A DNA stretch of 64,000 nt, taken from contig JAGGDU010000178.1 of assembly GCA_018457135.1 (NCBI GenBank), positions 1 to 64,000 of the forward strand. Direction: 5' to 3'. Each line of letters opens with the position of its first letter. The stretch's first letter is position 1. Below the pieces are notes generated by a model that saw only the letters and a program-made list of their open reading frames with translations, searched no databases and was not told where the DNA came from. Below are positions 1-64,000 of the stretch, piece by piece. Source of the stretch: Trichodesmium erythraeum GBRTRLIN201 (lineage in GTDB: Bacteria; Cyanobacteriota; Cyanobacteriia; Cyanobacteriales; Microcoleaceae). Position numbers and translations under genes: made by a program.

Positions 1-661
1 CTATAATAGGTTACTTCTAAAAGTGTAGCTTAAGTTTATGAAATTAGTATAACTTAGAAAATCCTGAGACGGCTCAAATTGATGAACTGCAAACTTTTAT
101 CGGCTCAAAAAGAACCAAATTTGGGTCTGGACAGTGTTAAAAAGCAAAATGCCAGGAATTTTAAAGTTTGTGATAGGCGATCGCTGGGCCGCTACCTTTA
201 CAGTATTATGGCAGATGATTCACGGTTGGGCTTGTTTTCTCGGTTGTTACAGATAGTTACAAAGTGTATCCTTGCTTAATTGATGATTGGGAGCACCTAG
301 TAAGCAAAACAGTAATGACCATTGTAGTTGGAGAAAACTGCGGTCTGAGACACTATCTAGCTAGGTTACATCACAAAACTTTGTGCTACTCCAAGTCCAT
401 TAATATGTTGTACAGATCAATTCACTTGTTGATCTATTATTTGTATTTGAAACATCAACAAATTCCTCAATTCTCCTAATCATTCGTCATTGTGCAACGC
501 TATTTTTTTTTGTGGTTCCACAAAACCGGATTTTCCGTGGTAAGTCCTAATTAAGTTAACCTGAAATAATATCCTAAACATCTGTTTCATCAGGACAGAA
601 TTAAAAGCCTTATTTGCTTTTAATTTCTTTATTGTAGAGTTGACCTTAAACCTGAAATAAT
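1..661. other. Intergenic, no gene supported
   Basis: Short open frames occur here but none shows a family signature or a ribosome binding site. The stretch contains one HIP1 palindrome near 177 and, at 23-52, a 30-bp sequence that recurs almost identically at 58301-58330. Confidence 0.5.
23..52 (+). repeat. Dispersed 30-bp repeat, copy 1
   Basis: The sequence begins GTGTAGCTTAAG and ends GTATAA. It matches 58301-58330 at 29 of 30 positions (one A/G difference). A shorter related piece (TTTATGAAATTGGTAT) lies at the edge of the IS1 relic near 28406. Both long copies are intergenic. Confidence 0.7.
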
Positions 662-1840
662 ATGGAGCGTAGCATCTCAAAGTCTTTATTCTTCCTACAA
701 AGATTGGAACCAAAAATTTCAGTCATGGATCGCTACATCATCGCAGAATTAATTGGGCCATTCCTCTTTGGTGTAGGATTATTTTCATCTCTTGGCATAA
801 CAGTTGGGGCCATGTTTGAGTTAGTCCGAAAAGTAACAGAATCTGGACTACCTATTTCCATTGCCATTCAAGTGTTTCTCCTAAAAATGCCAGAATTTAT
901 TGGTTTGGCATTCCCCATGGCAATGATACTTACTACCCTCATGGTTTACAGTCAGATGTCCGGCCATAGCGAGATAGTTGCCCTCCGTAGCTGTGGCATT
1001 AGTATCTATCGAATGATTATACCTACAATCATATTAAGTCTGACAGTAACTACTTTGAGCTTTGCCCTAAATGAAATAATTGTACCCAGTGCCAACTATC
1101 AAGCATCTCTCATTTTAGAAAAAACCCTAGAGCAAGAAAATCCTCCTTTCAAAGAAGAAAATATTTTCTATCCAGAATTTGGTAAAGTCAAGCAACCAGA
1201 CGGTAGTCAAGACGATACACTGACCCGTTTATTCTATGCCGAAAAATTTGATGGTAAATATATGCAAGGGGTAACTATCCTAGACCGTTCCCAATATGGA
1301 GTTGATCAAATAGTGTCCTCTGAGTCAGCAACTTGGAATTCAGCAGAAAATATTTGGGACTTATTTAATGGGACAATTTATCTTGTATCTCCAGATGGCT
1401 CATATCGTAATATTGTAAAATTTGACCATAAAAAATTAAAGCTTTCTACTGCCCCTTTAGATTTAGCCGGTAAAAGACGTACTTACAAACAAATGAATAT
1501 TTCTCAATCTTATGAATATTTAGAATTAATGCGACTAAGTGGGAATTATAGGAAAGTTGTTAAAACCCAAGTCAGAATTCAACAAAAATTGGCTTTACCA
1601 TTTGTATGTTTAGTAATGGGTTTAGTAGGAGCAGCTTTAGGAATTAGACCGCAAAGAAAGGCTAATCGAGGTACTAGCTTTGGTATTAGTGTGATAATTA
1701 TTTTTGCCTATTATTTACTTTCATTTATTACAGGAGCAATGGGGCAAAAAGAAATTTTAACTCCTTTTTTGGCTGGATGGTTACCAAATTTTCTAGGTCT
1801 TGGAGTAGCAGTATTCTTATTGGCAAGGGTCTCACGTTAA
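662..1840 (+). CDS. LptF/LptG family permease (YjgP/YjgQ)
   Basis: Predicted inner-membrane permease of the LptF/LptG family, which with an LptB ATPase extracts lipopolysaccharide toward the outer membrane. The N-terminal part has about three hydrophobic segments, and the run DRYIIAELIGPFLFGVG is typical of cyanobacterial members. A soluble periplasmic jellyroll-like middle (about residues 140-300) follows, then three C-terminal membrane segments, one containing GLVGAALGIRPQ. The length (392 aa) fits the family. Cyanobacteria usually carry one fused-role copy. An internal ATG at 725 (starting MDRYIIAELI) is an equally good start, because neither start has a clear Shine-Dalgarno sequence. No lptB is visible upstream in the window. 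Confidence 0.88.
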   Translation: MERSISKSLFFLQRLEPKISVMDRYIIAELIGPFLFGVGLFSSLGITVGAMFELVRKVTESGLPISIAIQVFLLKMPEFIGLAFPMAMILTTLMVYSQMSGHSEIVALRSCGISIYRMIIPTIILSLTVTTLSFALNEIIVPSANYQASLILEKTLEQENPPFKEENIFYPEFGKVKQPDGSQDDTLTRLFYAEKFDGKYMQGVTILDRSQYGVDQIVSSESATWNSAENIWDLFNGTIYLVSPDGSYRNIVKFDHKKLKLSTAPLDLAGKRRTYKQMNISQSYEYLELMRLSGNYRKVVKTQVRIQQKLALPFVCLVMGLVGAALGIRPQRKANRGTSFGISVIIIFAYYLLSFITGAMGQKEILTPFLAGWLPNFLGLGVAVFLLARVSR

Positions 1841-2320
1841 TCAAGTGAGAAGTTATTTTTATAATGGTAATATTGAGCAATTATCTAAAAAAAATTAGCC
1901 TGATTATTTTGATAATTCAAGAGTTTTATTATTTCAGGGTGCGTATTGATTAGCAAAATTTCAGCTGTCAAAGGTATTCAAGAATATCTCGTAACATGCC
2001 ATTTTATTTGTATTGGTTTTTCAGTAATTACACCAAGGATGAAAAAATAATGTTATAAATAATCAGGGGAATCAACAAAGATTTAATTAGATTTCCCTTT
2101 GATTAAAAAAGGTTATTCAAACCTTAATAATTATCTTTAAACTATTTGAAAATTATCACTCCTGAGTACTATCTTCTGACTCCATATTGGTAGCCTCAAT
2201 TTAATTGAGCAAAAACTTATCCTCCTGGTATTAGTCTTTCTTTTTTATTTCCTTATTCCTAGGTACGTTGCATACAATATCCCTACTATTTATAACAAAC
2301 ATTTATCAAATTGTTATAAG

Positions 2321-4126
2321 ATGTCAAATACTTTAATATCCAAATCAAAAATAACTAGATTTTTATTATTCTTACATAAAAACTTAATAAATAGAAGCAG
2401 GATATTTTGGTTAAGTTTAACCATAGCAGTTGTATTAATTTATGGTATTGAATATCTAAAAGCAGCTTTTGAAACTAAATATATAATCCAAGATGATGCA
2501 CGACAACATATATTTTGGATGCGTCGTTTTTTCGATACAGAATTATTTCCCGAAGACTTAATAGCTAACTATTTTCAGTCAGTAGCACCTTGGGGTTATC
2601 AAACTTTTTATTGGTTAATAACATCTCTAGGTATCGACCCAATTTTTTTCGGTAAATTATTACCAATATTTCTGGGATTAATTTCTACAATTTACTGCTT
2701 TGGAATCAGTTTACAAATTCTGCCAATTCCCGCCGTCGGATTTTTGAGCTCATTTATTTTAAACCAAAGTTTATGGATGGAAGATGACTTAGTTTCTGCT
2801 ACTCCCCGAGCATTTTTCTATCCACTTTTTTTAGCATTTTTATATTACTTACTCCGAGGTTCCTTATTTCCTGTTTTAGTAGCGATCGCTCTCCAAGCAA
2901 TTTTTTATCCCCAGACTGTTTTACTATCACTAAGCATCCTAACTATTAGACTATTCTCCTATCAGCAAAAGCGGTTAAAATTCACCTCAATTAAACTAAA
3001 TTATTTACTTTGGTTAGGAGCAATAATAACTGCTGCCATAATACTTTTACCATACAAATTAACTGCTACTGAATTCGGACCAATTATTACTACTACCGCA
3101 GCCAAAATACAACCTATTTTCAATTATGCTGATAGTAAATATGGCAGAGCATTCTTTTTTCATCATAACCCCTTAGTTTTTTGGCTCACAGGACCAAGGA
3201 GTGGTATCTTATTTGTAGGATTATTCTCACCACTGGCTATAGCTTCATTACTATTACCTTTTTTACTTAAAAAAGAAAAATTTCCTCTAGGAAAACAAGT
3301 TTCGGAAAAAGTAGGAATATTAGTTCAAATTTTCATAGCATCAGTAGGATTATTTTTTCTAGCTCATATCTTTTTATTTCAGCTTCATTTTCCCAATAGA
3401 TATATTTACCATAGTATACGAGTGACGATGGCAATAACTGCTGGTATTGCCTTAATAATCTGGTTAGATAGTTATTTAAAGGCAACTATTTATCAGATAA
3501 AAAATAGTTTTACTTGTCTACAGGGAATATACCTCGGATGTACAACTTTGTTATTAGTATTATTCAGTATTATTCCTTTTTCCACAGACTTAACAATAGA
3601 TAATCAATCCTACATTAAAGGCAAAGAAAAAGAATTATATGAATACTTATTAGTACAACCTAAAGATACATTAATTGCTTCCATATCTAAGGAATCAAAT
3701 AATATTCCTACCTTTGCTCAACGTTCGACCTTAGTAGCCCAAGAATATAGCTTACCCTATCACGTAGGATATTATAATCAATTTAGTCAAAGAGCCATTG
3801 ATTTAATTCAGGCTCAATATACTCCTAACCCAGAACAAGTTAATAATTTTATTCAAAATTATGGGGTTGATTTTTGGTTGCTCGATCTAACTGCTTATAA
3901 TCCTAGATATGTAGCTGATAAACAGTTAATTCGTCAGTATAATTTAGCAGATTCAATTATTTATCAACTGGAGCAAAATATGATCCCGGCATTATCAACA
4001 ACCATGGAAATTTGTAGTGTATTAAGCAGTAAGCGAATAACATTATTATCAACATCATGTATTACAAATGAGTTGATAAAATTGAGTATTAATAATCCTA
4101 AAAATTATCACAAACATAAGACTTGA
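2321..4126 (+). CDS. Polytopic membrane protein, possibly GT-C glycosyltransferase-like
   Basis: A 601-residue protein with roughly ten to twelve hydrophobic segments. After the first membrane segment there is an acidic loop (QDDARQHIFWMRRFF, about residues 56-70). This placement of acidic residues resembles the catalytic loop of GT-C glycosyltransferases, which take lipid-linked sugars on the outer face of the membrane. The hydrophilic C-terminal third would be extracytoplasmic. The GT-C assignment is an inference from topology only; I do not recognise a named family. The gene stands alone, with about 480 bp of AT-rich spacer upstream, and is convergent with the gene at 4209-5345. Confidence 0.6.
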   Translation: MSNTLISKSKITRFLLFLHKNLINRSRIFWLSLTIAVVLIYGIEYLKAAFETKYIIQDDARQHIFWMRRFFDTELFPEDLIANYFQSVAPWGYQTFYWLITSLGIDPIFFGKLLPIFLGLISTIYCFGISLQILPIPAVGFLSSFILNQSLWMEDDLVSATPRAFFYPLFLAFLYYLLRGSLFPVLVAIALQAIFYPQTVLLSLSILTIRLFSYQQKRLKFTSIKLNYLLWLGAIITAAIILLPYKLTATEFGPIITTTAAKIQPIFNYADSKYGRAFFFHHNPLVFWLTGPRSGILFVGLFSPLAIASLLLPFLLKKEKFPLGKQVSEKVGILVQIFIASVGLFFLAHIFLFQLHFPNRYIYHSIRVTMAITAGIALIIWLDSYLKATIYQIKNSFTCLQGIYLGCTTLLLVLFSIIPFSTDLTIDNQSYIKGKEKELYEYLLVQPKDTLIASISKESNNIPTFAQRSTLVAQEYSLPYHVGYYNQFSQRAIDLIQAQYTPNPEQVNNFIQNYGVDFWLLDLTAYNPRYVADKQLIRQYNLADSIIYQLEQNMIPALSTTMEICSVLSSKRITLLSTSCITNELIKLSINNPKNYHKHKT

Positions 4127-4208
4127 ATTACATCAGATTCTAGATTTATGTGGTGTAATTAGTAAATTAAATATTTTTTACTTGTTCCCTATCCTACCCT
4201 CCATCACC

Positions 4209-5345
4209 CTATTCTCTAAAAGGATTATTCCAACGTTGATTATACCCAGAATTATAAAAACTATTATTTCTACTAGAAAAAGGATTACTTGAAGGAGTTG
4301 CTAGTACATTTTGATTCTGATTAGGATTCACTTGATAGTAATATTGTGGCTGATTTTGCCGATATCCTTGATTATTATAAGAGTCAGGAAATTCCAAATT
4401 CTTAACTACATCTACCCCATTTTTATTATTAGCTAATCCTAATGGTACTACTGGAGTTAATGGAGGCAGATTTGGAGCAGTAGGTGGTCCTACAAGAGAA
4501 TAATTATACCCTGGTAAATTAGTTGGCTTATTTGTCTGGTTCCTTACTCCTGATAAGTTAGTATAGTAAGGCTTTGGAGGAGTCACATTAATGGAAGGTA
4601 AAGGCGGATTATAATTGTTTCCTTCCTCAGATTTAGAAAGATTAGATTTTGAGCTATTAATGATAGGAGAAGATGTAATATCTCTTGGCTTTATCTCAGT
4701 TGGGTAAAGGTTAAAGTTACTGCTTTGAGAGTTATAATTGGAGGGAGATTCAGATTTACCTTTGGAACTCAAATAATTATCCATAGCATTCTTTAGAGGA
4801 TAGACAGGTTCAACTCTAGTTTCCTCCTGGTTTGCTTGATCTAATAAATTCATACTGCGTAATAGAGGAGAAGTAGATAAATTGCTATTTTGTAGTTGAT
4901 TTATAGAATAAAAATTCTTAGTTTTCCCTTCTTCGTAAATATTAATTTCTGGCATAGAGTCAACTAAATCTCGTTCTTGGTTTATAACATTTTTCTGCTT
5001 GTATTTTTGGGGTAGATATAATGAATTTTTCTGATTACTTAATATAGGATTAATTAGCAGTTTTTTATTACTTTTTAACTCTTCAATTAAAACTGATGAA
5101 TTGTCAATATCACTTATAATAGAAATTTCTTCAGCAGATAAATTTTCGCTGATTGTATTGCCGTTTGATACTGAATTATCATCATTTTCAAGGGTTAACC
5201 ATTCTGGATGCATTGATAATTCCCAAACAAATAAGAGCACTAGAGAAACTACACCAATTGGTCCCCAAACTGAGACCTTTGTCAAATGACTAAATCTGGC
5301 TCGGAAGTAGCGTATAGAACTGGGTAATTTTTTGGGATAAGGCAT
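4209..5345 (-). CDS. Single-pass protein with long Pro/Asn/Ser-rich tail, unknown function
   Basis: 378 residues. A basic N-terminus is followed by one hydrophobic segment at about residues 28-44 (VWGPIGVVSLVLLFVWELS). The rest is a low-complexity hydrophilic tail rich in Asn, Ser, Pro and Gln, with no enzymatic motif. The topology suggests a signal anchor and an extracytoplasmic disordered tail, as in cell-envelope or secretion accessory proteins, but no function can be assigned. The start ATG has an AGGAAA ribosome binding site 7-8 nt upstream. The gene is convergent with the membrane protein ending at 4126. Confidence 0.6.
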   Translation of the reverse strand: MPYPKKLPSSIRYFRARFSHLTKVSVWGPIGVVSLVLLFVWELSMHPEWLTLENDDNSVSNGNTISENLSAEEISIISDIDNSSVLIEELKSNKKLLINPILSNQKNSLYLPQKYKQKNVINQERDLVDSMPEINIYEEGKTKNFYSINQLQNSNLSTSPLLRSMNLLDQANQEETRVEPVYPLKNAMDNYLSSKGKSESPSNYNSQSSNFNLYPTEIKPRDITSSPIINSSKSNLSKSEEGNNYNPPLPSINVTPPKPYYTNLSGVRNQTNKPTNLPGYNYSLVGPPTAPNLPPLTPVVPLGLANNKNGVDVVKNLEFPDSYNNQGYRQNQPQYYYQVNPNQNQNVLATPSSNPFSSRNNSFYNSGYNQRWNNPFRE

Positions 5346-6626
5346 AAATTTTCCTTTTTTATTTATTTAAAGATTTATTTACTCATAAACCTCTGCTTTA
5401 TTGTTTCAAATTAGAATAACTTTTTTCTTAGTAACTGATTATTTCCATTTATTCATATGTTAAATTTTAGTAGTTTTAGTAGCTTGGTGATTTAATAGTT
5501 AACAACAAAAATAGTTATTAGATTTGGTGGTTTTAGGTTTGGTGGTAGAGAGCAAAGATAGAAAATGATTGAAGTAAAAAGTTCCTATGGAAAAACCAGG
5601 GCCTAAATTAATGGATTTGGTAGTAACATATTAAGGACTTACACAAAGATCACTACATGATCCTCAGGGCGAATGCCAGAAAGCCTCTAAAGATAGCGTT
5701 TAAGAGCACGAATAGCGGTGAGTCTTGCCCTTGTGAGCAATTTGTGGATTTTTCAACCCTTAACCTAAAACCTAAAACCTAAAACCTGAAACATTTACAT
5801 AATAATAATTAATATAAAAAACAGGACTTTTTGACTATCTTTAGCTAAGTTAATATTAATAATTTTAATAGGTAAATATCTACAAAACTTATTTGATTAT
5901 AAAAATTAACTATCTTATGAAGATACCATTTTGCTGCGGGATATGGGCATACTTCACAAATGCGACAACTATATCCCTAATCAAAATATAGATAGCTAGA
6001 GTTAATATTTGACCATTTTCAGAGATGTCTAAATACTTGCTTGGGATTCGTTGGTAGAGAAATGTTATTTGTTACTCAAAAACTTTTTTTTTTGCATATT
6101 GCCCTCTAAATGTTGCTAGTCTTAATAAACATTAATATGTTTAATATTTTCCCTATTGTTCTTTTGGCTTCAGATACTTAATCTCTAATCTTTAAGTTTA
6201 CAGCACTTCTCGCCCTTTCCACTGATCGTGAGGTACATAAGGCCGGTTAGGCTGCCAATAATAAATAAAGTCTTACTATTTCCTCCTGTAACCCATTTGT
6301 CGGAAATCTACTATAACTATAACTTTAATTGTATTATGACCCTAAACTTAATCAACTTATGAGTGCTAAATTGTTTGCAGGTAAATCCCTCAAAGCTTAC
6401 AAATACTTAAAAAAAAATCTATTTTTACTTCTTAATGCTTAATGATAGCTTTTAAGTTCCAGGCCACAGCACACCACTTTAGGAATAGAGCTTTAACTCT
6501 CTTGAGCCTGAAGAACTAGAGAACTGTCGAATCTCAATCAAAACCGCTACCGTATGGCCGTGATACCCAAATTTAGAAAAAATACTATTTTTTGGGGTGT
6601 AAACTTTTAATCTTAACACAAATCAA
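5346..6626. other. Long spacer with heptamer repeat and possible decayed coding scraps
   Basis: No intact gene is visible in about 1.3 kb. The stretch holds a CCTAAAA heptamer tandem near 5757-5791. On the minus strand, 5660-5760 reads as a protein-like frame (ALKRYL, stop, RLSGIRPEDHVVIFV, stop), and 6198-6263 reads as another (YYWQPNRPYVPHDQWKG). Both look like ends of former genes, but I cannot name the families. Confidence 0.4.
5757..5791. repeat. Heptanucleotide tandem repeat (CCTAAAA)n
   Basis: Three perfect CCTAAAA units at 5764-5784 are flanked by degenerate units (last one CCTGAAA). This is the size class of short tandemly repeated repetitive (STRR) sequences known from filamentous cyanobacteria. 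Confidence 0.75.
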
Positions 6627-7334
6627 ATGGAAAAACAAGTTAAGTTACTAGAAGATAAAGAACAGTTGATCAAACAAGCTTTGGACATTTGCTTGGCGAA
6701 AATTCAAGAGGCGATCAGAGAACGTAATCAATGTACAATAGCTTTAGCTGGTGGAAATACTCCAAGGCCACTTTATGAGTTCATAAAAAATCAAAATATA
6801 GATTGGGATAAAATTCATGTATTTTGGGGCGACGAACGTTATGTAGCTCCTGACCATCCGGATAGTAATCAAAAAATGGCCAGAGAAGCTTGGCTAGATC
6901 AAGTAACCATACCAGCAACAAATGTTCATCCTATGGAAACAGGGTCGGGAGACCCGGAAGCTGATGCTTTAAAGCATGATGCTCATTTGCGAGATTTTTT
7001 TCAAGTCTCTACAGGGGAGTTTCCGAGCTTTGATTTGATTTTACTAGGAATGGGAGGTGATGGTCATACAGCCTCCTTGTTTCCCCATACAAACGCTTTG
7101 AAAGTAAGCGATCGCCTAATTACTGTAGGAAATAAAGATGGCCAACCGCGATTAACTTTCACGGTTCCATTAATCAATCAAGCACGTTGCGTAATCTTTC
7201 TAGTTGCTGGTGCAGACAAACAAGCCGCGTTAGACGAAGTATTTGCAGAAAAAGGTGATGATATGAATTATCCCAGTCGCCTGATCCAACCTAAAGGAGA
7301 GCTACAATGGTTATTAACGGGTGTTAATATTTGA
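6627..7334 (+). CDS. pgl: 6-phosphogluconolactonase
   Basis: Hydrolyses 6-phosphogluconolactone to 6-phosphogluconate, the second step of the oxidative pentose phosphate pathway, in the cytosol. At 235 residues it is normal DevB/SOL-type length. Family landmarks are AGGNTPRPLYE (41-51), WGDERYV (67-73) and the phosphate-binding GMGGDGHTASLFPHT (141-155). The gene stands alone, with no zwf, opcA or gnd beside it in the window. In cyanobacteria this pathway supplies NADPH in the dark and, in nitrogen fixers, reductant for nitrogenase. A terminator-like hairpin follows at 7443-7472. Confidence 0.95.
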   Translation: MEKQVKLLEDKEQLIKQALDICLAKIQEAIRERNQCTIALAGGNTPRPLYEFIKNQNIDWDKIHVFWGDERYVAPDHPDSNQKMAREAWLDQVTIPATNVHPMETGSGDPEADALKHDAHLRDFFQVSTGEFPSFDLILLGMGGDGHTASLFPHTNALKVSDRLITVGNKDGQPRLTFTVPLINQARCVIFLVAGADKQAALDEVFAEKGDDMNYPSRLIQPKGELQWLLTGVNI

Positions 7335-7442
7335 GAATTGACATTCTCCAGTAGCTGTTAGGCCTGGGGGAGTTCTACTGAGCTGAGGCCTAGCTGTGTG
7401 AGTTAACATTTGGCACTTAGCATTAGCTCACTCAGGCTATTG

Positions 7443-7472
7443 CACCCACTTCTTAAGAGTGGGGTGTTTTCT
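7443..7472 (+). terminator. Hairpin with T-run downstream of pgl
   Basis: CACCCACT (7443-7450) pairs with AGTGGGGTG (7458-7466) with one bulged G, a 7-nt loop and a following TTTTCTTT. It may be a rho-independent terminator for pgl. The same block could instead be the end of an IS200/IS605-like relic, because the neighbouring sequence is repetitive. Confidence 0.55.
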
Positions 7473-7513
7473 TTGCCTGGTGTATTTGTTTTTTGCCTCG
7501 CACTTTCCCCAGG

Positions 7514-7625
7514 CTAATAATTAACATTTATTATAAGATATATGATAAAATATGTATTAAAAAAAACAACTACTAAAAAGTTGCCCAGGAAAGGCGAGGC
7601 TTTAAACCCAGTTTTTCGGTAATTA
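7514..7625 (+). repeat. Dispersed repeat shared with 48445-48580
   Basis: The AT-rich block running through ACAACTACTAAAAAGTTG, GGCTTTAAACCCAG and TTTTTCGG has a recognisable partner at 48445-48580 (ACAACTAAAAAGT...CCAATTTTTCGG). From memory, the TTTAAACC...TTTTTCGG layout resembles sequence flanking IS200/IS605-type elements of this lineage, so both may be relics. No transposase frame remains. Confidence 0.45.
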
Positions 7626-7737
7626 ATCTTAAACGAATCACAAGGAATCCCGCAGTGCCCCCTAACCCCTAATTATACTTTTGGCAGGATGTCAATTTTG
7701 TATTTTAATCATCTGAGCGATAGCAAGGAGAAGATAA

Positions 7738-8556
7738 ATGATTGTCTGTCCTAATTGCAACTATCAGAATCCTGATGGAGCAAACCAATGTGAAAGCTGT
7801 TACACTCCCTTACCAGTGACTACAAATTGTTATAATTGTGGGGCAATAGTTCAAGCTGATGCTGCCTTTTGTGGTCAATGTGGTGTAGACCTGAAAGGTA
7901 GTGCTAATACAGAGGAAGGTCAAATTTTATCCCAAACAGATCCAATACCGGTGCCAACTGCAGTATCAGCCATGCCTGAACCAGATACAAATATACCTAT
8001 AAACATACCTCAGCTAGACCTACCAGAACCATTAGTGACACCAGAACCTTTGCTTTCTGGAACAGTTAACTTAGAAAAATCTAGCAACCCTAAGACTCCA
8101 ATTCCTATTCAGAAAGAGGAGCCCCCAACAACAACTAATACTGTTAGCACGCCTGTGGCTACTCCAATAGTAAGTTCTCCTGCTCCCAATGGCGGAAAAG
8201 CAATTCCGGTAAGGACCCAGTTGCAAAATATGTCTGCTAAGTTGCTCCACGTCAGAACAGATACAAATATTGAATTACCAATTAATTTATCTGTGATTCA
8301 TGTTGGTAAACCTAATGACAAGGTACCTCCAGATATTGATGTTTCAGGATTTCCTGACTCTGAAGTAGTTTCTCGGAGTCATGCTGATATTAGAGTAGAA
8401 GGAGATAGTTATTATATTGAAGATACTGGTAGTTCCAATGGTACTTATATCAATAATACTCCTTTGACAAAAGGAAATAGACATAAGTTAAGACCAGGTG
8501 ATCGGATATCTTTAGGGAAAGGAGACTTAGTTTCATTCCTTTTTCAAATTTCTTAG
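7738..8556 (+). CDS. Double zinc-ribbon FHA-domain protein
   Basis: The N-terminus carries two zinc-ribbon knuckle pairs: Cys4/Cys7 with Cys18/Cys21, and Cys31/Cys34 with Cys45/Cys48. A Pro/Thr-rich linker covers about residues 60-165. The C-terminus is an FHA domain (about 185-272) with SRSHADIRVE and GSSNGTYINN, the loops that bind phosphothreonine. FHA proteins read out Ser/Thr-kinase phosphorylation, and in cyanobacteria they also occur in secretion and stress-signalling systems. No kinase is adjacent, so the partner is unknown. A start ATG with GGAGAAG upstream supports the call. A second FHA gene follows 0.8 kb downstream. Confidence 0.88.
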   Translation: MIVCPNCNYQNPDGANQCESCYTPLPVTTNCYNCGAIVQADAAFCGQCGVDLKGSANTEEGQILSQTDPIPVPTAVSAMPEPDTNIPINIPQLDLPEPLVTPEPLLSGTVNLEKSSNPKTPIPIQKEEPPTTTNTVSTPVATPIVSSPAPNGGKAIPVRTQLQNMSAKLLHVRTDTNIELPINLSVIHVGKPNDKVPPDIDVSGFPDSEVVSRSHADIRVEGDSYYIEDTGSSNGTYINNTPLTKGNRHKLRPGDRISLGKGDLVSFLFQIS

Positions 8557-8567
8557 TTAAGTGTTAG

Positions 8568-8605
8568 ACCATGGCTTGATTAAAATCCTTAGCTCATGGT
8601 TTTTC
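8568..8605 (+). terminator. Rho-independent terminator after FHA gene
   Basis: ACCATGGCT (8568-8576) pairs with AGCTCATGGT (8591-8600) with one bulge, followed by TTTTC. It lies 12 nt after the FHA stop codon. Confidence 0.7.
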
Positions 8606-9358
8606 TATATATAATTCGGTTTTTTTAGAAGAACCTCAGGTTTGTTAGGGTTTCGCTGCGCGACATTAAAAATATTTAACTAACCTAAAACTTTGTCATG
8701 GTTGATAAATACTTCATATGTTGTGTAGCGAAATAACTTTGGTATCAGATGTATTAGGCAAGTCTGTGCCACAAAGAAGGACTTTTGGGGATTTTATGAT
8801 TTTTATATTACCTGAATACAAAGATTTCAATTGGAGTAGGAGACGTTCATGAGCCCAGTGTTTTCTATTCACTGTTCTCAGTTAAGATGATATAGGAAAA
8901 ATAATTCTACTTATAAATACCATGTTTGAATAATAATGCTGTATTTGATTGTCATCTTCTCCTACTCCCCTACTCCCTAAGATTCACTTAAGCACATAAC
9001 AAGCTTTTTGAGATTTGCATTTTTGGACCTTGTCATCCTATAAATTATCAGATTTTAGTCATTAAGTAATTTTATGTCGGTACTTTAGCCAAAAGCATAA
9101 GTTGAAAATAGCATCAAAGGTTTATAATCCAAAACTTTTAAATTTAATTAACCTGTTTCCTGATATATCTAGATTTGAGCTATTTTTATTCTGAAATATT
9201 TATGTCTTTTACCCCTCACTACTTTGAAGGCATTTTAACTGCCCAAAAACTAAGATAAAATTTTTCCCACTTTCTGTCATTAGTTTTCTAGCACTACTGA
9301 ACTAAATCATCTACAATTGTCTTAGACTGCTCTACTAAAACCTTAAATAACAGATGTG
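8606..9358. other. Intergenic, nothing recognised
   Basis: About 750 bp of AT-rich sequence between the two FHA genes. I found no protein-like frame on either strand and no conserved RNA. It presumably contains the promoter of the second FHA gene. Confidence 0.4.
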
Positions 9359-9829
9359 ATGAGAATAACACTAGTGCATCCACTTCAGGCTATGCCAGTT
9401 AGAAGCTGGACTTTTGATCATCAACCGATCATTAAGATTGGGCGTTCTCCAAATAATGACGTAGTTCTTTATAGTTCCGTGGTTTCTCGTTATCATGTTG
9501 AATTAAAAAGTGATCATGATCACTGGGAAATTATTAATTTAGGTCGCAATGGTACATACATTGATGGTAAACCAATCACGAAAGTTAAGCTAGTCAATGG
9601 GTTGATAATTAATTTAGCTATGAGTGGACCTAAAGTTGCTATATATCTCCAGGAGCAATCAAAAGAAGTTAATTTGAAACAAAGGAAAAATTATTACTTA
9701 CAAAGAAAAAAAGAAAAACTTGAAGTTCCCCTATTAAGCACAACATTTGATCCCAAATCTCAGCAACAAGAATTATTTAAAAATACAAAATCTAAAAAGA
9801 CAGATAGAAAAATAGTTTTATCTTTTTAA
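9359..9829 (+). CDS. Small FHA-domain protein
   Basis: 156 residues. The FHA domain occupies about residues 20-90, with IIKIGRSPNNDVVL, SVVSRYHVEL and GRNGTYIDG marking the phosphothreonine-binding loops. The remainder is a Lys/Gln-rich basic tail with no known motif, which could contact nucleic acid or membrane. The reading frame also opens at a GTG three bases earlier; the ATG at 9359 is the simpler start. It is likely a phospho-dependent adaptor, perhaps working with the zinc-ribbon FHA protein upstream. That link rests on proximity alone. Confidence 0.85.
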   Translation: MRITLVHPLQAMPVRSWTFDHQPIIKIGRSPNNDVVLYSSVVSRYHVELKSDHDHWEIINLGRNGTYIDGKPITKVKLVNGLIINLAMSGPKVAIYLQEQSKEVNLKQRKNYYLQRKKEKLEVPLLSTTFDPKSQQQELFKNTKSKKTDRKIVLSF

Positions 9830-10031
9830 TAGAATTAATTTTGATTTTTTTTATTTTTACCTATATTAGAGTCTAAAGCTTCGTCCTTCTGGAATAGCTA
9901 TTTAATACAAGTAGCATTACATATAAGTTTTATTCGTTATATTTTTATCGTTTAATGCTAGGATAAATTTAATCTATGCTCATCTATGAAATAAAAATGC
10001 AGGGTATACAGATTCAGTAAAACATACTGGA

Positions 10032-10253
10032 TTAACTATTTGTACTGGCAGATTTATGTTTTATAGAAAGGCTTGCAAACCCAAACCCTAGGCATAGAGA
10101 GGAATAGATAAGCTGTAAACCTAAGAAATCTGAAAAAAAGGGGTTAGACCCTCCAATGACAAAAGTCCCGAGGGAATAAGCAGTATGAGAGGTGATCCCA
10201 ACTTTTCTGTAGAATGCTGCGCAAACAAAAAGAACAATAAGTATAATACTCAA
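10032..10253 (-). CDS. Possible small membrane protein (doubtful)
   Basis: A 73-codon frame starting at an ATG. It has a hydrophobic N-terminus (IILIVLFVCAAFY) and a second hydrophobic stretch (FLGLQLIYSSLCLGFGFASL). The composition is membrane-like, but I recognise no family and see no ribosome binding site. The frame sits in an otherwise empty 0.9-kb spacer and may be chance or a remnant. Confidence 0.25.
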   Translation of the reverse strand: MSIILIVLFVCAAFYRKVGITSHTAYSLGTFVIGGSNPFFSDFLGLQLIYSSLCLGFGFASLSIKHKSASTNS

Positions 10254-10722
10254 TATATTACAAAACTAGGGGATGGAAATTATAGGAATATAGATCCTAT
10301 TTAACTTTCACTCATAGAGAAAGACAGATACTTTTAAGGTTTGGGGTAGTTGAAACCTTCATTTTTATCAACTCTATCAGGTCAAACGGGTAAGAGTATT
10401 CGTACATCATGTTCGTTGCTATGGTTCGGTGTAAAAGTGGGAGTAACATCTACCCTAAATTTAAGGTTCTTCCTTCTCTGATATCAAGTATCATTAATTA
10501 CCCATAATAAAAGTTTTTTTCTGACATCAATTGCCTTCAATTGCAAGTTCCCAATTCCCAATTCCCTAAAATGTTTCCACAATTAGTCTTCAAAGATATA
10601 TGGTATTAAAGCTTCCTTCTTTGGAGCTGATACTATTTGTAATAATATTTTTTCCAAATGGTATTACTTATTCCTAAATTAAATATATATATTTATCAAA
10701 GCTCTGTTTGAGGAATAAAATT

Positions 10723-11583
10723 GTGAACAAAATACCAGAGGTAATCAAACATAGTCAATTATTAAAAAGGTTAGTGCTTGATATTGAAACAGTTGAAGAT
10801 CAAGGTTGTATAGAAGAATTATGCCTCAACATTCAATCTCATCAGGTTATAGGTTTTATCTGTAAATCTGGTTTTTTTGGTAGACAAAAAAAATATTTTA
10901 CTTGGAAACAAGTTGAGACTATTGGTGTTGATGCTACTCTAGTTAATGGAAAATCACAGCCAAATAATTTAGAAAATTATAATAATATTATTCACATAAT
11001 TGGAAATGAAGTTTGGACTGATACAGGGGAAAAAGTAGGTTTTATTGTAGAATATCTTCTCAATATTAAAACAGGTGAAATAGTTAATTATTTGTTTAAA
11101 TATAATGGTTTGCAAGGTGCTTTAAATAGTATTTATTTATTGAATCCAGAAGCAATTTCAAGTGTGGGTAATAAACGGGTAATAGTAGTTAATAATTATC
11201 TAGATAATTCTCAGTATTATGATAGAGGAGTGGCTCAAAAATTAAGTCTTATTCAGAACTTTTTACAAGCGGATTTAGTTAGAACTAGAGAACATATTGA
11301 TATCGCACAGAATCAAGCAAATAAATTAGCTCTAAGATTTAAAGAAAGAGCTAAAGTTATGCAAAAAAAAGCTCAAGAAAAACAAGATGTTGTGACCGAA
11401 AAAGCTGAACAAAAACAGGAATATTTTCCAAGTTACTCTACACAAAAAAAAACTCTAAAAAATAAGTTAATTATAGATAAGTTTTCTACCAGAATTCAGG
11501 AAGTAATCACAGAAGCTAAAGAAAAAATTGATGGCATAGAATCTCAAGGGGAAAAAAACTTTAATTCCTCAAAAGATGATTGA
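10723..11583 (+). CDS. PRC-barrel domain protein
   Basis: The N-terminal half contains two PRC-barrel-like segments (about residues 15-75 and 95-160), with the typical VGFIVEYLLNIKTGEIVNYLF pattern split over strands. The C-terminal third is a Lys/Glu/Gln-rich helical region (about 185-285) likely to form a coiled coil. PRC barrels occur in RimM and photosynthetic reaction centre H subunits; the cyanobacterial stand-alone proteins are uncharacterised. I chose the GTG at 10723 over the upstream TTG at 10708 because TGAGGAAT lies 8-9 nt before it as a ribosome binding site. Confidence 0.8.
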   Translation: MNKIPEVIKHSQLLKRLVLDIETVEDQGCIEELCLNIQSHQVIGFICKSGFFGRQKKYFTWKQVETIGVDATLVNGKSQPNNLENYNNIIHIIGNEVWTDTGEKVGFIVEYLLNIKTGEIVNYLFKYNGLQGALNSIYLLNPEAISSVGNKRVIVVNNYLDNSQYYDRGVAQKLSLIQNFLQADLVRTREHIDIAQNQANKLALRFKERAKVMQKKAQEKQDVVTEKAEQKQEYFPSYSTQKKTLKNKLIIDKFSTRIQEVITEAKEKIDGIESQGEKNFNSSKDD

Positions 11584-12216
11584 GCAAAAGCAGAATTCAT
11601 TATCGGTAAACTTATTAACTACCTGTATTTTTTATAATTAGTTTATACATTTCTATTCTATTTTTTGAATCGTTGTTTCTTTCTAGTTTATTTTTTCTCT
11701 GAATTTTGTTAAATAAATTCTGTCTCTATCTATAGATTTTGCTACCACATTTTGACAAATTAGTTTTGGGAAAAATTGTCTAGCAAATCTTACGAAGTTT
11801 GACACTTGAACCCAAGTCTAATTTATATCTTTCAAAAGTAAGTGCCTTTAGTTTCTAAAGGGGTGATATACTTAATTCTATTTCTATCAATTATAATATA
11901 TAAGTCATCTATTTAAACTTTTTTTATATTACTAATAAAAGTCTTAATAGGTGGTGAAAAAAGTCAATTATATATTTATCAAACCTTGATGCTACTCACC
12001 GAAGTTAGCAAACTAGGACTGGAAAAAATTACAGAAGTTAGTTAATAATAAAACTACGTCAATAAATAGTATTTAAAAATATAAAATACAAGTATAGCAA
12101 TATTTTTGAGGCTTATTATTATATATTGAAATACGCTGAAATCTAATCCTTATTTAAAAATCATACTTTGTAAATAATTTTGTGTAGATGCTTATGAGAT
12201 TGAAAACAAAAGCCAG
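11584..12216. other. Intergenic, nothing recognised
   Basis: Very AT-rich 0.6 kb after the PRC-barrel gene. I saw no protein-like frame, hairpin terminator or RNA signature. Confidence 0.4.
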
Positions 12217-12465
12217 TTAATAAGGTGTTATTTTATTTTCACAAAAGCATAATTTCCCTTTTCCTCTTGCTTCTATAATCCAATTTCCTGTATCTAGAAT
12301 CATTCTTGGTAAAGGCGATCTAATTTTATATGTATAAAGTAAGTCAGGTGAATTTTATAAAGATGTTTTTATTTATTTATTCCTATATACTTCGATAGCT
12401 TGATTTTTGACTTCTTTCACACTAAAGCTTATTTGATTTACTTCTGGTTTTTATCCATATTTATC
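12217..12465 (-). pseudogene. Decayed reading frame behind the methyltransferase
   Basis: In one minus-strand frame the sequence reads as protein-like text interrupted by three or more stops: KPEVNQISFSVKEV, then AIEVYRNK, stop, then KIRSPLPRMILDTGNWIIEA and RGKGKLCFCENK, stop. It lies about 100 bp downstream of the methyltransferase gene in the same orientation, where a cognate restriction endonuclease would be expected. I do not recognise the family, so the restriction-gene reading is inference. Even codon spacing and preserved polar/hydrophobic alternation argue that it once coded. Confidence 0.45.
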
Positions 12466-12560
12466 TATAAATAAAAATTATCTTATTTTGTTATAATCTC
12501 CATTTTTTATAATTTTTATTGTGATATAATATACTCCTAAATTAACTGACTAATTATTAA

Positions 12561-13826
12561 TTAATTATTTAATTTTAACTTTCTTAGTCTGGGTGCAATA
12601 GTATATCTATCAATACCATATAAATCGGCGGCTCTAGACATATTAAGCTCTAAATTTTTGAGATTTTCTAACTCATATTCTGTCTTTGTAGGTTTAAATG
12701 GTTGAATATTTAAAGCATGAATAATTTCTTGAGCAACTGCTTTTGCTAATAGTGGTGGAACTGAATTACCTACTTGTCTAAAACCATGCCATTTTGTCAC
12801 ATGAAATCTAAACCAATCAGGATATGAATGTAGTCTTGCTGCTTCTCTAACTGTGATACATCTGGGTGTCAATGGATGTATTGGTCTAGGAGAAGTATAT
12901 GAACCTCTACTACTTGGAGTCCCTGCTCTGAGTGTGTTACAAATACCGTGAGGATTCAGTTTATAAAAGCGACTTACTGGCTCAGTTTTTCCTTGTGCTG
13001 TAGCATCAAATCTTGCTATTGATTGTTGTGTATGTTTTGTGCGTAAACTAGAGGTTAATATTGTCTGGTCGTATTCACGTTCATAAGAATAATCATTGTT
13101 AAAATATTCAATTCCACGGAGTTTTTTAGCATATTCACTTGGTTTATCATAGTCATTTTCTGCTTTTACCCAGTCTATTTCTAATAATTCTGGATAATTT
13201 TCTACTTCTGGTAAATCTCCTATTGCATCCCAGACATTTATATAGGCTTCTGATTTTTTATGTATTTGAATTTGTGGATAATTTGGTAATTTTAAACCTT
13301 TTTTACATCCTAGTATAAATAATCTTTCTCGGTGTTGTGGTACACCATAATTAGCAGCATTTAAAACTTGGTAAGGCAGTTGTAGTTGATAACTATTTTT
13401 AGATAATTTATTAATAACTTCCTCAAGAAAAATTTGATGTTTTCCTACAGTTAAACCTTTAACATTTTCTATGACAAAATATTTGGGTTTTAATTCCAAA
13501 ACTATTCGTAAAAAATGAGATATAAGCGCATTTCGAGGATCGTCTAAAGCACGTTTTCCAATCTGAGAAAATCCTTGACATGGAGGACCTCCAAAAATTA
13601 CATCAATTTCTCTATTTGGAATATTTAATTTCTCTCTAATTTCATTCCCTGTGAGTTCGACAACATTACGACATAATATGGACCAAAAGGGAAAATTAAA
13701 CTTATGAATAGCACAGTGAATAGGGTCTAATTCTACGGAAATAGGTATATCAAATCCTGCTTGTTCAAATCCAAGAGTCATACCTCCTGCGCCTGCAAAT
13801 AAATCAATACCAATTGGTCGTTGCAT
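12561..13826 (-). CDS. DNA (cytosine-5-)-methyltransferase, orphan
   Basis: Transfers methyl from S-adenosylmethionine to cytosine C5 in a specific DNA site. All m5C motifs are present: I DLFAGAGGMTLGF (8-20), IV GGPPCQGFSQ with catalytic Cys83, VI ENV (120-122), VIII QHRERLF (164-170), and X near the C-terminus (RQVGNSVPPLLAKAVAQEI). A short helix-turn-helix-like tail follows (MSRAADLYGIDRYTIAPRL). At 421 aa it is a normal size. The N-terminus closely resembles, from memory, Synechocystis M.Ssp6803I (slr0214), which methylates CGATCG, the core of the HIP1 palindrome abundant here. That specificity is inference. No intact restriction gene is adjacent. Confidence 0.93.
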   Translation of the reverse strand: MQRPIGIDLFAGAGGMTLGFEQAGFDIPISVELDPIHCAIHKFNFPFWSILCRNVVELTGNEIREKLNIPNREIDVIFGGPPCQGFSQIGKRALDDPRNALISHFLRIVLELKPKYFVIENVKGLTVGKHQIFLEEVINKLSKNSYQLQLPYQVLNAANYGVPQHRERLFILGCKKGLKLPNYPQIQIHKKSEAYINVWDAIGDLPEVENYPELLEIDWVKAENDYDKPSEYAKKLRGIEYFNNDYSYEREYDQTILTSSLRTKHTQQSIARFDATAQGKTEPVSRFYKLNPHGICNTLRAGTPSSRGSYTSPRPIHPLTPRCITVREAARLHSYPDWFRFHVTKWHGFRQVGNSVPPLLAKAVAQEIIHALNIQPFKPTKTEYELENLKNLELNMSRAADLYGIDRYTIAPRLRKLKLNN

Positions 13827-14014
13827 AGAAAATCTTCAGATTTACTATTAATCTTAATTAAATTTAACTTTTGTTATTATATCAACTCCATTTCAAATAT
13901 AGGCCCTTAAAGATAAAAGTTAAACCCAGATACCTACCTCATTTTTTTTGGTGTTGTGAATTATTCTAATGCCATTTCTCAAAAATTTTTTTGCATTTTC
14001 TTTAGTGGGGGGGT

Positions 14015-14130
14015 GTGAGGGTATAAAACTGTGAGGGTTTGAGGGTGTGAGGGTTTGAGGGTTTGAGGGTTTGAGGGTGTGAGGGTATAAAACTGTGAGG
14101 GTTTGAGGGTATGGGGTTATGGGGTGTGAC
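14015..14130. repeat. Octamer tandem repeat GAGGGTTT / GAGGGTGT
   Basis: About ten 8-bp units of the form GAGGGTKT are interrupted twice by GTATAAAACT, so a block of roughly 30 bp is itself duplicated. G-rich (plus) and C-rich (minus) strands are strongly asymmetric. Open frames across it on the minus strand read as Thr-Leu-Lys-Pro-Ser-Asn-Pro repeats and are repeat artefacts. Confidence 0.9.
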
Positions 14131-15007
14131 AAAGTGGCAATAAGGATGCTGTATACAATGTTCACATAACATAATAATAATTAACAAAATTCAAGAGCGT
14201 TAATGGTATAAAAAAGTTATTCCTTTTGTGTTAATTACTTAAATTTCTGAATTTTTGCCTAAGCATAGCATTCATGCATGGGAATTCATATCATGATATC
14301 TGGCTAAGTTCTGAAACTCTACTTACGCTTATGGCAATATTTTAGCTGTGTTGGTCTAGTAATATAGTACTATGCAAACAGGGCGCGGACTTTTATAAAT
14401 TCTCAAACTCAGTCAGATCAAATTTGGATACTCAGTTATGATAACAGGATGCATAACCACTATATATAGTGAGGAACTCCCTGCAAACGATGTATCGTTT
14501 TATCTGCGTGCGTAAGTCTTAATACGTAAGTCTTAACACGAGAAATATCAATTTTTGGTACAAATACTTAGGCTAAAGGAGTGAGTACATAGTCATTTTT
14601 GTTAACTCTGTCATTGAATAGTCTAAGAATATTAATAGGCCTGCTCTATAAAACTGATACAAAGCCTCACATAACGGACAAATTGATGTTTACTTCCTGC
14701 TTCAACTGAGGCCGTCGGCAGTGACTCATCCACAGGCATTCACGGTCCAGCTAACCGCATTTCTTAAATTTATACTGGCGTTTAAGTCTCAATAAGATTG
14801 ATAAACCACAGTCAGGACAATTTGTTTGTCTTTCATCTAGTTTTATTGATGAAACAAATAAAAAAATTGGTTTTTTTAATTTTACTCTAAGATTTGCAAA
14901 GCTTGTTTTACAGCTCTTTAAATGTTTGAGTTTTGTTTTAATTTATAGTGTATAGTTTATTGTATAGCTATAGTTAAAGTTCTTTATTAATAAGGTAATA
15001 ATAAGTA
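14131..15007. other. Spacer with possible transposase C-terminal relic
   Basis: On the minus strand, 14675-14850 reads NCPDCGLSILLRLKRQYKF, KKCG, stop, LDREC, then MSHCRRPQLKQEVNI. A CPxC...KCG zinc knuckle followed by PQLKQEV resembles the C-terminal end of TnpB-like or other zinc-ribbon transposases, but the match is weak. A 15-bp duplication (CGTAAGTCTTAA) lies at 14512-14540. Confidence 0.3.
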
Positions 15008-16093
15008 TTAAGAGATAAATTTAGTTGATTGGTGTACTAATTGAACTCCTTTCAACAAAACTTTTTTTCTCCATATATTTGAAGAAGGGTAAAAAGCCTC
15101 TTTAAGTCTAGTCTTAACTGATGAATAGGACTGATCATTTTTACTATAATAATAATTTCTATTTTCCTCTCGTAATGCAAAAAGAACCGAAATAGGTGAA
15201 ACAGTGCCAAATTCTTGTGTTAATAAATTAACTTTTGCTTGATTTAAAAGTTGAGGAATAGCTTCAGAGATACTACCTTTTATGCTATAAGCTACAGATT
15301 TATTGGGATTTAGTGTTTTTATTCTTTCTTTACCAAAGTGTTTTTGCAGTTTTTCCAAATCTGAATGAGAACAATTTTCTTCTATAAGAAGTAAATCATC
15401 GGCAAAACGACCTAAACCTGTATGAACGTCTATGGCACAAATATTTTTGACTAAAGGTAAGTTTTTGAGAAGCCACTCCTTATAATTTACTAATTCTTCC
15501 TGAAGTTCTATTCCACCAAAAAATAATCCTTTGGGAAAATCATATTGACCATTTGCTACTGCTTGCTTAACAGCTACAAAACCATATTTTAGAATTATTG
15601 CTAATGCTCTGAGAAAAAATAAATCAAATGCTGGAGGAGAGTCAGGGTTAATTAAGGAGTTAATCTTACTATAGATATCTGGAGAACCGGTATACTCGTC
15701 ACTGGAAAATAAAAAGTTTCGATTTAAATCAACGTTTGAAGCATTAACACGACGCAAGTTGATCATTCCATAAGGATTTAAACAATGTACTAGAATTAAT
15801 GCATCTTCATCCCTTAAAACGGGTAAATTTTTTAAGAGACAGGTTTGTATTGCTGAACCAGCAAACCCCTCGACTCCATGTAAACCTGAAGAATGCAAGA
15901 TTACATTATGAGGCTTGGAATTTCCTAACCATGCTATATCAGTATATAAAGAATTATTTGGGCAATTTTGAGAATATAATTCGATTGTTTCAAGTTTTGC
16001 ATTTGCAGCTTTTGCGGCATCACAAAATTTATTTCTGGCTTCGTTATAAGTTTCAGAGAAATATTTTGAACTATAGAATTGTGAAGTCATCAT
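15008..16093 (-). CDS. DUF2817 family M14-like zinc carboxypeptidase
   Basis: Predicted metallopeptidase of the carboxypeptidase A (M14) fold, cytosolic as judged by the lack of a signal peptide. Zinc ligands are visible as HGVEG (His72, Glu75) and DVHTGLG (His224). Glu293 in TQEFGT is in the place of the catalytic Glu, and DLNRNF (122-127) supplies the usual Asn-Arg substrate pair. The 361-aa length fits DUF2817. Family substrates are unknown. The start could be either of two adjacent ATGs (16093 or 16090). The gene is alone, about 300 bp downstream (in its own orientation) of the CHAT gene, and could be read through from it. Confidence 0.85.
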   Translation of the reverse strand: MMTSQFYSSKYFSETYNEARNKFCDAAKAANAKLETIELYSQNCPNNSLYTDIAWLGNSKPHNVILHSSGLHGVEGFAGSAIQTCLLKNLPVLRDEDALILVHCLNPYGMINLRRVNASNVDLNRNFLFSSDEYTGSPDIYSKINSLINPDSPPAFDLFFLRALAIILKYGFVAVKQAVANGQYDFPKGLFFGGIELQEELVNYKEWLLKNLPLVKNICAIDVHTGLGRFADDLLLIEENCSHSDLEKLQKHFGKERIKTLNPNKSVAYSIKGSISEAIPQLLNQAKVNLLTQEFGTVSPISVLFALREENRNYYYSKNDQSYSSVKTRLKEAFYPSSNIWRKKVLLKGVQLVHQSTKFIS

Positions 16094-16400
16094 AATATAA
16101 ATTTAATAGAATAGTAGGTTTACAACCATTCCGGTCAGGTGCATTCGGTCAAGCTTAACCCCCAGTTGAACACTACCTGCTATCACCTGCGTGTTGAGAC
16201 ATCAGGCTTTTATGCTTATTATTAAGTTTGAGCTTAGTTCTTATGGATTTTATTTATAAGTATTAGCAGTGTAATAGTATGCTTATTAATTTATAATATC
16301 CTTATTCTAGGATTAAGTCAATACTCCTGAAAAATTTTATTGTAATTGGTTTTCCTCCCTCAGCCAGACCTAGGTTGAAGAAATTAAACACTCCCTGTCT
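16094..16400. other. Intergenic between CHAT gene and DUF2817 gene
   Basis: About 300 bp with no coding signal and no terminator hairpin that I can see. Both flanking genes are on the minus strand. Confidence 0.4.
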
Positions 16401-19400
16401 TTAATCTCTCAAACCTGCACAAATAAAACTACTCCAATACACTGGATGGGAAAATGGATATTCTCTTTTGCGGGCTTCTTTTAAGCGAAGTTCAAACTCC
16501 CGTTGTTCTTGGTCTTTGCGAACGTATTTTTGGATGGCATTATTTAGCTTTTCCTTCCAGGCTTGGTATTCTGGAGAATCTTTGCTTTGAGGTTCTTGAG
16601 TTTCGAGGTCCCTTTGTTCCTCGGTGAGTGCTTCTAATTCCCTTTTGTATCTTTTTTTCTGTTGCTTTTTGAATGTTTTGATTTCTTGTTGGAGTTGCTT
16701 TTCTGTCATCTTGACCATGGTTTGTTGGGTTTTTTGCACTGCCCTGACTCTGTCTATACCTTCTGCCCGCAGTCGGTGATAGATAATGGAAAAAATGCAG
16801 GATGCTAAGTCATCTACTTCCCAGAGGGTGCTGATCACTCCACGGGCACCTGCAGATAGGAAACCTGTATTCAGGGTGAGCATGTCGTCGGTGGGTTGGG
16901 GGGTGCCTAGGTTGGTTTCGCAGCACGAGAGGAATACTTCTTCTAATTCCGGGAAACGATAGGCGGGGGTGAGGAGTTCTCCTAAGGTTATTTTTTGGTT
17001 TTCGGCTAGCATGAGGGCTGACTCTAGGTTGTTGTCTATTCGAGATACGGCGTGATGACTCGATAGGAGTCGGTTGATTTGTTTTAAGAGTTCTCTGTAT
17101 TTGGGGACTGTGGCTTCTGCTCCTTGGAGATGTTTGTCGGGGCTGACTTGACATAGTTGGGCGACGGTTTCGGCTTCTAATTGGCTGAAGGGTAGGTCGA
17201 GTTGTGTGTTTTCCACGATGCCGTAGGTGGGAGCTGTTTGGAGTTGAACGCGGTCTTGGCAAAAACTCAGGATCTGGCAACTGGCTAAGGTGCGAATGAG
17301 GTATTTGTCATGGAGATATTCGCTATCACTGATGGGCAGGGCGCCTAGGGGGATTAGGTGTAGTTGCTGGTGGGGGATGAGGATCAGTTCCTCGATATCT
17401 TCTAGGTGATTCTGGATCAGTTTTTGGATGTTTAAGCGGTTGGCTAGTTCTGCGAGAAGGTCGGGCATTTGTTGCTGCCATTTTTGGTAGTTTTCTTTGT
17501 TCTCGTTGTCGTTTTTGTTTTTGTCGGGTACGTAGAGGTTGAACCAGTTTTCTTTGAGCCATTGTTGCAGGTTGTCTCTGCCTTGCTGGGGACAGGAGTG
17601 GAGCTGGATGCTGTTTTGCCGCAGGATGAATATGTGGGTGTCGGTTTTGGTGCTGTAAAAACTGAGGATGGCACTATGTTCGTTGTTGATGAGTTGTTGC
17701 AGTTGGCTAAATTTTAGGTGGGCTACTTGGATGCCTTGGGCGATGACTGGGTCTTGTTTTCTGATTTGTTCCAAGATTTTTCTTTTTGCGATTTCCTTTT
17801 CGATGATGCTTTTGTTGCGAATTTCGTTTTGGGCACGCCAATATCTGGTTGCGGGGAGGATGCTACTGCGGTTATTGTTACTGTCTTCCCTGGTGTCGCG
17901 ATCGCGAATGTTTTCTATTTGCCCTTGGAGTTTTTCGAATTCTTGCATTAGGTTTCTCACCTTTTCGGGCATTTTCTCGTCTTGGTAGAGGTCTTTACTG
18001 GCTATTAGGTCTACTAGTTGTTTACAGCGGTAACGTTCGGTGTATTCGAGGGCGAGGTCGTATTGTTGGAGGTTGATGTGGCATTGGATGGTGTTGGCGT
18101 ATATTTCTATGGCATCAATCATTACTTTTTGCCGGCGGTTATCGGTGAGGGAACGGACTCGCAGTATTTCTGCTGCTTCGATGGCTTTTTGGTAGGGAGC
18201 GATCGCTGCTGACCAGTTGTTTTCTTGAAATTCTAGGTGGCCATAGTTTTGGCCGGCATTGAGGCAAATTGTGGGCATTCCTTCGGGGGTGGCTATTTCC
18301 AGGGATGCTTGGTAGTGATTTCTGGCTTGTTGGTGTTGTTTTAGGTCTTGGTAGGCTACTCCTAAGTGATTTTGGCAGTCTGCTTGTCCTTCTGGGTCGG
18401 AGATTTGTTGGAAAATTTCTAAGGACTGTTGGAGGAATTCGATGGCTCGTTGGGGTTCTTGGAGGGATTTGTAGGCGAGGGCGACGTTGGTTCGGCCTTT
18501 GGCTTCTCCGGGAATGTCTCCTATTTCTGCTTTGATGGCAAAGCATTCTTGATAAAATTCTAGGGCAGGTTGGTATTTTTCCTGGGAGTAGTAGATGCGG
18601 CCTAGACCGTTGCGGGAGTCTGCTTCTGCCCAACGGTATTGGTATTTTTGGGAGATGGCGAGAGATTTGTGGTAAAGGTCGATGGCTTCTTGGTGTTGTC
18701 CTAGATAGTAGTTGGCATCCCCTAAATTATTCAGGACACAAACTTCATATTCACGATTTTTGATTTCCCGGGAGATAGGTAAAGACCGTTGATAGGAATT
18801 AATCGCCCTTTCGTATTGCGCCAACTTATAGTAAGCAACACCCAAATTATTCAGGACACAAACTTCATATTCACGATTTTTGATTTTCCGGGAGATAGGT
18901 AAAGACTGTTGATAGAAATTAATCGCCGTTTCGTATTGCCCCCAATTATCGTAAGCATAACCCAAATTATTCAGGACATTGGCTTCCCCTTCACGATCTT
19001 TGAGTTCTTGATTGATAGATAAAGACTGTTGATAGAAATTAATCGCCTTTTCGTATTGCCCTACATGATGGTAAGCAACACCCAAATTATTCAGGACACT
19101 GGCTTCCCCTTTACGATCTTTGAGTTCTTGCTTGATAGGTAAAGACTGTTTAAGGACATCAATCCTCCTTTTGTGTTGCCCCAAAGAATAGTAAGCATCA
19201 TCCAAATTCTTCAGGACATTGGCTTCCTCTTTACGATCTTTGATTTCTCGGTAGATAGGTAAAGACTGTTGAAAGAAATTAATCGCCGTTTCATATTGCC
19301 CCAAAGAATTGTAATCAAGACCCAAATTATTCAGAACATAAGCTTCCCCTTTACGATATTTGAGTTCTTGGCAGATACGTAAAGACTGTTGATAGAAATT

Positions 19401-20210
19401 AATCGCCGTTTCGTATTTCCCCAAAGAATAGTAAGCAGCACCCAAATTATTCAGGACACTGGCTTCCTCTTTACGATCTTTGATTTCTCGGAAGATAGGT
19501 AAAGACTGTTGATAGAAATTAATCGCCTCTTCGTATTCTCCCAAACCTCCACAAACATGACCCAAACCATCAAAAGCATTAGCTTTCCCTTTTGTATACC
19601 CGATCGCCTCTGCAATAGTTAAAGCCTCTTGAACATAAGCTTTTGCCGACTCATATTCTCCCAAAAAATGCTCCATGGCACCTAAACCATAGAGGCCATC
19701 AACCTCCCCCTGGCCATATTCAATTTCCCTAGCAATAGCCAAAGACTCTTGAAAAAGAGCAGTTGCCCTTTCCCTTTCTCTCAAAAACCTATAACTATTA
19801 CCCAAACCATTAATAGCATCAACTTCCCCTGGACGGTCCTTAATCTCTCGATATATCCTTAAAGTCAGTTCATAAAACTGCACTGCCCAAGAAAACTGAC
19901 TAACTTCATATTCACGCCGCCCCATTTTGCTCAAAAAATCCCCAATTTCCTTCCTTAGAGAAACCTCCCTCTCAGAACTTCCCAACACATCTCCCACCTC
20001 TAGGGCCAGACTTAACAGAGAATTAGCCCCATCCCAGTCCATATTATCTCTCAAACCTTCAACCTCCTGAGCCATTACCTCTAATAACTCCGAAGTATTT
20101 AGTTCAAGGTAGCTATTTAAAACCTGCTTAACTTCTGCCTCACCCGCGCAGTGACGTAACTGTGCAATTAAACGATGATAACTTTGTTGATTATTATTCA
20201 TTAACTTCAC
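16401..20210 (-). CDS. Giant TPR protein with C-terminal CHAT caspase-like protease domain
   Basis: 1269 residues. An N-terminal helical region is followed by about 14-15 tetratricopeptide units of exactly 40 residues (roughly 75-690; consensus LGxAYxxLGQYExAINFYQQSL). A helical linker leads to a CHAT domain (about 900-1269). The catalytic dyad is readable: His1052 in LLSSHHA and Cys1097 in LSCCETN. The closing motif is HPVYWSSFICAG. CHAT is a clan-CD (caspase/separase-like) peptidase fold. TPR-CHAT proteins include the protease of type III-E CRISPR (Craspase) and proteins with predicted conflict or programmed-death roles. Oddities are a charged coiled-coil insert of about 90 residues between the dyad region and the last motif, near-identical TPR DNA units, and a visibly GC-richer C-terminal half. 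Substrate and trigger are unknown. Confidence 0.93.
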   Translation of the reverse strand: MKLMNNNQQSYHRLIAQLRHCAGEAEVKQVLNSYLELNTSELLEVMAQEVEGLRDNMDWDGANSLLSLALEVGDVLGSSEREVSLRKEIGDFLSKMGRREYEVSQFSWAVQFYELTLRIYREIKDRPGEVDAINGLGNSYRFLRERERATALFQESLAIAREIEYGQGEVDGLYGLGAMEHFLGEYESAKAYVQEALTIAEAIGYTKGKANAFDGLGHVCGGLGEYEEAINFYQQSLPIFREIKDRKEEASVLNNLGAAYYSLGKYETAINFYQQSLRICQELKYRKGEAYVLNNLGLDYNSLGQYETAINFFQQSLPIYREIKDRKEEANVLKNLDDAYYSLGQHKRRIDVLKQSLPIKQELKDRKGEASVLNNLGVAYHHVGQYEKAINFYQQSLSINQELKDREGEANVLNNLGYAYDNWGQYETAINFYQQSLPISRKIKNREYEVCVLNNLGVAYYKLAQYERAINSYQRSLPISREIKNREYEVCVLNNLGDANYYLGQHQEAIDLYHKSLAISQKYQYRWAEADSRNGLGRIYYSQEKYQPALEFYQECFAIKAEIGDIPGEAKGRTNVALAYKSLQEPQRAIEFLQQSLEIFQQISDPEGQADCQNHLGVAYQDLKQHQQARNHYQASLEIATPEGMPTICLNAGQNYGHLEFQENNWSAAIAPYQKAIEAAEILRVRSLTDNRRQKVMIDAIEIYANTIQCHINLQQYDLALEYTERYRCKQLVDLIASKDLYQDEKMPEKVRNLMQEFEKLQGQIENIRDRDTREDSNNNRSSILPATRYWRAQNEIRNKSIIEKEIAKRKILEQIRKQDPVIAQGIQVAHLKFSQLQQLINNEHSAILSFYSTKTDTHIFILRQNSIQLHSCPQQGRDNLQQWLKENWFNLYVPDKNKNDNENKENYQKWQQQMPDLLAELANRLNIQKLIQNHLEDIEELILIPHQQLHLIPLGALPISDSEYLHDKYLIRTLASCQILSFCQDRVQLQTAPTYGIVENTQLDLPFSQLEAETVAQLCQVSPDKHLQGAEATVPKYRELLKQINRLLSSHHAVSRIDNNLESALMLAENQKITLGELLTPAYRFPELEEVFLSCCETNLGTPQPTDDMLTLNTGFLSAGARGVISTLWEVDDLASCIFSIIYHRLRAEGIDRVRAVQKTQQTMVKMTEKQLQQEIKTFKKQQKKRYKRELEALTEEQRDLETQEPQSKDSPEYQAWKEKLNNAIQKYVRKDQEQREFELRLKEARKREYPFSHPVYWSSFICAGLRD
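18721..19920 (-). repeat. In-gene 120-bp tandem repeats encoding TPR units
   Basis: The motif AAAGACTGTTGATAGAAATT recurs at exact 120-bp spacing (18781, 18901, 19021, 19141, 19261, 19381, 19501), with weaker units at 19621, 19741 and 19861. Units in the middle are nearly identical at DNA level, including synonymous positions. This indicates recent duplication or gene conversion rather than old divergence. Confidence 0.9.
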
Positions 20211-20439
20211 TCACATAAAAAAATTGTAATATATTTTGCGAAATTAATATTACTTATAGTAAACTCCGCATAGGTCAGGTAAAATCATAAATCCCTCCCT
20301 ATATTCAGCGATTTGATTTATTGATTTAAGTAGTTCTTCCAAACTAACATAGTTGCTAAATCAAATCAAAAAAATCATCACCTAAAAAATCTAAAATTTT
20401 CTAGAAATAACCCCTCTATTTGAGTCCGAACTTCTGGAG

Positions 20440-21375
20440 CTATTTCTCCAAACTTTCTGTTCCAGTCTCTAACCAATTCACCAGATTTTCCATAGTAGTC
20501 AGTTCAAATATCTCTTCTGCTAATAAATCTAATTTTTCTAAAGATAGCTGTTGTATTCGAGCCTGAATTTCCGGTGAAACTTCCCCCAATATTCGCCGAG
20601 CTAGACGCAATACTTGTTTAATTGCTTGCTGAATTTTCCCTTGTTCTTCTCCTTCTTTTACGCCCTCTTGTTTAGCTAAAATCACCTCTCCTTGTCTATC
20701 ACCAATAAATATTTCTTGTTTATGTAACTCCTCTAGTTCTTGATTATTTAAATCAGCTCGGTTAGCGATATTTAATGCTGCTTCTATTTCTGATACTTCT
20801 CCCAATGAAGAGGGTATTATCTCCAAACTAGGAGCAGATTTAAGAAAATATATCCATTTATCGCTGAGTGTTTCTAAAGCAGATAATTCTTTATTAAATT
20901 TCGGTAGTTCCAAAAATATTAAAGTTAATTCATCTCGGTAATTAAAGAACTCTGTGTCTTCTTTAAATCTAAATTTATTAATCATTTTGCCACTCTCTTG
21001 AAATAGCAAAAAATCCGTAATTATCAAGGTTATAAATGGTTGTAATCTTGGTTGTTCCGTTCTTAGACTTAATTGACTTCCATAGGTTTTTGCCAAATTA
21101 TAAATTACTCGTTTTTCAAAACCTTCTACGTTTAAGACTTGCATCTCAATAATAACTGTTGAACCATTATCTAATAAAGCTCTCACATCCAGATAAGTAT
21201 CCTTAATAGTGCTAGTATAGCCAGCATTATAGGGGTCAATAATTTCTAGAGATTGGATAATATTTTGATTGTCATAAACTATAGCATTGAGAAAACTAAT
21301 CAGGATTTTTTGACTGCGGTTAGAACCGAAGATTCTTTTAAAAGCAAAGTCAGTTTTCGGACTAATAAATCTCAT
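20440..21375 (-). CDS. Rpn family PD-(D/E)XK nuclease with DUF4351 tail
   Basis: Recombination-promoting nuclease/putative transposase family. It starts MRFISPKTDFAFKRIFG, the family signature. The nuclease core shows Asp63 in YLDVRALL and Glu77-Met-Gln79 in IIEMQV, matching the D...ExQ variant active site. The C-terminal DUF4351 helical tail (about 250-300) contains the usual ILGEVSPEIQARI pattern. Rpn proteins cut DNA and promote RecA-independent recombination. Many multi-copy cyanobacterial members are poorly understood, and some are considered mobile or defence-linked. XisI ends 29 bp upstream, so the two are probably co-transcribed. A 70-bp piece of a paralogue lies at 25067-25136. Confidence 0.92.
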   Translation of the reverse strand: MRFISPKTDFAFKRIFGSNRSQKILISFLNAIVYDNQNIIQSLEIIDPYNAGYTSTIKDTYLDVRALLDNGSTVIIEMQVLNVEGFEKRVIYNLAKTYGSQLSLRTEQPRLQPFITLIITDFLLFQESGKMINKFRFKEDTEFFNYRDELTLIFLELPKFNKELSALETLSDKWIYFLKSAPSLEIIPSSLGEVSEIEAALNIANRADLNNQELEELHKQEIFIGDRQGEVILAKQEGVKEGEEQGKIQQAIKQVLRLARRILGEVSPEIQARIQQLSLEKLDLLAEEIFELTTMENLVNWLETGTESLEK

Positions 21376-21404
21376 AAAATTTTCTCCTTTAAATATTTAT
21401 CAAA

Positions 21405-21740
21405 TTAACAAACTGCAAAATCAGTTATCTTGCGTTTTTCAGGAGTATAAAATCCCAAAACAATTTTGTCCTTGGGAACTCCTTCTGCTAACAATTCTCT
21501 TGCAATACCATCTTCAGTTCCGTCGCGATGAATCCAAATTTTATCATCTCTAATTTCCAAATGAAGTATGCAACCATGAACCATTTTATGACCTTCCACT
21601 CCCAAAATCATTAATAAATAATGCTTTTGTTCTCGGTCGAAAACCGTTCTTCTCTCTACTTCGCTATAGGAATAGCGCAACTTAGCATAGTCGCCGATTA
21701 TTTTCTCGATTATTTGTTGATATTTACTGATGATATCCAT
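21405..21740 (-). CDS. xisI: XisI family protein (element excision controlling factor)
   Basis: 111 residues, full length for XisI. It is recognised from the N-terminal YQQIIEKII, the central LLMILGVEG, the HLEIRDDKIWIHRDGTEDG core and the ending VPKDKIVLGFYTPEKRK. XisH and XisI were named for their role in excising the fdxN element in Anabaena heterocysts, together with XisF. Most cyanobacterial copies are XisH-XisI pairs unrelated to fdxN, and XisH has a nuclease-like fold. Here XisH is absent and an Rpn nuclease occupies the neighbouring position, so XisI may pair with a different nuclease. Confidence 0.92.
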   Translation of the reverse strand: MDIISKYQQIIEKIIGDYAKLRYSYSEVERRTVFDREQKHYLLMILGVEGHKMVHGCILHLEIRDDKIWIHRDGTEDGIARELLAEGVPKDKIVLGFYTPEKRKITDFAVC

Positions 21741-21949
21741 TCGATAATTACCTCCTCTAATTTTTAGAAAACCACTAAATTTTGATTACCATTTTAAAGG
21801 ATTATTAGGATATAATATTATATGGAAATAATTAGTAATAAAAAAACTTACCCCTCTTCTATTCTGACTCATTTAGGGGCGTTTAATATCCACCAGTAAA
21901 ACTGCGATTTGCCCCTACTTTTTCCTAACTTATTTATACCTATAATTGA

Positions 21950-22837
21950 TTAGCGATCGCTAATTTCCCCCATAATATCAATCAAACTAATATACTCATC
22001 CGCTTGCCTTTGCAAAAAGTGGTTAGTATGTCCTGGGGAAGCAAGAACTATCACCTTAATACCCAACCCTTGTAATTGTTCAACAAGTGGCAAATAATCA
22101 CCATCCCCACTACATAAAACCACATTTTTGAAATTCACCCCATGCTCCCTAATATCCAAAGCCAAATCCACATCAACATTAGCCTTAACTGTATTTCCAT
22201 AGACCGTAACAGGCTTTGTCTTCACCACATATCCATTTTTTTCTAAGTAATTAAACCACAATTTCTGCCGAGAACTATTATCATACTTCCCCACATAAAT
22301 TCGAGCTTCCAGAGAACCAAAATGAACATTAACATAGCGTTTTAATCTTTCATAATCAACCTTCATATTCAAACTTTTAGCAGCACCATCCAAATTTGCA
22401 GAATCAATTGCCAATAGGGTACGACGTTGAATCGGCACAACCTTTGAAGGCACCGACTTAAACCTTTCCTGAATAGAATTAATCCGATCTTCCAACAAAC
22501 AAATTTGATTACTTTGCTTACTACTTTTAGATAAAATTAAATTCTGGCGAGTGTCCTGAGTCTGAACTTTATGTTGTAGTTTATCAACAGTTTTTTGTCC
22601 CTTTTGAAATTGACGCTCTAAATTATTCAGTTGTTGACTGTGTTGCTGTAAAAATTGTAAATTATTATTATCGTTATTAAATTTAACCTCAGCAATTTGT
22701 CCCAATAAATTACGTTTTTCTTGTAACAACAAAGGAAGTAAAAATAAAGGAGAAATCGAACGTTGTAAAAGAGAACAAAATATAAATAGAGCAATGCAGA
22801 TATGGCGTTGGCTCACTTCCGAAAAATTAACTTTCAT
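21950..22837 (-). CDS. NYN-domain (PIN-like) nuclease with hydrophobic N-terminus and coiled coil
   Basis: The C-terminal NYN domain (about 138-290) is a predicted metal-dependent RNase of the LabA/DUF88 type. Acidic residues are in place: Asp145 with Asn148 in AIDSANL, Asp222/Asp224/Asp228 in VDVDLALDI, and Asp245/Asp247 in CSGDGDYLPLV. It begins with a hydrophobic stretch (about 12-38, ICIALFIFCSLL...LFLLPLLL), which could anchor it in the membrane. A Gln/Asn-rich coiled coil (about 40-125) follows. Membrane tethering of an RNase domain is unusual for NYN proteins and is inferred from sequence only. The gene lies in the minus-strand accessory island, about 280 bp downstream of the DUF1822 gene and about 210 bp upstream of XisI. 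Confidence 0.88.
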   Translation of the reverse strand: MKVNFSEVSQRHICIALFIFCSLLQRSISPLFLLPLLLQEKRNLLGQIAEVKFNNDNNNLQFLQQHSQQLNNLERQFQKGQKTVDKLQHKVQTQDTRQNLILSKSSKQSNQICLLEDRINSIQERFKSVPSKVVPIQRRTLLAIDSANLDGAAKSLNMKVDYERLKRYVNVHFGSLEARIYVGKYDNSSRQKLWFNYLEKNGYVVKTKPVTVYGNTVKANVDVDLALDIREHGVNFKNVVLCSGDGDYLPLVEQLQGLGIKVIVLASPGHTNHFLQRQADEYISLIDIMGEISDR

Positions 22838-23051
22838 ACTTTTAAAAATATTAATAACTTCACATGATAATTAAACTATCCGTGGAAATAAAAAAATGTT
22901 GCACTTGCTAAATATAAAAGCTATACAACCGTTCTGATTTAAAAGTAATCCAACCTCTATCAATAGAACTCCCAGAAGTGTTGCATTAAACTAAGCACTT
23001 TACTCTAAAATAACATCTCTTTGACAACAGTTTTCATATCCGTAAACCACA

Positions 23052-23079
23052 GTAGGGACGTTGCACCGAACATCCCTAC
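23052..23079. repeat. Inverted repeat GTAGGGA...TCCCTAC
   Basis: A perfect 7-bp inverted repeat encloses CGTTGCACCGAACA. This matches the widespread cyanobacterial intergenic palindrome type (GTAGGGACGTT...). It lies between the DUF1822 and NYN genes and may act as a transcript hairpin. Confidence 0.65.
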
Positions 23080-23121
23080 AAAGTTGTGATGATAGCGATG
23101 TGAGCGATCGCCTAATCTCCA

Positions 23122-23910
23122 TTAGTTCTGTGGCAAAACCTGCGCCAATTTCTCCATTAATGCCTCCGCTAAATCTCCTAATTCTCGCAATTGTTCTAAC
23201 TCCTCATCAGTGAACTCATTAACTTTCTCCTTGCTTCTGCTCGCGGTCGCCAAATTGCTCTCTGGGCGATAATTATAAAATACCGCAGTCGCCTTCGCCG
23301 TGTGGGAATAGTGCGGTTCCATGCGGTGTATTTTTTCCAACTGAAGGACCAACTCCAGTCGAGATTTTATATTTAAACACTCCTCAACCTTTGCAAACAC
23401 AGGGTCCTCATAAACCTGAGACATATACTCAACTCGCTCCAAGACAGTCAAGAAATTCTCCAAAGGCTCCAACTCCTCTAATTCTAAATCTTCAAAATCA
23501 TCATCTGGATCCATAATAGACAAAAATCCCAATAATTCTGCTTCCTGTAAATCATTATCAAACCTAACAAAAACATAACCGAGCCGATCCCGTCTAACTT
23601 CCGGTGGCAAAGTTATTTCTTCTTGGTCTGGTAATACAGGGCGACATTCCACAGAAATATCTATGTGGGGAATAAATAAATCTGCTATATCATAACAAAG
23701 ACGCTCTATGGGGTTCCAGGCGCTACTATTTTCTAGATCAGTTTCTATCTGCACAATTTTTAGGAAATTATGCACCGCACATACAGCTAAAGTGTTTAAA
23801 TAAACCTTAGTTCTTTTAGCTTTACCTTTTTGTTCAGCGGCAAATTTTTCAGCGTATCGGCGAGCATCTTCAGTAATAGGTATTTTTAGCCCAAAAGTTT
23901 CTGTTTGCAT
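23122..23910 (-). CDS. DUF1822 family protein
   Basis: 262 residues, full length for DUF1822, a family almost confined to multicellular cyanobacteria. The start MQTETFGLKIPITEDARRYA and the interior AVHNFLKIVQIETDLENSSAW are family hallmarks. No catalytic motif is known. It starts 35 bp after the stop of the sigma-like gene, so they form a pair. As I recall from other cyanobacteria, the usual order is sigma factor, DUF1822, then CHAT or other effectors, which suggests a signalling module or sigma-factor partner. The function is inference. Confidence 0.9.
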   Translation of the reverse strand: MQTETFGLKIPITEDARRYAEKFAAEQKGKAKRTKVYLNTLAVCAVHNFLKIVQIETDLENSSAWNPIERLCYDIADLFIPHIDISVECRPVLPDQEEITLPPEVRRDRLGYVFVRFDNDLQEAELLGFLSIMDPDDDFEDLELEELEPLENFLTVLERVEYMSQVYEDPVFAKVEECLNIKSRLELVLQLEKIHRMEPHYSHTAKATAVFYNYRPESNLATASRSKEKVNEFTDEELEQLRELGDLAEALMEKLAQVLPQN

Positions 23911-23945
23911 AGTTATTTCTCCTGAATTAATTCTTGTAAATTTTG

Positions 23946-24815
23946 TTATAGTTCTGGGGATAGTTCCTGAGAAATTTTCTTACAAGTCCGTAGCCAAAAA
24001 GTCCGTAAACTACTATAATTAACTCCGAACTCCAATGCAACTTGCTTCAAATTTTTCGAAGGTTCCTCAAAAAAAAGACGTTGAGCAACAGCCTGAAAAG
24101 TACATTCGGGACAGCTGCGCATATGATATTTACTATCCTTGACTATTTCCAAGAACATATTAATGTTTTGTTTTTGCTCTTCCCCAATAGCCTCCTCCAG
24201 AGGTCCAGGGTCCTCACTCTCTAAGAAATCGCCAATGGTCAAATCATTATCAAAATCATTGGTACTATTAGGAGCATCCAGAGATTTTGGTTTACTTCTG
24301 ATTATTTGGTTAAATCTCTGTTTTGGGGTTAAGGGTTTATTTCCTTTATTGTCATCTCTAGACTTGGGATATAAGTCTATTACCTTGTATCTCAAACGCA
24401 GTTTTTCGTTAATCCAAGTTACCAAACTTCCTTTTAAAGATTGGCCTGCAGGTTCAAACTCAGCGGGAAACTTTTTGTAAAACTCTTCCCAAGTCTCCTG
24501 CAATATATCTTGGTAGTCATGATAATACTCGCTAGAATTGCTAACTTTTTTTAGTCCTCTTAATTTTTCAATTTTCTTAAATAAAGGAACAAATGCTAGA
24601 CGGCGCTTTCTATCATTGGTTTGCCGACAAAAGTTAGCGATCGCCTCATATAGTTCTAAATCTTCAGCACTCCCATTACAAACATTCCTAATTTTAGCTA
24701 GATACTCATCTTGTGAGTCAGAATTTTTTGTCATAACTTGCCCTAGTACTTCAATGTCCAAATAGGATTTTACTAAATCAGTATGAGACAAAAGGGTGTT
24801 TTTGGTTTTGACCAT
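23946..24815 (-). CDS. Sigma-70-like (ECF-type) RNA polymerase sigma factor
   Basis: The region-2-like segment lies at about 100-150 (DYQDILQETWEEFYKKF). After an acidic linker, region 4 at about 235-283 contains a helix-turn-helix (LKQVALEFGVNYSSLRTFWLRTC). A CxxC pair (SCPECTF) lies just before region 4, reminiscent of zinc-binding or redox-sensing ECF variants. It is divergent from group 1-2 sigma factors. An ATG at 24734 (MTKNSDSQDEYLAK) with AGGGCAAG upstream is a plausible alternative start, giving 262 aa. It would direct a regulon that may include the island, probably with DUF1822 as partner; this is inferred from the 35-bp spacing. Confidence 0.82.
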   Translation of the reverse strand: MVKTKNTLLSHTDLVKSYLDIEVLGQVMTKNSDSQDEYLAKIRNVCNGSAEDLELYEAIANFCRQTNDRKRRLAFVPLFKKIEKLRGLKKVSNSSEYYHDYQDILQETWEEFYKKFPAEFEPAGQSLKGSLVTWINEKLRLRYKVIDLYPKSRDDNKGNKPLTPKQRFNQIIRSKPKSLDAPNSTNDFDNDLTIGDFLESEDPGPLEEAIGEEQKQNINMFLEIVKDSKYHMRSCPECTFQAVAQRLFFEEPSKNLKQVALEFGVNYSSLRTFWLRTCKKISQELSPEL

Positions 24816-25066
24816 ATTTACTTATCGCCCCTTCCTACTTTGTTTAGTTTTCAGAGAAAACCTAAAGCCCATATTCTTCTCTCAGAGTTTTTTCCTTGTT
24901 GTTGCAAGTATTTTGATTATTTTTAATCATCTAATTTTTTTGATTAATAAGTAAAAGTTATAAAAAAGTTTTTTGGTGCTCACTAGGGCTTGCCGAATAA
25001 AAGCATGAATTCATATTGGTATTACCATTTTTTTTATCGAAAAAACTACCAGGTTTTCAGCCCTTC

Positions 25067-25136
25067 AAAAATATATCCATTTATTGCTGAGTGTTTCTAA
25101 GGCAAATAATTCTTTATTAAATTTCGGTATTTCCAA
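25067..25136 (-). pseudogene. Fragment of a second Rpn-family nuclease gene
   Basis: Matches 20845-20914 inside the intact Rpn gene base for base except for a handful of substitutions, in the same orientation. In the minus frame it reads NKELFALETLSNKWIYF, against NKELSALETLSDKWIYF in the intact protein. No further homology is visible on either side, so this is a truncated scrap. Confidence 0.85.
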
Positions 25137-25172
25137 GCAAACGCTCCGCAAGCATGACTTACCAAGACCCTT

Positions 25173-25293
25173 GCCCTAAATGGGTAGTGCTATAAAACCC
25201 AACAAAATAAAACCAGAAAATTATTTTTGCAACAAAATTCATTTTCTGTTGATAGAAAAATATCCCTAACTCAACTCACTATATCAAACCCAT
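25173..25293 (+). repeat. ~120-bp direct repeat, copy A
   Basis: Runs from GCCCTAAATGGGTAGTGCTA to CAAACCCAT and aligns along its whole length with 25385-25506, with shared blocks such as GGTAGTGCTATAAAA, AATTATTTTTGCAACAAAAT and GATAGAAAAATAT. Confidence 0.85.
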
Positions 25294-25384
25294 ATAGTGC
25301 TAAACACAAGAATGCATTCAAAAGTAATCCCTGAGACAAATTCTTTCTACAGCAATGCTTCGTAAACAGCATTTACCGCCCACC

Positions 25385-25506
25385 GCCTTAAATAGGTAGT
25401 GCTATAAAATCGAACCAAACAAAACCATGAAATTATTTTTGCAACAAAATCAATTTTCTCACCGATAGAAAAATATTCCTCACTCAACCCAATTGATCAA
25501 ACCCAT
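25385..25506 (+). repeat. ~120-bp direct repeat, copy B
   Basis: Second copy of the element at 25173-25293, ending 21 bp before the start of the membrane-protein gene. It therefore forms that gene's proximal promoter or leader. The duplication may have duplicated a promoter. Confidence 0.85.
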
Positions 25507-25527
25507 AAAACCAAAAAAACACAACTC

Positions 25528-27219
25528 ATGAAACTACCACAACAACCGACAATACCGAATACTCAAAATATTATCTCTTGGCTAAAATTCCAAAGCCCCT
25601 CACAGCTTGAAAACCTAGAGTCTGTGAACAAAACCTCTAAAAAGAACCCTCTTTTCTGGTGTTATTGGTTAAAAAATCTGGTTTGCGTCGATCCCAATGA
25701 ACTACATGGCACCGGTTATGTATCTAAAGAATTAGAAAAATCCTCTCTAGTAACAGCCTCCGTTACAACCTTTGCCAATTGGTGGAATGCATTCACAACC
25801 TTGCCATTCTTAATTTTTATGTTCGACAGCATGGGAATACTCACCTGGCCTATTGCTGTATTGGCTAACATAGGGCTAATTAAACTAGGCAACGCTCTCG
25901 CTACCGGTGCCGCCTCCAATCAACCCATAAGCATACGCTTTGCTCGAATTGGTAGCAGCGGTTTCATTGCCATCAACCTCATCCTAACCATCACATCAGG
26001 AGTCGGTTCAGAACTACTATTAAATCAATCCGGTTTGAGTCGAAAATTGGGAGAACAGTTAGTTCAAGAATCTATTTTTGAACCTTTGGAAAAGGAAATT
26101 TCAGATATTCAAAATAATAAAACTCTGGAGAAAACTCGCAACAGATGTGATACCTTAGAGCGTAAGCTCGAACAACTGCCCCCCAACGACCCCAAAAGGG
26201 ATGAACTCTACCTAGCTGCTCATGGTCCATATGCAGATAGATTTAACCTGGGCGGTTATAGCTACTATAAAAACAAGGACATAGAACAATGGCCTGCATG
26301 TCCTAAAGCTAACGAGCTAGAAGCTATAAGGGATAACGATCTCAAAGTTCCCAAGGAAAAGTACCAGCAAAAAATAAAAGAAGTCAAAAACTATGGTAGT
26401 GATCTAGTCTACCTCAAAGCGGTTAGACCCAAAATTTATGACTCACGGTTTAATGAAAAAGGAGAAATTAAATCTGGAACAGAAGCAACAAGAGTAGCAA
26501 TAGTATTATTCACCAAGAAATTATTTAGCCTTCAGTGGGCAGACCTCGGACAGAGTCTATTTGTTATGAGCATATCCGTGATCACCTCAACTGTAGCTAT
26601 CTGGATCACCATTTCTTATTCAAAACGAGAAGATGTTCAACTTTCTAAAAGTACAGCAGTAATTAACGCCAGAGATGTGTTCATTAATAAGACTATTTCT
26701 AGCTTAGACAACAACCAAGCAGACATGCAAGAACTGGACAAGAAGCTGTTAAGAGGATTTTTTAGCGAGCTAAGACGCACTGGAAAGTGCAATTATCCAC
26801 CCTTTGTTAAGTACGTCAAATTTGCCAGAGATATCGAAAAATCCCAGCATTTAAGAGACAATATAGAAACAGTTGAAACTGCTGTAGAACAAATTAAAAA
26901 TGGTTTTCAGCAGTTAACAGATAGTATCAACGACCCAGAAAATACTGCCGCTAACGATGCTAAAAACCTTATTCATCAAGGATGTGATTCTATCATACTC
27001 TTAGCCTTAGAATACTTCCAGACGGAATCTCAGGTTAAGGAATTAATTAAAACAATACAATATGTACAAGGATATCTACAACATTCCCATGTAAATCAAT
27101 CATTAGCAACTCGCCAAATTGGCTACCTGCAAGAGCTATTAACTTCCAGTATTAATTTAGGCGATCGCCTAAAGAAAGCTATTCAAAAAAAATATAACAC
27201 CATCATAGGAAATCACTAA
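25528..27219 (+). CDS. Unknown membrane protein with long cytoplasmic coiled/helical segments
   Basis: 563 residues, no family recognised. Hydrophobic segments lie at about 75-125 (two passes, FANWWNAFTTLPFLIFMF and ILTWPIAVLANIGLIKLGN), about 138-158 (GFIAINLILTITSGVGSELL) and about 335-360 (FVMSISVITSTVAIWITISY). Between them is a charged helical region of about 170 residues, and a helical C-terminal domain (about 375-563) follows. The stop codon overlaps the start of the pentapeptide protein by one base (TAATG), so the two are translationally coupled and likely form one complex. The gene is divergent from the sigma-like/DUF1822 pair and could be its target. Confidence 0.7.
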   Translation: MKLPQQPTIPNTQNIISWLKFQSPSQLENLESVNKTSKKNPLFWCYWLKNLVCVDPNELHGTGYVSKELEKSSLVTASVTTFANWWNAFTTLPFLIFMFDSMGILTWPIAVLANIGLIKLGNALATGAASNQPISIRFARIGSSGFIAINLILTITSGVGSELLLNQSGLSRKLGEQLVQESIFEPLEKEISDIQNNKTLEKTRNRCDTLERKLEQLPPNDPKRDELYLAAHGPYADRFNLGGYSYYKNKDIEQWPACPKANELEAIRDNDLKVPKEKYQQKIKEVKNYGSDLVYLKAVRPKIYDSRFNEKGEIKSGTEATRVAIVLFTKKLFSLQWADLGQSLFVMSISVITSTVAIWITISYSKREDVQLSKSTAVINARDVFINKTISSLDNNQADMQELDKKLLRGFFSELRRTGKCNYPPFVKYVKFARDIEKSQHLRDNIETVETAVEQIKNGFQQLTDSINDPENTAANDAKNLIHQGCDSIILLALEYFQTESQVKELIKTIQYVQGYLQHSHVNQSLATRQIGYLQELLTSSINLGDRLKKAIQKKYNTIIGNH

Positions 27220-27812
27220 TGTCTACCCAAAAATTACCAGTAAATTTCAAATATAAACTTGATCATGATAGCACAAAAATGGTTCCAAGTAAGCAAGAAA
27301 AACAAAATTTCATTGAGAATTTAGCCACAGGTTTCTATAACCTACTTGGCATAGAAACCCTGAACAATGAACAGCTTCACTTAGCTCTCGAAGAGGGCAG
27401 AAAAGACTTTCGCAGAACTCGATTAATTAAGCCCAATTTATTCAAAGCCAAATTAGATGGGATCAACTTCACCGGAGTAAATCTCAACAAAGTGAATCTG
27501 AGTGAAGCTTCATTAATGAACACACAATTACATAAAACAAAAATGTTAGGAGCTAACTTGGACTCAGCTAATCTGAAAGGGGCTAACCTCAGCCGAGCCA
27601 ACTTAAAAGATGCCCAACTATCCTGGGCAGATTTAAGAAATACAAATCTAAGTAATACTTTACTCTATAACGCTAATTTAACAGGTGCAGACCTGGATAG
27701 ATCATCAATTATGTCCGCTAAAAGGCTGTTTACCAAATTTGACCATGCTCGCTTACCTTCTGGTGTATCTTTAGTAAGGTATTTTTGGTTCTTTATCAAA
27801 TTATCCGCCTAA
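27219..27812 (+). CDS. Pentapeptide-repeat protein
   Basis: 197 residues. A central right-handed quadrilateral beta-helix is encoded by about 20 pentapeptides of A(N/D)Lxx type (about 70-170; for example LKGANLSRANLKDAQLSWADL). An N-terminal basic region precedes it, and a short hydrophobic aromatic end (VSLVRYFWFFIKL) follows that may touch the membrane. Such proteins act as scaffolds or nucleic-acid mimics. The ATG overlaps the stop of the upstream membrane-protein gene by one nucleotide, so co-translation is expected. Confidence 0.88.
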   Translation: MSTQKLPVNFKYKLDHDSTKMVPSKQEKQNFIENLATGFYNLLGIETLNNEQLHLALEEGRKDFRRTRLIKPNLFKAKLDGINFTGVNLNKVNLSEASLMNTQLHKTKMLGANLDSANLKGANLSRANLKDAQLSWADLRNTNLSNTLLYNANLTGADLDRSSIMSAKRLFTKFDHARLPSGVSLVRYFWFFIKLSA

Positions 27813-27823
27813 GAATATCTGGT

Positions 27824-28393
27824 AGTGCGTCAGTAAAGTATGGGATAAGTAATTAAGCCGTTCTAACTCCAAATAGCGATCGCGTTCCTCAGCTCTTTAC
27901 GCAGCAGTATTTTCTTTGCAACTATGAACCAAAATCCAATTAAATTAGGCCCTCGCCAACCTTACTTTTACCTCAGTTTGTTGCCAGAGCTTGCCAAATT
28001 TATTCTATCGGCGATGCCATCGACCGAGCTACTGTCTGATAATTCTATTTGTGCCTTCCAATTGCTGTGTATACTTTTTACCAATAATGTGTTCTATTTC
28101 TGGGATCAAGACTCGTTCAGACCCTCCCCAATAATCAGTTAGCCATTTTTTACAGCTAGTTTTCCCTTCTGTGTTAACGAGCAATTCCTCAATGAACTGG
28201 TCAGTATGTTTAGTTACTCTAGCACTCAGAATTAATCTACTGGATGAAGCGTAGGGGCTTGCCAACCCAAAAATCCCCTTCTGTCAATTCCTGATATAGA
28301 GGACATTCCATGATAATAGAAAGTATTTAAAGACAACGATTATATCACCATTCCCACACTTTCTTGATGTACTACAAAATTTTGCTGACGCAC
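27824..28393 (-). mobile_element. IS1-family insertion sequence relic
   Basis: Bounded by near-perfect inverted ends: AGTGCGTCAGTAAAG at 27824 and, reading inward from 28393, GGTGCGTCAGCAAAA. It is about 570 bp long, shorter than a complete IS1 (about 770 bp), because the N-terminal part of the transposase gene is missing. I could not see a target-site duplication. Confidence 0.75.
27840..28311 (-). pseudogene. IS1-family transposase, frameshifted and with nonsense codons
   Basis: The minus strand reads MECPLYQELTEGDFWVG, then after a frameshift near 28265 SSRLILSARVTKHTDQFIEE, DYWGGSERVLIPEIEH, TNRIIRQ, stop, LGRWHRR, stop, NKFGKLW, and finally FNWI and NTAA. These blocks appear in this order in cyanobacterial IS1-type transposases (WGGYERVLPPEIEH, GRWHRRQNKFGK). 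Several stops are single-base changes from Gln codons. It is clearly inactive. Confidence 0.85.
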
Positions 28394-28537
28394 CGCTCAA
28401 TATTTTATGAAATTGGTATGACATCAAATATAGTTATGGTGAAAAACAACTCATAAGTATATAATTTCTTTCCCTGCTCCATATTTCCTATTCCTTCATT
28501 TTTATGAAATAAAATAAATTATCCCTTCCCCTATTTC

Positions 28538-28720
28538 CTATTCTTCTAAGTCAAACTTGGGTGCAGGTTCTATTTCTGGTGGTAGGGGAAAGTCTATTAC
28601 TAATTGAGCGATCGCTGCAATTCTTTCCATATTTGCTACTACCCCTGGAAAATGTTCTGACTGTAATGGTAAATTGATTAATTCCGCAGTTAATTCTACA
28701 TATTTTTCAACATTTTTCAT
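28538..28720 (-). CDS. AtzG-like DUF4089 protein
   Basis: 60 residues: MKNVEKYVELTAELINLPL, then GVVANMERIAAIAQLVIDF and PLPPEIEPAPKF, a complete DUF4089 domain. AtzG-type proteins are small partners that stabilise amidases such as AtzE (biuret or ureido compounds). No amidase is adjacent here, so the partner must lie elsewhere. The second ATG (28720) is preferred over 28735 because GAGGA sits 9 nt before it. An ureidoglycolate lyase-like gene 2 kb away is the only nearby link to ureide nitrogen metabolism. Confidence 0.8.
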   Translation of the reverse strand: MKNVEKYVELTAELINLPLQSEHFPGVVANMERIAAIAQLVIDFPLPPEIEPAPKFDLEE

Positions 28721-28735
28721 ATTAATTTTCCTCAT

Positions 28736-29352
28736 TTAGTTTTTAGCTAACATTTTTTATCTTAAGGGGAGAAATTTAATTTTTGTAAGGATAGTTTATC
28801 CTAGTAATTTCTCCTAGCTTCAAATACATATTTAACCATAAATATTTTCCTGATTACATAGTTTATAATTAAAGTTTAACCCAAATTCAGGATTCTTATT
28901 TCAGCTCTTAAAATAATATTATTTCTGGATAATGAATGAGTAATAAAAAACTTAGGAATTAGTCTCATAGAGCAGTAGGTAAAGCAACAGAAAAATTGAC
29001 AAAAGAGGAGCATTGAATACTAACAATTATATAGCTATTAAATTAACAGTCACCCCTTGTAACTTGCCCATATTTAGCAATAAAAAGCACCTATAATTTA
29101 TAACATTTATATTTTAATTTATGAAACTATAATCACCTGTTTTCTATTATTTTATTTTTCTTAATTTAGAATGAAAATCATTATAAAATAAATGCTAATA
29201 TTCATATTAAATATTTTTCAAATGACCTTTTAAAAAAAACTATAGGTATGAATGATAAATTTTAAATCTAGGAGCAAGCCTTTTATGAACTTAAAAAAAA
29301 TATATTTCTCCTCAATATCAGCTTTCTCCTATAGATATTTTATCATTTTCAA
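28736..29352. other. Intergenic, nothing recognised
   Basis: About 600 bp of very AT-rich sequence with no coding pattern, terminator or RNA signature that I could identify. Confidence 0.4.
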
Positions 29353-29991
29353 TTAATACATAATTCCTCTTCCTTTTTCATTAAACTCCTTAAAAGTTTG
29401 CTCTGATAACTCATGGGTAGTTATTGTCTGCAACACAGAAAATGGTAACGTTAGATGGTGAGCACCGGCCAATAAAGTTTCAGTAGCTTCATCAGGAGAC
29501 TTCACACTTGCTGCTAAAATTTCTGTAGAGCTACCTTCAAGTACTTTTGCCATCTCTCTCACCAGTTTTAAACCATCTCCCAAAAGCCTAGTTGCCCGGT
29601 TAACATAAGCGATCGCATATTTAGCGCCTGTTTCAGCAGCCACTAATGCTTGAGCAGGATGATATATTCCGGTCACCGAACAGTCAATATTTTTAGACAA
29701 ATGAGATGTCGCTTGAAAACCAGTAGCAGTTGCCGGAATTTTCAGAACTATTTTATGGCCAATTAATTTTGATGCAGCCTTCCCTTCCGCTATCATCTCA
29801 TCAAAGCTAGTAGCAGTAAGTTGATAATATAATTCTCCAGAAATAATTTCTGAAAGTTCCTTTAAAGTTGCTTCTGGAGACAAATCACTTTTTGCCAGCA
29901 AAGTCGGGTTAGTTGTCACCCCAGATATCCAACCAAATTTACTTGCCACTCTTGCTTCTGTTACTATTGCTGAGTCAAGATAAAGAACCAT
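29353..29991 (-). CDS. Transaldolase-like / fructose-6-phosphate aldolase (TalC/MipB family)
   Basis: Class I aldolase of the small transaldolase subfamily. It cleaves or forms C3 units from sugar phosphates through a Schiff base in the cytosol. VLYLDSAIVTEARVASKFG and GVTTNPTLLAKS form the first strands. The Schiff-base Lys is in IVLKIPATATG, and GAHHLTLPFSVLQ near the end is the phosphate-site segment. At 212 aa it matches FSA/TalC rather than the 320+ aa TalB class. I chose the ATG at 29991 because AGGAGAAA lies just before it; a frame-extending ATG at 30009 would overlap that ribosome binding site. True substrate (fructose-6-P aldolase versus transaldolase) cannot be decided from sequence. 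Confidence 0.88.
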   Translation of the reverse strand: MVLYLDSAIVTEARVASKFGWISGVTTNPTLLAKSDLSPEATLKELSEIISGELYYQLTATSFDEMIAEGKAASKLIGHKIVLKIPATATGFQATSHLSKNIDCSVTGIYHPAQALVAAETGAKYAIAYVNRATRLLGDGLKLVREMAKVLEGSSTEILAASVKSPDEATETLLAGAHHLTLPFSVLQTITTHELSEQTFKEFNEKGRGIMY

Positions 29992-30671
29992 TTTTTTTCT
30001 CCTATTCAAAATTAATCTAAAAAACTTGAGTTAAATATAGCTTTGGGCTGACTATAACAGAGGGCAGTAAGAGACAAATATATTCGACTATTTTCTCTAT
30101 AAATTCCCTGTTCCTCCCAAATACTCTCTATAGACTTTCATAGAACATTTCAAACCATCTACAGTCAAGTTTAGGGGCTTACTCATCTATTCCTGAAAAA
30201 GCCTTAGACAACCAGACCTAAATATATTTTATTTGAATTATTTTTATTTCCTGTTTCATTAACTAATTTCCTCAAAATGTCCTAAAAAAGTTAACTTAGA
30301 ATTAGCTATAAGAACTTCCAACAATACTTTTAAGAATGCCAAAAATTCATATAGAAAATAACGTCTCATAGAAGAATTTATACACTTTGCCAAATATAGT
30401 AGACATAAACGTAAGGCATCTAATTCTAGTAAGATACAGTTAAAAACTCCATACTAATGTTACAAAAATCAGATATTTTATACCAATCACAGCAATAGAA
30501 TAATTTGAGAAAAAGATTTGAGCTCATAGGAGCAAAAATCTGATAATTACACTAATTGAAAAGCTTGTATAGTGCTTTTTTATCCAAAAGCAGTTTTGTT
30601 AATCAACCTCCTAAAACTGAAACAAATTACTACAACTAATATTATTTATATCTTTTTTTTAGTCAAGTAAA
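29992..30671. other. Intergenic, nothing recognised
   Basis: About 680 bp, AT-rich, between the aldolase gene and the ureidoglycolate lyase-like gene. No coding frame or RNA is evident. Confidence 0.4.
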
Positions 30672-31163
30672 TTAAACAATTTTGAATTCTAAATTATGAC
30701 TTTTAGCAAAGTCGTGAGTAAAATGATCCACAACATTTGTATTACTTAATTCCAGATTGTAAAAATCCACAAAATCTTGATCAAAATAAGGTCCTGCATG
30801 CCAAGTTCCTACCTCTAATTTAATAAAACAATTCCCTGGAATTTTAAAAGCAGCTATATTTTCTAATAATGGTTCTTTCTCTGCACAAGGTGGAGAAACT
30901 GCTATAAACCATTCCTTTCCTTCTAAAGAACCTAAACATTGACTACATTTCACATGACGAGTAATTTCCGTAAAGTTTCGACCTTTTTTCTCCAACCTCA
31001 TAATATAGAATCGTGTAGTACCATTCTCTAAATTTAATTGAGCATCATCTTCGTCATATTGTTTACCATCTTTTGAAGCCCAAATTACTTGCCCAAAAGG
31101 TTTAAAATTATGTGATGTAATTTTCTGGGCAACCAGTTGTTTAACTACTATCAATTTACTCAT
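30672..31163 (-). CDS. Ureidoglycolate lyase-like protein (AllA family)
   Basis: 163 residues with the AllA cupin layout: SHNFKPFGQVIWA near the N-terminus, FYIMRLEKKGRNFTEITRH in the middle, and KLEVGTWHAGPYF carrying the conserved Gly-Thr-Trp-His of the active site. AllA converts ureidoglycolate to glyoxylate and urea at the end of purine/allantoin breakdown. It is also annotated in organisms lacking the full pathway, so the cellular role is uncertain. It is monocistronic by spacing, but with the AtzG-like gene 2 kb away it hints at use of ureide or urea-type nitrogen. Confidence 0.85.
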   Translation of the reverse strand: MSKLIVVKQLVAQKITSHNFKPFGQVIWASKDGKQYDEDDAQLNLENGTTRFYIMRLEKKGRNFTEITRHVKCSQCLGSLEGKEWFIAVSPPCAEKEPLLENIAAFKIPGNCFIKLEVGTWHAGPYFDQDFVDFYNLELSNTNVVDHFTHDFAKSHNLEFKIV

Positions 31164-32305
31164 TTTTTATCCCTTTTATTGTTTCAATTTTTATCTAATT
31201 TACTCTACAGTTTTTTTTTACATTAAATTGCCGCTACAGCCGCAAAATATAATATATTCATTTAGGCAAGTAGAAAACTTTAATTAATAAAAAAATTAAG
31301 AAAAATTTAATACTAGCTTCTGTAGTTTACTCATTCAATTCTTCAATAAATTCTACAAATATAATCATTTTATTTTTTAATTTAGCGCTGAACTACTTTT
31401 ATTTTACCAAAAATTTGTATAAAAAAAGCATACTTGTTCATACCTTTAATACTAAGTACCTACACAAAATTATTTGCAAAAGGCGATGTTTACACAAGAT
31501 AGGAAGTTCAGCTTCTAAGAATGTGTAATTTATTTTGTTTGTCTGCTTAACATTACTTTTAGAAATTAATATAGTGTTTCTCAAATTACTGAGGAACAGT
31601 TTTTTTTATTCTTTTCTATACCCTGTTTTCCTTTCTTACTAATCTTTAAAGGACATTCCATACAGCTTTCCTACTAAAACAAATAAATTTTGTACCTCAA
31701 CAGTGTAGGAACTTTTATATAAATATATCTGATATTTTACCTCTAGTCTCTTTTTACTTAAACCAATTTAATAACAGTACTTTAGAAAAAATATGTTAAA
31801 ATAATATTAAACTTTTATATAATAATTATTTTACATTTAAAAACACTATTTCCTGATAACCGACAACTGATAACTGAAATAACCTATCTAGTTTGGATAA
31901 ATTTTTAGCAATAGCTTCATATTTGCCTTATCCTGAAAGAGCAATGATCAGTATTTTCGTCCTTAAAAAATGTCAAAATACTAATAAATGTTTGTTAAAA
32001 ATTTTATGGACTTTGTATACAATTTCTCTAGACTAGAAGGAACATCGAAATTAAAGTAAACATTAAAAAAAAAGAATAAATAATATAAATAGCCATATTA
32101 CATAAATTGGGGCAGATTATTTAATACTTTTTTTATCTAGATGTACCTAGTAAAATACATTATCTCTTAAAATTTGTATGACACCAAGTATCAAAAAATA
32201 CGACTAAATAGCTAATAGCTAGATCATGAATAAAATATCAGATATTAGCCATAGAAAACTGTCCCTTAATTTACAGAAAAATATACTTTAATCTTTTTTT
32301 CTGCC
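31164..32305. other. Long AT-rich spacer, nothing recognised
   Basis: More than 1.1 kb without a supported gene. There is a short imperfect repeat (GATAACCGACAACTGATAACTG) near 31856, resembling remnants of heptamer/octamer repeats. Otherwise I see nothing. Confidence 0.4.
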
Positions 32306-33769
32306 TTATTCAAAATGCCTGAGAAACTGCCTCGGAATATCTAATTTATTTCCCCAATGAAGATGAAGATAAGAAGCATGAACTTGATAAAAATTCCAGC
32401 CTTCAAAAGTTGCTTGACTCTGATTTTTTTTCTCAGAAACTCGCCACATTTTATATAGTGGCATTAGGGGTGCTTCATATAATTCTGAGCGATGAAACTC
32501 ATGACCATAAACTAGTGTATTTGCTTTTAAAAGAGGAGTATCAATATTAGTAATTGCTTGCCGATATCCTAACTTTAAACTTTTACCCATTACTGCCTTA
32601 GTCGGCAAAATTCCTACCATCTCCCAAGAGTTACTATTAAAATCAATAATTGCTTCAGATAAATACATTAACCCACCACATTCTGCATAAGTAGGGATTC
32701 CGGAAATAATTGCTTCCTGAACCGCTTTTCTCATCAGAAAATTTTCACTTAACTGTTGAGCAAAAACTTCTGGAAACCCACCACCAAAATATAAACCTTG
32801 TATTCCTACTGGTAAATTGTTATCTTTTAAAGGACTCCAAAATACTATTTTTGCTCCTAACTCTTCTAAAATATCTAAGTTGTCTTGATAATAAAAATTA
32901 AATGCTTGATCACGAGCTACCCCTATTAAAATTTCTGACTTTTTTTTCTCAGCACTATTCACAACTAACCTCGGTAAATGTATTTTCTGCTCAGAGCCAA
33001 CCTGAGTAGATAAAAACTGCTGAGACATTTCATTTTTAACCTTTAAAAAATCCAGTAATTTTAGCCAATTAAAACAAGTTTTTGCCAAATTAGCCAAGCC
33101 ATTAATTAAAATATCTAACTCCGGCATTTCATCAGTGGGAATTAAACCTAAATGTCTCTCAGGAATACTAATATTTTGATGCCGTCTAAAAACCCCAAGT
33201 ACAGGTAAACTTATATGCCTTAAAGAATTTTGTAGTAGTTGTAAGTGGCGATCGCTTCCTACCCGGTTAAGTATCAGACCAGCAAAATTAATAGTAGGAT
33301 CAAAAGAAACAAAACCATGAGCGATCGCTGCCACAGAAGTAGACAACCGACTGCAGTCTAGCACTAACAAAACAGGCAAATTCAGCAACCGGGAAATATG
33401 AGCAGTAGAAGCAAAATCAGGGAAAGACCCATCACTATCATCTTCCGTTTCACTTTCTAATGGTAGTAAAGGGGGAGCCAAAGATCTCACCCCATCAAAC
33501 AAACCCATCACTCCCTCCACCAAAGCATAATCAACATCCTGAATATTACGCTCAAAACATTGTTGTACATAAGCTTCAGAAGTCAGCACCGGGTCTAAAT
33601 TCCGACACGGTTTACCCGTCACATATTGATGAAACATCGGGTCAATGTAATCAGGTCCCACCTTAAATGATTGCACCTTAAGATTTTGCCGTTTTAAATA
33701 AGCTAGTAACGCCAAGGTAATAGTTGTTTTGCCAACTCCACTACGCTCACCCGCAATTATTAAACTCAA
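32306..33769 (-). CDS. cbiA: Cobyrinate a,c-diamide synthase (CobB/CbiA)
   Basis: ATP- and glutamine-dependent amidation of cobyrinic acid side chains a and c in corrin biosynthesis. The N-terminal P-loop is GERSGVGKTT, and KVGPDYIDPMFH is the substrate/ATP region. The C-terminal glutaminase domain has AECGGLMYL with the nucleophilic Cys and a late YGHEFHRSE motif. The frame opens upstream at a TTG (33805), but family members begin at the strand leading into the P-loop. The TTG at 33769 (M-S-L-I-I-A-G) with GGGAA upstream gives 487 aa and fits best. No other cobalamin gene is adjacent. Confidence 0.92.
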   Translation of the reverse strand: MSLIIAGERSGVGKTTITLALLAYLKRQNLKVQSFKVGPDYIDPMFHQYVTGKPCRNLDPVLTSEAYVQQCFERNIQDVDYALVEGVMGLFDGVRSLAPPLLPLESETEDDSDGSFPDFASTAHISRLLNLPVLLVLDCSRLSTSVAAIAHGFVSFDPTINFAGLILNRVGSDRHLQLLQNSLRHISLPVLGVFRRHQNISIPERHLGLIPTDEMPELDILINGLANLAKTCFNWLKLLDFLKVKNEMSQQFLSTQVGSEQKIHLPRLVVNSAEKKKSEILIGVARDQAFNFYYQDNLDILEELGAKIVFWSPLKDNNLPVGIQGLYFGGGFPEVFAQQLSENFLMRKAVQEAIISGIPTYAECGGLMYLSEAIIDFNSNSWEMVGILPTKAVMGKSLKLGYRQAITNIDTPLLKANTLVYGHEFHRSELYEAPLMPLYKMWRVSEKKNQSQATFEGWNFYQVHASYLHLHWGNKLDIPRQFLRHFE

Positions 33770-34161
33770 TATATCTGTTCCCAAAAATCTATCACAAAAA
33801 ATCAAGAAAACATAAGATTATCTAAATTAATGATCACTTCTTTGTTCTTTATTCTTGCTTTAACCATAACCGTCGACTGCAGGGCATCCTAAAACTTTTT
33901 TCCTGCTTATTTAGTGCAATTCTGTTTTAAACCCTAGCAGCATAAAATCGATAATTTGTTATTATTATAAATAATACCAAATTACATTCAACATTAGACA
34001 TCTCCAAAAAATGGCAAAGTCCTTCTTTTCCTTAACTTTAGCTTCTTGCCAATAGTTTCGCGCTTTTTTGTCTAGTTGTACCCCATTATTAGTATTTGAA
34101 ATATTTATTATCAATTAAGTCAATATTCTATTGCATCTTTTTTTCTTTTAATAGTATAAAA
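33770..34161. other. Intergenic, nothing recognised
   Basis: About 390 bp between cbiA and the monooxygenase gene; the promoter of cbiA is expected here. I see no riboswitch-like cobalamin box. Confidence 0.35.
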
Positions 34162-35502
34162 TTAAGAAGATTTAGCTTTCATAAAGGTTGTCATTGAATC
34201 ATCCATCGCTTCAACCCAAGGTGTATGATGAAGTGGCGCAACCGTTCCTGTTACTGGAGAAGAAAATGATTTATCTCTATAAGTCATAATATTTTCTTCC
34301 TTATGATGTTTCCATTCCTTAAGATGTGTTCTAATTAATTCAAAATCTATTTTGGGATAATCAGAAGCAACCTGAAGATCTTTTGTATACTCAGTTTGAA
34401 AGTCAATCATTTGAATGGAGTCCTCTAAAGCTTCCTCTTTTACTACCCAATTATTGATATCTTTTTCAATTTCTGCATCATCTGGAACTTGAGTCTTTCC
34501 CATTATTACATCTCTTGCATACCAGGCTTGACAATCAAACATGTTAAAAGTATAAAATTGATCCTGCATACCAAGATAAAATAGTTTGTGATTATCTTGC
34601 CAAACAACTCCTTTATAGAGTTTAGGAGGATATAGTCTATTATGTGTTTTTAATTTTAAACTTTCTTCTAAAAAAGGAAAATGATGAAGATAACCACTAC
34701 ATAAAATAAGAGCATCTACATTTTGAGTGTGACCATCCTTAAAAGTTGCTTTATTGCCTTCAAGTTTATCTAAATAGTGAACTTCTTTCATTCCTTCTGG
34801 CCACTCAAAACCTATGGGGTTATTTCTATAGCCAATAGTTACTGATTTGGCGCCGTACTTATAGCATTGAAGAGCTATATCTTCTGCAGAATAACTGCTG
34901 CCTAAAACAACTACATCCTTATTTCTAAATTCTTCTGCATCTCTAAAATCATGGCTATGCAAAATTCTTCCTGGAAAAGAATTCATTCCTTCATATTCAG
35001 GAACATAAGGAACTGAAAAATGTCCAGTAGCAACAACTAAATAATCAAAATTTTCCTGAGAAATTGAATTTTCTTTTTTATTTAAAGAAGTAATTACAAA
35101 TTGATCATCATTAAAAACAACATTATTTACTACTGTATTAAATTTAATATATTTTTTAAGATTACTTTTTTTTGCACGACCTAAAATATAGTCATACAAA
35201 ACTTCACGAGGAGGGAAAGAAGGGATAGGTTGTTGAAAATGTTCATCAAAAGAGTAATCAGCAAATTCTAGACATTCTTTTGGTCCATTTGACCAGAGAT
35301 ATCGATACATACTATTATGAACTGGATCACCATATTGGTCAGATCCTGTTCTCCAACTATAATTCCACAAACCACCCCAATTAGATTGTTTTTCAAAACA
35401 AACTAATTCAGGGATTATTTGTCCTTTTTCTTCAGCTTGCTGAAAAGATCGTAAAATTGATAAACCGCAAGGTCCAGAACCTATAATTGCTACTTTTGTC
35501 AT
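34162..35502 (-). CDS. tmm: Flavin-containing monooxygenase, trimethylamine monooxygenase-like
   Basis: Bacterial FMO that oxidises trimethylamine to trimethylamine N-oxide with NADPH and O2. Dinucleotide-binding motifs are IIGSGPCG (FAD) and VVLGSSYSAED (NADPH), and the FMO signature region is FPGRILHSHDF. Long stretches match, from memory, the Tmm of marine Roseobacter and Methylophaga: WGGLWNYSWRTG, SMYRYLWSNGPKE, the ending MTYRDKSF and TGTVAPLHHTPW. Length (446 aa) equals Tmm. I chose the second of two adjacent ATGs because AGGAAGG precedes it at usable distance. The gene is alone, with no TMAO demethylase (Tdm) or transporter beside it. Related FMOs can oxidise other amines and dimethyl sulfide, so the substrate is probable, not proven. 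Confidence 0.85.
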   Translation of the reverse strand: MTKVAIIGSGPCGLSILRSFQQAEEKGQIIPELVCFEKQSNWGGLWNYSWRTGSDQYGDPVHNSMYRYLWSNGPKECLEFADYSFDEHFQQPIPSFPPREVLYDYILGRAKKSNLKKYIKFNTVVNNVVFNDDQFVITSLNKKENSISQENFDYLVVATGHFSVPYVPEYEGMNSFPGRILHSHDFRDAEEFRNKDVVVLGSSYSAEDIALQCYKYGAKSVTIGYRNNPIGFEWPEGMKEVHYLDKLEGNKATFKDGHTQNVDALILCSGYLHHFPFLEESLKLKTHNRLYPPKLYKGVVWQDNHKLFYLGMQDQFYTFNMFDCQAWYARDVIMGKTQVPDDAEIEKDINNWVVKEEALEDSIQMIDFQTEYTKDLQVASDYPKIDFELIRTHLKEWKHHKEENIMTYRDKSFSSPVTGTVAPLHHTPWVEAMDDSMTTFMKAKSS

Positions 35503-35527
35503 CATCCTTCCTACTAAACTTACTCAG

Positions 35528-35600
35528 AATTACATAAGCATGATTTCATAACCTTAGAGCTAGCTGCGGTGTTCGAAGCTTATACCACTGACCGCAGTCT
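35528..35600 (-). repeat. Dispersed ~70-bp repeat, copy 1 (inverted relative to 39305-39365)
   Basis: Read on the minus strand, GACTGCGGTCAGTGGTATAA, then AACACCGCAGCTAGCTC, then TTATGTAATTC match in order the plus-strand sequence at 39305-39365 (GACTGCAGTCAGTGGTATCT, AACACCGAAACTAGCTC, TTATGTAATTC). Confidence 0.75.
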
Positions 35601-35792
35601 CTAACTGATCTGCAACCCAGGCATTTTACCCTCAAGAAGATGAAGCTATTACATAGTTTTCACTCATTACTCATACTATTATGATATTACTATATAGCAC
35701 TTTCATATTTAGTTCCATAAAACAAAAAGTTGGTTATTATTTAATTATAGCTAATAGTTAATAGCCTTTTTTTTTGACTCATAAAAATTAAG

Positions 35793-36092
35793 TTAGAAGA
35801 CACCTTCCTTCTCATATATTTGATTTTCCCGGTCAATAAATAATAAATTTCCGCCAATATATGATCAGCTTGCAGCCCAAGCAGCTATAACTTCTGAGTC
35901 TGCAAGCTCTCCCCAAACATCCTGCATAGCTTCCGGCATAAATTCTCACAGCATCGGATATTATTCTGGTTGTACATGAGTTTGTACATGGCGGTGAGGA
36001 ATTTTTTCTACCATTAATTTTAAACTAGGCACATCATCAATATGAGTAGCATAATTACAAACAGGAGTTGCTAACTTTACTCATTAAGAGTC
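35793..36092 (-). pseudogene. Globin-domain pseudogene (flavohaemoglobin-like)
   Basis: One minus-strand frame reads NYATHIDDVPSLKLMVEKI, PHRHVQTHVQPE, stop, YPML, stop, EFMPEAMQDVWGELADSE, VIAAWAAS, stop, SYIGGNLLFIDRENQIYEKE. The order HxxxxVQPExYPxxxE...EAxQDVxGxxAxxEVxxAW...DRExxxY is the C-terminal half of the bacterial globin domain. KIPHRHV would hold the proximal haem-ligand region. It is interrupted only by point stops, without frameshift, so decay is recent. No reductase domain is detectable. Confidence 0.7.
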
Positions 36093-36524
36093 AGAAGTTA
36101 GGATATTCAGCCGTCCCCTAAAAAAGTTTGTGAAAGCAGCTTGTAAGTTTCTTAAGCCTTGCTGGAGTGGTAGACTACTTACTTCACTGTTGAAAATCTA
36201 AATATTCCTGTTTTTTTCAGTTATTCAGCATAGCTGAGGTTTTTTTGTAGCTCACTTGTTTTTGGTGTTCATACCAAGCTTAAGTTCTGTCCTGGTAGCT
36301 AAGGCCTTATTGTAGACTTGCGTGTACACATCCCAAGATTATCCTCAGCATACTAACAGTTCTGAGGAGTTGGGTAAAATTAAATTTGTACACTTTTTCA
36401 ACCATCTACTGCCTACTTTTCGACATTTACATTCTCAACAAATTATTTGTAAAACCATAAAATTATTGGCATTCATCCCGACGCTCCCCTACGAGAGAGC
36501 GCGGGTCTCCTGCCAACATTTAGA
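36093..36524. other. Intergenic, nothing firm
   Basis: Contains a short GC-rich imperfect palindrome at 36478-36512 (GACGCTCCCCTACGAGAG, then AGCGCGGGTCTCC) of a kind seen as a dispersed repeat in related genomes. A short open frame at 36322-36540 has no family signature. Confidence 0.35.
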
Positions 36525-36525
36525 T

Positions 36526-36552
36526 AAAAACCTCTCCTAAATTTTGGTGAGG
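36526..36552 (-). terminator. Rho-independent terminator of psbC
   Basis: On the minus strand CCTCACC pairs with GGAGAGG (one A-A mismatch) around a 9-nt loop, followed by TTTTT. It lies about 50 bp after the psbC stop. Confidence 0.7.
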
Positions 36553-36600
36553 CTTTTTAAGAATTCTAGCAATAAACGAGCTACATACAATGACTAGATA

Positions 36601-37980
36601 TTAGTCAAGGTTAGGCATAGATAGTACTGGCTCAGTTTGACGGTCCAGACCCTTCTCAAAACCACCCTCAGCAGCACGAGCGCGACCAGCATGCCACAAG
36701 TGACCAATTAAGAAGAAGAAACCAAGAATAAAGTGAGCGGCAGCTAACCAAGCACGAGGGTTTACATAATTGAAACCGTTAATATCTGTAATAATACCAC
36801 CTACAGAGTTGATAGAACCATTAGGAGCATGAGTCATGTACTCAGCAGCACGACGAACTTGCCAAGGCTGAATATCGTTCTTCAGTTTACTCAAGTCTAA
36901 ACCGTTAGGACCACGAAGAGGCTCTAACCAAGGACCACGAAAGTCCCAAAAACGCATTGTTTCACCACCGAATATGATCTCACCAGTGGGAGAGCGCATT
37001 AGGTACTTACCAAGACCAGTAGGACCTTGAGCAGAACCAATATTAGCACCTAATTTTTGGTCACGGACTAAGAACACAAAAGACTGAGCTTGAGAAGCTT
37101 CAGCATTAGTAGGACCATAGAATTCGCTAGGATAAGCAGTGTTGTTAAACCATACGAAAGCGGCAGCAATTAAACCCATCAAAGACAGGGCGCCCAAACT
37201 GTAGGATAGATAAGCTTCTCCAGACCAGATGAAAGCGCGACGTGCCCAACCAAAAGGCTTAGTTAGAATATGCCAAATACCACCGGAGATACAAATTAGG
37301 CCAATCCAGATATGACCACCGATAATATCTTCCATGTTATTAACGCCAATGATCCAGCCTTCACCACCAAAAGGCGCTTTAAGTAGATAACCAAATATAA
37401 CAGCAGGATTCAAAGTAGGGTTAGTAATTACTCGTACATCACCGCCACCTGGTGCCCAAGTATCATAGACACCACCCAAGAACACAGCTTTGATTACTAA
37501 TAAGAATGCGCCCAAACCTAATATAATTAAGTGGTAGCCAATAATATTAGTCATCTGGTTCTTATCTTTCCAGTCATATCCAAAGAAAGAAGAATAGTCT
37601 TCCAAAGTTTCTGGGCCACGAACGGCATGATAAATTCCGCCCAAACCCAGAACAGCAGATGAAATTAGGTGTAAAACGCCTACTACAAAGAATGGAAAAA
37701 TGTCAACTATTTCACCACCAGGACCAACACCCCAGCCTATAGTGGCAACGTGGGGCATTAGAATTAAGCCTTGTTCATACATTGGCTTTTCTGGGACAAA
37801 GTGAGCAACTTCAAACAAAGTCATTGCTCCGGCCCAAAATACAATTAAACCTGCGTGGGCTACGTGAGCACCAAGCAGTTTACCAGATAGATTGATTAGA
37901 CGGGCGTTTCCAGACCACCAAGCAAAACCGGTGGATTGTTGGTCACGACCCCCTATTATAGAATTAGACAGCGTTACCAC
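36601..37980 (-). CDS. psbC: Photosystem II CP43 chlorophyll-binding protein
   Basis: Inner antenna of photosystem II; binds chlorophyll a in the thylakoid membrane and donates ligands near the Mn4CaO5 cluster. 459 residues, six membrane helices, and the complete large lumenal loop E, including [10 protein letters not shown], whose Glu and Arg sit beside the manganese cluster. This separates it from IsiA/Pcb proteins, which lack the loop. The start is GTG at 37980 with a strong GGAGG 9 nt upstream, the classic psbC start normally buried in the 3' end of psbD. Here psbD is not intact: only a decayed tail precedes psbC, so the gene stands alone and must use its own promoter. It is divergent from ycf4. 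Confidence 0.97.
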
Positions 37981-38149
37981 GCAGTATAACCTCCCATAGG
38001 AATACTAAATTTTTATCTAGCTGATGTTAAGGATTTATCACAGTTTGGATGTCCTCTCTCAGCAAATTATTTTTGGTATAAAATGTTTCTAACTCTGGAG
38101 CTTTGTCTGCCCTTGATGTTCTCTCTGGCCTTAAAGCACAGAGATTTAA
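37964..38149 (-). pseudogene. psbD: Decayed 3' end of psbD (D2 protein), overlapping psbC start
   Basis: In the minus frame upstream of and overlapping psbC: LNLCA, then APELETFYTKNNLLREDI, INP, stop, [20 protein letters not shown], stop. This aligns with the D2 C-terminus (LNLRA..., DPEFETFYTKN-LLNEG, MAPQDQPHENFVFPEEV, LPRGNAL). ETFYTKN is unchanged, and the terminal RGNA-stop overlaps psbC by 17 nt as in intact psbDC operons. A Gln codon has become TAA, and most of psbD is missing upstream. A functional psbD must exist elsewhere. Confidence 0.9.
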
Positions 38150-38554
38150 TGAATCAATTACAAATTTTTTGTAAATACCTATTTTAAATAAATGGGTAAT
38201 TTCAATCTGAACTTAGACAGAAGCTAATCAAAGTGAATCAACTTTTTAAACTTTGAATGACCAGAGGCCATAGTTTGCTTTGTAAAGCAATTTAACATAA
38301 GTATATATATATTTAATAAATTTGGCAATAATCGTTACTATTTTTTCGGTTGGAAATTATTTTTTTGATTAAAGGGACATCTCCTGTAAAGTCTTTTAAT
38401 CAAATTTATTATTTTTAACATTCTTCTCACCCAAGGTATCAAACACTATTAAAGTGTTAATTCATCTCTAGTACTGCTGAGTGATTATGGCATAAGATTA
38501 ATCGACACTCTAGCTAAAAAAAATTAAACTTGAGAAAAATATTATGGAAGGTTT
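38150..38554. promoter_or_regulatory. Divergent promoter region of psbC and ycf4
   Basis: 400 bp between the psbD relic and ycf4, AT-rich with many TATA-like runs. No sequence homologous to the body of psbD is visible here, so the deletion removed it cleanly. Specific promoter boxes cannot be assigned with confidence. Confidence 0.45.
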
Positions 38555-39118
38555 ATGACTACTCAAACTTCGACTGGCGATCGCTTAGTACATCAAGAAA
38601 TTATTGGTTCTCGTCGTCTTAGCAATTACTTATGGGCCATAATTGTGACCATGGGAGGTATCGGCTTTCTTTTATCAGGAATCTCAAGCTATTTAAAAGT
38701 TAACTTATTAATTGTTGCCGACCCTACCCAACTCAACTTCTTACCCCAGGGAATAGCTATGAGTTTTTATGGCCTGCTTGGTACTATATATGGAATATTT
38801 TTGTGGTTAACAGTGATTTGGGATCTTGGCGGTGGTTACAATGACTTTAACCAAGAGAGTGGCCAGATTATGATTTTTCGCCGGGGATTTCCTGGTAAGA
38901 ACCGTAAAGTAGAATTTAATTGTACTACTGAAAATGTCCAATCTATTAAAGTAGATATTAAGGAAGGCCTTAATCCTCGTAGAGCTATATATCTCTGCCT
39001 CAAAGATCGTCGGCAAATACCCCTTACCCGTGTAGGTCAGCCATTGGCCTTATCAAAATTAGAGAATGAAGCTGCTCAACTTGCAAAGTTTCTGCAAGTT
39101 CCTTTGGAGGGGTTATAG
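38555..39118 (+). CDS. ycf4: Photosystem I assembly protein Ycf4
   Basis: Thylakoid scaffold for photosystem I assembly. 187 residues, normal length. Two N-terminal membrane helices (about 24-45 and 67-90) carry the hallmark GGIGFLLSGISSYL and LPQGIAMSFYGLLGT. The stromal part begins WDLGGGYNDFNQESG, followed by the FRRGFPGKNR turn and the end LSKLENEAAQLAKFL. It is divergent from psbC, the usual cyanobacterial position next to psbDC, which supports the view that the intervening psbD was lost in place. A HIP1 palindrome lies in the first codons. Confidence 0.96.
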   Translation: MTTQTSTGDRLVHQEIIGSRRLSNYLWAIIVTMGGIGFLLSGISSYLKVNLLIVADPTQLNFLPQGIAMSFYGLLGTIYGIFLWLTVIWDLGGGYNDFNQESGQIMIFRRGFPGKNRKVEFNCTTENVQSIKVDIKEGLNPRRAIYLCLKDRRQIPLTRVGQPLALSKLENEAAQLAKFLQVPLEGL

Positions 39119-39304
39119 GGAGATAGGGAGATAGAAAGATGTTATGAGAGAGGACTTGACAGTTCAATAAAAATTCACTATAGTTACCTAAACTTATACA
39201 GATATATGGATAATCTAGAAGTATGAGTAATGAAAGAGAACTATATGAATAAGTAGCTTAAGCTTCCTTACAATTTTGTTGCCTCAAGAGCGAAGATAAC
39301 TTAC

Positions 39305-39365
39305 AGACTGCAGTCAGTGGTATCTGCGTGAAACACCGAAACTAGCTCCAAAGCTTATGTAATTC
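39305..39365 (+). repeat. Dispersed ~60-bp repeat, copy 2
   Basis: Plus-strand partner of the minus-strand repeat at 35528-35600. The two inverted copies bracket the globin relic, psbC, psbD relic and ycf4, and could have mediated rearrangement of that block. The rest of the 39119-39572 spacer is unremarkable. Confidence 0.7.
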
Positions 39366-39572
39366 CTACTTATGCAAGTTTAGCTAAGGAACATAAATTA
39401 GATAAGACCGGAAATTTGTAGTTTGTGCCTGGGAAATATCTTAACCTTAATTAATTTCTCCGGCTTCCGGCTTGAACTCAAACCTAAGTTTAGTAAAACG
39501 GTAATAGTTTTTAACTCACAATATTCGACCAGCTAGTAGGTAGGTCTCAAAACAATTAAGATTAAATTTTTA

Positions 39573-40340
39573 GTGAAAATGCAAAGAAAAATTAGTCAGT
39601 GGTTATTGCCACTGTTCCTAATTGTAACTTTATTAGTAACAGGATGTAGTGGTACTTCAGTTTCTAATGCCGAAGTTTCCACCTCAAATTCATCAAGTCA
39701 AACACAACTCGCCACTAAATATAATTATTTACCTAAACTCAACGGTAAGGCAAAAGTGGAAATGATTGTTAATTCCTCTGTTATAACAATAGAAGTAGAT
39801 GGTGATAACGCACCTATTACAGCAGGTAATTTTGTGGACCTAGTTCAACAAGGGGTTTATGATGGGTTAGCATTTCATCGGGTAGTGCGTGAACCTCAAC
39901 CTTTTGTGGTTCAGGGTGGGGATCCTCAAAGTAAAGACCTCAATGTTCCCCTAAATAATTTAGGTACAGGAGGTTTTATCGATCCAAAAACTTCAAGGGA
40001 GCGTTATATCCCTCTAGAAATTAAACCCACAGAAGCTAAAGAACCAGTTTACAGCAAAACCTTTGAAGTAGCTGGTATTCAACAGCAGCCTATTTTATAT
40101 CATAAAAGGGGTGCTGTGGCCATGGCTCGCTCTCAGCCTCCTGACTCTGCTTCTTCCCAATTTTATTTTGCTTTAACTGACCTTCCTTTCCTTGATGGTA
40201 GCTATGCAGTATTTGGTAATGTGACACAAGGGATGAAAGAAGTTGTTGATCAAATTCAAGCTGGTGATCGTATTGAGTCAGCAAAAGTAGTTGAGGGTAT
40301 TGAAAATTTAACCATAAAAACTAATCGTAACCAATCATAG
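39573..40340 (+). CDS. Cyclophilin-type peptidyl-prolyl isomerase, lipoprotein
   Basis: Catalyses Xaa-Pro isomerisation during protein folding. The N-terminal signal peptide has a lipobox LVTGCSG with Cys25, so the protein is a lipid-anchored periplasmic or thylakoid-lumen protein. The cyclophilin domain (about 60-250) shows [49 protein letters not shown] and [10 protein letters not shown], with the catalytic Arg and aromatic residues present. An insert between the GGDPQ and MARS segments is typical of the cyanobacterial lumenal type. The start ATG at 39579 is nearly as good. The ketoacyl synthase gene begins 7 bp after the stop, so they are likely co-transcribed. Confidence 0.92.
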
Positions 40341-40347
40341 CTTAACT

Positions 40348-41493
40348 ATGAAAGTTTTAGTTACGGGTATTGGGCTAACTTCTAGTTTGGGAAACCTCTT
40401 TCAAAGTTGGGAAAAACTACTTGATGGTAAGTCTGCTATTCGGTTAGTTAAACCTTTTGCAGAATTACCTCCCCTACCTTTGGGTTTAATTAATTCTCAG
40501 CCTGTAGATTTAACTAACTTAATTAAGCAAACTGTGGAAACTGCTGTCAAGTCTTCCGGTCTGAAGCTTCCATTACCTGAATGTGGTGTCGTTATTGGTT
40601 CGAGCCGTGCCTATCAAAGAATGCTAGAAAATTTAGCCAAAAAGCAGTTTGTTGATGATGGTCAGGATCATAGTCAAAAAGATTATGGATCATTTATTAA
40701 TTTTTGGCCTCATCAGCCTGCTATTTTAACTGCGAGTCAGATAGGTACAAAGGGCACTGTTTTGTCTCCAATGGCAGCCTGTGCTACAGGAATATTAGCG
40801 ATCGCTCGTGGTTTTGAATTAATTCAGACTGGCCAATGTCAACAGGTTATAGCGGGTGCTGTTGAATCTCCTATTACACCTCTTACTATAGCAGGATTTA
40901 GAAAAATGGGAGCCTTAGCTCAAATAGGTGCCTATCCTTTTGACCGAGCTCGAGAAGGATTTGTTTTGGGGGAAGGAGCAGCTATTTTGCTACTAGAGTC
41001 TGCTAATTTTGCTAAGAAAAGAAGTGCTAAAGTTTATGGTCAAATTCGCAGTTTTGGCTTGACAAATGATGGAATTCATAGTGTAATTCCTGATTTGAGT
41101 GGTAAAAGTGCAATGTTAGCGATCGCTCGATCTTTAGCAAGAAGTGGTTTAGCTCCTGAAGAAATTGACTATGTTCATGCTCATGGAACGGCAACTAAAT
41201 TAAATGATCGCCATGAAGCTAATTTAATTCAGCAAATTTTTCCTCACAAAGTAGCAGTTAGTTCGACAAAGGGGGCGACTGGTCATACTTTGGGAGCATC
41301 TGGAGCATTAGGTGCTGCATTTTGTTTGATGGCGGTCAAACATCAGGTTTTACCTCCCTGTGTTGGTTTGAATTCACCAGAATTTGACCTAGACTTGGTT
41401 AGGTATGCTCGTCAGTCTCAGGTGAAAAATGTTTTATGTTTGAGTTTTGGGTTTGGGGGTCAAAATGCCGCTTTAGTTTTAAGTAAGGTGTAG
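40348..41493 (+). CDS. Beta-ketoacyl-ACP synthase family protein (KASII/FabF-like)
   Basis: Condensing enzyme with the complete Cys-His-His triad: Cys145 in MAACATG, His279 in VHAHGTAT, His313 in TGHTLGA, plus Lys308. At 381 aa it is shorter than housekeeping FabF (about 415). It lacks the first strand segments of KASII, suggesting an accessory ketosynthase rather than the main chain-elongation enzyme. No acyl carrier protein, ketoreductase or polyketide genes are next to it. The 7-bp gap to the cyclophilin gene implies co-transcription without an obvious functional link. It is convergent with the TSUP transporter gene. Confidence 0.88.
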   Translation: MKVLVTGIGLTSSLGNLFQSWEKLLDGKSAIRLVKPFAELPPLPLGLINSQPVDLTNLIKQTVETAVKSSGLKLPLPECGVVIGSSRAYQRMLENLAKKQFVDDGQDHSQKDYGSFINFWPHQPAILTASQIGTKGTVLSPMAACATGILAIARGFELIQTGQCQQVIAGAVESPITPLTIAGFRKMGALAQIGAYPFDRAREGFVLGEGAAILLLESANFAKKRSAKVYGQIRSFGLTNDGIHSVIPDLSGKSAMLAIARSLARSGLAPEEIDYVHAHGTATKLNDRHEANLIQQIFPHKVAVSSTKGATGHTLGASGALGAAFCLMAVKHQVLPPCVGLNSPEFDLDLVRYARQSQVKNVLCLSFGFGGQNAALVLSKV

Positions 41494-41619
41494 CGATCGC
41501 TAAACTAACACAGGTGTAATAACCTTTTTGATAATTATTAACCATGAAGCGTGTGAATTTTTCTAAATTTTTTACAAACGTTGCATGGAAAGTTATTAAT
41601 GTACCCACCTTAGCAGTTC

Positions 41620-42402
41620 CTATATTTGCCAAGCTTTCCAAAAAGTGTAAACAGCTAAAATTATCAACAAACTCTTAAAAGCAAAACTCACAACTGAATC
41701 AGATAATTTTGGTAGAAAACGAGTACCAATTTGAGCACCGATCAAACCCCCAAAACCCAAAAACAGACCTCCAATAAAAACAACATTACCATTAAAGTAA
41801 TGACCTAAAGAAGCAGAGATAGAAGTAATAACAATTACACCTAAACTTGTTTGAACAGCAACTTTAATAGGTTCGTCGAGTAAAATAATTTGCAAAGGTA
41901 CCATAATTACCCCACCACCAACGCCGAACAAACCAGCTAATAACCCTACTGTTCCTCCTGTAATAATTCTAGCAATAGCAGGATTTATCCATTGCTGTTT
42001 TTCACCGTTTTTTCCAGCATTCTTGTATTGAGCAATAACACGTTTGCGTAACTCTAATAGATAAATACTAACCAACATTAGTAAACTGAAACCTAACAAC
42101 AATAGAGTGGGGGAAAATTTTTCCGCTAAATAAACCCCACCTTGAGTAGCCAATAATGCTGGTAAGGATAACAAAAGAACTCTTTGAGGCTTAATGTAAC
42201 CCATACGCCAATTTTGTAGGGTACCAGAAGTTGCTGTAACTGTAATAGCTAAAACGCTAGTTGCAACCGCTTGTATAGGTTGATATCCCAATGCTACTAA
42301 TAGGGGTACCATAACTGTACCACCGCCAATTCCTAAAATTCCAGCTAGAATACCCGAACCTAGACCACCTATACTTAAAATCAACAGATTTATTGGAGTC
42401 AT
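41620..42402 (-). CDS. TSUP family (TauE/SafE) membrane transporter
   Basis: 260 residues with about eight hydrophobic segments arranged as an internal duplication. Each half carries the glycine-rich repeat (GILGIGGGTVMVPLLVALG near 24 and GLFGVGGGVIMVPLQIILL near 160). The family exports or imports sulfite, sulfoacetate or other small anions. The substrate is not predictable and no sulfur genes are nearby. The stop is separated from the convergent ketoacyl synthase by about 125 bp. Confidence 0.92.
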   Translation of the reverse strand: MTPINLLILSIGGLGSGILAGILGIGGGTVMVPLLVALGYQPIQAVATSVLAITVTATSGTLQNWRMGYIKPQRVLLLSLPALLATQGGVYLAEKFSPTLLLLGFSLLMLVSIYLLELRKRVIAQYKNAGKNGEKQQWINPAIARIITGGTVGLLAGLFGVGGGVIMVPLQIILLDEPIKVAVQTSLGVIVITSISASLGHYFNGNVVFIGGLFLGFGGLIGAQIGTRFLPKLSDSVVSFAFKSLLIILAVYTFWKAWQI

Positions 42403-42825
42403 TATTTAAGATTGCTTTTTAACTAAAGTCATAAAAATAAATTTAAATTCGATTGAAACTGATACAAAAAAGAAGTATAAAATAAACTTTCGAGATCACA
42501 TAAACAGACTTTAACCTCAAAAAAACATAAATTCTTAACAATCAAAAGTTCTAGAGATTTTGATCGTCTTGAGATAATTCCCCTGAAACTCAAATAATTG
42601 TTATTGCTCCCGGTACTTTTAATAAAAACGATAAAACAGACTCGAAAAAATACCTCTTTTTAACAAAAAAAGATACAGCATTTCCCGTTACTGGCGAGGT
42701 ACATTAATAAGTTGGGAGTAAAATTCCTGGAATATATAATTTTTACCATTTACCCTGTAAATCATTTGCCATAAATATTTAGAAACTGTCATCTAAATTA
42801 ATCAACAATCACGAAAAATCAAAAA
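42403..42825. other. Intergenic, nothing recognised
   Basis: About 420 bp upstream of the TSUP gene, AT-rich, no coding pattern. Confidence 0.35.
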
Positions 42826-43665
42826 TTATCTCTGCTTATATTTCCGAAACTCCTGATCACTAAACTGTAAATTTAACTCTAAATCAGAATATTCACCTAA
42901 TTTATATTGTTTTTGTTTAATTAATTTTTCTAGTCTTTTGACACGCTTGTTTCCGGCAGGATGACTAGAAAAAAAGTCCCAGCCTAGGTTTTCTTTCTCT
43001 TTAAAGTTCTTAAAAAAATCCGTTGCCCCTGTTACATGACCATAGGTTTTATTTAATAATATTAATCCGAATTCATCTGCTTGATATTCTTGTTCCTGAG
43101 AATAGCGAGCATTACTAATAGTTTCAATAACAACTCCAACACTATTAGCTAAAGTCGCATTATCTCCAAAAAGACTAGCGATCGCAACTCGAATAGCTAA
43201 AGTTTTCCCTAAATTCCGAAGATGATCTCTATTAGCAAAATGTCCTAATTCATGACCTAAAATCATCATCAATTCATTTTCTGATTTAACCTCTTTTACT
43301 AGCCCTTCAAAAATACCAATAACATCCCCAGGAATAGCAAAAGCGTTAACATTTTTTTCGGGAATATAGATAACTCGATAATCTCTATTTTTTAGTAATT
43401 TATTATTGAGTTGAGACTCTAAACGATCTAAGAGATTATTTAAGATTTCTTGTTGAGGAGAATCTTTAGCTTTTTGTTCATAAACCGGGACTATTAATTC
43501 TCCTAATTTTTGTTCCCAACTAATAGGAATATGAGTAATTGCCCAATCAGCTAACAGGGATACAAAGCTAATCATTAAGCTAATCATTATGACAATAATC
43601 CCCGTCCAAATTCCTAATATAATTAAAAGTTGACGATTAGTTGGTGAAGGATTGCGATTGCTCAT
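42826..43665 (-). CDS. M48 family metalloprotease
   Basis: Membrane-anchored zinc protease. One N-terminal hydrophobic segment (about 11-38) precedes the catalytic domain. The zinc motif HELGH is at 138-142, and the third ligand Glu193 lies in EYQADEFG. The family (HtpX, BepA, Oma1) removes misfolded envelope proteins. The single N-terminal anchor and small size resemble BepA/Oma1-type catalytic cores. It starts about 30 bp after the stop of the AIM24-like gene at 43696, so it is probably the last gene of a four-gene unit with the three AIM24 paralogues. Confidence 0.9.
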   Translation of the reverse strand: MSNRNPSPTNRQLLIILGIWTGIIVIMISLMISFVSLLADWAITHIPISWEQKLGELIVPVYEQKAKDSPQQEILNNLLDRLESQLNNKLLKNRDYRVIYIPEKNVNAFAIPGDVIGIFEGLVKEVKSENELMMILGHELGHFANRDHLRNLGKTLAIRVAIASLFGDNATLANSVGVVIETISNARYSQEQEYQADEFGLILLNKTYGHVTGATDFFKNFKEKENLGWDFFSSHPAGNKRVKRLEKLIKQKQYKLGEYSDLELNLQFSDQEFRKYKQR

Positions 43666-43695
43666 AAGTTTAATTAATAATTAATCCGAAAAACC

Positions 43696-44394
43696 TCAAT
43701 CACTACCCTTGGTAGGACGGAAAGGATTTAAAAAATTTAATAGAGGATAAATCCCGCGGCTTTGAATCCATAAACTGCCTTGGCCACTAAACCTACAAAC
43801 TAATCCTTCACCCCCTAAAATTCCTGTTTTTAAACCTTTAAATGATAAACCTCCAATCATTTCAACATTATAATTTAGGGTATCTTCAAAAGCCACAATA
43901 TAACCAGTATCTACCACATAACTTTCTTCCACAGGAATTTCTAAAATACCTCCATAGGAACTAAACCAAAAATCCCCCCTTCCAGTAGCTCTTAATAAAA
44001 ACAAAGATTCTCCACTAAAAAAGCCTTTAAATCCTTGAAATTGAGTATCTACTTCTACGGTCTCACTACAGGCAACAAATCCTGATGATTGAACGAATAA
44101 ACCACAACCATTCTCGATATAATAATGTTGAATATCTCCAGGAACACCAGGGGAAATATACAATCTTCCTGACTGGTTTTGAGTGCTAAATTCATTAATA
44201 AATAAGGATTCACCCCCCAACATCCTACCGACTCCTTTCATTAAGCCACCTTTGATTTTAGATTTCATTTTTATTGAGGTATCCATGGCAGCCATAGCTG
44301 AGGCTTCTACTAATACTTTTTGCTGCGAGTGCAAATCAATAATTAATGAAGCATAAGCTGGAGAATGTTCAATTTTATAAGCAATTTTTGACAT
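43696..44394 (-). CDS. AIM24/TIGR00266 family protein, paralogue 1
   Basis: 232 residues, full family length. Family marks are a first strand pair leading to EASAMAAMDTSIKMK, the KGGLMKGVGRMLGGESLFINEF loop, VQSSGFVACSETVEVD, FSGESLFLLRATGRG and a late GGEGLVCRFSGQGSLWIQSR. The fold is a beta-helix-like double barrel. Bacterial members are uncharacterised; the yeast homologue AIM24 is mitochondrial. It has all-Gly turns intact and no signal peptide. It is the nearest of three tandem paralogues to the M48 protease gene. Confidence 0.9.
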   Translation of the reverse strand: MSKIAYKIEHSPAYASLIIDLHSQQKVLVEASAMAAMDTSIKMKSKIKGGLMKGVGRMLGGESLFINEFSTQNQSGRLYISPGVPGDIQHYYIENGCGLFVQSSGFVACSETVEVDTQFQGFKGFFSGESLFLLRATGRGDFWFSSYGGILEIPVEESYVVDTGYIVAFEDTLNYNVEMIGGLSFKGLKTGILGGEGLVCRFSGQGSLWIQSRGIYPLLNFLNPFRPTKGSD

Positions 44395-44756
44395 ATATAC
44401 TCATCCTAGTTTATGGATAAATACTAAAGTTTAAAACAGATAATAGAGAAGAGAGAAATATATTTAGGAATGAGTATTTTCTGATTGACACAAATTAAAT
44501 TGTCTCAACTTGATATTATCTGAGTTCTTTCCCCTTCAGGGCTTTATTTAATTCTCATTCCTGATTGATTTTTAACTATTAAAACTACTATAAGATCAGG
44601 GTTAAAGTCTCCCCTTAAACAGGTAAAAAAGAAAATAAAAAAAATTTAGTGTTTTAAGCCAAAATATTCTATTGAGGTACTGATAACTGATTAGGTTATA
44701 ACTGAAACGACCTCCCTCTCTCCTTCCTTTGAGCCTAGTCATTTTCAAAAAATGAT
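44395..44756. other. Intergenic, nothing recognised
   Basis: About 360 bp between paralogues 1 and 2, long enough for a separate promoter. No coding frame. Confidence 0.35.
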
Positions 44757-45437
44757 TTATTTTTTAGGAGGCAATTGAGAACCGATGAGAGATCCAAAAC
44801 TCCCTGAATTATGGGTTTGACAATAAACTTTGCCTCGGCCTTGGAAACGACAGACAAAACCTTCACCGCCAAAAAATGCCCCCAACCAACTTGAATTAGC
44901 TTTATCAATACGAAAATCTAAACTGCTTTCAAAAGCGACAATATGGCCAGTATCCACAATATAATCACCCTTAACATCTATTTCATAAATTCCTCCAAAA
45001 GAAGTTAAAATTACTGGGCCATAACCGGTAATACTTAACCAAAAAATAGATTCTCCTGAGAATAAAGATTTTATCCCTTGAAACCCTAAATCAAGATCTA
45101 CATTGTTATCAGAAGCAAGATAGGAGGATGCTTGGACAACTAATTCTTGACCCTTCATTTCATAAACTAGGATGTCTCCCATTAATTTAGGGGCGAGAAA
45201 AACTTGGCCGTCGGGACTAGGGGAACGAAAAACACTTAAAAATAGAGATTCACCCCCTAACATTCGTTTTATACCCCCCATAATTCCCCCTCCTTTTCCT
45301 TGTCTGAGGGTAGTACTAGTATTGATAAACCCACTCATAGCAACCATACAACCTGCTTGGGCAACGATTTCTTCTCCTCTATTTAAGCTAACTTTAGCGA
45401 TCGTATTATCGGGTTGATGTATTAATTGAATATCCAT
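44757..45437 (-). CDS. AIM24/TIGR00266 family protein, paralogue 2
   Basis: 226 residues with the same landmarks: IVAQAGCMVAMSG, KGGGIMGGIKRMLGGESLFL, FSGESIFWLSITGYGPVIL, YIVDTGHIVAF and FFGGEGFVCRFQGRGKVYCQ. It differs from its neighbours throughout, so the triplication is old. The gap to paralogue 3 upstream is only 15 bp, implying one transcript. Confidence 0.9.
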   Translation of the reverse strand: MDIQLIHQPDNTIAKVSLNRGEEIVAQAGCMVAMSGFINTSTTLRQGKGGGIMGGIKRMLGGESLFLSVFRSPSPDGQVFLAPKLMGDILVYEMKGQELVVQASSYLASDNNVDLDLGFQGIKSLFSGESIFWLSITGYGPVILTSFGGIYEIDVKGDYIVDTGHIVAFESSLDFRIDKANSSWLGAFFGGEGFVCRFQGRGKVYCQTHNSGSFGSLIGSQLPPKK

Positions 45438-45452
45438 AATTTTTTGAACTTT

Positions 45453-46115
45453 TTAACGGACTTTGGGTTTTAAGAATTGAACTAAACCCTCAATACTACG
45501 AGATTGCAAATAAATAACACCATTGCCTTTGAGTCGATTAACAAATCCTTCTCCAGAAGTGAGGGAACTAATTAAACCACCTGATAACCCTATACTCATT
45601 TTAATGTTGGGACTATAAGCTACTAAATGGCTATTATCAACAATAAATTCCCCAGCAATATCTTGCTTACTCAATCCTCCATATGCCCCAAAAAAAACTT
45701 GTCCCTGGCCACTTACTTTTAACTTAAATAACCCTTCTCCCATAAACCAACTAGCAAACCCTGCCCACCTTACTCCTAGCTTAATTTTAGGACTACTTGC
45801 AATGTAAGCCCCTGGTTGAAAACATATCTCATTTCCCGTTAATTCTAAACAGTCAATATCCCCAATAATGGATTGAGTTAACGTAACATTTAAAGGTTGG
45901 GAGGTTTTGTTCTCAAAAACATTAACAAATAGGGATTCACCCCCTAAAAATTTTCTTAATAAAGCCGAGAAAAAGCCTCCAGACAATTTTGTTTTCATGG
46001 ACAAACGACCATCCATACTGGTCATTGCTCCTGGTTCGGCTATAATACTATCACCAGGATATAAGGTGACGAAAATAGCAGCAAAGGCTGGTTTATATCT
46101 AATCTTATATTTCAC
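45453..46115 (-). CDS. AIM24/TIGR00266 family protein, paralogue 3
   Basis: About 220 residues: IIAEPGAMTSMDGRLSMKTK, FLGGESLFVNVF, FMGEGLFKLKVSGQGQVFFG, FIVDNSHLVAYS and SGEGFVNRLKGNGVIYLQSR. The frame extends upstream to a TTG at 46154, but the GTG at 46115 (MKYKIRYKPAF) coincides with the family N-terminus and is preferred; a GTG at 46124 is also possible. First gene of the likely unit AIM24-AIM24-AIM24-M48. Confidence 0.88.
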   Translation of the reverse strand: MKYKIRYKPAFAAIFVTLYPGDSIIAEPGAMTSMDGRLSMKTKLSGGFFSALLRKFLGGESLFVNVFENKTSQPLNVTLTQSIIGDIDCLELTGNEICFQPGAYIASSPKIKLGVRWAGFASWFMGEGLFKLKVSGQGQVFFGAYGGLSKQDIAGEFIVDNSHLVAYSPNIKMSIGLSGGLISSLTSGEGFVNRLKGNGVIYLQSRSIEGLVQFLKPKVR

Positions 46116-46308
46116 TGTTAACACACAGTAATAGTTTCTTATATATAACCACAAAATATAATTTTAACCTTAATTTACGATTATTTTAAGATTTAAAATT
46201 CTGAGAATATTAGTCTAATTAAGATCCTGAAAATACATAGGTTAAAAAACAAAATTACCTCCTGTTATTAACTATAGTTAGAAACTTTTTGTTACTGCTT
46301 TTATATAA

Positions 46309-48072
46309 ATGCAATCTCAAATTCAAACCTTACCTAAAGAAGTTGTCAGCTTAATTGCTGCTGGAGAAGTTATTGATTCTTTAGCAGCAGTTGTGCGGGA
46401 ATTAGTAGAAAACTCTCTTGATGCTGGAGCCACTCGCATCATAGTTTCTATCATTTCTGAACAGTGGCGAGTACAAATTTCTGACAATGGAATGGGTATG
46501 AATTTAGCCAATTTAAAACGAGCAGCAAATCCTCATAGCACCAGTAAGATTACTAATCTTCAAGACCTCACAAAAATTAGTAGTTTAGGATTTCGTGGAG
46601 AAGCACTTCATAGTTTAGCTAATCTCTCAAATTTAGAAATATTAAGTCGTCCTAAGTCACCCCTTTCAGAAAATGAAAATGAAGGTTGGCGAGTTGTTTA
46701 TGATCAGCAAGGAAAATCTGTTAAAGCTGAAAGAGTTGCCATTGCTCCTGGTACTATTGTTAAGGTTTCTCATATTTTTGGTAAATGGCCTGTACGTCGA
46801 AAAGGAATGCCTTCTCCCCCACAACAAATGCGAGGTATACAATTAATTATTCAGCAAATAGCCCTTTGCTATCCTGATGTTACTTGGCAAATTTGGCAGG
46901 GTAGTAAATTATGGATACAAATTAGTCCTGGGGCTACGGCAAAACAAATTTTACCTCAAATTTTATCTACAGTAAGATTGAATGATTTACAGTATATTCA
47001 ACAAGAAATTGATGAGCAAGAAGCAGAAGAATTAAATATTCAAACATCGAGTTTTTCCCAATCTCAAGATTCTCAACTTTTGGATAGACAATCATTAGAA
47101 TTAGTGTTAGGTTTGCCAGATAGATGTCATCGTAGACGACCTGATTGGGTAAAAGTTGGTATTAATGGTAGGGTAGTAAAAGTGCCAGAATTAGAACAAA
47201 CAATTATTCGTTCTTTAGCGCGGACTTGTCCTGGCGATCGCTATCCTCTATGTTTCATTCATTTACAAATTTTTCCCTATCAAATTAACTGGAACCGTCA
47301 TCCGGCAAAAACAGAAATTTATCTAGATAATTTGAAATTTTGGCAACAACAAATCAATTTAGTAATTGGTAAAGCATTACAATTTAGTTCGGATATTATG
47401 CCAGAATTTCCTTTGTCAGAAAGAGTGGAAAAACTCTTAAAAGTCTCAGAAAATACTGGGAATTATCAAGTTAGTCGAGCTATAGAAGTTTCTCCAGATA
47501 ATACAGAACAAAAAAAATCAAAATTAGGACTAATAGAATTAAAAGCGATCGCTCAATTACACAATACTTATATAGTAGCAGAACATCCAAGTGGCATTTG
47601 GTTGATTGAACAACATATTGCCCACGAAAGAATTTTATATGAAGAATTATGTGATGCTTGGGAAATAATTTTTTTAGAAACTCCGATTATTTTACATCAT
47701 TTATCCCCAGCTCAAATAGAACAACTTCAACGCTTAAATATAGACATAGAAACCTTCGGAGATTTACTTTGGGCTGCTCGTAGTGCTCCCAAAATGTTAG
47801 CAAAAAGAAATGACTGTGCTGATGCTTTAATTGAACTTAGTAAAGGTGGCGATCTAGAATCTGCTAAAGTAGCCACTGCTTGTCGTAGTGCTATTAGAAA
47901 TGGAACTCCTTTAAGCCTACCGGAAATGCAAAGTTTATTAAATAAATGGCAACTTACCCATAACCCTCGTACTTGTCCCCACGGTAGACCAATTTATTTA
48001 CCTTTAGAAGAATCAGCTTTATCTCGTTTCTTTCGTCGAAATTGGGTGATTGGAAAAAGTCATGGTATTTAA
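46309..48072 (+). CDS. mutL: DNA mismatch repair protein MutL
   Basis: GHKL ATPase that couples MutS mismatch recognition to strand incision. The N-terminal ATPase motifs are ELVENSLDAGATRI, DNGMGM and STSKI...GFRGEALHSLANL. The C-terminal dimerisation domain carries EQHIAHERILYEE, ACRSAIRNG and TCPHGRPI, which correspond to the metal-binding motifs of endonuclease-type MutL proteins (DQHAxxExxxxE, ACR, CPHGRP), with Asp replaced by Glu at the first position. This suits a lineage without MutH. Length is 587 aa, complete. No mutS is adjacent. An upstream purine-rich leader without a strong ribosome binding site precedes the ATG. Confidence 0.96.
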   Translation: MQSQIQTLPKEVVSLIAAGEVIDSLAAVVRELVENSLDAGATRIIVSIISEQWRVQISDNGMGMNLANLKRAANPHSTSKITNLQDLTKISSLGFRGEALHSLANLSNLEILSRPKSPLSENENEGWRVVYDQQGKSVKAERVAIAPGTIVKVSHIFGKWPVRRKGMPSPPQQMRGIQLIIQQIALCYPDVTWQIWQGSKLWIQISPGATAKQILPQILSTVRLNDLQYIQQEIDEQEAEELNIQTSSFSQSQDSQLLDRQSLELVLGLPDRCHRRRPDWVKVGINGRVVKVPELEQTIIRSLARTCPGDRYPLCFIHLQIFPYQINWNRHPAKTEIYLDNLKFWQQQINLVIGKALQFSSDIMPEFPLSERVEKLLKVSENTGNYQVSRAIEVSPDNTEQKKSKLGLIELKAIAQLHNTYIVAEHPSGIWLIEQHIAHERILYEELCDAWEIIFLETPIILHHLSPAQIEQLQRLNIDIETFGDLLWAARSAPKMLAKRNDCADALIELSKGGDLESAKVATACRSAIRNGTPLSLPEMQSLLNKWQLTHNPRTCPHGRPIYLPLEESALSRFFRRNWVIGKSHGI

Positions 48073-48830
48073 AATAAAAGACAAAAAGCAAAAATAAATA
48101 AATTTAAGATTTTGCACCAATTATCAAAATGAAAAAACCTTAACTATTGACTGATTACCTGATACGAAAATATTTGATAAATAATGATAAATCAAGTTAT
48201 AATAAAACTAATAGATAACTCTATTTCATAACTCTGAAAAACTAGCAGATAGCAAGGATAAAAAAATATATTTTTCTTAATTACTAGATGATCAATTTAA
48301 GGAAGTATCTAGGCAAAATTTAACTGAAAATAATTCAAGAATTCACATCCTTCTAGGCAAAAATATTTACATACTCTTATCCCCCAGGGAAACTTGACCC
48401 TTATATTGCCCCTGTCTTGTCCTCAGTTTTTCGTCTCGGAATCCCTTCCTGCGACTAATTAATTAACACTTATAATATGTATTTAATAAATATATTTAAA
48501 AAGAAATAACAAAAACAACTAAAAAGTAACTCCATGAGTGGGGAAGGCAATAGAGAACCAATTTTTCGGATTTATTATCCATAATACCCTAATTTTTAAC
48601 TATAGTTTCACCAATCTAGTAGTTACTCTATTAGTAATTAATTTGGTGAAATTGGAACAGTAAATATTTTTTACTTCTTACCTATCCTCTGATTCATTTT
48701 TTCTAGAGATACTTACTTATTTCCTTATTCCTAAAAATATCAATATACCTACTTTATCAAATAGGTGATTTCTGTCATTTTAATGACCACTAAAAAAAAT
48801 CTGTTTCAGGTATCCTCCTTGATAAGAGAT
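48073..48830. other. Repeat-bearing spacer
   Basis: About 760 bp without a gene. 48445-48580 is the partner of the dispersed repeat at 7514-7625. The stretch ends at the heptamer tandem that runs into the SirB1 start codon. Confidence 0.45.
48445..48580 (+). repeat. Dispersed repeat, second copy of 7514-7625
   Basis: Shares ATTAATTAACACTTATAATA, ACAACTAAAAAGTAAC and CCAATTTTTCGG with the copy behind pgl, at roughly two thirds identity by eye. Possibly a relic of an IS200/IS605-type element. Confidence 0.45.
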
Positions 48831-48865
48831 ACTAATAACTAATAACTAATAACTAATAACTAATA
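48831..48865 (+). repeat. Heptanucleotide tandem repeat (ACTAATA)5 abutting a start codon
   Basis: Five perfect ACTAATA units. The last A is the first base of the ATG of the SirB1 gene. The array occupies the position where a ribosome binding site would be, and none is otherwise visible. Confidence 0.9.
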
Positions 48866-49689
48866 TGAATCTTTCCCCATATCGACAATTATTTTATTCA
48901 GAAGTTAATAAATCTGATGAAAAAATAGATTTAGCTAAAGCTGCTCTTTATTTAGCTTTGGAAGATGATAAGGAATTTGAACCCAATAAGTATTTAGATG
49001 CTCTTAATACAATGGCAAATGAAGTACAAGAAACATTACCAGCAACTTTATATCCTTTACAAATTATTAAGAGTATTAATAACTATCTTTATAATGATTT
49101 AGGTTTTTCTGGAAACACAATTGATTATTATGATCTAAGGAATAGTTGTCTGAATCAAGTAATTGAAAGACGCACTGGAATTCCAATTACTTTATCCCTA
49201 GTTTATCTAGAAATTGCTAAAAGAATTAATTTTCCAATGGTAGGTATTGGAATGCCAGGACATTTTTTAATTAGACCTAATTTTGAAGAAGCTGGTATAT
49301 ATGTAGATGCTTTTAATAAAGGTGAAATTCTTTTTCCTCAAGACTGTCAAGAAAAGTTAGCCAAAATTTATGGTCAACCACTAAAACTACAACCTCAGTT
49401 TTTGGCAACTGTAAGTAATAAGCAATTTTTAGCACGAATGTTAACAAATATTAAAGGAATTTACTGGAGTCAAAATGAGAGGTTAAAAGCTATTGCAGCT
49501 ATTGATAGGATTTTACTATTATTTCCAAATGCAGTTATGGAAAAGCGAGACCGAGGTGTATTATATTATCAACTAGATATTTGGGCAAAAGCTCGTGAAG
49601 ATCTAGAAAGTTATATAGTTAATCTTCCTCAAGCTGATGATGCAGAGATAATTAGAAAATTACTGGCTAAAATTAGTCAATATCAATAA
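48865..49689 (+). CDS. SirB1 family transglutaminase-like protein with TPR tail
   Basis: 274 residues. The transglutaminase-like domain (about 55-190) shows YDLRNSCLNQVIERRTGIPITLSLVYLEIAKR and GMPGHFLIR, the SirB1 hallmark; His in PGHFL and Asp in YVDAFNKG are in catalytic-like positions. A C-terminal TPR-like pair (about 195-265) follows. The biochemical role is unknown. The translation start is remarkable because a heptamer tandem repeat runs directly into the ATG, so initiation lacks a Shine-Dalgarno sequence. Confidence 0.9.
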   Translation: MNLSPYRQLFYSEVNKSDEKIDLAKAALYLALEDDKEFEPNKYLDALNTMANEVQETLPATLYPLQIIKSINNYLYNDLGFSGNTIDYYDLRNSCLNQVIERRTGIPITLSLVYLEIAKRINFPMVGIGMPGHFLIRPNFEEAGIYVDAFNKGEILFPQDCQEKLAKIYGQPLKLQPQFLATVSNKQFLARMLTNIKGIYWSQNERLKAIAAIDRILLLFPNAVMEKRDRGVLYYQLDIWAKAREDLESYIVNLPQADDAEIIRKLLAKISQYQ

Positions 49690-50110
49690 TAACAAATATC
49701 AAAAGTATTGCTATATTTTATTGAGAGTAAGGAGTCATGAATAGGGAGTAAAGAGCAGGGGTATTAGAAATAAGTACTCTTAAATTTAATATAGAGTTAT
49801 TAAAAAATTGATATTTTTAATCTATTTTAATGAAATACGCCCTTAAGAGCTGGCTCATAAAGGTTCCTATAAGTCTTATATTATCTAGTTTTTAGCAATT
49901 AGCACTTTAATCAACAAAATGTTCAACAGCTAAGTATAGCAATTAATTTAGCACGTTAATATTGACCTTATAAATTAGCTATAAGTGAATTAGTATAAAT
50001 ATTACCAATATGGGTAACCTAAAATCAGATATTTCAGACTTTAGGCATAAGAGCAAAAAGCTATTAAACATATAAATATATATGTTCATCTATTTGTGAT
50101 AAATACCAAA
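49690..50110. other. Intergenic, nothing recognised
   Basis: About 400 bp of AT-rich sequence between the SirB1 gene and the DUF1400 gene. Confidence 0.35.
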
Positions 50111-50758
50111 ATGAAAAGTATTTTAAGTTTACGGAAATTGCTCAAAAATTTCTTCAAATTTGCAGATTTTAGAAAAAAATTATCAAAGTTTTTCTATGTT
50201 TCTTTGGTAGGAATTTTGATAATTATTCCTAGTGTTTTAATATTTACTGCTCAACCAGCAGATGGGATAGATGAAATTCAAATTATTTATGAATCAATTA
50301 ATATAACAATAACTATTTCTGATTTAGAGAAATTTGCAGATACAGGAGAACAGTCTGAGCAATTAAAGTCACTATTTTTAACAACGAATGCTAGTCAGAA
50401 AAATATTGATACAATTCAGGCAATTTTAATTTATAAGTTACAGGTAAAACCAGATTTGCTGAATAAATTATTAGAATCTCGTTATGGTCAACTTGCTATT
50501 GACGAATTTAGTCGCCATTTTTTCCCAGATAGTAATGTATCTAAAATAACTGATAATATTCTTGATACAATTAACAACATTATTGCTGATGGAGAAGTAT
50601 CATTTTTAGAGCTGATACAAAATTTTAAATGGACAGATAAAATTGTCGTTGATGCTAAAGGTATTGAAACATTTTTGGTAGAAACCATAGAATTTGCCAA
50701 AAGAGGAATAGATTTTGTGAGAGAACAACCCTCCCTGCAAAAAATATTTTGCGGATAA
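50111..50758 (+). CDS. DUF1400-type exported protein (alpha/beta hydrolase N-terminal domain only)
   Basis: About 215 residues. A basic N-terminus and a hydrophobic segment (SLVGILIIIPSVLIFTAQPADG) form a signal peptide or anchor. The rest matches DUF1400: EIQIIYESINITITISDLEKFADTGE, NIDTIQAILIYKLQVKPDLLNKLLESRYGQ and DGEVSFLELIQNF. In most cyanobacterial proteins DUF1400 precedes an alpha/beta hydrolase domain; here it is alone, so this is a stand-alone or truncated form. The frame opens at a GTG at 50096, but the ATG at 50111 is preferred. Confidence 0.78.
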   Translation: MKSILSLRKLLKNFFKFADFRKKLSKFFYVSLVGILIIIPSVLIFTAQPADGIDEIQIIYESINITITISDLEKFADTGEQSEQLKSLFLTTNASQKNIDTIQAILIYKLQVKPDLLNKLLESRYGQLAIDEFSRHFFPDSNVSKITDNILDTINNIIADGEVSFLELIQNFKWTDKIVVDAKGIETFLVETIEFAKRGIDFVREQPSLQKIFCG

Positions 50759-51694
50759 TACAAATCTGTTAATATTAGTATAATTTACATAGTTAATTAG
50801 GAGTTCAAACCAAGAACTCATTGGAACAAGAAATTATTCTTGGAGTAGATGGCTAAAAATGAAAATTTTTTTGATCCCAAATTAAGTATATTTGATATCA
50901 TTTTATCTTTTTTAGTAAGTAGGGGGTAGGGAGTAGGAGTTAATAATTATGATTCGCTTATTTTGCGCAAAAAATCATTTTTTTTACCCTTTAAGTACTT
51001 AAATACTAATTGGATGCTTATCCTAATTTTATATGAGACATAAAGTAATTGAGATTCAAGTTCACAAAATATGTAATTAATTTTGTGTACCGAATTTAAA
51101 TCTTACTAACTCCATTTCAGCATCAATTTTTACCCTAGTTATAGTTCAATAATTAACAATTGAAAACTTCCTCTTAAACCCTATCCTTATATAGAATCTG
51201 GTTAATATTGCTTAATATAGTATTGCTGGACTTACCTATAACCATCCTATTGATTAGGGTTTAACAGCCGTTAAAACCTATAGATATTTTATGATTTTAT
51301 ATGTGTGGCTAAAGTCTTGTTTTTATAATTCTATAATTACTTCAGTCTACCCTACTTCCCTCCCCCTCAACTATATAATAACTATTCAAGCTAATTTAAT
51401 ATTATAAGCAAGTTCTTAAAAAGAAAAGATTATTTAATTAGACTTATCCCACAATAAGCTTTATAATTATCTTTCACCTCCGAATATCTGGTATAATATT
51501 AATCTATAAAGTGTCTAGTATCATCTGTTAAATTAATATTTAAAGCTGACTATAGTAGAGAGAAAAAGAGACAATTAAGTAGTCATTGAGTTACATCCAA
51601 TAACTTACTCTATAATTCTCATCTATCCCTACTTGTACAGAAGTTGTATCCAATGTCCCTAAAAAGGTTGCCTACCTCCTAATTATGAATTAAT
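50759..51694. other. Long AT-rich spacer, nothing recognised
   Basis: About 0.9 kb between convergent genes. A small hairpin (GAGTTC...GAACTC, 50802-50820) follows the DUF1400 gene. I found no hydrolase-domain remnant here that would complete the DUF1400 protein. Confidence 0.4.
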
Positions 51695-52147
51695 TTACAA
51701 ATAGTATTGCTCCTCTGCTACCCTTTTCAAACGTCTTAGTTGAGCTTCCATATCTACTTTTGTCCACGAGGCAGCAAACTGGTTAAAACCAAATTTTACT
51801 ATAGGATTAGGTATCTCAAACTCAAAACGATTTAATAAACGAGTTCCTTCAGGCTCCGGTCGACATTCCCAGCGATCGCGGCCTCGGAAAAAACCTTGAA
51901 ATTCCCAAACAATTAAACCAGGTTCTCGTTCAGCTACAACACTATATAAAGAGGGTTGTAAAAAAGGAATATTTATGATAAATCTACTACGACTCCCCAC
52001 AAATGTATTCCAATTACCCACAGGTTCACAACGCAACATTGGATTTAACCACTTATGCATAAGAATTTGATCCGTAATACAACGTTCTACAGTAGTGGCA
52101 CTGGCATAAATTAAAATACATTGCTCGAAAACTTGACTAAATGGCAT
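51695..52147 (-). CDS. SRPBCC (START-like) family protein
   Basis: 150 residues of the polyketide cyclase/coenzyme Q-binding type helix-grip fold: FEQCILIYASATTVERCITD at the start, a central WNTFVGSRSRFIINIPFLQP and GLIVWEFQGFFRGRDRWECRP, and a C-terminal helix MEAQLRRLKRVAEEQ. It binds a hydrophobic ligand that cannot be predicted. I chose the ATG at 52147 (MPFSQVFEQ) because AAGG precedes it at proper spacing; the longer frame from 52204 lacks one. It is divergent from the mechanosensitive channel gene (79 bp between the chosen starts). Confidence 0.82.
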   Translation of the reverse strand: MPFSQVFEQCILIYASATTVERCITDQILMHKWLNPMLRCEPVGNWNTFVGSRSRFIINIPFLQPSLYSVVAEREPGLIVWEFQGFFRGRDRWECRPEPEGTRLLNRFEFEIPNPIVKFGFNQFAASWTKVDMEAQLRRLKRVAEEQYYL

Positions 52148-52225
52148 AGTTACCTTCAAGCTATTAGACATATACAAGCAATCTAAATGATTGCTAATTA
52201 ACACTCACATTAACCCAAGAAAACC

Positions 52226-53869
52226 ATGAATGGCACTTGGCAAAATATTACACAATTAATTCACCTCGACGAGCCAATTCAGGCTAATCTAATCTTAGCC
52301 TCACATATTTTGGCACAAGCTAATGGAAATCCTTTAAATCAATTGTCCCAAGCTCCAATCCTGAAAATAGCTATAGCTATTGGAACTTTATTCATAGGTT
52401 GGCTTGTGGCTTTGTTTATTTCTAATGTTATAGTTGGAGGACTCTTAAAAAAGACCAGTGTTGATAACAAAATTGCTGGTTGGGTGACAGGTAGTCAGGA
52501 AAACGGTCAGGATTTACCTGTGGAGAAATGGATATCCTCTGTGGTGTTCTGGATCATTATGATCTTTGTTTTGGTGGCCTTCTTTGAAGAGCTTAATCTC
52601 ACAACAGTTTCTCAACCTCTAAGTGTCTTCCTCACAGAAATAACTAGCTTCTTACCTAAGATAGCTGGTGCTTTCATTTGGCTGGGTATTGCCTGGTCAG
52701 TAGCAAGTATAGCTAAATTAGCAGCAAGCAGAGGACTGAAAACATTTGGTCTAAATGACCGTCTGAATGAGCAGATCAGTGATGGACAAGAAGAAAGTCA
52801 ATTAGATATTAGCGATACTATTGCTAATGCTATCTATTGGTTGATCTTCCTGCTATTCTTGCCATTAATCCTGGAAGCCTTGCAACTACAGATTGCTTTA
52901 CAACCTGTTCAAAGCATAGTAGATCAAATCTTACAAGCTTTGCCTAGAATTCTTAAGGCTGTTATTTTAGCTACAGTTGGTTGGTTAGTTGCTACTGTTG
53001 TTAAGAAAGTTGTTACTAATCTACTTGCTGCTACAGGTGTAGACCAAATGGGTAGCAAGTTGGGTATGAATAAAACCAGTAGCAGTCAAAATATTTCTGG
53101 GATTATTGGTACAATTGTTTATGTATTGATATTAATTCCTGTAGCGATCGCTGCTCTGAGTGCTCTAAATATTGAGGCAATTACCATTCCAGCAGTGGCA
53201 ATGCTTAACAATATTCTGACATTCCTCCCCAAAATCTTTGCGGCTCTTGTAGTACTTGTTATTGCTTACTTTGTTGGTCAATTTGTTAAAGATTTAATTA
53301 CTAATCTTCTTACCAGTATTGGGTTTGATGACTTTTTCAATTGGCTTGGTTTAACTTCGACTCCATCATCTTCCCCATCTAAAGACCCAAATACAACTGT
53401 AATTCAGGGTGAACCTGATATTACTCGGACTCCATCACAAATTGCTGGCTTTGTAGCTTTTGTGGGTATTATCCTTTTTGCTGCAGTTTCAGCTACTCAA
53501 ATTATGGAACTTCAGGCTCTGAGTTTAATTGTTAATCAGTTAATCTATATTGCTGGTCAAGTTCTTTACGGTTTAGTGGTATTGGCTATAGGTCTTTGTT
53601 TAGCTAGCTTTGCTTACAACTTAATTACTAGTTCTGGTAGTTCCCAAGCAAAACTTTTAGGGCAGCTTGCTCGAATTGGAATTATCGTATTAGTCTCAGC
53701 TATGGCTCTGCAACAAATGGGTATTGCTCCTAGTATTGTCAATCTAGCTTTTGGACTCTTCATGGGAGCAATGGCTGTAGCTATTGCTTTAGCTTTTGGT
53801 TTGGGAGGACGAGATATTGCTTCTTCTCAAATTCAAGAATGGTTAGAACAGTTTAATAAGAAAAAATAG
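52226..53869 (+). CDS. CmpX-like mechanosensitive channel with repeated TM_helix units
   Basis: 547 residues. About ten to twelve membrane helices are built as repeats of a conserved unit (helix with FLPKIxxAxxxLxIxW or ALPRILKAVILATVGWLVA, then a Gly-Phe/Leu soluble turn such as GLKTFGLNDRLN). This is the TM_helix (PF05552) repeat of cyanobacterial and pseudomonad CmpX proteins, related to small-conductance mechanosensitive channels and proposed to act in osmotic relief or c-di-GMP-linked envelope stress. The end LALAFGLGGRDIASSQIQEW is the MscS-like pore-end motif. A perfect terminator follows. Confidence 0.88.
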   Translation: MNGTWQNITQLIHLDEPIQANLILASHILAQANGNPLNQLSQAPILKIAIAIGTLFIGWLVALFISNVIVGGLLKKTSVDNKIAGWVTGSQENGQDLPVEKWISSVVFWIIMIFVLVAFFEELNLTTVSQPLSVFLTEITSFLPKIAGAFIWLGIAWSVASIAKLAASRGLKTFGLNDRLNEQISDGQEESQLDISDTIANAIYWLIFLLFLPLILEALQLQIALQPVQSIVDQILQALPRILKAVILATVGWLVATVVKKVVTNLLAATGVDQMGSKLGMNKTSSSQNISGIIGTIVYVLILIPVAIAALSALNIEAITIPAVAMLNNILTFLPKIFAALVVLVIAYFVGQFVKDLITNLLTSIGFDDFFNWLGLTSTPSSSPSKDPNTTVIQGEPDITRTPSQIAGFVAFVGIILFAAVSATQIMELQALSLIVNQLIYIAGQVLYGLVVLAIGLCLASFAYNLITSSGSSQAKLLGQLARIGIIVLVSAMALQQMGIAPSIVNLAFGLFMGAMAVAIALAFGLGGRDIASSQIQEWLEQFNKKK

Positions 53870-53900
53870 TCGTTAAAATTTCTGCCAGAGTTTTTGACCA

Positions 53901-53941
53901 GGGAGAATGGGAAATATCAAAGTTCCATAACCCATTCTCCC
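53901..53941 (+). terminator. Perfect 11-bp hairpin terminator after channel gene
   Basis: GGGAGAATGGG (53901-53911) pairs perfectly with CCCATTCTCCC (53931-53941), followed by TCTTT. The symmetrical stem could also serve the convergent GTPase gene. Confidence 0.8.
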
Positions 53942-54240
53942 TCTTTGACTATCAATTACCATCTCTTATAAGTCACGAAAATATTTAATAAATCACCCAT
54001 AATTTTACAGATAACTTATAAGCTATTGTAAGTTTTTCCACTTAAGCAATTTCCACCTCATCTTTTTTTCTACAGTATTGATGAAACAAGGCGGATCTTA
54101 CAACTAATATCATTATGATATAGAAAAGTACCCTACTTAATAGTAGAGATGATACTAGATACTTTTAATTAATTGGAGTTTTGAGCCTTATTGTTTGAAA
54201 GTTTTACTATAATTAGGATTTGCTGAAAAAGTCTCTATTC

Positions 54241-55668
54241 TTATTGATTACTAAAATTTTTGATATTTAATTTAGCTATTAATTCTTCCTTAATACGACC
54301 CATAATCGAATTTTCATCCAAAGATGCCAAAATATTATTAACTACTGTTTTCGGACTTTCCTCTCCCCAAGAAGCACCATTAGCAAGATATGTTTTAGTT
54401 ATTTGCCCAATTCCATAAGATGATACACCTCCTACTGCTGCTTGAGTCGCTGCTACAGACAAATAGGGCCCTAAAGATAACCCACTAGTAACAGGTGCAG
54501 CTAAACCCAATAATCCTTTCACAGAACTTAATCCTAGATTTGCCACTAATTCACTCGCAGTTATACCACCCATACTAATAGCTATCTTTTGTAATAAGTC
54601 TAATGCTCCTCTTTGATTCATTTTTATACCATATAACTTTGATAAAGTCAATATCATAGATACATCAATAATCGCCCCACTGAGAATATCTACCACAGTC
54701 ACAGGGTTGAGAGCGATCGCCATTGCTTTTGTCATCACCCCCTTCCATATAACCCCATCTGCACTTTGAGAGCGAATTTCCATTTTCCGGCGTACTAACT
54801 GTTCATTCACATCATCAGCATAGAGCATACTATTGAGGGCCACCAAAGACTTACCTTCTCCATCTAAAATTTCCAATATTTTCAGCTTTAAGTCTTCTAC
54901 TTGAGGTTCTCCTCGCACCATCTCTACTCTGAGACTACCATCAGAAGCTGGCACCGCTTTAGGAAGTAGTGGAGAAGCAGCAGCCATAACTATTTCATTT
55001 GGTGAGAGTAATTCACGAACTCGCTCATTGCGAATTTTATTATATATAGCTAACCTATCTGTTTCTGGATACTGGTCTATTTTGTTAAACACAAGTAAAA
55101 TTGGTTTACCAGCATCTCTTAAATAAGAAAGAGCTTCATACTCTACTTGGGTAATATCTCCCGCTACAGCAAATAAAAGTAAATCTGCCTGTTTTGCCAC
55201 CTGTCGGGCCATTAATTCCCTAGTTTCTCCGTCTACTTCATCTATACCAGGAGTATCAATTAATTCCACTTGAGATATTCTGTAGGAAGTTAAAGAATTT
55301 GTAGATGATGATTCTATTTCCGTTAAATTATCTCTTCCTAATTGCCATTGTCTAATTTTTGTCGTTTTAGTAACACCATGAATTGGACCAGTTTCAAATA
55401 CTTTTTCTCCTAATAAAGCATTAAGAAGTGAAGACTTACCTCGGCCTACCATGCCAAATACAGCAATATAAACAGAAGCTTTTTCTAACTTTTCTAACAT
55501 TGACTCTAACCCAGAAATTTCAGAGTCTAATCCTGCCCTTTCCTCCGGAGTTAAGTCTAAATTAATTACGATTTCTTTTAAGGCATCTTTCGCATTACAG
55601 ATATTAAGTTCTGCTTGAATATCTGCAAAGCTTGATATTGTTTCGTCTAGTTCTCGGTCGAGATTCAT
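54241..55668 (-). CDS. Dynamin/Era-like GTPase with C-terminal DUF697
   Basis: 475 residues. GTPase motifs are G1 GMVGRGKS (72-79), G3 DTPG (138-141) and G4 NKID (195-198). The C-terminal hydrophobic DUF697 region (about 310-440) has glycine/alanine-rich amphipathic helices (VDVSMILTLSKLYGI, then GITASELVANLGLSSVKG). Such proteins associate with the cytoplasmic membrane, and cyanobacterial and chloroplast homologues are thought to remodel membranes or aid biogenesis. It is complete, with no adjacent functional partner. Confidence 0.9.
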   Translation of the reverse strand: MNLDRELDETISSFADIQAELNICNAKDALKEIVINLDLTPEERAGLDSEISGLESMLEKLEKASVYIAVFGMVGRGKSSLLNALLGEKVFETGPIHGVTKTTKIRQWQLGRDNLTEIESSSTNSLTSYRISQVELIDTPGIDEVDGETRELMARQVAKQADLLLFAVAGDITQVEYEALSYLRDAGKPILLVFNKIDQYPETDRLAIYNKIRNERVRELLSPNEIVMAAASPLLPKAVPASDGSLRVEMVRGEPQVEDLKLKILEILDGEGKSLVALNSMLYADDVNEQLVRRKMEIRSQSADGVIWKGVMTKAMAIALNPVTVVDILSGAIIDVSMILTLSKLYGIKMNQRGALDLLQKIAISMGGITASELVANLGLSSVKGLLGLAAPVTSGLSLGPYLSVAATQAAVGGVSSYGIGQITKTYLANGASWGEESPKTVVNNILASLDENSIMGRIKEELIAKLNIKNFSNQ

Positions 55669-55754
55669 TTTCCGGTATTTCTTACTTATATTTTTAGCTT
55701 GAAAATAAATAACATTACTTTTACTGGAACACAGATCTAAACATGGAATTTTAA

Positions 55755-56185
55755 TTACTCTATCTACAGGAAGAAATCAAAGTAGTAACACAAGCTCATG
55801 CCTTAATACAAGAATGGTTAAGGTAAGTAAGATTAGAACTAAAACTGGAAAAAACCAAAGTTGCCCCGACAAAATAATATATAGGGAAGAAACCAGAATT
55901 TAAAACCTTAATTCAACCATTCTTCAGGATTATAAAAATTCCCGCGCGGAAACTGGCAAAAATATGTGACTTAAATAAATATATCCTTCTCAAGGCATTA
56001 ATCCCTTTAAATCCAGTAATTAAATTATTAGTCAAGTACTACTCAACTATGTTCAGTGATATTACTCGTAAGGGGACGATCGAGATATCAAAAAAGATAT
56101 GGATGTAAGTATAACCATCATTGTAGCTCTCCACCAACGCCTAAAGTGTTGGTTGGGTTGGCCTGAATGTAAGATTCTTTATTAG
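55755..56185 (+). pseudogene. Group II intron reverse transcriptase/maturase remnant
   Basis: A plus frame reads EEIKVVTQAHALIQEWLR, stop, VRLELKLEKTKVAPTK, stop, EFKTLIQPFFRIIK, then ALIPLNPVIKLLVKYYSTMF. After a frameshift, ALHQRLKCWLGWPE follows. The order (EWL..xLELKxxKTK, then thumb/X domain LNPxIKxxxxYYS, then LKxW) is the C-terminal half of a group II intron-encoded protein. The N-terminal RT domain, including YADD, is absent. I could not find an intron domain V hairpin downstream. Confidence 0.75.
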
Positions 56186-56382
56186 TAGAGCTAATGCAAA
56201 ATGTCAATCCTCCCTAAGGCCTGTTCAGTTATTCTGATTTAATTTGGGTAACTATTGATTAGATAGAAGATCCACACCTTTAAACTGGAGGTGAGCTCAA
56301 AAAAAAACTCTAGGCTAAAATTTTTCAAGCCTCATTAGCTTCTAGTCTAAATTTTCTGATTTTGTAGCCATAAATTAACACT

Positions 56383-56564
56383 TTAATAAAATTGTTTTTT
56401 TCGCTGTGCTGCTACTGCCTTTCTCTTACGTTTTTCTTGAGGGGTTTCAAAAAATCGACGTTTTTTTTAACATCTGCAAGAATACCTGCCTTGGAAACTT
56501 GACATTTGAATCGCCGGAGGGCCGACTCTATACCTTCGTTTTCGCCTAGTAACACTTGGGTCAT
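56383..56564 (-). pseudogene. rpsU: 30S ribosomal protein S21, frameshifted at an A8 run
   Basis: From the ATG at 56564 it reads [34 protein letters not shown], then leaves frame. Two bases fewer in the A8 run (minus strand, 56461-56468) restore [20 protein letters not shown] and KKQFY, giving a normal 59-aa S21. As written, the frame ends early at 46 codons. A second oddity is Cys in place of the usual Arg in RRFKR. It could be a dying paralogue, since cyanobacteria often have several rpsU copies, or an assembly error, or a slippage site. Confidence 0.8.
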
Positions 56565-56828
56565 TACTTTTTATTCTATTCTTGAACAAATTAGTTATTA
56601 ATTTTTAATAGTTTACCTATTAGCACTTAGCTTCAGGGACTCTTTTATTATTATCATATAACACCTTCTCAAAAAATAGACAAAGTTGTACGTTTGCTGT
56701 CAATAAAGAATGTTCATTTTTAATATTAGCCTTGATACTTGAAAACTTCAGTGATTTTGTGCTATTCCACTAGAGCACCTTCAAATTTAATTGGGAATTG
56801 GGAGTGTGTCATAAAGGTTTTAAATCTT

Positions 56829-58142
56829 CTAACAAATAAAAGATAAATCAACTTTTCCAAAGTTGGTACTGAATGCAACTTGTAGATTTTCTAATACCTT
56901 TACTAACCACTTAACTGATTCTCTTGTGCTTCTTTCATAATGGTTAAAGAGTATTGCAAATCGCTTTTCTAAGTATGATTTGACTTTATAGCAAACTAAA
57001 ACTATTTTGAGAAGAAGGCTAGTAGTTGCTATTGAACCTATATTAGATATCAGGTTATCAAAGAAAAAGTGCTCTGGTTTTTTAGTGCTTTCTACCACTA
57101 AAAATCCTAATATTTTATTACAGGTTCTCATCACTAAAAAGTCATTTAATTTTTTATTATCATTGTGAGACATAGTATTTTTGAGTTGATTATATAGTTC
57201 TCTCTTGAAATGATCCTTAACATACCTAGAGCCTACATTAAAGGATGTGCTTAAGTATTGGTAGAAGATTTTTTTAAAGCTACTATAGGATTGAGGTTGT
57301 TTGGTATAAATTAGAAAACTTTTGGCATAGTCTTGGTAGCTCTTGCCATTTTCAACTTTACCTACAAATTGTCTAGTAGCTGATAATAATTCCCGGTCAT
57401 TCAAAAGAGTAGGATTTTTAATTTTATTCGTGTTTTCCCAACTAGACTCTGTAAAACTTGAACTTTGAAAATTTGAAGTAGTTGTTACCCCATGTCTAAT
57501 TTGATGAGTTATGTAGTGGGATAAATCTATTTCAAATTTTTTTTGTTTTTGTCGTTGCATCTTCTTGATAGCTTCCTGATGTTCATAGCTATTGTCTAAG
57601 GTAATTAAACAATGTTGATATAAGTAAGGATAACGTGGAATTAAAGTTCTCAAAGGTTCAACTAAAGCACTATCATTGTTTCTATAACTTATTACTTCTT
57701 GGTTTATTACTTCTGCTAAACGTTTTAAACTAAAATACTGTTCACTTTTTGTAAATGCTCGAACCACGTCTAACAGTTTCTGACTACTACGAGAACCGTA
57801 GTGGCGGTGTATTGGTTTATTGTTAATGCTATCAAAAATTTTAATTAAGTCTAGCAACACATCTTTTTTATAGTTATAAGGTTGCTTTCTATTAATAACT
57901 ATATGAAAACAACGATTTAAGAAAAAATTAAATTCTTCTTTATCTTCCAATAATGCGATAATTATTTCTAGTGCTCTAGATACTTTTCTATCAGGATATT
58001 CAGAACAATTAATAAATAAAATTCTAAACCTTTTAATTATCTCTTCTGATGATTCTATATCTATCAACTGGAGAAAATGGTTATAGATATACTGTTGATA
58101 CTGGGATTTTTCTTGTTCATTTCTATCTATAAAGTTTTTCAT
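56829..58142 (-). CDS. Unknown helical protein
   Basis: 437 residues, mostly alpha-helical, rich in Lys, Asn, Tyr and Ser, with no membrane segment or catalytic motif that I recognise. The N-terminal half (about 15-190) resembles a HEAT/ARM-type helical repeat by spacing of hydrophobics. The middle (about 195-240) is basic and Ser/Thr/Gln-rich, and the C-terminal half has a hydrophobic helix (IGSIATTSLLLKIVLVCYKVKSYL). Codon use resembles its neighbours. No partner gene is adjacent. Function is not assigned. Confidence 0.6.
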   Translation of the reverse strand: MKNFIDRNEQEKSQYQQYIYNHFLQLIDIESSEEIIKRFRILFINCSEYPDRKVSRALEIIIALLEDKEEFNFFLNRCFHIVINRKQPYNYKKDVLLDLIKIFDSINNKPIHRHYGSRSSQKLLDVVRAFTKSEQYFSLKRLAEVINQEVISYRNNDSALVEPLRTLIPRYPYLYQHCLITLDNSYEHQEAIKKMQRQKQKKFEIDLSHYITHQIRHGVTTTSNFQSSSFTESSWENTNKIKNPTLLNDRELLSATRQFVGKVENGKSYQDYAKSFLIYTKQPQSYSSFKKIFYQYLSTSFNVGSRYVKDHFKRELYNQLKNTMSHNDNKKLNDFLVMRTCNKILGFLVVESTKKPEHFFFDNLISNIGSIATTSLLLKIVLVCYKVKSYLEKRFAILFNHYERSTRESVKWLVKVLENLQVAFSTNFGKVDLSFIC

Positions 58143-59358
58143 TTGATATATTTCCTAATTGATTTTTTTTAGATCATAGTACCCTGATAAATAATATAAT
58201 TATGCAATTTAATAACTCCAATTTTCTTAAGTATGGCTACACATCATACTTAAGAATGAAATCATATAACCCTAATTCAGTAATCTTATTAAGTAAAGCA
58301 GTGTAGCTTAAGTTTATGAAATTGGTATAATTTCTTTAATCTCATTATATTTAATTGATTTTCTTTTTTAGTCAATGAGACATAAGCACAGCTACCCGGA
58401 AAGGTAAAGGTTCAAGCAAAAAAAATAGAGGCTCACAATTCAATGTGATTTGATGTGATAAATTATAATCAGAGTATAGACAAAAAAGTAACAAGCAGTG
58501 AGTATGTTTTGTAATGGAAGTAGATGTGCATGAGATTATTTGTGTTTATATAAACTCATGAGAGGGAAAAGCTGTTGGGAGTTTTTGTTAGTTCTTACTT
58601 ACTATTTATCCTCTATGTGGAATAGCATATACTAATTTTTGGGCTGCATACCAGTAAAGGACATAGCAGTAGGAAAAAAAACAGAGAAGACTTCTAAAAT
58701 TGAGCGATCCAATAATGCATAAAGACAAAGGATATCCTAGGAATGTGTGAAAAACCAGATCTATCTCTTATCCAAAATTGAAAATTACATTGGTAATATT
58801 TGGTGTTTTCTTTATAATAACTCTAATTAATCATTACTTACTTACTAATATATTTAGGTTTTTATGAAGTTTTAGTAGATTAAAACAATTCCCATAAGCA
58901 GTTAGTACTTAAATTCGTTTATTTAATAGGGACGTTCCACACAACTGACTTAGGTTATAAAAGTTCCCGAAACTGCGGACTTAAAAACTGTACCTCAGTT
59001 GCTTAAGAAACACTATATATAGCTATAAATAATATTAACTTCTAAACTAATACCAATATTATTCATAGGAAGCCAAGATATATCCTAAAAAAAAATTAAT
59101 AGTTTTTAGGAACTTTAGCAAAAATATTAACGTCTAACCTGTCATAATTTTCCTTAAAATTAGGGTAAGCTTCTTTGAACTATTTTCCCCTATCTGAGTT
59201 CACTAGTTATCAGTATATTTACTAACTTTAAAAAAAATTATTATACTTTTGATTTTGCCTTGGTTAATCAGCTAATTCCCAGAAAATAAGTTTAGTTTAA
59301 GAACCACAAGTACTCTTCTATAATTATAATATATCTTTTAGGAGAACTGCCAATAGCT
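58143..59358. other. Long spacer with dispersed repeat
   Basis: About 1.2 kb without a supported gene between the divergent unknown gene and murF. It carries the second copy of the 30-bp repeat (58301-58330). A half of the cyanobacterial GGGACGTTCC palindrome is visible near 58929. Confidence 0.45.
58301..58330 (+). repeat. Dispersed 30-bp repeat, copy 2
   Basis: 29 of 30 bases identical to 23-52, same orientation. Confidence 0.7.
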
Positions 59359-60765
59359 ATGGTTTGTTGCATGACTTTATTTCAACTGACCGAAATATTA
59401 ACTACTACAACACTTACAGGTTTTCATACTCCAGAAAAAACATTAATTACAAGCATAAATACAGATACTCGTAACTTACAGCCTGGTGAAGGATTTTTGG
59501 CATTACGAGGAAATAATTTTGATGGCCATAATTTTGTTGACGAAGCAATCGAAAAGGGAGCTTCTTGTGTGATTGTTGAACAAGAATATACCTTAAATAG
59601 TGAGATTCAACAACTATCAAATAATATACCTATATTACAAGTAGAAAATACTTTAAAAGCTTACCAAAAAATTGCTCGTTGGTGGCGAGATAGATTTGAT
59701 ATTCCTGTTATTTCGGTCACAGGTTCAGTAGGTAAAACAACTACTAAAGAATTAATTGCTGAAGTTTTAGCAACTCAGGGTAAAGTCATGAAAACTGAAG
59801 CTAATTATAACAATGAAATAGGTGTAGCTAAAACTCTACTACAACTTTCTAATGAAGAGAATTATGCAGTAGTAGAAATGGCAATGCGGGGACCAGGAGA
59901 AATAGCAGAGTTAACACATATTGCTAACCCGACAATTGGTTTAATTACTAATGTCGGTACTGCTCATATTGGTCGTTTGGGTTCTGTTGAAGCCATTGCT
60001 GAAGCTAAGTGTGAATTGTTAAGAGAAATGTCTGATAGTAGTATTGCTATTCTGAATTATGATAATCAACGGTTGATAGAAACTGCGGCTAAAGTTTGGT
60101 CTGGAGAAACTTTTACTTATGGTTTAGAAGGTGGAAATTTACAAGGAAAATTAATTGATTCTCAAACGATAAATGTTGAGGGTGTGGATTTACCTTTACC
60201 TTTACCTGGTAGTCATAATGCTTCTAATTATTTGGCAGCATTAGCAGTCTTAAAAGTGCTTCATGGAAAAAATATTCCCGCAAAAACTCTGTTTCAATCT
60301 TTGACTAATAACTTATTCGTTCAATTACCAGGAAGTAGGGCAAGAAAATATGATTTAAAGAATGATATTGTAATTTTAGATGAAAGTTATAATGCTGGAT
60401 TAGAGTCAATGATAGCTGCTCTCAATTTGTTAGCTGAAACTCCTGGTAAACGACATATTGCTGTATTGGGAACTATGAAAGAATTGGGAAACAAATCAAT
60501 TTTATTTCATCAACAAGTTGGTAATGTTGTCAAAAATTTGAATATTGATGGTTTATTTATTTTAGCTGATTTTGAGGAAGCAAAAGCAATGGCTACAGGT
60601 GCTGCTAGTTTGCAATTTATCAAGGTAGAAAATATCACTGCTGATAATGCTCATCATAATTTAGCCAAATATTTACAGGAGTTTTTACAGCCTGGTGATC
60701 GGGTTCTTTTTAAGGCTTCTCATTCTGTAGAGTTAAATAAAGTAGTCGAACTTTTAATTAATTAG
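59359..60765 (+). CDS. murF: UDP-N-acetylmuramoyl-tripeptide--D-alanyl-D-alanine ligase
   Basis: Adds D-Ala-D-Ala to UDP-MurNAc-tripeptide in the last cytosolic step of peptidoglycan precursor synthesis. 468 residues, complete. The N-terminal substrate domain has SINTDTRNLQPGEGFLALRG. The ATP site is VISVTGSVGKTTTKELI (GSVGKTT 122-128), the central domain has EANYNNEIGVAKTLL and EMAMRGPGEIAELTHIANP, and the C-terminal domain has ILDESYNAGLESM and LGTMKELG. The ATG at 59359 has GGAGAAC about 12 nt upstream; an ATG at 59371 is possible. It is monocistronic and followed by a strong hairpin. Confidence 0.97.
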   Translation: MVCCMTLFQLTEILTTTTLTGFHTPEKTLITSINTDTRNLQPGEGFLALRGNNFDGHNFVDEAIEKGASCVIVEQEYTLNSEIQQLSNNIPILQVENTLKAYQKIARWWRDRFDIPVISVTGSVGKTTTKELIAEVLATQGKVMKTEANYNNEIGVAKTLLQLSNEENYAVVEMAMRGPGEIAELTHIANPTIGLITNVGTAHIGRLGSVEAIAEAKCELLREMSDSSIAILNYDNQRLIETAAKVWSGETFTYGLEGGNLQGKLIDSQTINVEGVDLPLPLPGSHNASNYLAALAVLKVLHGKNIPAKTLFQSLTNNLFVQLPGSRARKYDLKNDIVILDESYNAGLESMIAALNLLAETPGKRHIAVLGTMKELGNKSILFHQQVGNVVKNLNIDGLFILADFEEAKAMATGAASLQFIKVENITADNAHHNLAKYLQEFLQPGDRVLFKASHSVELNKVVELLIN

Positions 60766-60794
60766 TAATGCATTTATAGCATAGACATCTTTCC

Positions 60795-60837
60795 TGTTGC
60801 GGGTGTATCTTCAACTAATATGAAACACCCTGCAACA
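60795..60837. terminator. Hairpin between convergent murF and cruP
   Basis: TGTTGCGGGTGT (60795-60806) pairs with ACACCCTGCAACA (60825-60837) with a single bulge. Placed between the two convergent genes, it probably terminates both directions. Confidence 0.75.
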
Positions 60838-60896
60838 TTAAATCTTAAAAAGCATCAGAAGCCTATACAGAAAACGGATAGGTTTGTGTAGATAAG

Positions 60897-62450
60897 TCAC
60901 TCAATATAATCTCCTCCTGAACCATATTTCCATTGTTCAATCCAACGGTTATAATAATACCTTTGTTCTTCTGACATTTTTGCCGTTAAACCTTCCATAA
61001 CTCCCCCAATAGGATATAAAAAACTGTATACTCCCAAATTTAAATAATGTTTCATCCAATTTAACAAATTTCCTATTCCCACTTGAGGGATAATTTTTAT
61101 TACTAAACCTGGTTGCTTTAAAGAAGTAACAAATAAAGTTTGCGCCAAAGCAGGAAACTGTACAACATCTTGCAAAAAAGGTTTCAGTACAGGTTCACCC
61201 AATTTTTCCATTACCTGAAACACCCCTGCCAATAATTCATTAATTTGATGTGGTTCAACAAATTGATTTACCCCTATACTCATAGAACGTTGAAACAGCC
61301 AAGTAACTGATACATTAGGTTGATACGGTTGTAAAAGTCCCAGAGCATTTGCAGACAAATTTTCAGTTTGCAAAGCTTCATCAATACCCACCATCAGACG
61401 TTTCAAATGACGTACCATAGAGCCAAAACCACCAAAACTAAGAGGAGACTGACTTCCACTACTATCACCCACTGGCAAAATACGATTCCAAGGGGTTTTC
61501 AAGGGACTTTGACGATAACAAGGAAAAAAACCAAATAAAGCACGTTGAAATTTAAGTTGACTAAGTTCAACTTTTTGATATTCAGGTAATAGACGTAGAT
61601 ATTCTTCAAAGAAAAATTCCAAAGAAAATCTATCTCGATGAGCATCTAAATAAGTAAATAGATAAGTAGTTCGTCCATCTCTAGCAGGAAATGCTTCCCA
61701 AAAATATTGACATTGATTTTTGATCGGAGTAAACGAGGCAAAAATATCCCCCGTATCATTTTTTGGGTATCCAGTAGCGCAAGTACCAACCACTAAACAA
61801 ACAGCATCAGGTTTTTTGCCTTCCCTTGCTTGTTTGACAATAGGAGAAAAATGACCCATTGCATCCAGAAGTAGTCGAGTTTTGAATGATCTACCATTGC
61901 TAGTTTGGATATTTACCCCATCTGGATGAATTACTGCTGCTTCATAAGATGTATTTTCAAATAGTTGACCCCCTGCTTCTAAAAAGCATTGTTTCAGAGT
62001 TTCTAAAAGATAAACTGGATCTACACCAATATTGAGGACATCTTTGACCCATATTTCAGGACTATTTGGGAAGCTAATTCGAGCAGGGTTATATTCCGTA
62101 GCGATCGCTTTTTCTAGTTCTTCTTGAGATACAAGGTTTAATTCTACAAATGTTTCTAGTTCTTTGCGAGAAATATTCCATTCTTGTTTTCTACCCTTAA
62201 GAATACCTTGTTCTAACAGTGCAACCCGCCAACCTTTTTTTGCCAAAGCAGCACCAATTATTATACCAAGAGTACCTCCGCAAATTACTACATCCCATTC
62301 ATCTTCTTTTAGTGGTTTATTTTCTTCACTAATAGTACTAGGAATAATTATACTTTCTGAACGAAGTTTTTGCCAAATCTGATCGACTCGTCGCAGACCT
62401 TCTAAAGGGTTTCCTGGAATTTGGTCGAGAATTTTTTCTGTTAAAGACAT
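60897..62450 (-). CDS. cruP: CruP, lycopene cyclase-like FAD-dependent oxidoreductase
   Basis: 517 residues with an N-terminal Rossmann FAD motif (DVVICGGTLGIIIGAALAKK, about 53-72) and the characteristic LKGRKQEWNISRKEL stretch. It also shows LLLDAMGHFSPIVKQ, FWEAFPARDGRTTYLFTY, GFFPCYRQSPLKTPW, GDSSGSQSPLSFGGFGS and the terminal WKYGSG. These blocks coincide with cyanobacterial and plant CruP (related to CruA lycopene cyclase). In plants CruP limits carotenoid epoxidation and oxidative stress rather than acting as the main cyclase. It is probably thylakoid- or membrane-associated through its hydrophobic C-terminal part. It is a single-gene unit convergent with murF. Confidence 0.88.
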   Translation of the reverse strand: MSLTEKILDQIPGNPLEGLRRVDQIWQKLRSESIIIPSTISEENKPLKEDEWDVVICGGTLGIIIGAALAKKGWRVALLEQGILKGRKQEWNISRKELETFVELNLVSQEELEKAIATEYNPARISFPNSPEIWVKDVLNIGVDPVYLLETLKQCFLEAGGQLFENTSYEAAVIHPDGVNIQTSNGRSFKTRLLLDAMGHFSPIVKQAREGKKPDAVCLVVGTCATGYPKNDTGDIFASFTPIKNQCQYFWEAFPARDGRTTYLFTYLDAHRDRFSLEFFFEEYLRLLPEYQKVELSQLKFQRALFGFFPCYRQSPLKTPWNRILPVGDSSGSQSPLSFGGFGSMVRHLKRLMVGIDEALQTENLSANALGLLQPYQPNVSVTWLFQRSMSIGVNQFVEPHQINELLAGVFQVMEKLGEPVLKPFLQDVVQFPALAQTLFVTSLKQPGLVIKIIPQVGIGNLLNWMKHYLNLGVYSFLYPIGGVMEGLTAKMSEEQRYYYNRWIEQWKYGSGGDYIE

Positions 62451-64000
62451 AACTTTTCTATTATTAACTTTTGTCGTAATTATTGATTTTTTTTATCTAT
62501 TAATTTATAAGTTAATTATAATCATATACCTAAAATCCTATAATGATTTCTAAACATATAAAAAATGCTTCTATCTCTTTCCTATAAGTTTTTATTTTTA
62601 TCATCAATCTTCATTCTAAAGTTAAAATTTAATTACTATGATGCCACAATAAAAATTTTAGGAAATTAATAAATAGGCATGATTTTTAGAATTTTTTACC
62701 CTAGTATTTTAAGAGCTTTAAGACCCTATAGTTTTTTTAATATAAAGATTTAATTTCTGAACTTTCGTCCTTTAAATATCCTCTAAAATAGGTTGCTTAT
62801 TAATCGTTTTTTAAAGGTTTAGACTTACAATTTTTTTTTCAATTGCCATCACTCAAAATAGCAAAAAATTTAATTCATATATCTATCTCTATTAATTCAT
62901 CATTTTGAGGCTAAATTTATGACTTCACTTATAATACAAAACGGATAAAATATCTATTAGTTAAATCTTTTAAGTAAGAGTTGCTAATTAATTCTCAAAG
63001 CATTGACAGATATAAAGTTTTAGCTAAATTTTAATTTTTAAAAGTACCAGCTTTTCCGTGCCTCAAGCCCATCCATAAAGAAGATATTGGGCATACCTAG
63101 GCTGAAAAATCAAGAGACAATTCTTACTATACCAGACCTATTTACCAAGCCATTTATCCATGCCTCTGTACTTTCGTGCTTCCATACCACAAGCATCACC
63201 CAATAAGACAAAAAATATATTAATCCTAAGTAGGCACACAAAATTAATTATACATTTTGCGATACTTAACCTCTTATAATCTCATACTATATAACTCAAG
63301 TATAACTAGATCAGGCAAAAAATGAGTGTAATGATGCTTATGACTATTACTGATAATCTAGCAGTAGGTAAGCATTGTAGAAAATTAATTACACCTATAT
63401 GTTATGCTAAATCCGTTTACTCTATATCTCAAATACAACTAGGGTGAATAAAAATTATTGTTTAAATGCTTAATTCTCTTGACCCAAAAATTTTAGGCTT
63501 TCTAATGTTATCCAAATAGAATTTTTCTTGATGTACTCTAAAGCCTCTCAAGACAAACTTAGCATTTTGTGGGCGAATTCCTAAGTTTGAACTTTAGAGG
63601 TTGAAGAGGTTTACCTTTCTCTTACTTTAGTAAGCTCAAAAAGTTTGTAAAGCCGACCTGCCCTGAGTGATCCGCAATATTTTTCCCACTATTCCGAAGG
63701 AAAACCCTCAGATCATTCAAATCATTCAATGATTTATCTCTATAGTATAATCAAAATCTTAATCTTAGCCGTTTTCTATATTCAGTTTTTTTAGCTTGAA
63801 TCATAAATAACTTCTACCGCTTAGATAATAATGATTTATTGAAGCCTAATTTGTATAACTCCAGACAGTAAGCTAAAGTATTACAGCTTTAAACTCTCTA
63901 GTTTTTTTGTATCGGTTTAGGATAAATACAATACTTATATCATGTCTGTTCAAATAACCACCGTGGAATAATTTTAGAAAATTGGTAATTAGGAATTGGG
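62451..64000. other. Terminal AT-rich spacer, no gene supported
   Basis: 1.5 kb to the window edge. On the minus strand, 63141-63212 reads LLGDACGMEARKYRGMDKWL followed by a stop, and a related short piece (FMDGLEARKSW) lies at 63049-63084. These may be scraps of a lost gene or of a small repeat. I recognise no family. Confidence 0.4.

Follow-up and report, generated by a model that had tools for sequence, protein, structure and literature searches.

A second bS21 gene (rpsU), frameshifted at an A8 run and probably a pseudogene, in Trichodesmium erythraeum GBRTRLIN201, at a locus of probable repeated gene loss

In this study, a second (paralogous) gene for the ribosomal protein bS21, designated here rpsU-B, was analysed in a 64,000-nt stretch of the Trichodesmium erythraeum GBRTRLIN201 genome (contig JAGGDU010000178.1, positions 1 to 64,000; the window). 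This copy has very probably been inactivated by a net gain of two nucleotides in a run of A residues, and most likely represents a dispensable gene that was repeatedly lost in Trichodesmium and Okeania. The lesion itself, an intact paralogue, intact orthologues and differing states of the gene at one locus were all observed. As expected of a pseudogene, the gene is broken where another Trichodesmium genome (G001) has an intact orthologue in the corresponding place, and an intact paralogue resides in the genome of the window. The B protein would no longer be functional in this strain, and the event appears to be recent.

The A8 run falls within the Lys-Lys codons of rpsU-B and shifts the final 25 codons of the gene into another frame (Table 1). 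The gene could be aligned end to end with the G001 orthologue, the only length difference being the run, which is in accordance with an earlier note, made from the sequence alone, that described an rpsU broken by a 2-nt change in an A8 run. Judged from the alignment, the change is a net +2 nt relative to the relatives, the single mutational steps not being readable from it. The product of the ATG frame matched the Pfam Ribosomal_S21 profile (PF01165) with 48.9 bits, above the curated cut-off of 27, and the downstream piece in the second frame obtained 24.5 bits on profile positions 31-54, just below this cut-off. The whole profile is thus not covered by one uninterrupted frame, and the break is located at the A8 run. 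If translated at all, the ATG frame would give a protein of 50 residues that is incorrect over its C-terminal third.

Table 1. Features of the rpsU-B locus (coordinates refer to the window)
Feature	Position	Strand	Basis or remark
rpsU-B, second (paralogous) bS21 gene, frameshifted, probable pseudogene	56383..56564	-	sequence, alignment, Pfam
Frame from ATG (begins at 56564): 50 aa, first 34 residues S21-like, then out-of-frame Lys/Arg-rich tail and TAG (56414-56412)	56412..56564	-	
A8 run (T8 on + strand), 2 nt longer than the matching stretch of the intact G001 orthologue	56461..56468	-	
Second frame with normal S21 C-terminal part, 27 residues (56466-56386) and stop TAA (56385-56383)	56383..56466	-	26/27 identical to G001
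Codon 21, TGT (Cys); Arg in other S21 stretches compared	56502..56504	-	
Upstream neighbour, 437-aa protein, no Pfam match at E 0.01; locus marker in Trichodesmium and Okeania	56829..58142	-	
Downstream neighbour, GTPase with DUF697; marker of the other side of the locus	54241..55668	-	

At the nucleotide level, rpsU-B is 94.4% identical to the G001 gene (170/180 aligned bases), and the 5' and 3' flanks share 84% and 76.5% identity, respectively. Four of 32 codons differ before the break and 3 of 26 after it (stop counted). These include three amino-acid changes: R21C, R25K and R53Q, the last being the only one in the 25 codons that follow the break, which may mean that decay has barely begun or that the frame is still read. 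Comparison with a third Trichodesmium genome (G003) and with Okeania placed all three, together with one silent change, on the side of the T. erythraeum GBRTRLIN201 gene, and only silent changes fall on the G001 side. Three changes against none, in 59 codons only, suggest relaxed constraint on the former. The Arg-to-Cys change in the RRFKR segment, also pointed out in the earlier note, is real (Arg21 to Cys). Among 136 distinct stretches from 132 loci, the residue after the motif [LIM]RRF[KR] is Arg in 133 (not each of them checked by eye), and the three others are the window and two that are not S21, judging by the residues after the motif. Cys21 of rpsU-B is therefore unique among the S21 stretches sampled.

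That the A run was wrongly sequenced or assembled, rpsU-B being in fact intact, is unlikely. Homopolymers are a classical site of error, the lesion was seen in one genome only and the codons downstream of the break are nearly unchanged, all of which speak for such an error, but length errors of 2 nt are rarer than those of 1 nt, the change to Cys21 does not depend on the run and the genome (G000; 7.2 Mb in 241 contigs) is rated 99.97% complete and 0.05% contaminated. Moreover, the 38 open ORFs of 120 aa or more in the window (40 minus two overlapping antisense ORFs) contain 12 A/T runs that are 8 or 9 nt long, so a run of at least 8 is not always accompanied by a broken frame in this assembly, a weak argument given that these ORFs were picked as open. 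It is plausible that the rpsU site easily changes in length in AT-rich genomes, since it is rich in Lys codons and its longest A run is 7 or 8 in 4 of the 136 stretches (window included), one of which (L050) has an in-frame A8.

A search for other rpsU copies, as had been proposed earlier, returned one intact copy elsewhere in the same genome. The two S21 matches of G000 are rpsU-B and this A-type rpsU (G000:C211:29917-30078; 74 bits, no stop). The two copies belong to different paralogue types: the A copy reads GIFPDMKKHRHFE, and the corresponding stretch of the G001 B orthologue differs. It is the A copy that may cover the function of rpsU-B, which would render the B copy dispensable and its loss nearly neutral. 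Among the 59 genomes of the relatives search (G000 included), one S21 match was found in 24, at least two in 33 (in some of these, fragments were counted) and none in two (55% and 85% complete). With 24 of the 59 genomes having a single match, one S21 copy seems to be enough in many relatives. According to passages of a study on bS21 (PMC9976891), paralogue number varies even among close bacteria, and Cyanobacteria are named among those with extra copies. rpsU-B resembles the paralogues treated in these passages in encoding a small basic protein of the PF01165 family, with extra copies that differ in number from one close relative to another, and differs from them in being frameshifted and in having lost Arg21.

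The B orthologue of G001 was used as the query against a genome collection (one genome each for 84,980 species), from which the best 80 matches were listed; among these, Trichodesmium sp. MAG_R02 came first (100%; apparently G001 itself) and Okeania next. The two neighbours of rpsU-B also flank the B gene in G001 (L073), in the Okeania MAGs G027 and G030 (L074 and L075) and in Okeania hirsuta G023 (L115). Seven genomes of the genus Trichodesmium were compared, i.e. that of the window (G000) and six others (G001-G006). In G001 the gene is intact (59 aa), and in G003 it is open, one codon shorter in the SALRR segment, with the GTPase gene on a different contig. In G004, the 3' part alone is left. 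No B gene was found between the flanking genes of G002, G005 and G006, where both flanks are on one contig, their matched parts being separated by 1,374, 475 and 237 bases, respectively. The G006 genome is 81% complete, yet its gap between the flanks is covered, whereas in that of G002 an N separates the two copies of a repeated segment, which makes an assembly join possible and the absence less certain than in G005 and G006.

A complete B copy is thus missing from 4 of the 6 other Trichodesmium genomes. The A8 frameshift occurs in none of the six: two carry the site without A8 and four are without the site. The earlier note had read rpsU as a decaying paralogue that was intact until recently, and had named conservation of the frameshift, with translated peptides, in relatives as an argument against decay. 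Its reading agrees with the distribution described above, with the intact second copy and with the high identity to G001.

The G003 gene (G003:C1053, L037:2995-3171) lacks one codon of the otherwise conserved SALRR segment and also shows a Gly7 to Asn change; these alterations are possibly an early step of decay.

Outside Trichodesmium, the B gene is open and encodes 59 aa in three Okeania genomes (G012, G027 and G030), and in O. hirsuta it is split in its first codons by an insertion of about 180 bp (G023:C54, L045:2153-2336). This insertion (176 bases between the matched pieces) has 20-nt inverted ends that are 90% complementary, and looks like a small non-autonomous mobile element. No B copy was found in G018 of the Okeania group, where the region upstream of the GTPase gene differs and the contig ends; this case was not counted as a deletion. 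A tree of the two flanking proteins from 12 genomes (the 437-aa flank in 10 of them, the GTPase of G006 being partial) paired G002 with G003, G005 with G006 and G000 with G001 (FastTree supports of 0.933, 0.999 and 0.844; IQ-TREE supports of 89, 100 and 78, respectively). Taken at face value, this distribution would correspond to about four losses within the genus, in addition to the split copy of O. hirsuta, bearing in mind that the tree is built on two genes with moderate supports and that the absence in G002 is less certain.

It is very unlikely that rpsU-B is still expressed through slippage of RNA polymerase in the A8 run, a mechanism reported for Buchnera and Blochmannia by which a minor part of the transcripts would be in the S21 frame. 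The earlier note had considered such in-frame products conceivable, and no specific support for them was found. The codons after the break are conserved and, according to two reports, single-base insertions in transcription rise exponentially with run length in Escherichia coli and Buchnera (PMC5574713), and Blochmannia possesses otherwise intact genes with poly-A tract frameshifts that are maybe rescued by slippage (PMC3017870). rpsU-B shares with these genes an A-run frameshift in an otherwise recognisable gene (PMC3017870). There, however, many tracts comprise 9 or more residues, some frameshifts are shared by several species and rescue has been either proposed or demonstrated. The Trichodesmium run, in contrast, is private to one of seven genomes, an intact paralogue is present, and the frameshifted run is not kept across the relatives, four of the six having no complete copy. 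With A8 in 0 of 6 other genomes of the genus, nothing points to selection keeping the run, and the intact A copy makes rescue unnecessary; considering this copy and the losses among relatives, neither a need for rescue nor selection for it is apparent.

The sequence A_AAA_AAC belongs to a known class of slippery sites and is present in phase in rpsU-B. Ribosomal -1 frameshifting at this heptamer would lead to a full-length S21-like protein, but the heptamer is absent from the G001, G003 and Okeania orthologues, the product would be one residue longer than the orthologues and two RNA stretches downstream of the run fold no better than shuffled sequences (z-scores of -0.64 and -0.11; this fold test bears on ribosomal frameshifting only). 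Such an origin of a complete protein is hardly credible. Programmed -1 frameshifting was rejected, since the heptamer is missing in orthologues and no stimulatory fold was found relative to shuffles. A broader form of the idea, in which A8 is a low-level recoding site and the few transcripts or ribosomes that yield full-length S21-B give rise, in this species, to a mixed population of ribosomes with a scarce alternative bS21, is highly improbable.

It is also extremely doubtful that the 50-aa product is a working, shortened bS21. Although it exceeds the Pfam cut-off and many residues of its out-of-frame tail are Lys or Arg, this tail occurs in no other S21 of this analysis and residue 21 is Cys instead of the Arg of other S21 stretches sampled. 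In addition, passages of PMC9976891 describe Flavobacterium ribosomes without bS21 or its C-terminal region as behaving unlike controls, and state that truncated bS21 was largely missing from the ribosomes of the truncation strain. Inactivation of a dispensable second copy remains the preferred explanation. Automatic annotation may list rpsU-B as a normal short S21, because the 50-aa product passes the Pfam threshold.

The Trichodesmium genome is reported to be 40% non-coding (PMC4649490), and in a genome of such low coding density rpsU-B would be one more decaying gene with nothing particular about it. No report of the rpsU-B lesion was found among the open-access papers searched on Trichodesmium. 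Variation of bS21 paralogue number among close relatives is already in print (in the passages cited from PMC9976891), and the case of rpsU-B is most likely ordinary gene decay. Its significance is modest: it provides a small, clear example of a bS21 paralogue that was lost repeatedly among closely related marine cyanobacteria, one locus being found in six states (intact, open but shortened, frameshifted, truncated, insertion-split and missing). Should translation be tuned under some conditions by the B-type bS21, the species that keep it and those that lost it would constitute a natural comparison.

The surroundings of rpsU-B were also inspected. No structured RNA was detected at Rfam gathering scores within positions 53900-59400, and no tRNA or tmRNA was identified by ARAGORN in the 64-kb window. 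The counts of promoter-like (4; shuffle mean 4.6) and terminator-like patterns (0; shuffle mean 0.6) around the gene were uninformative. A link between rpsU and genes of RNA-binding proteins (rbpA-rpsU) is known; by a crude motif test, an RRM-like motif was found near the S21 match in 3 of 80 loci. The upstream neighbour ranges from 435 to 441 aa across the loci that share both flanking genes, a Pfam match being absent for the version of the window. Its gene is present in all seven Trichodesmium genomes searched, the window protein sharing 74-78% identity with the other six, and stands beside rpsU-B in three Okeania loci, and some genomes contain extra, partly broken copies of it.
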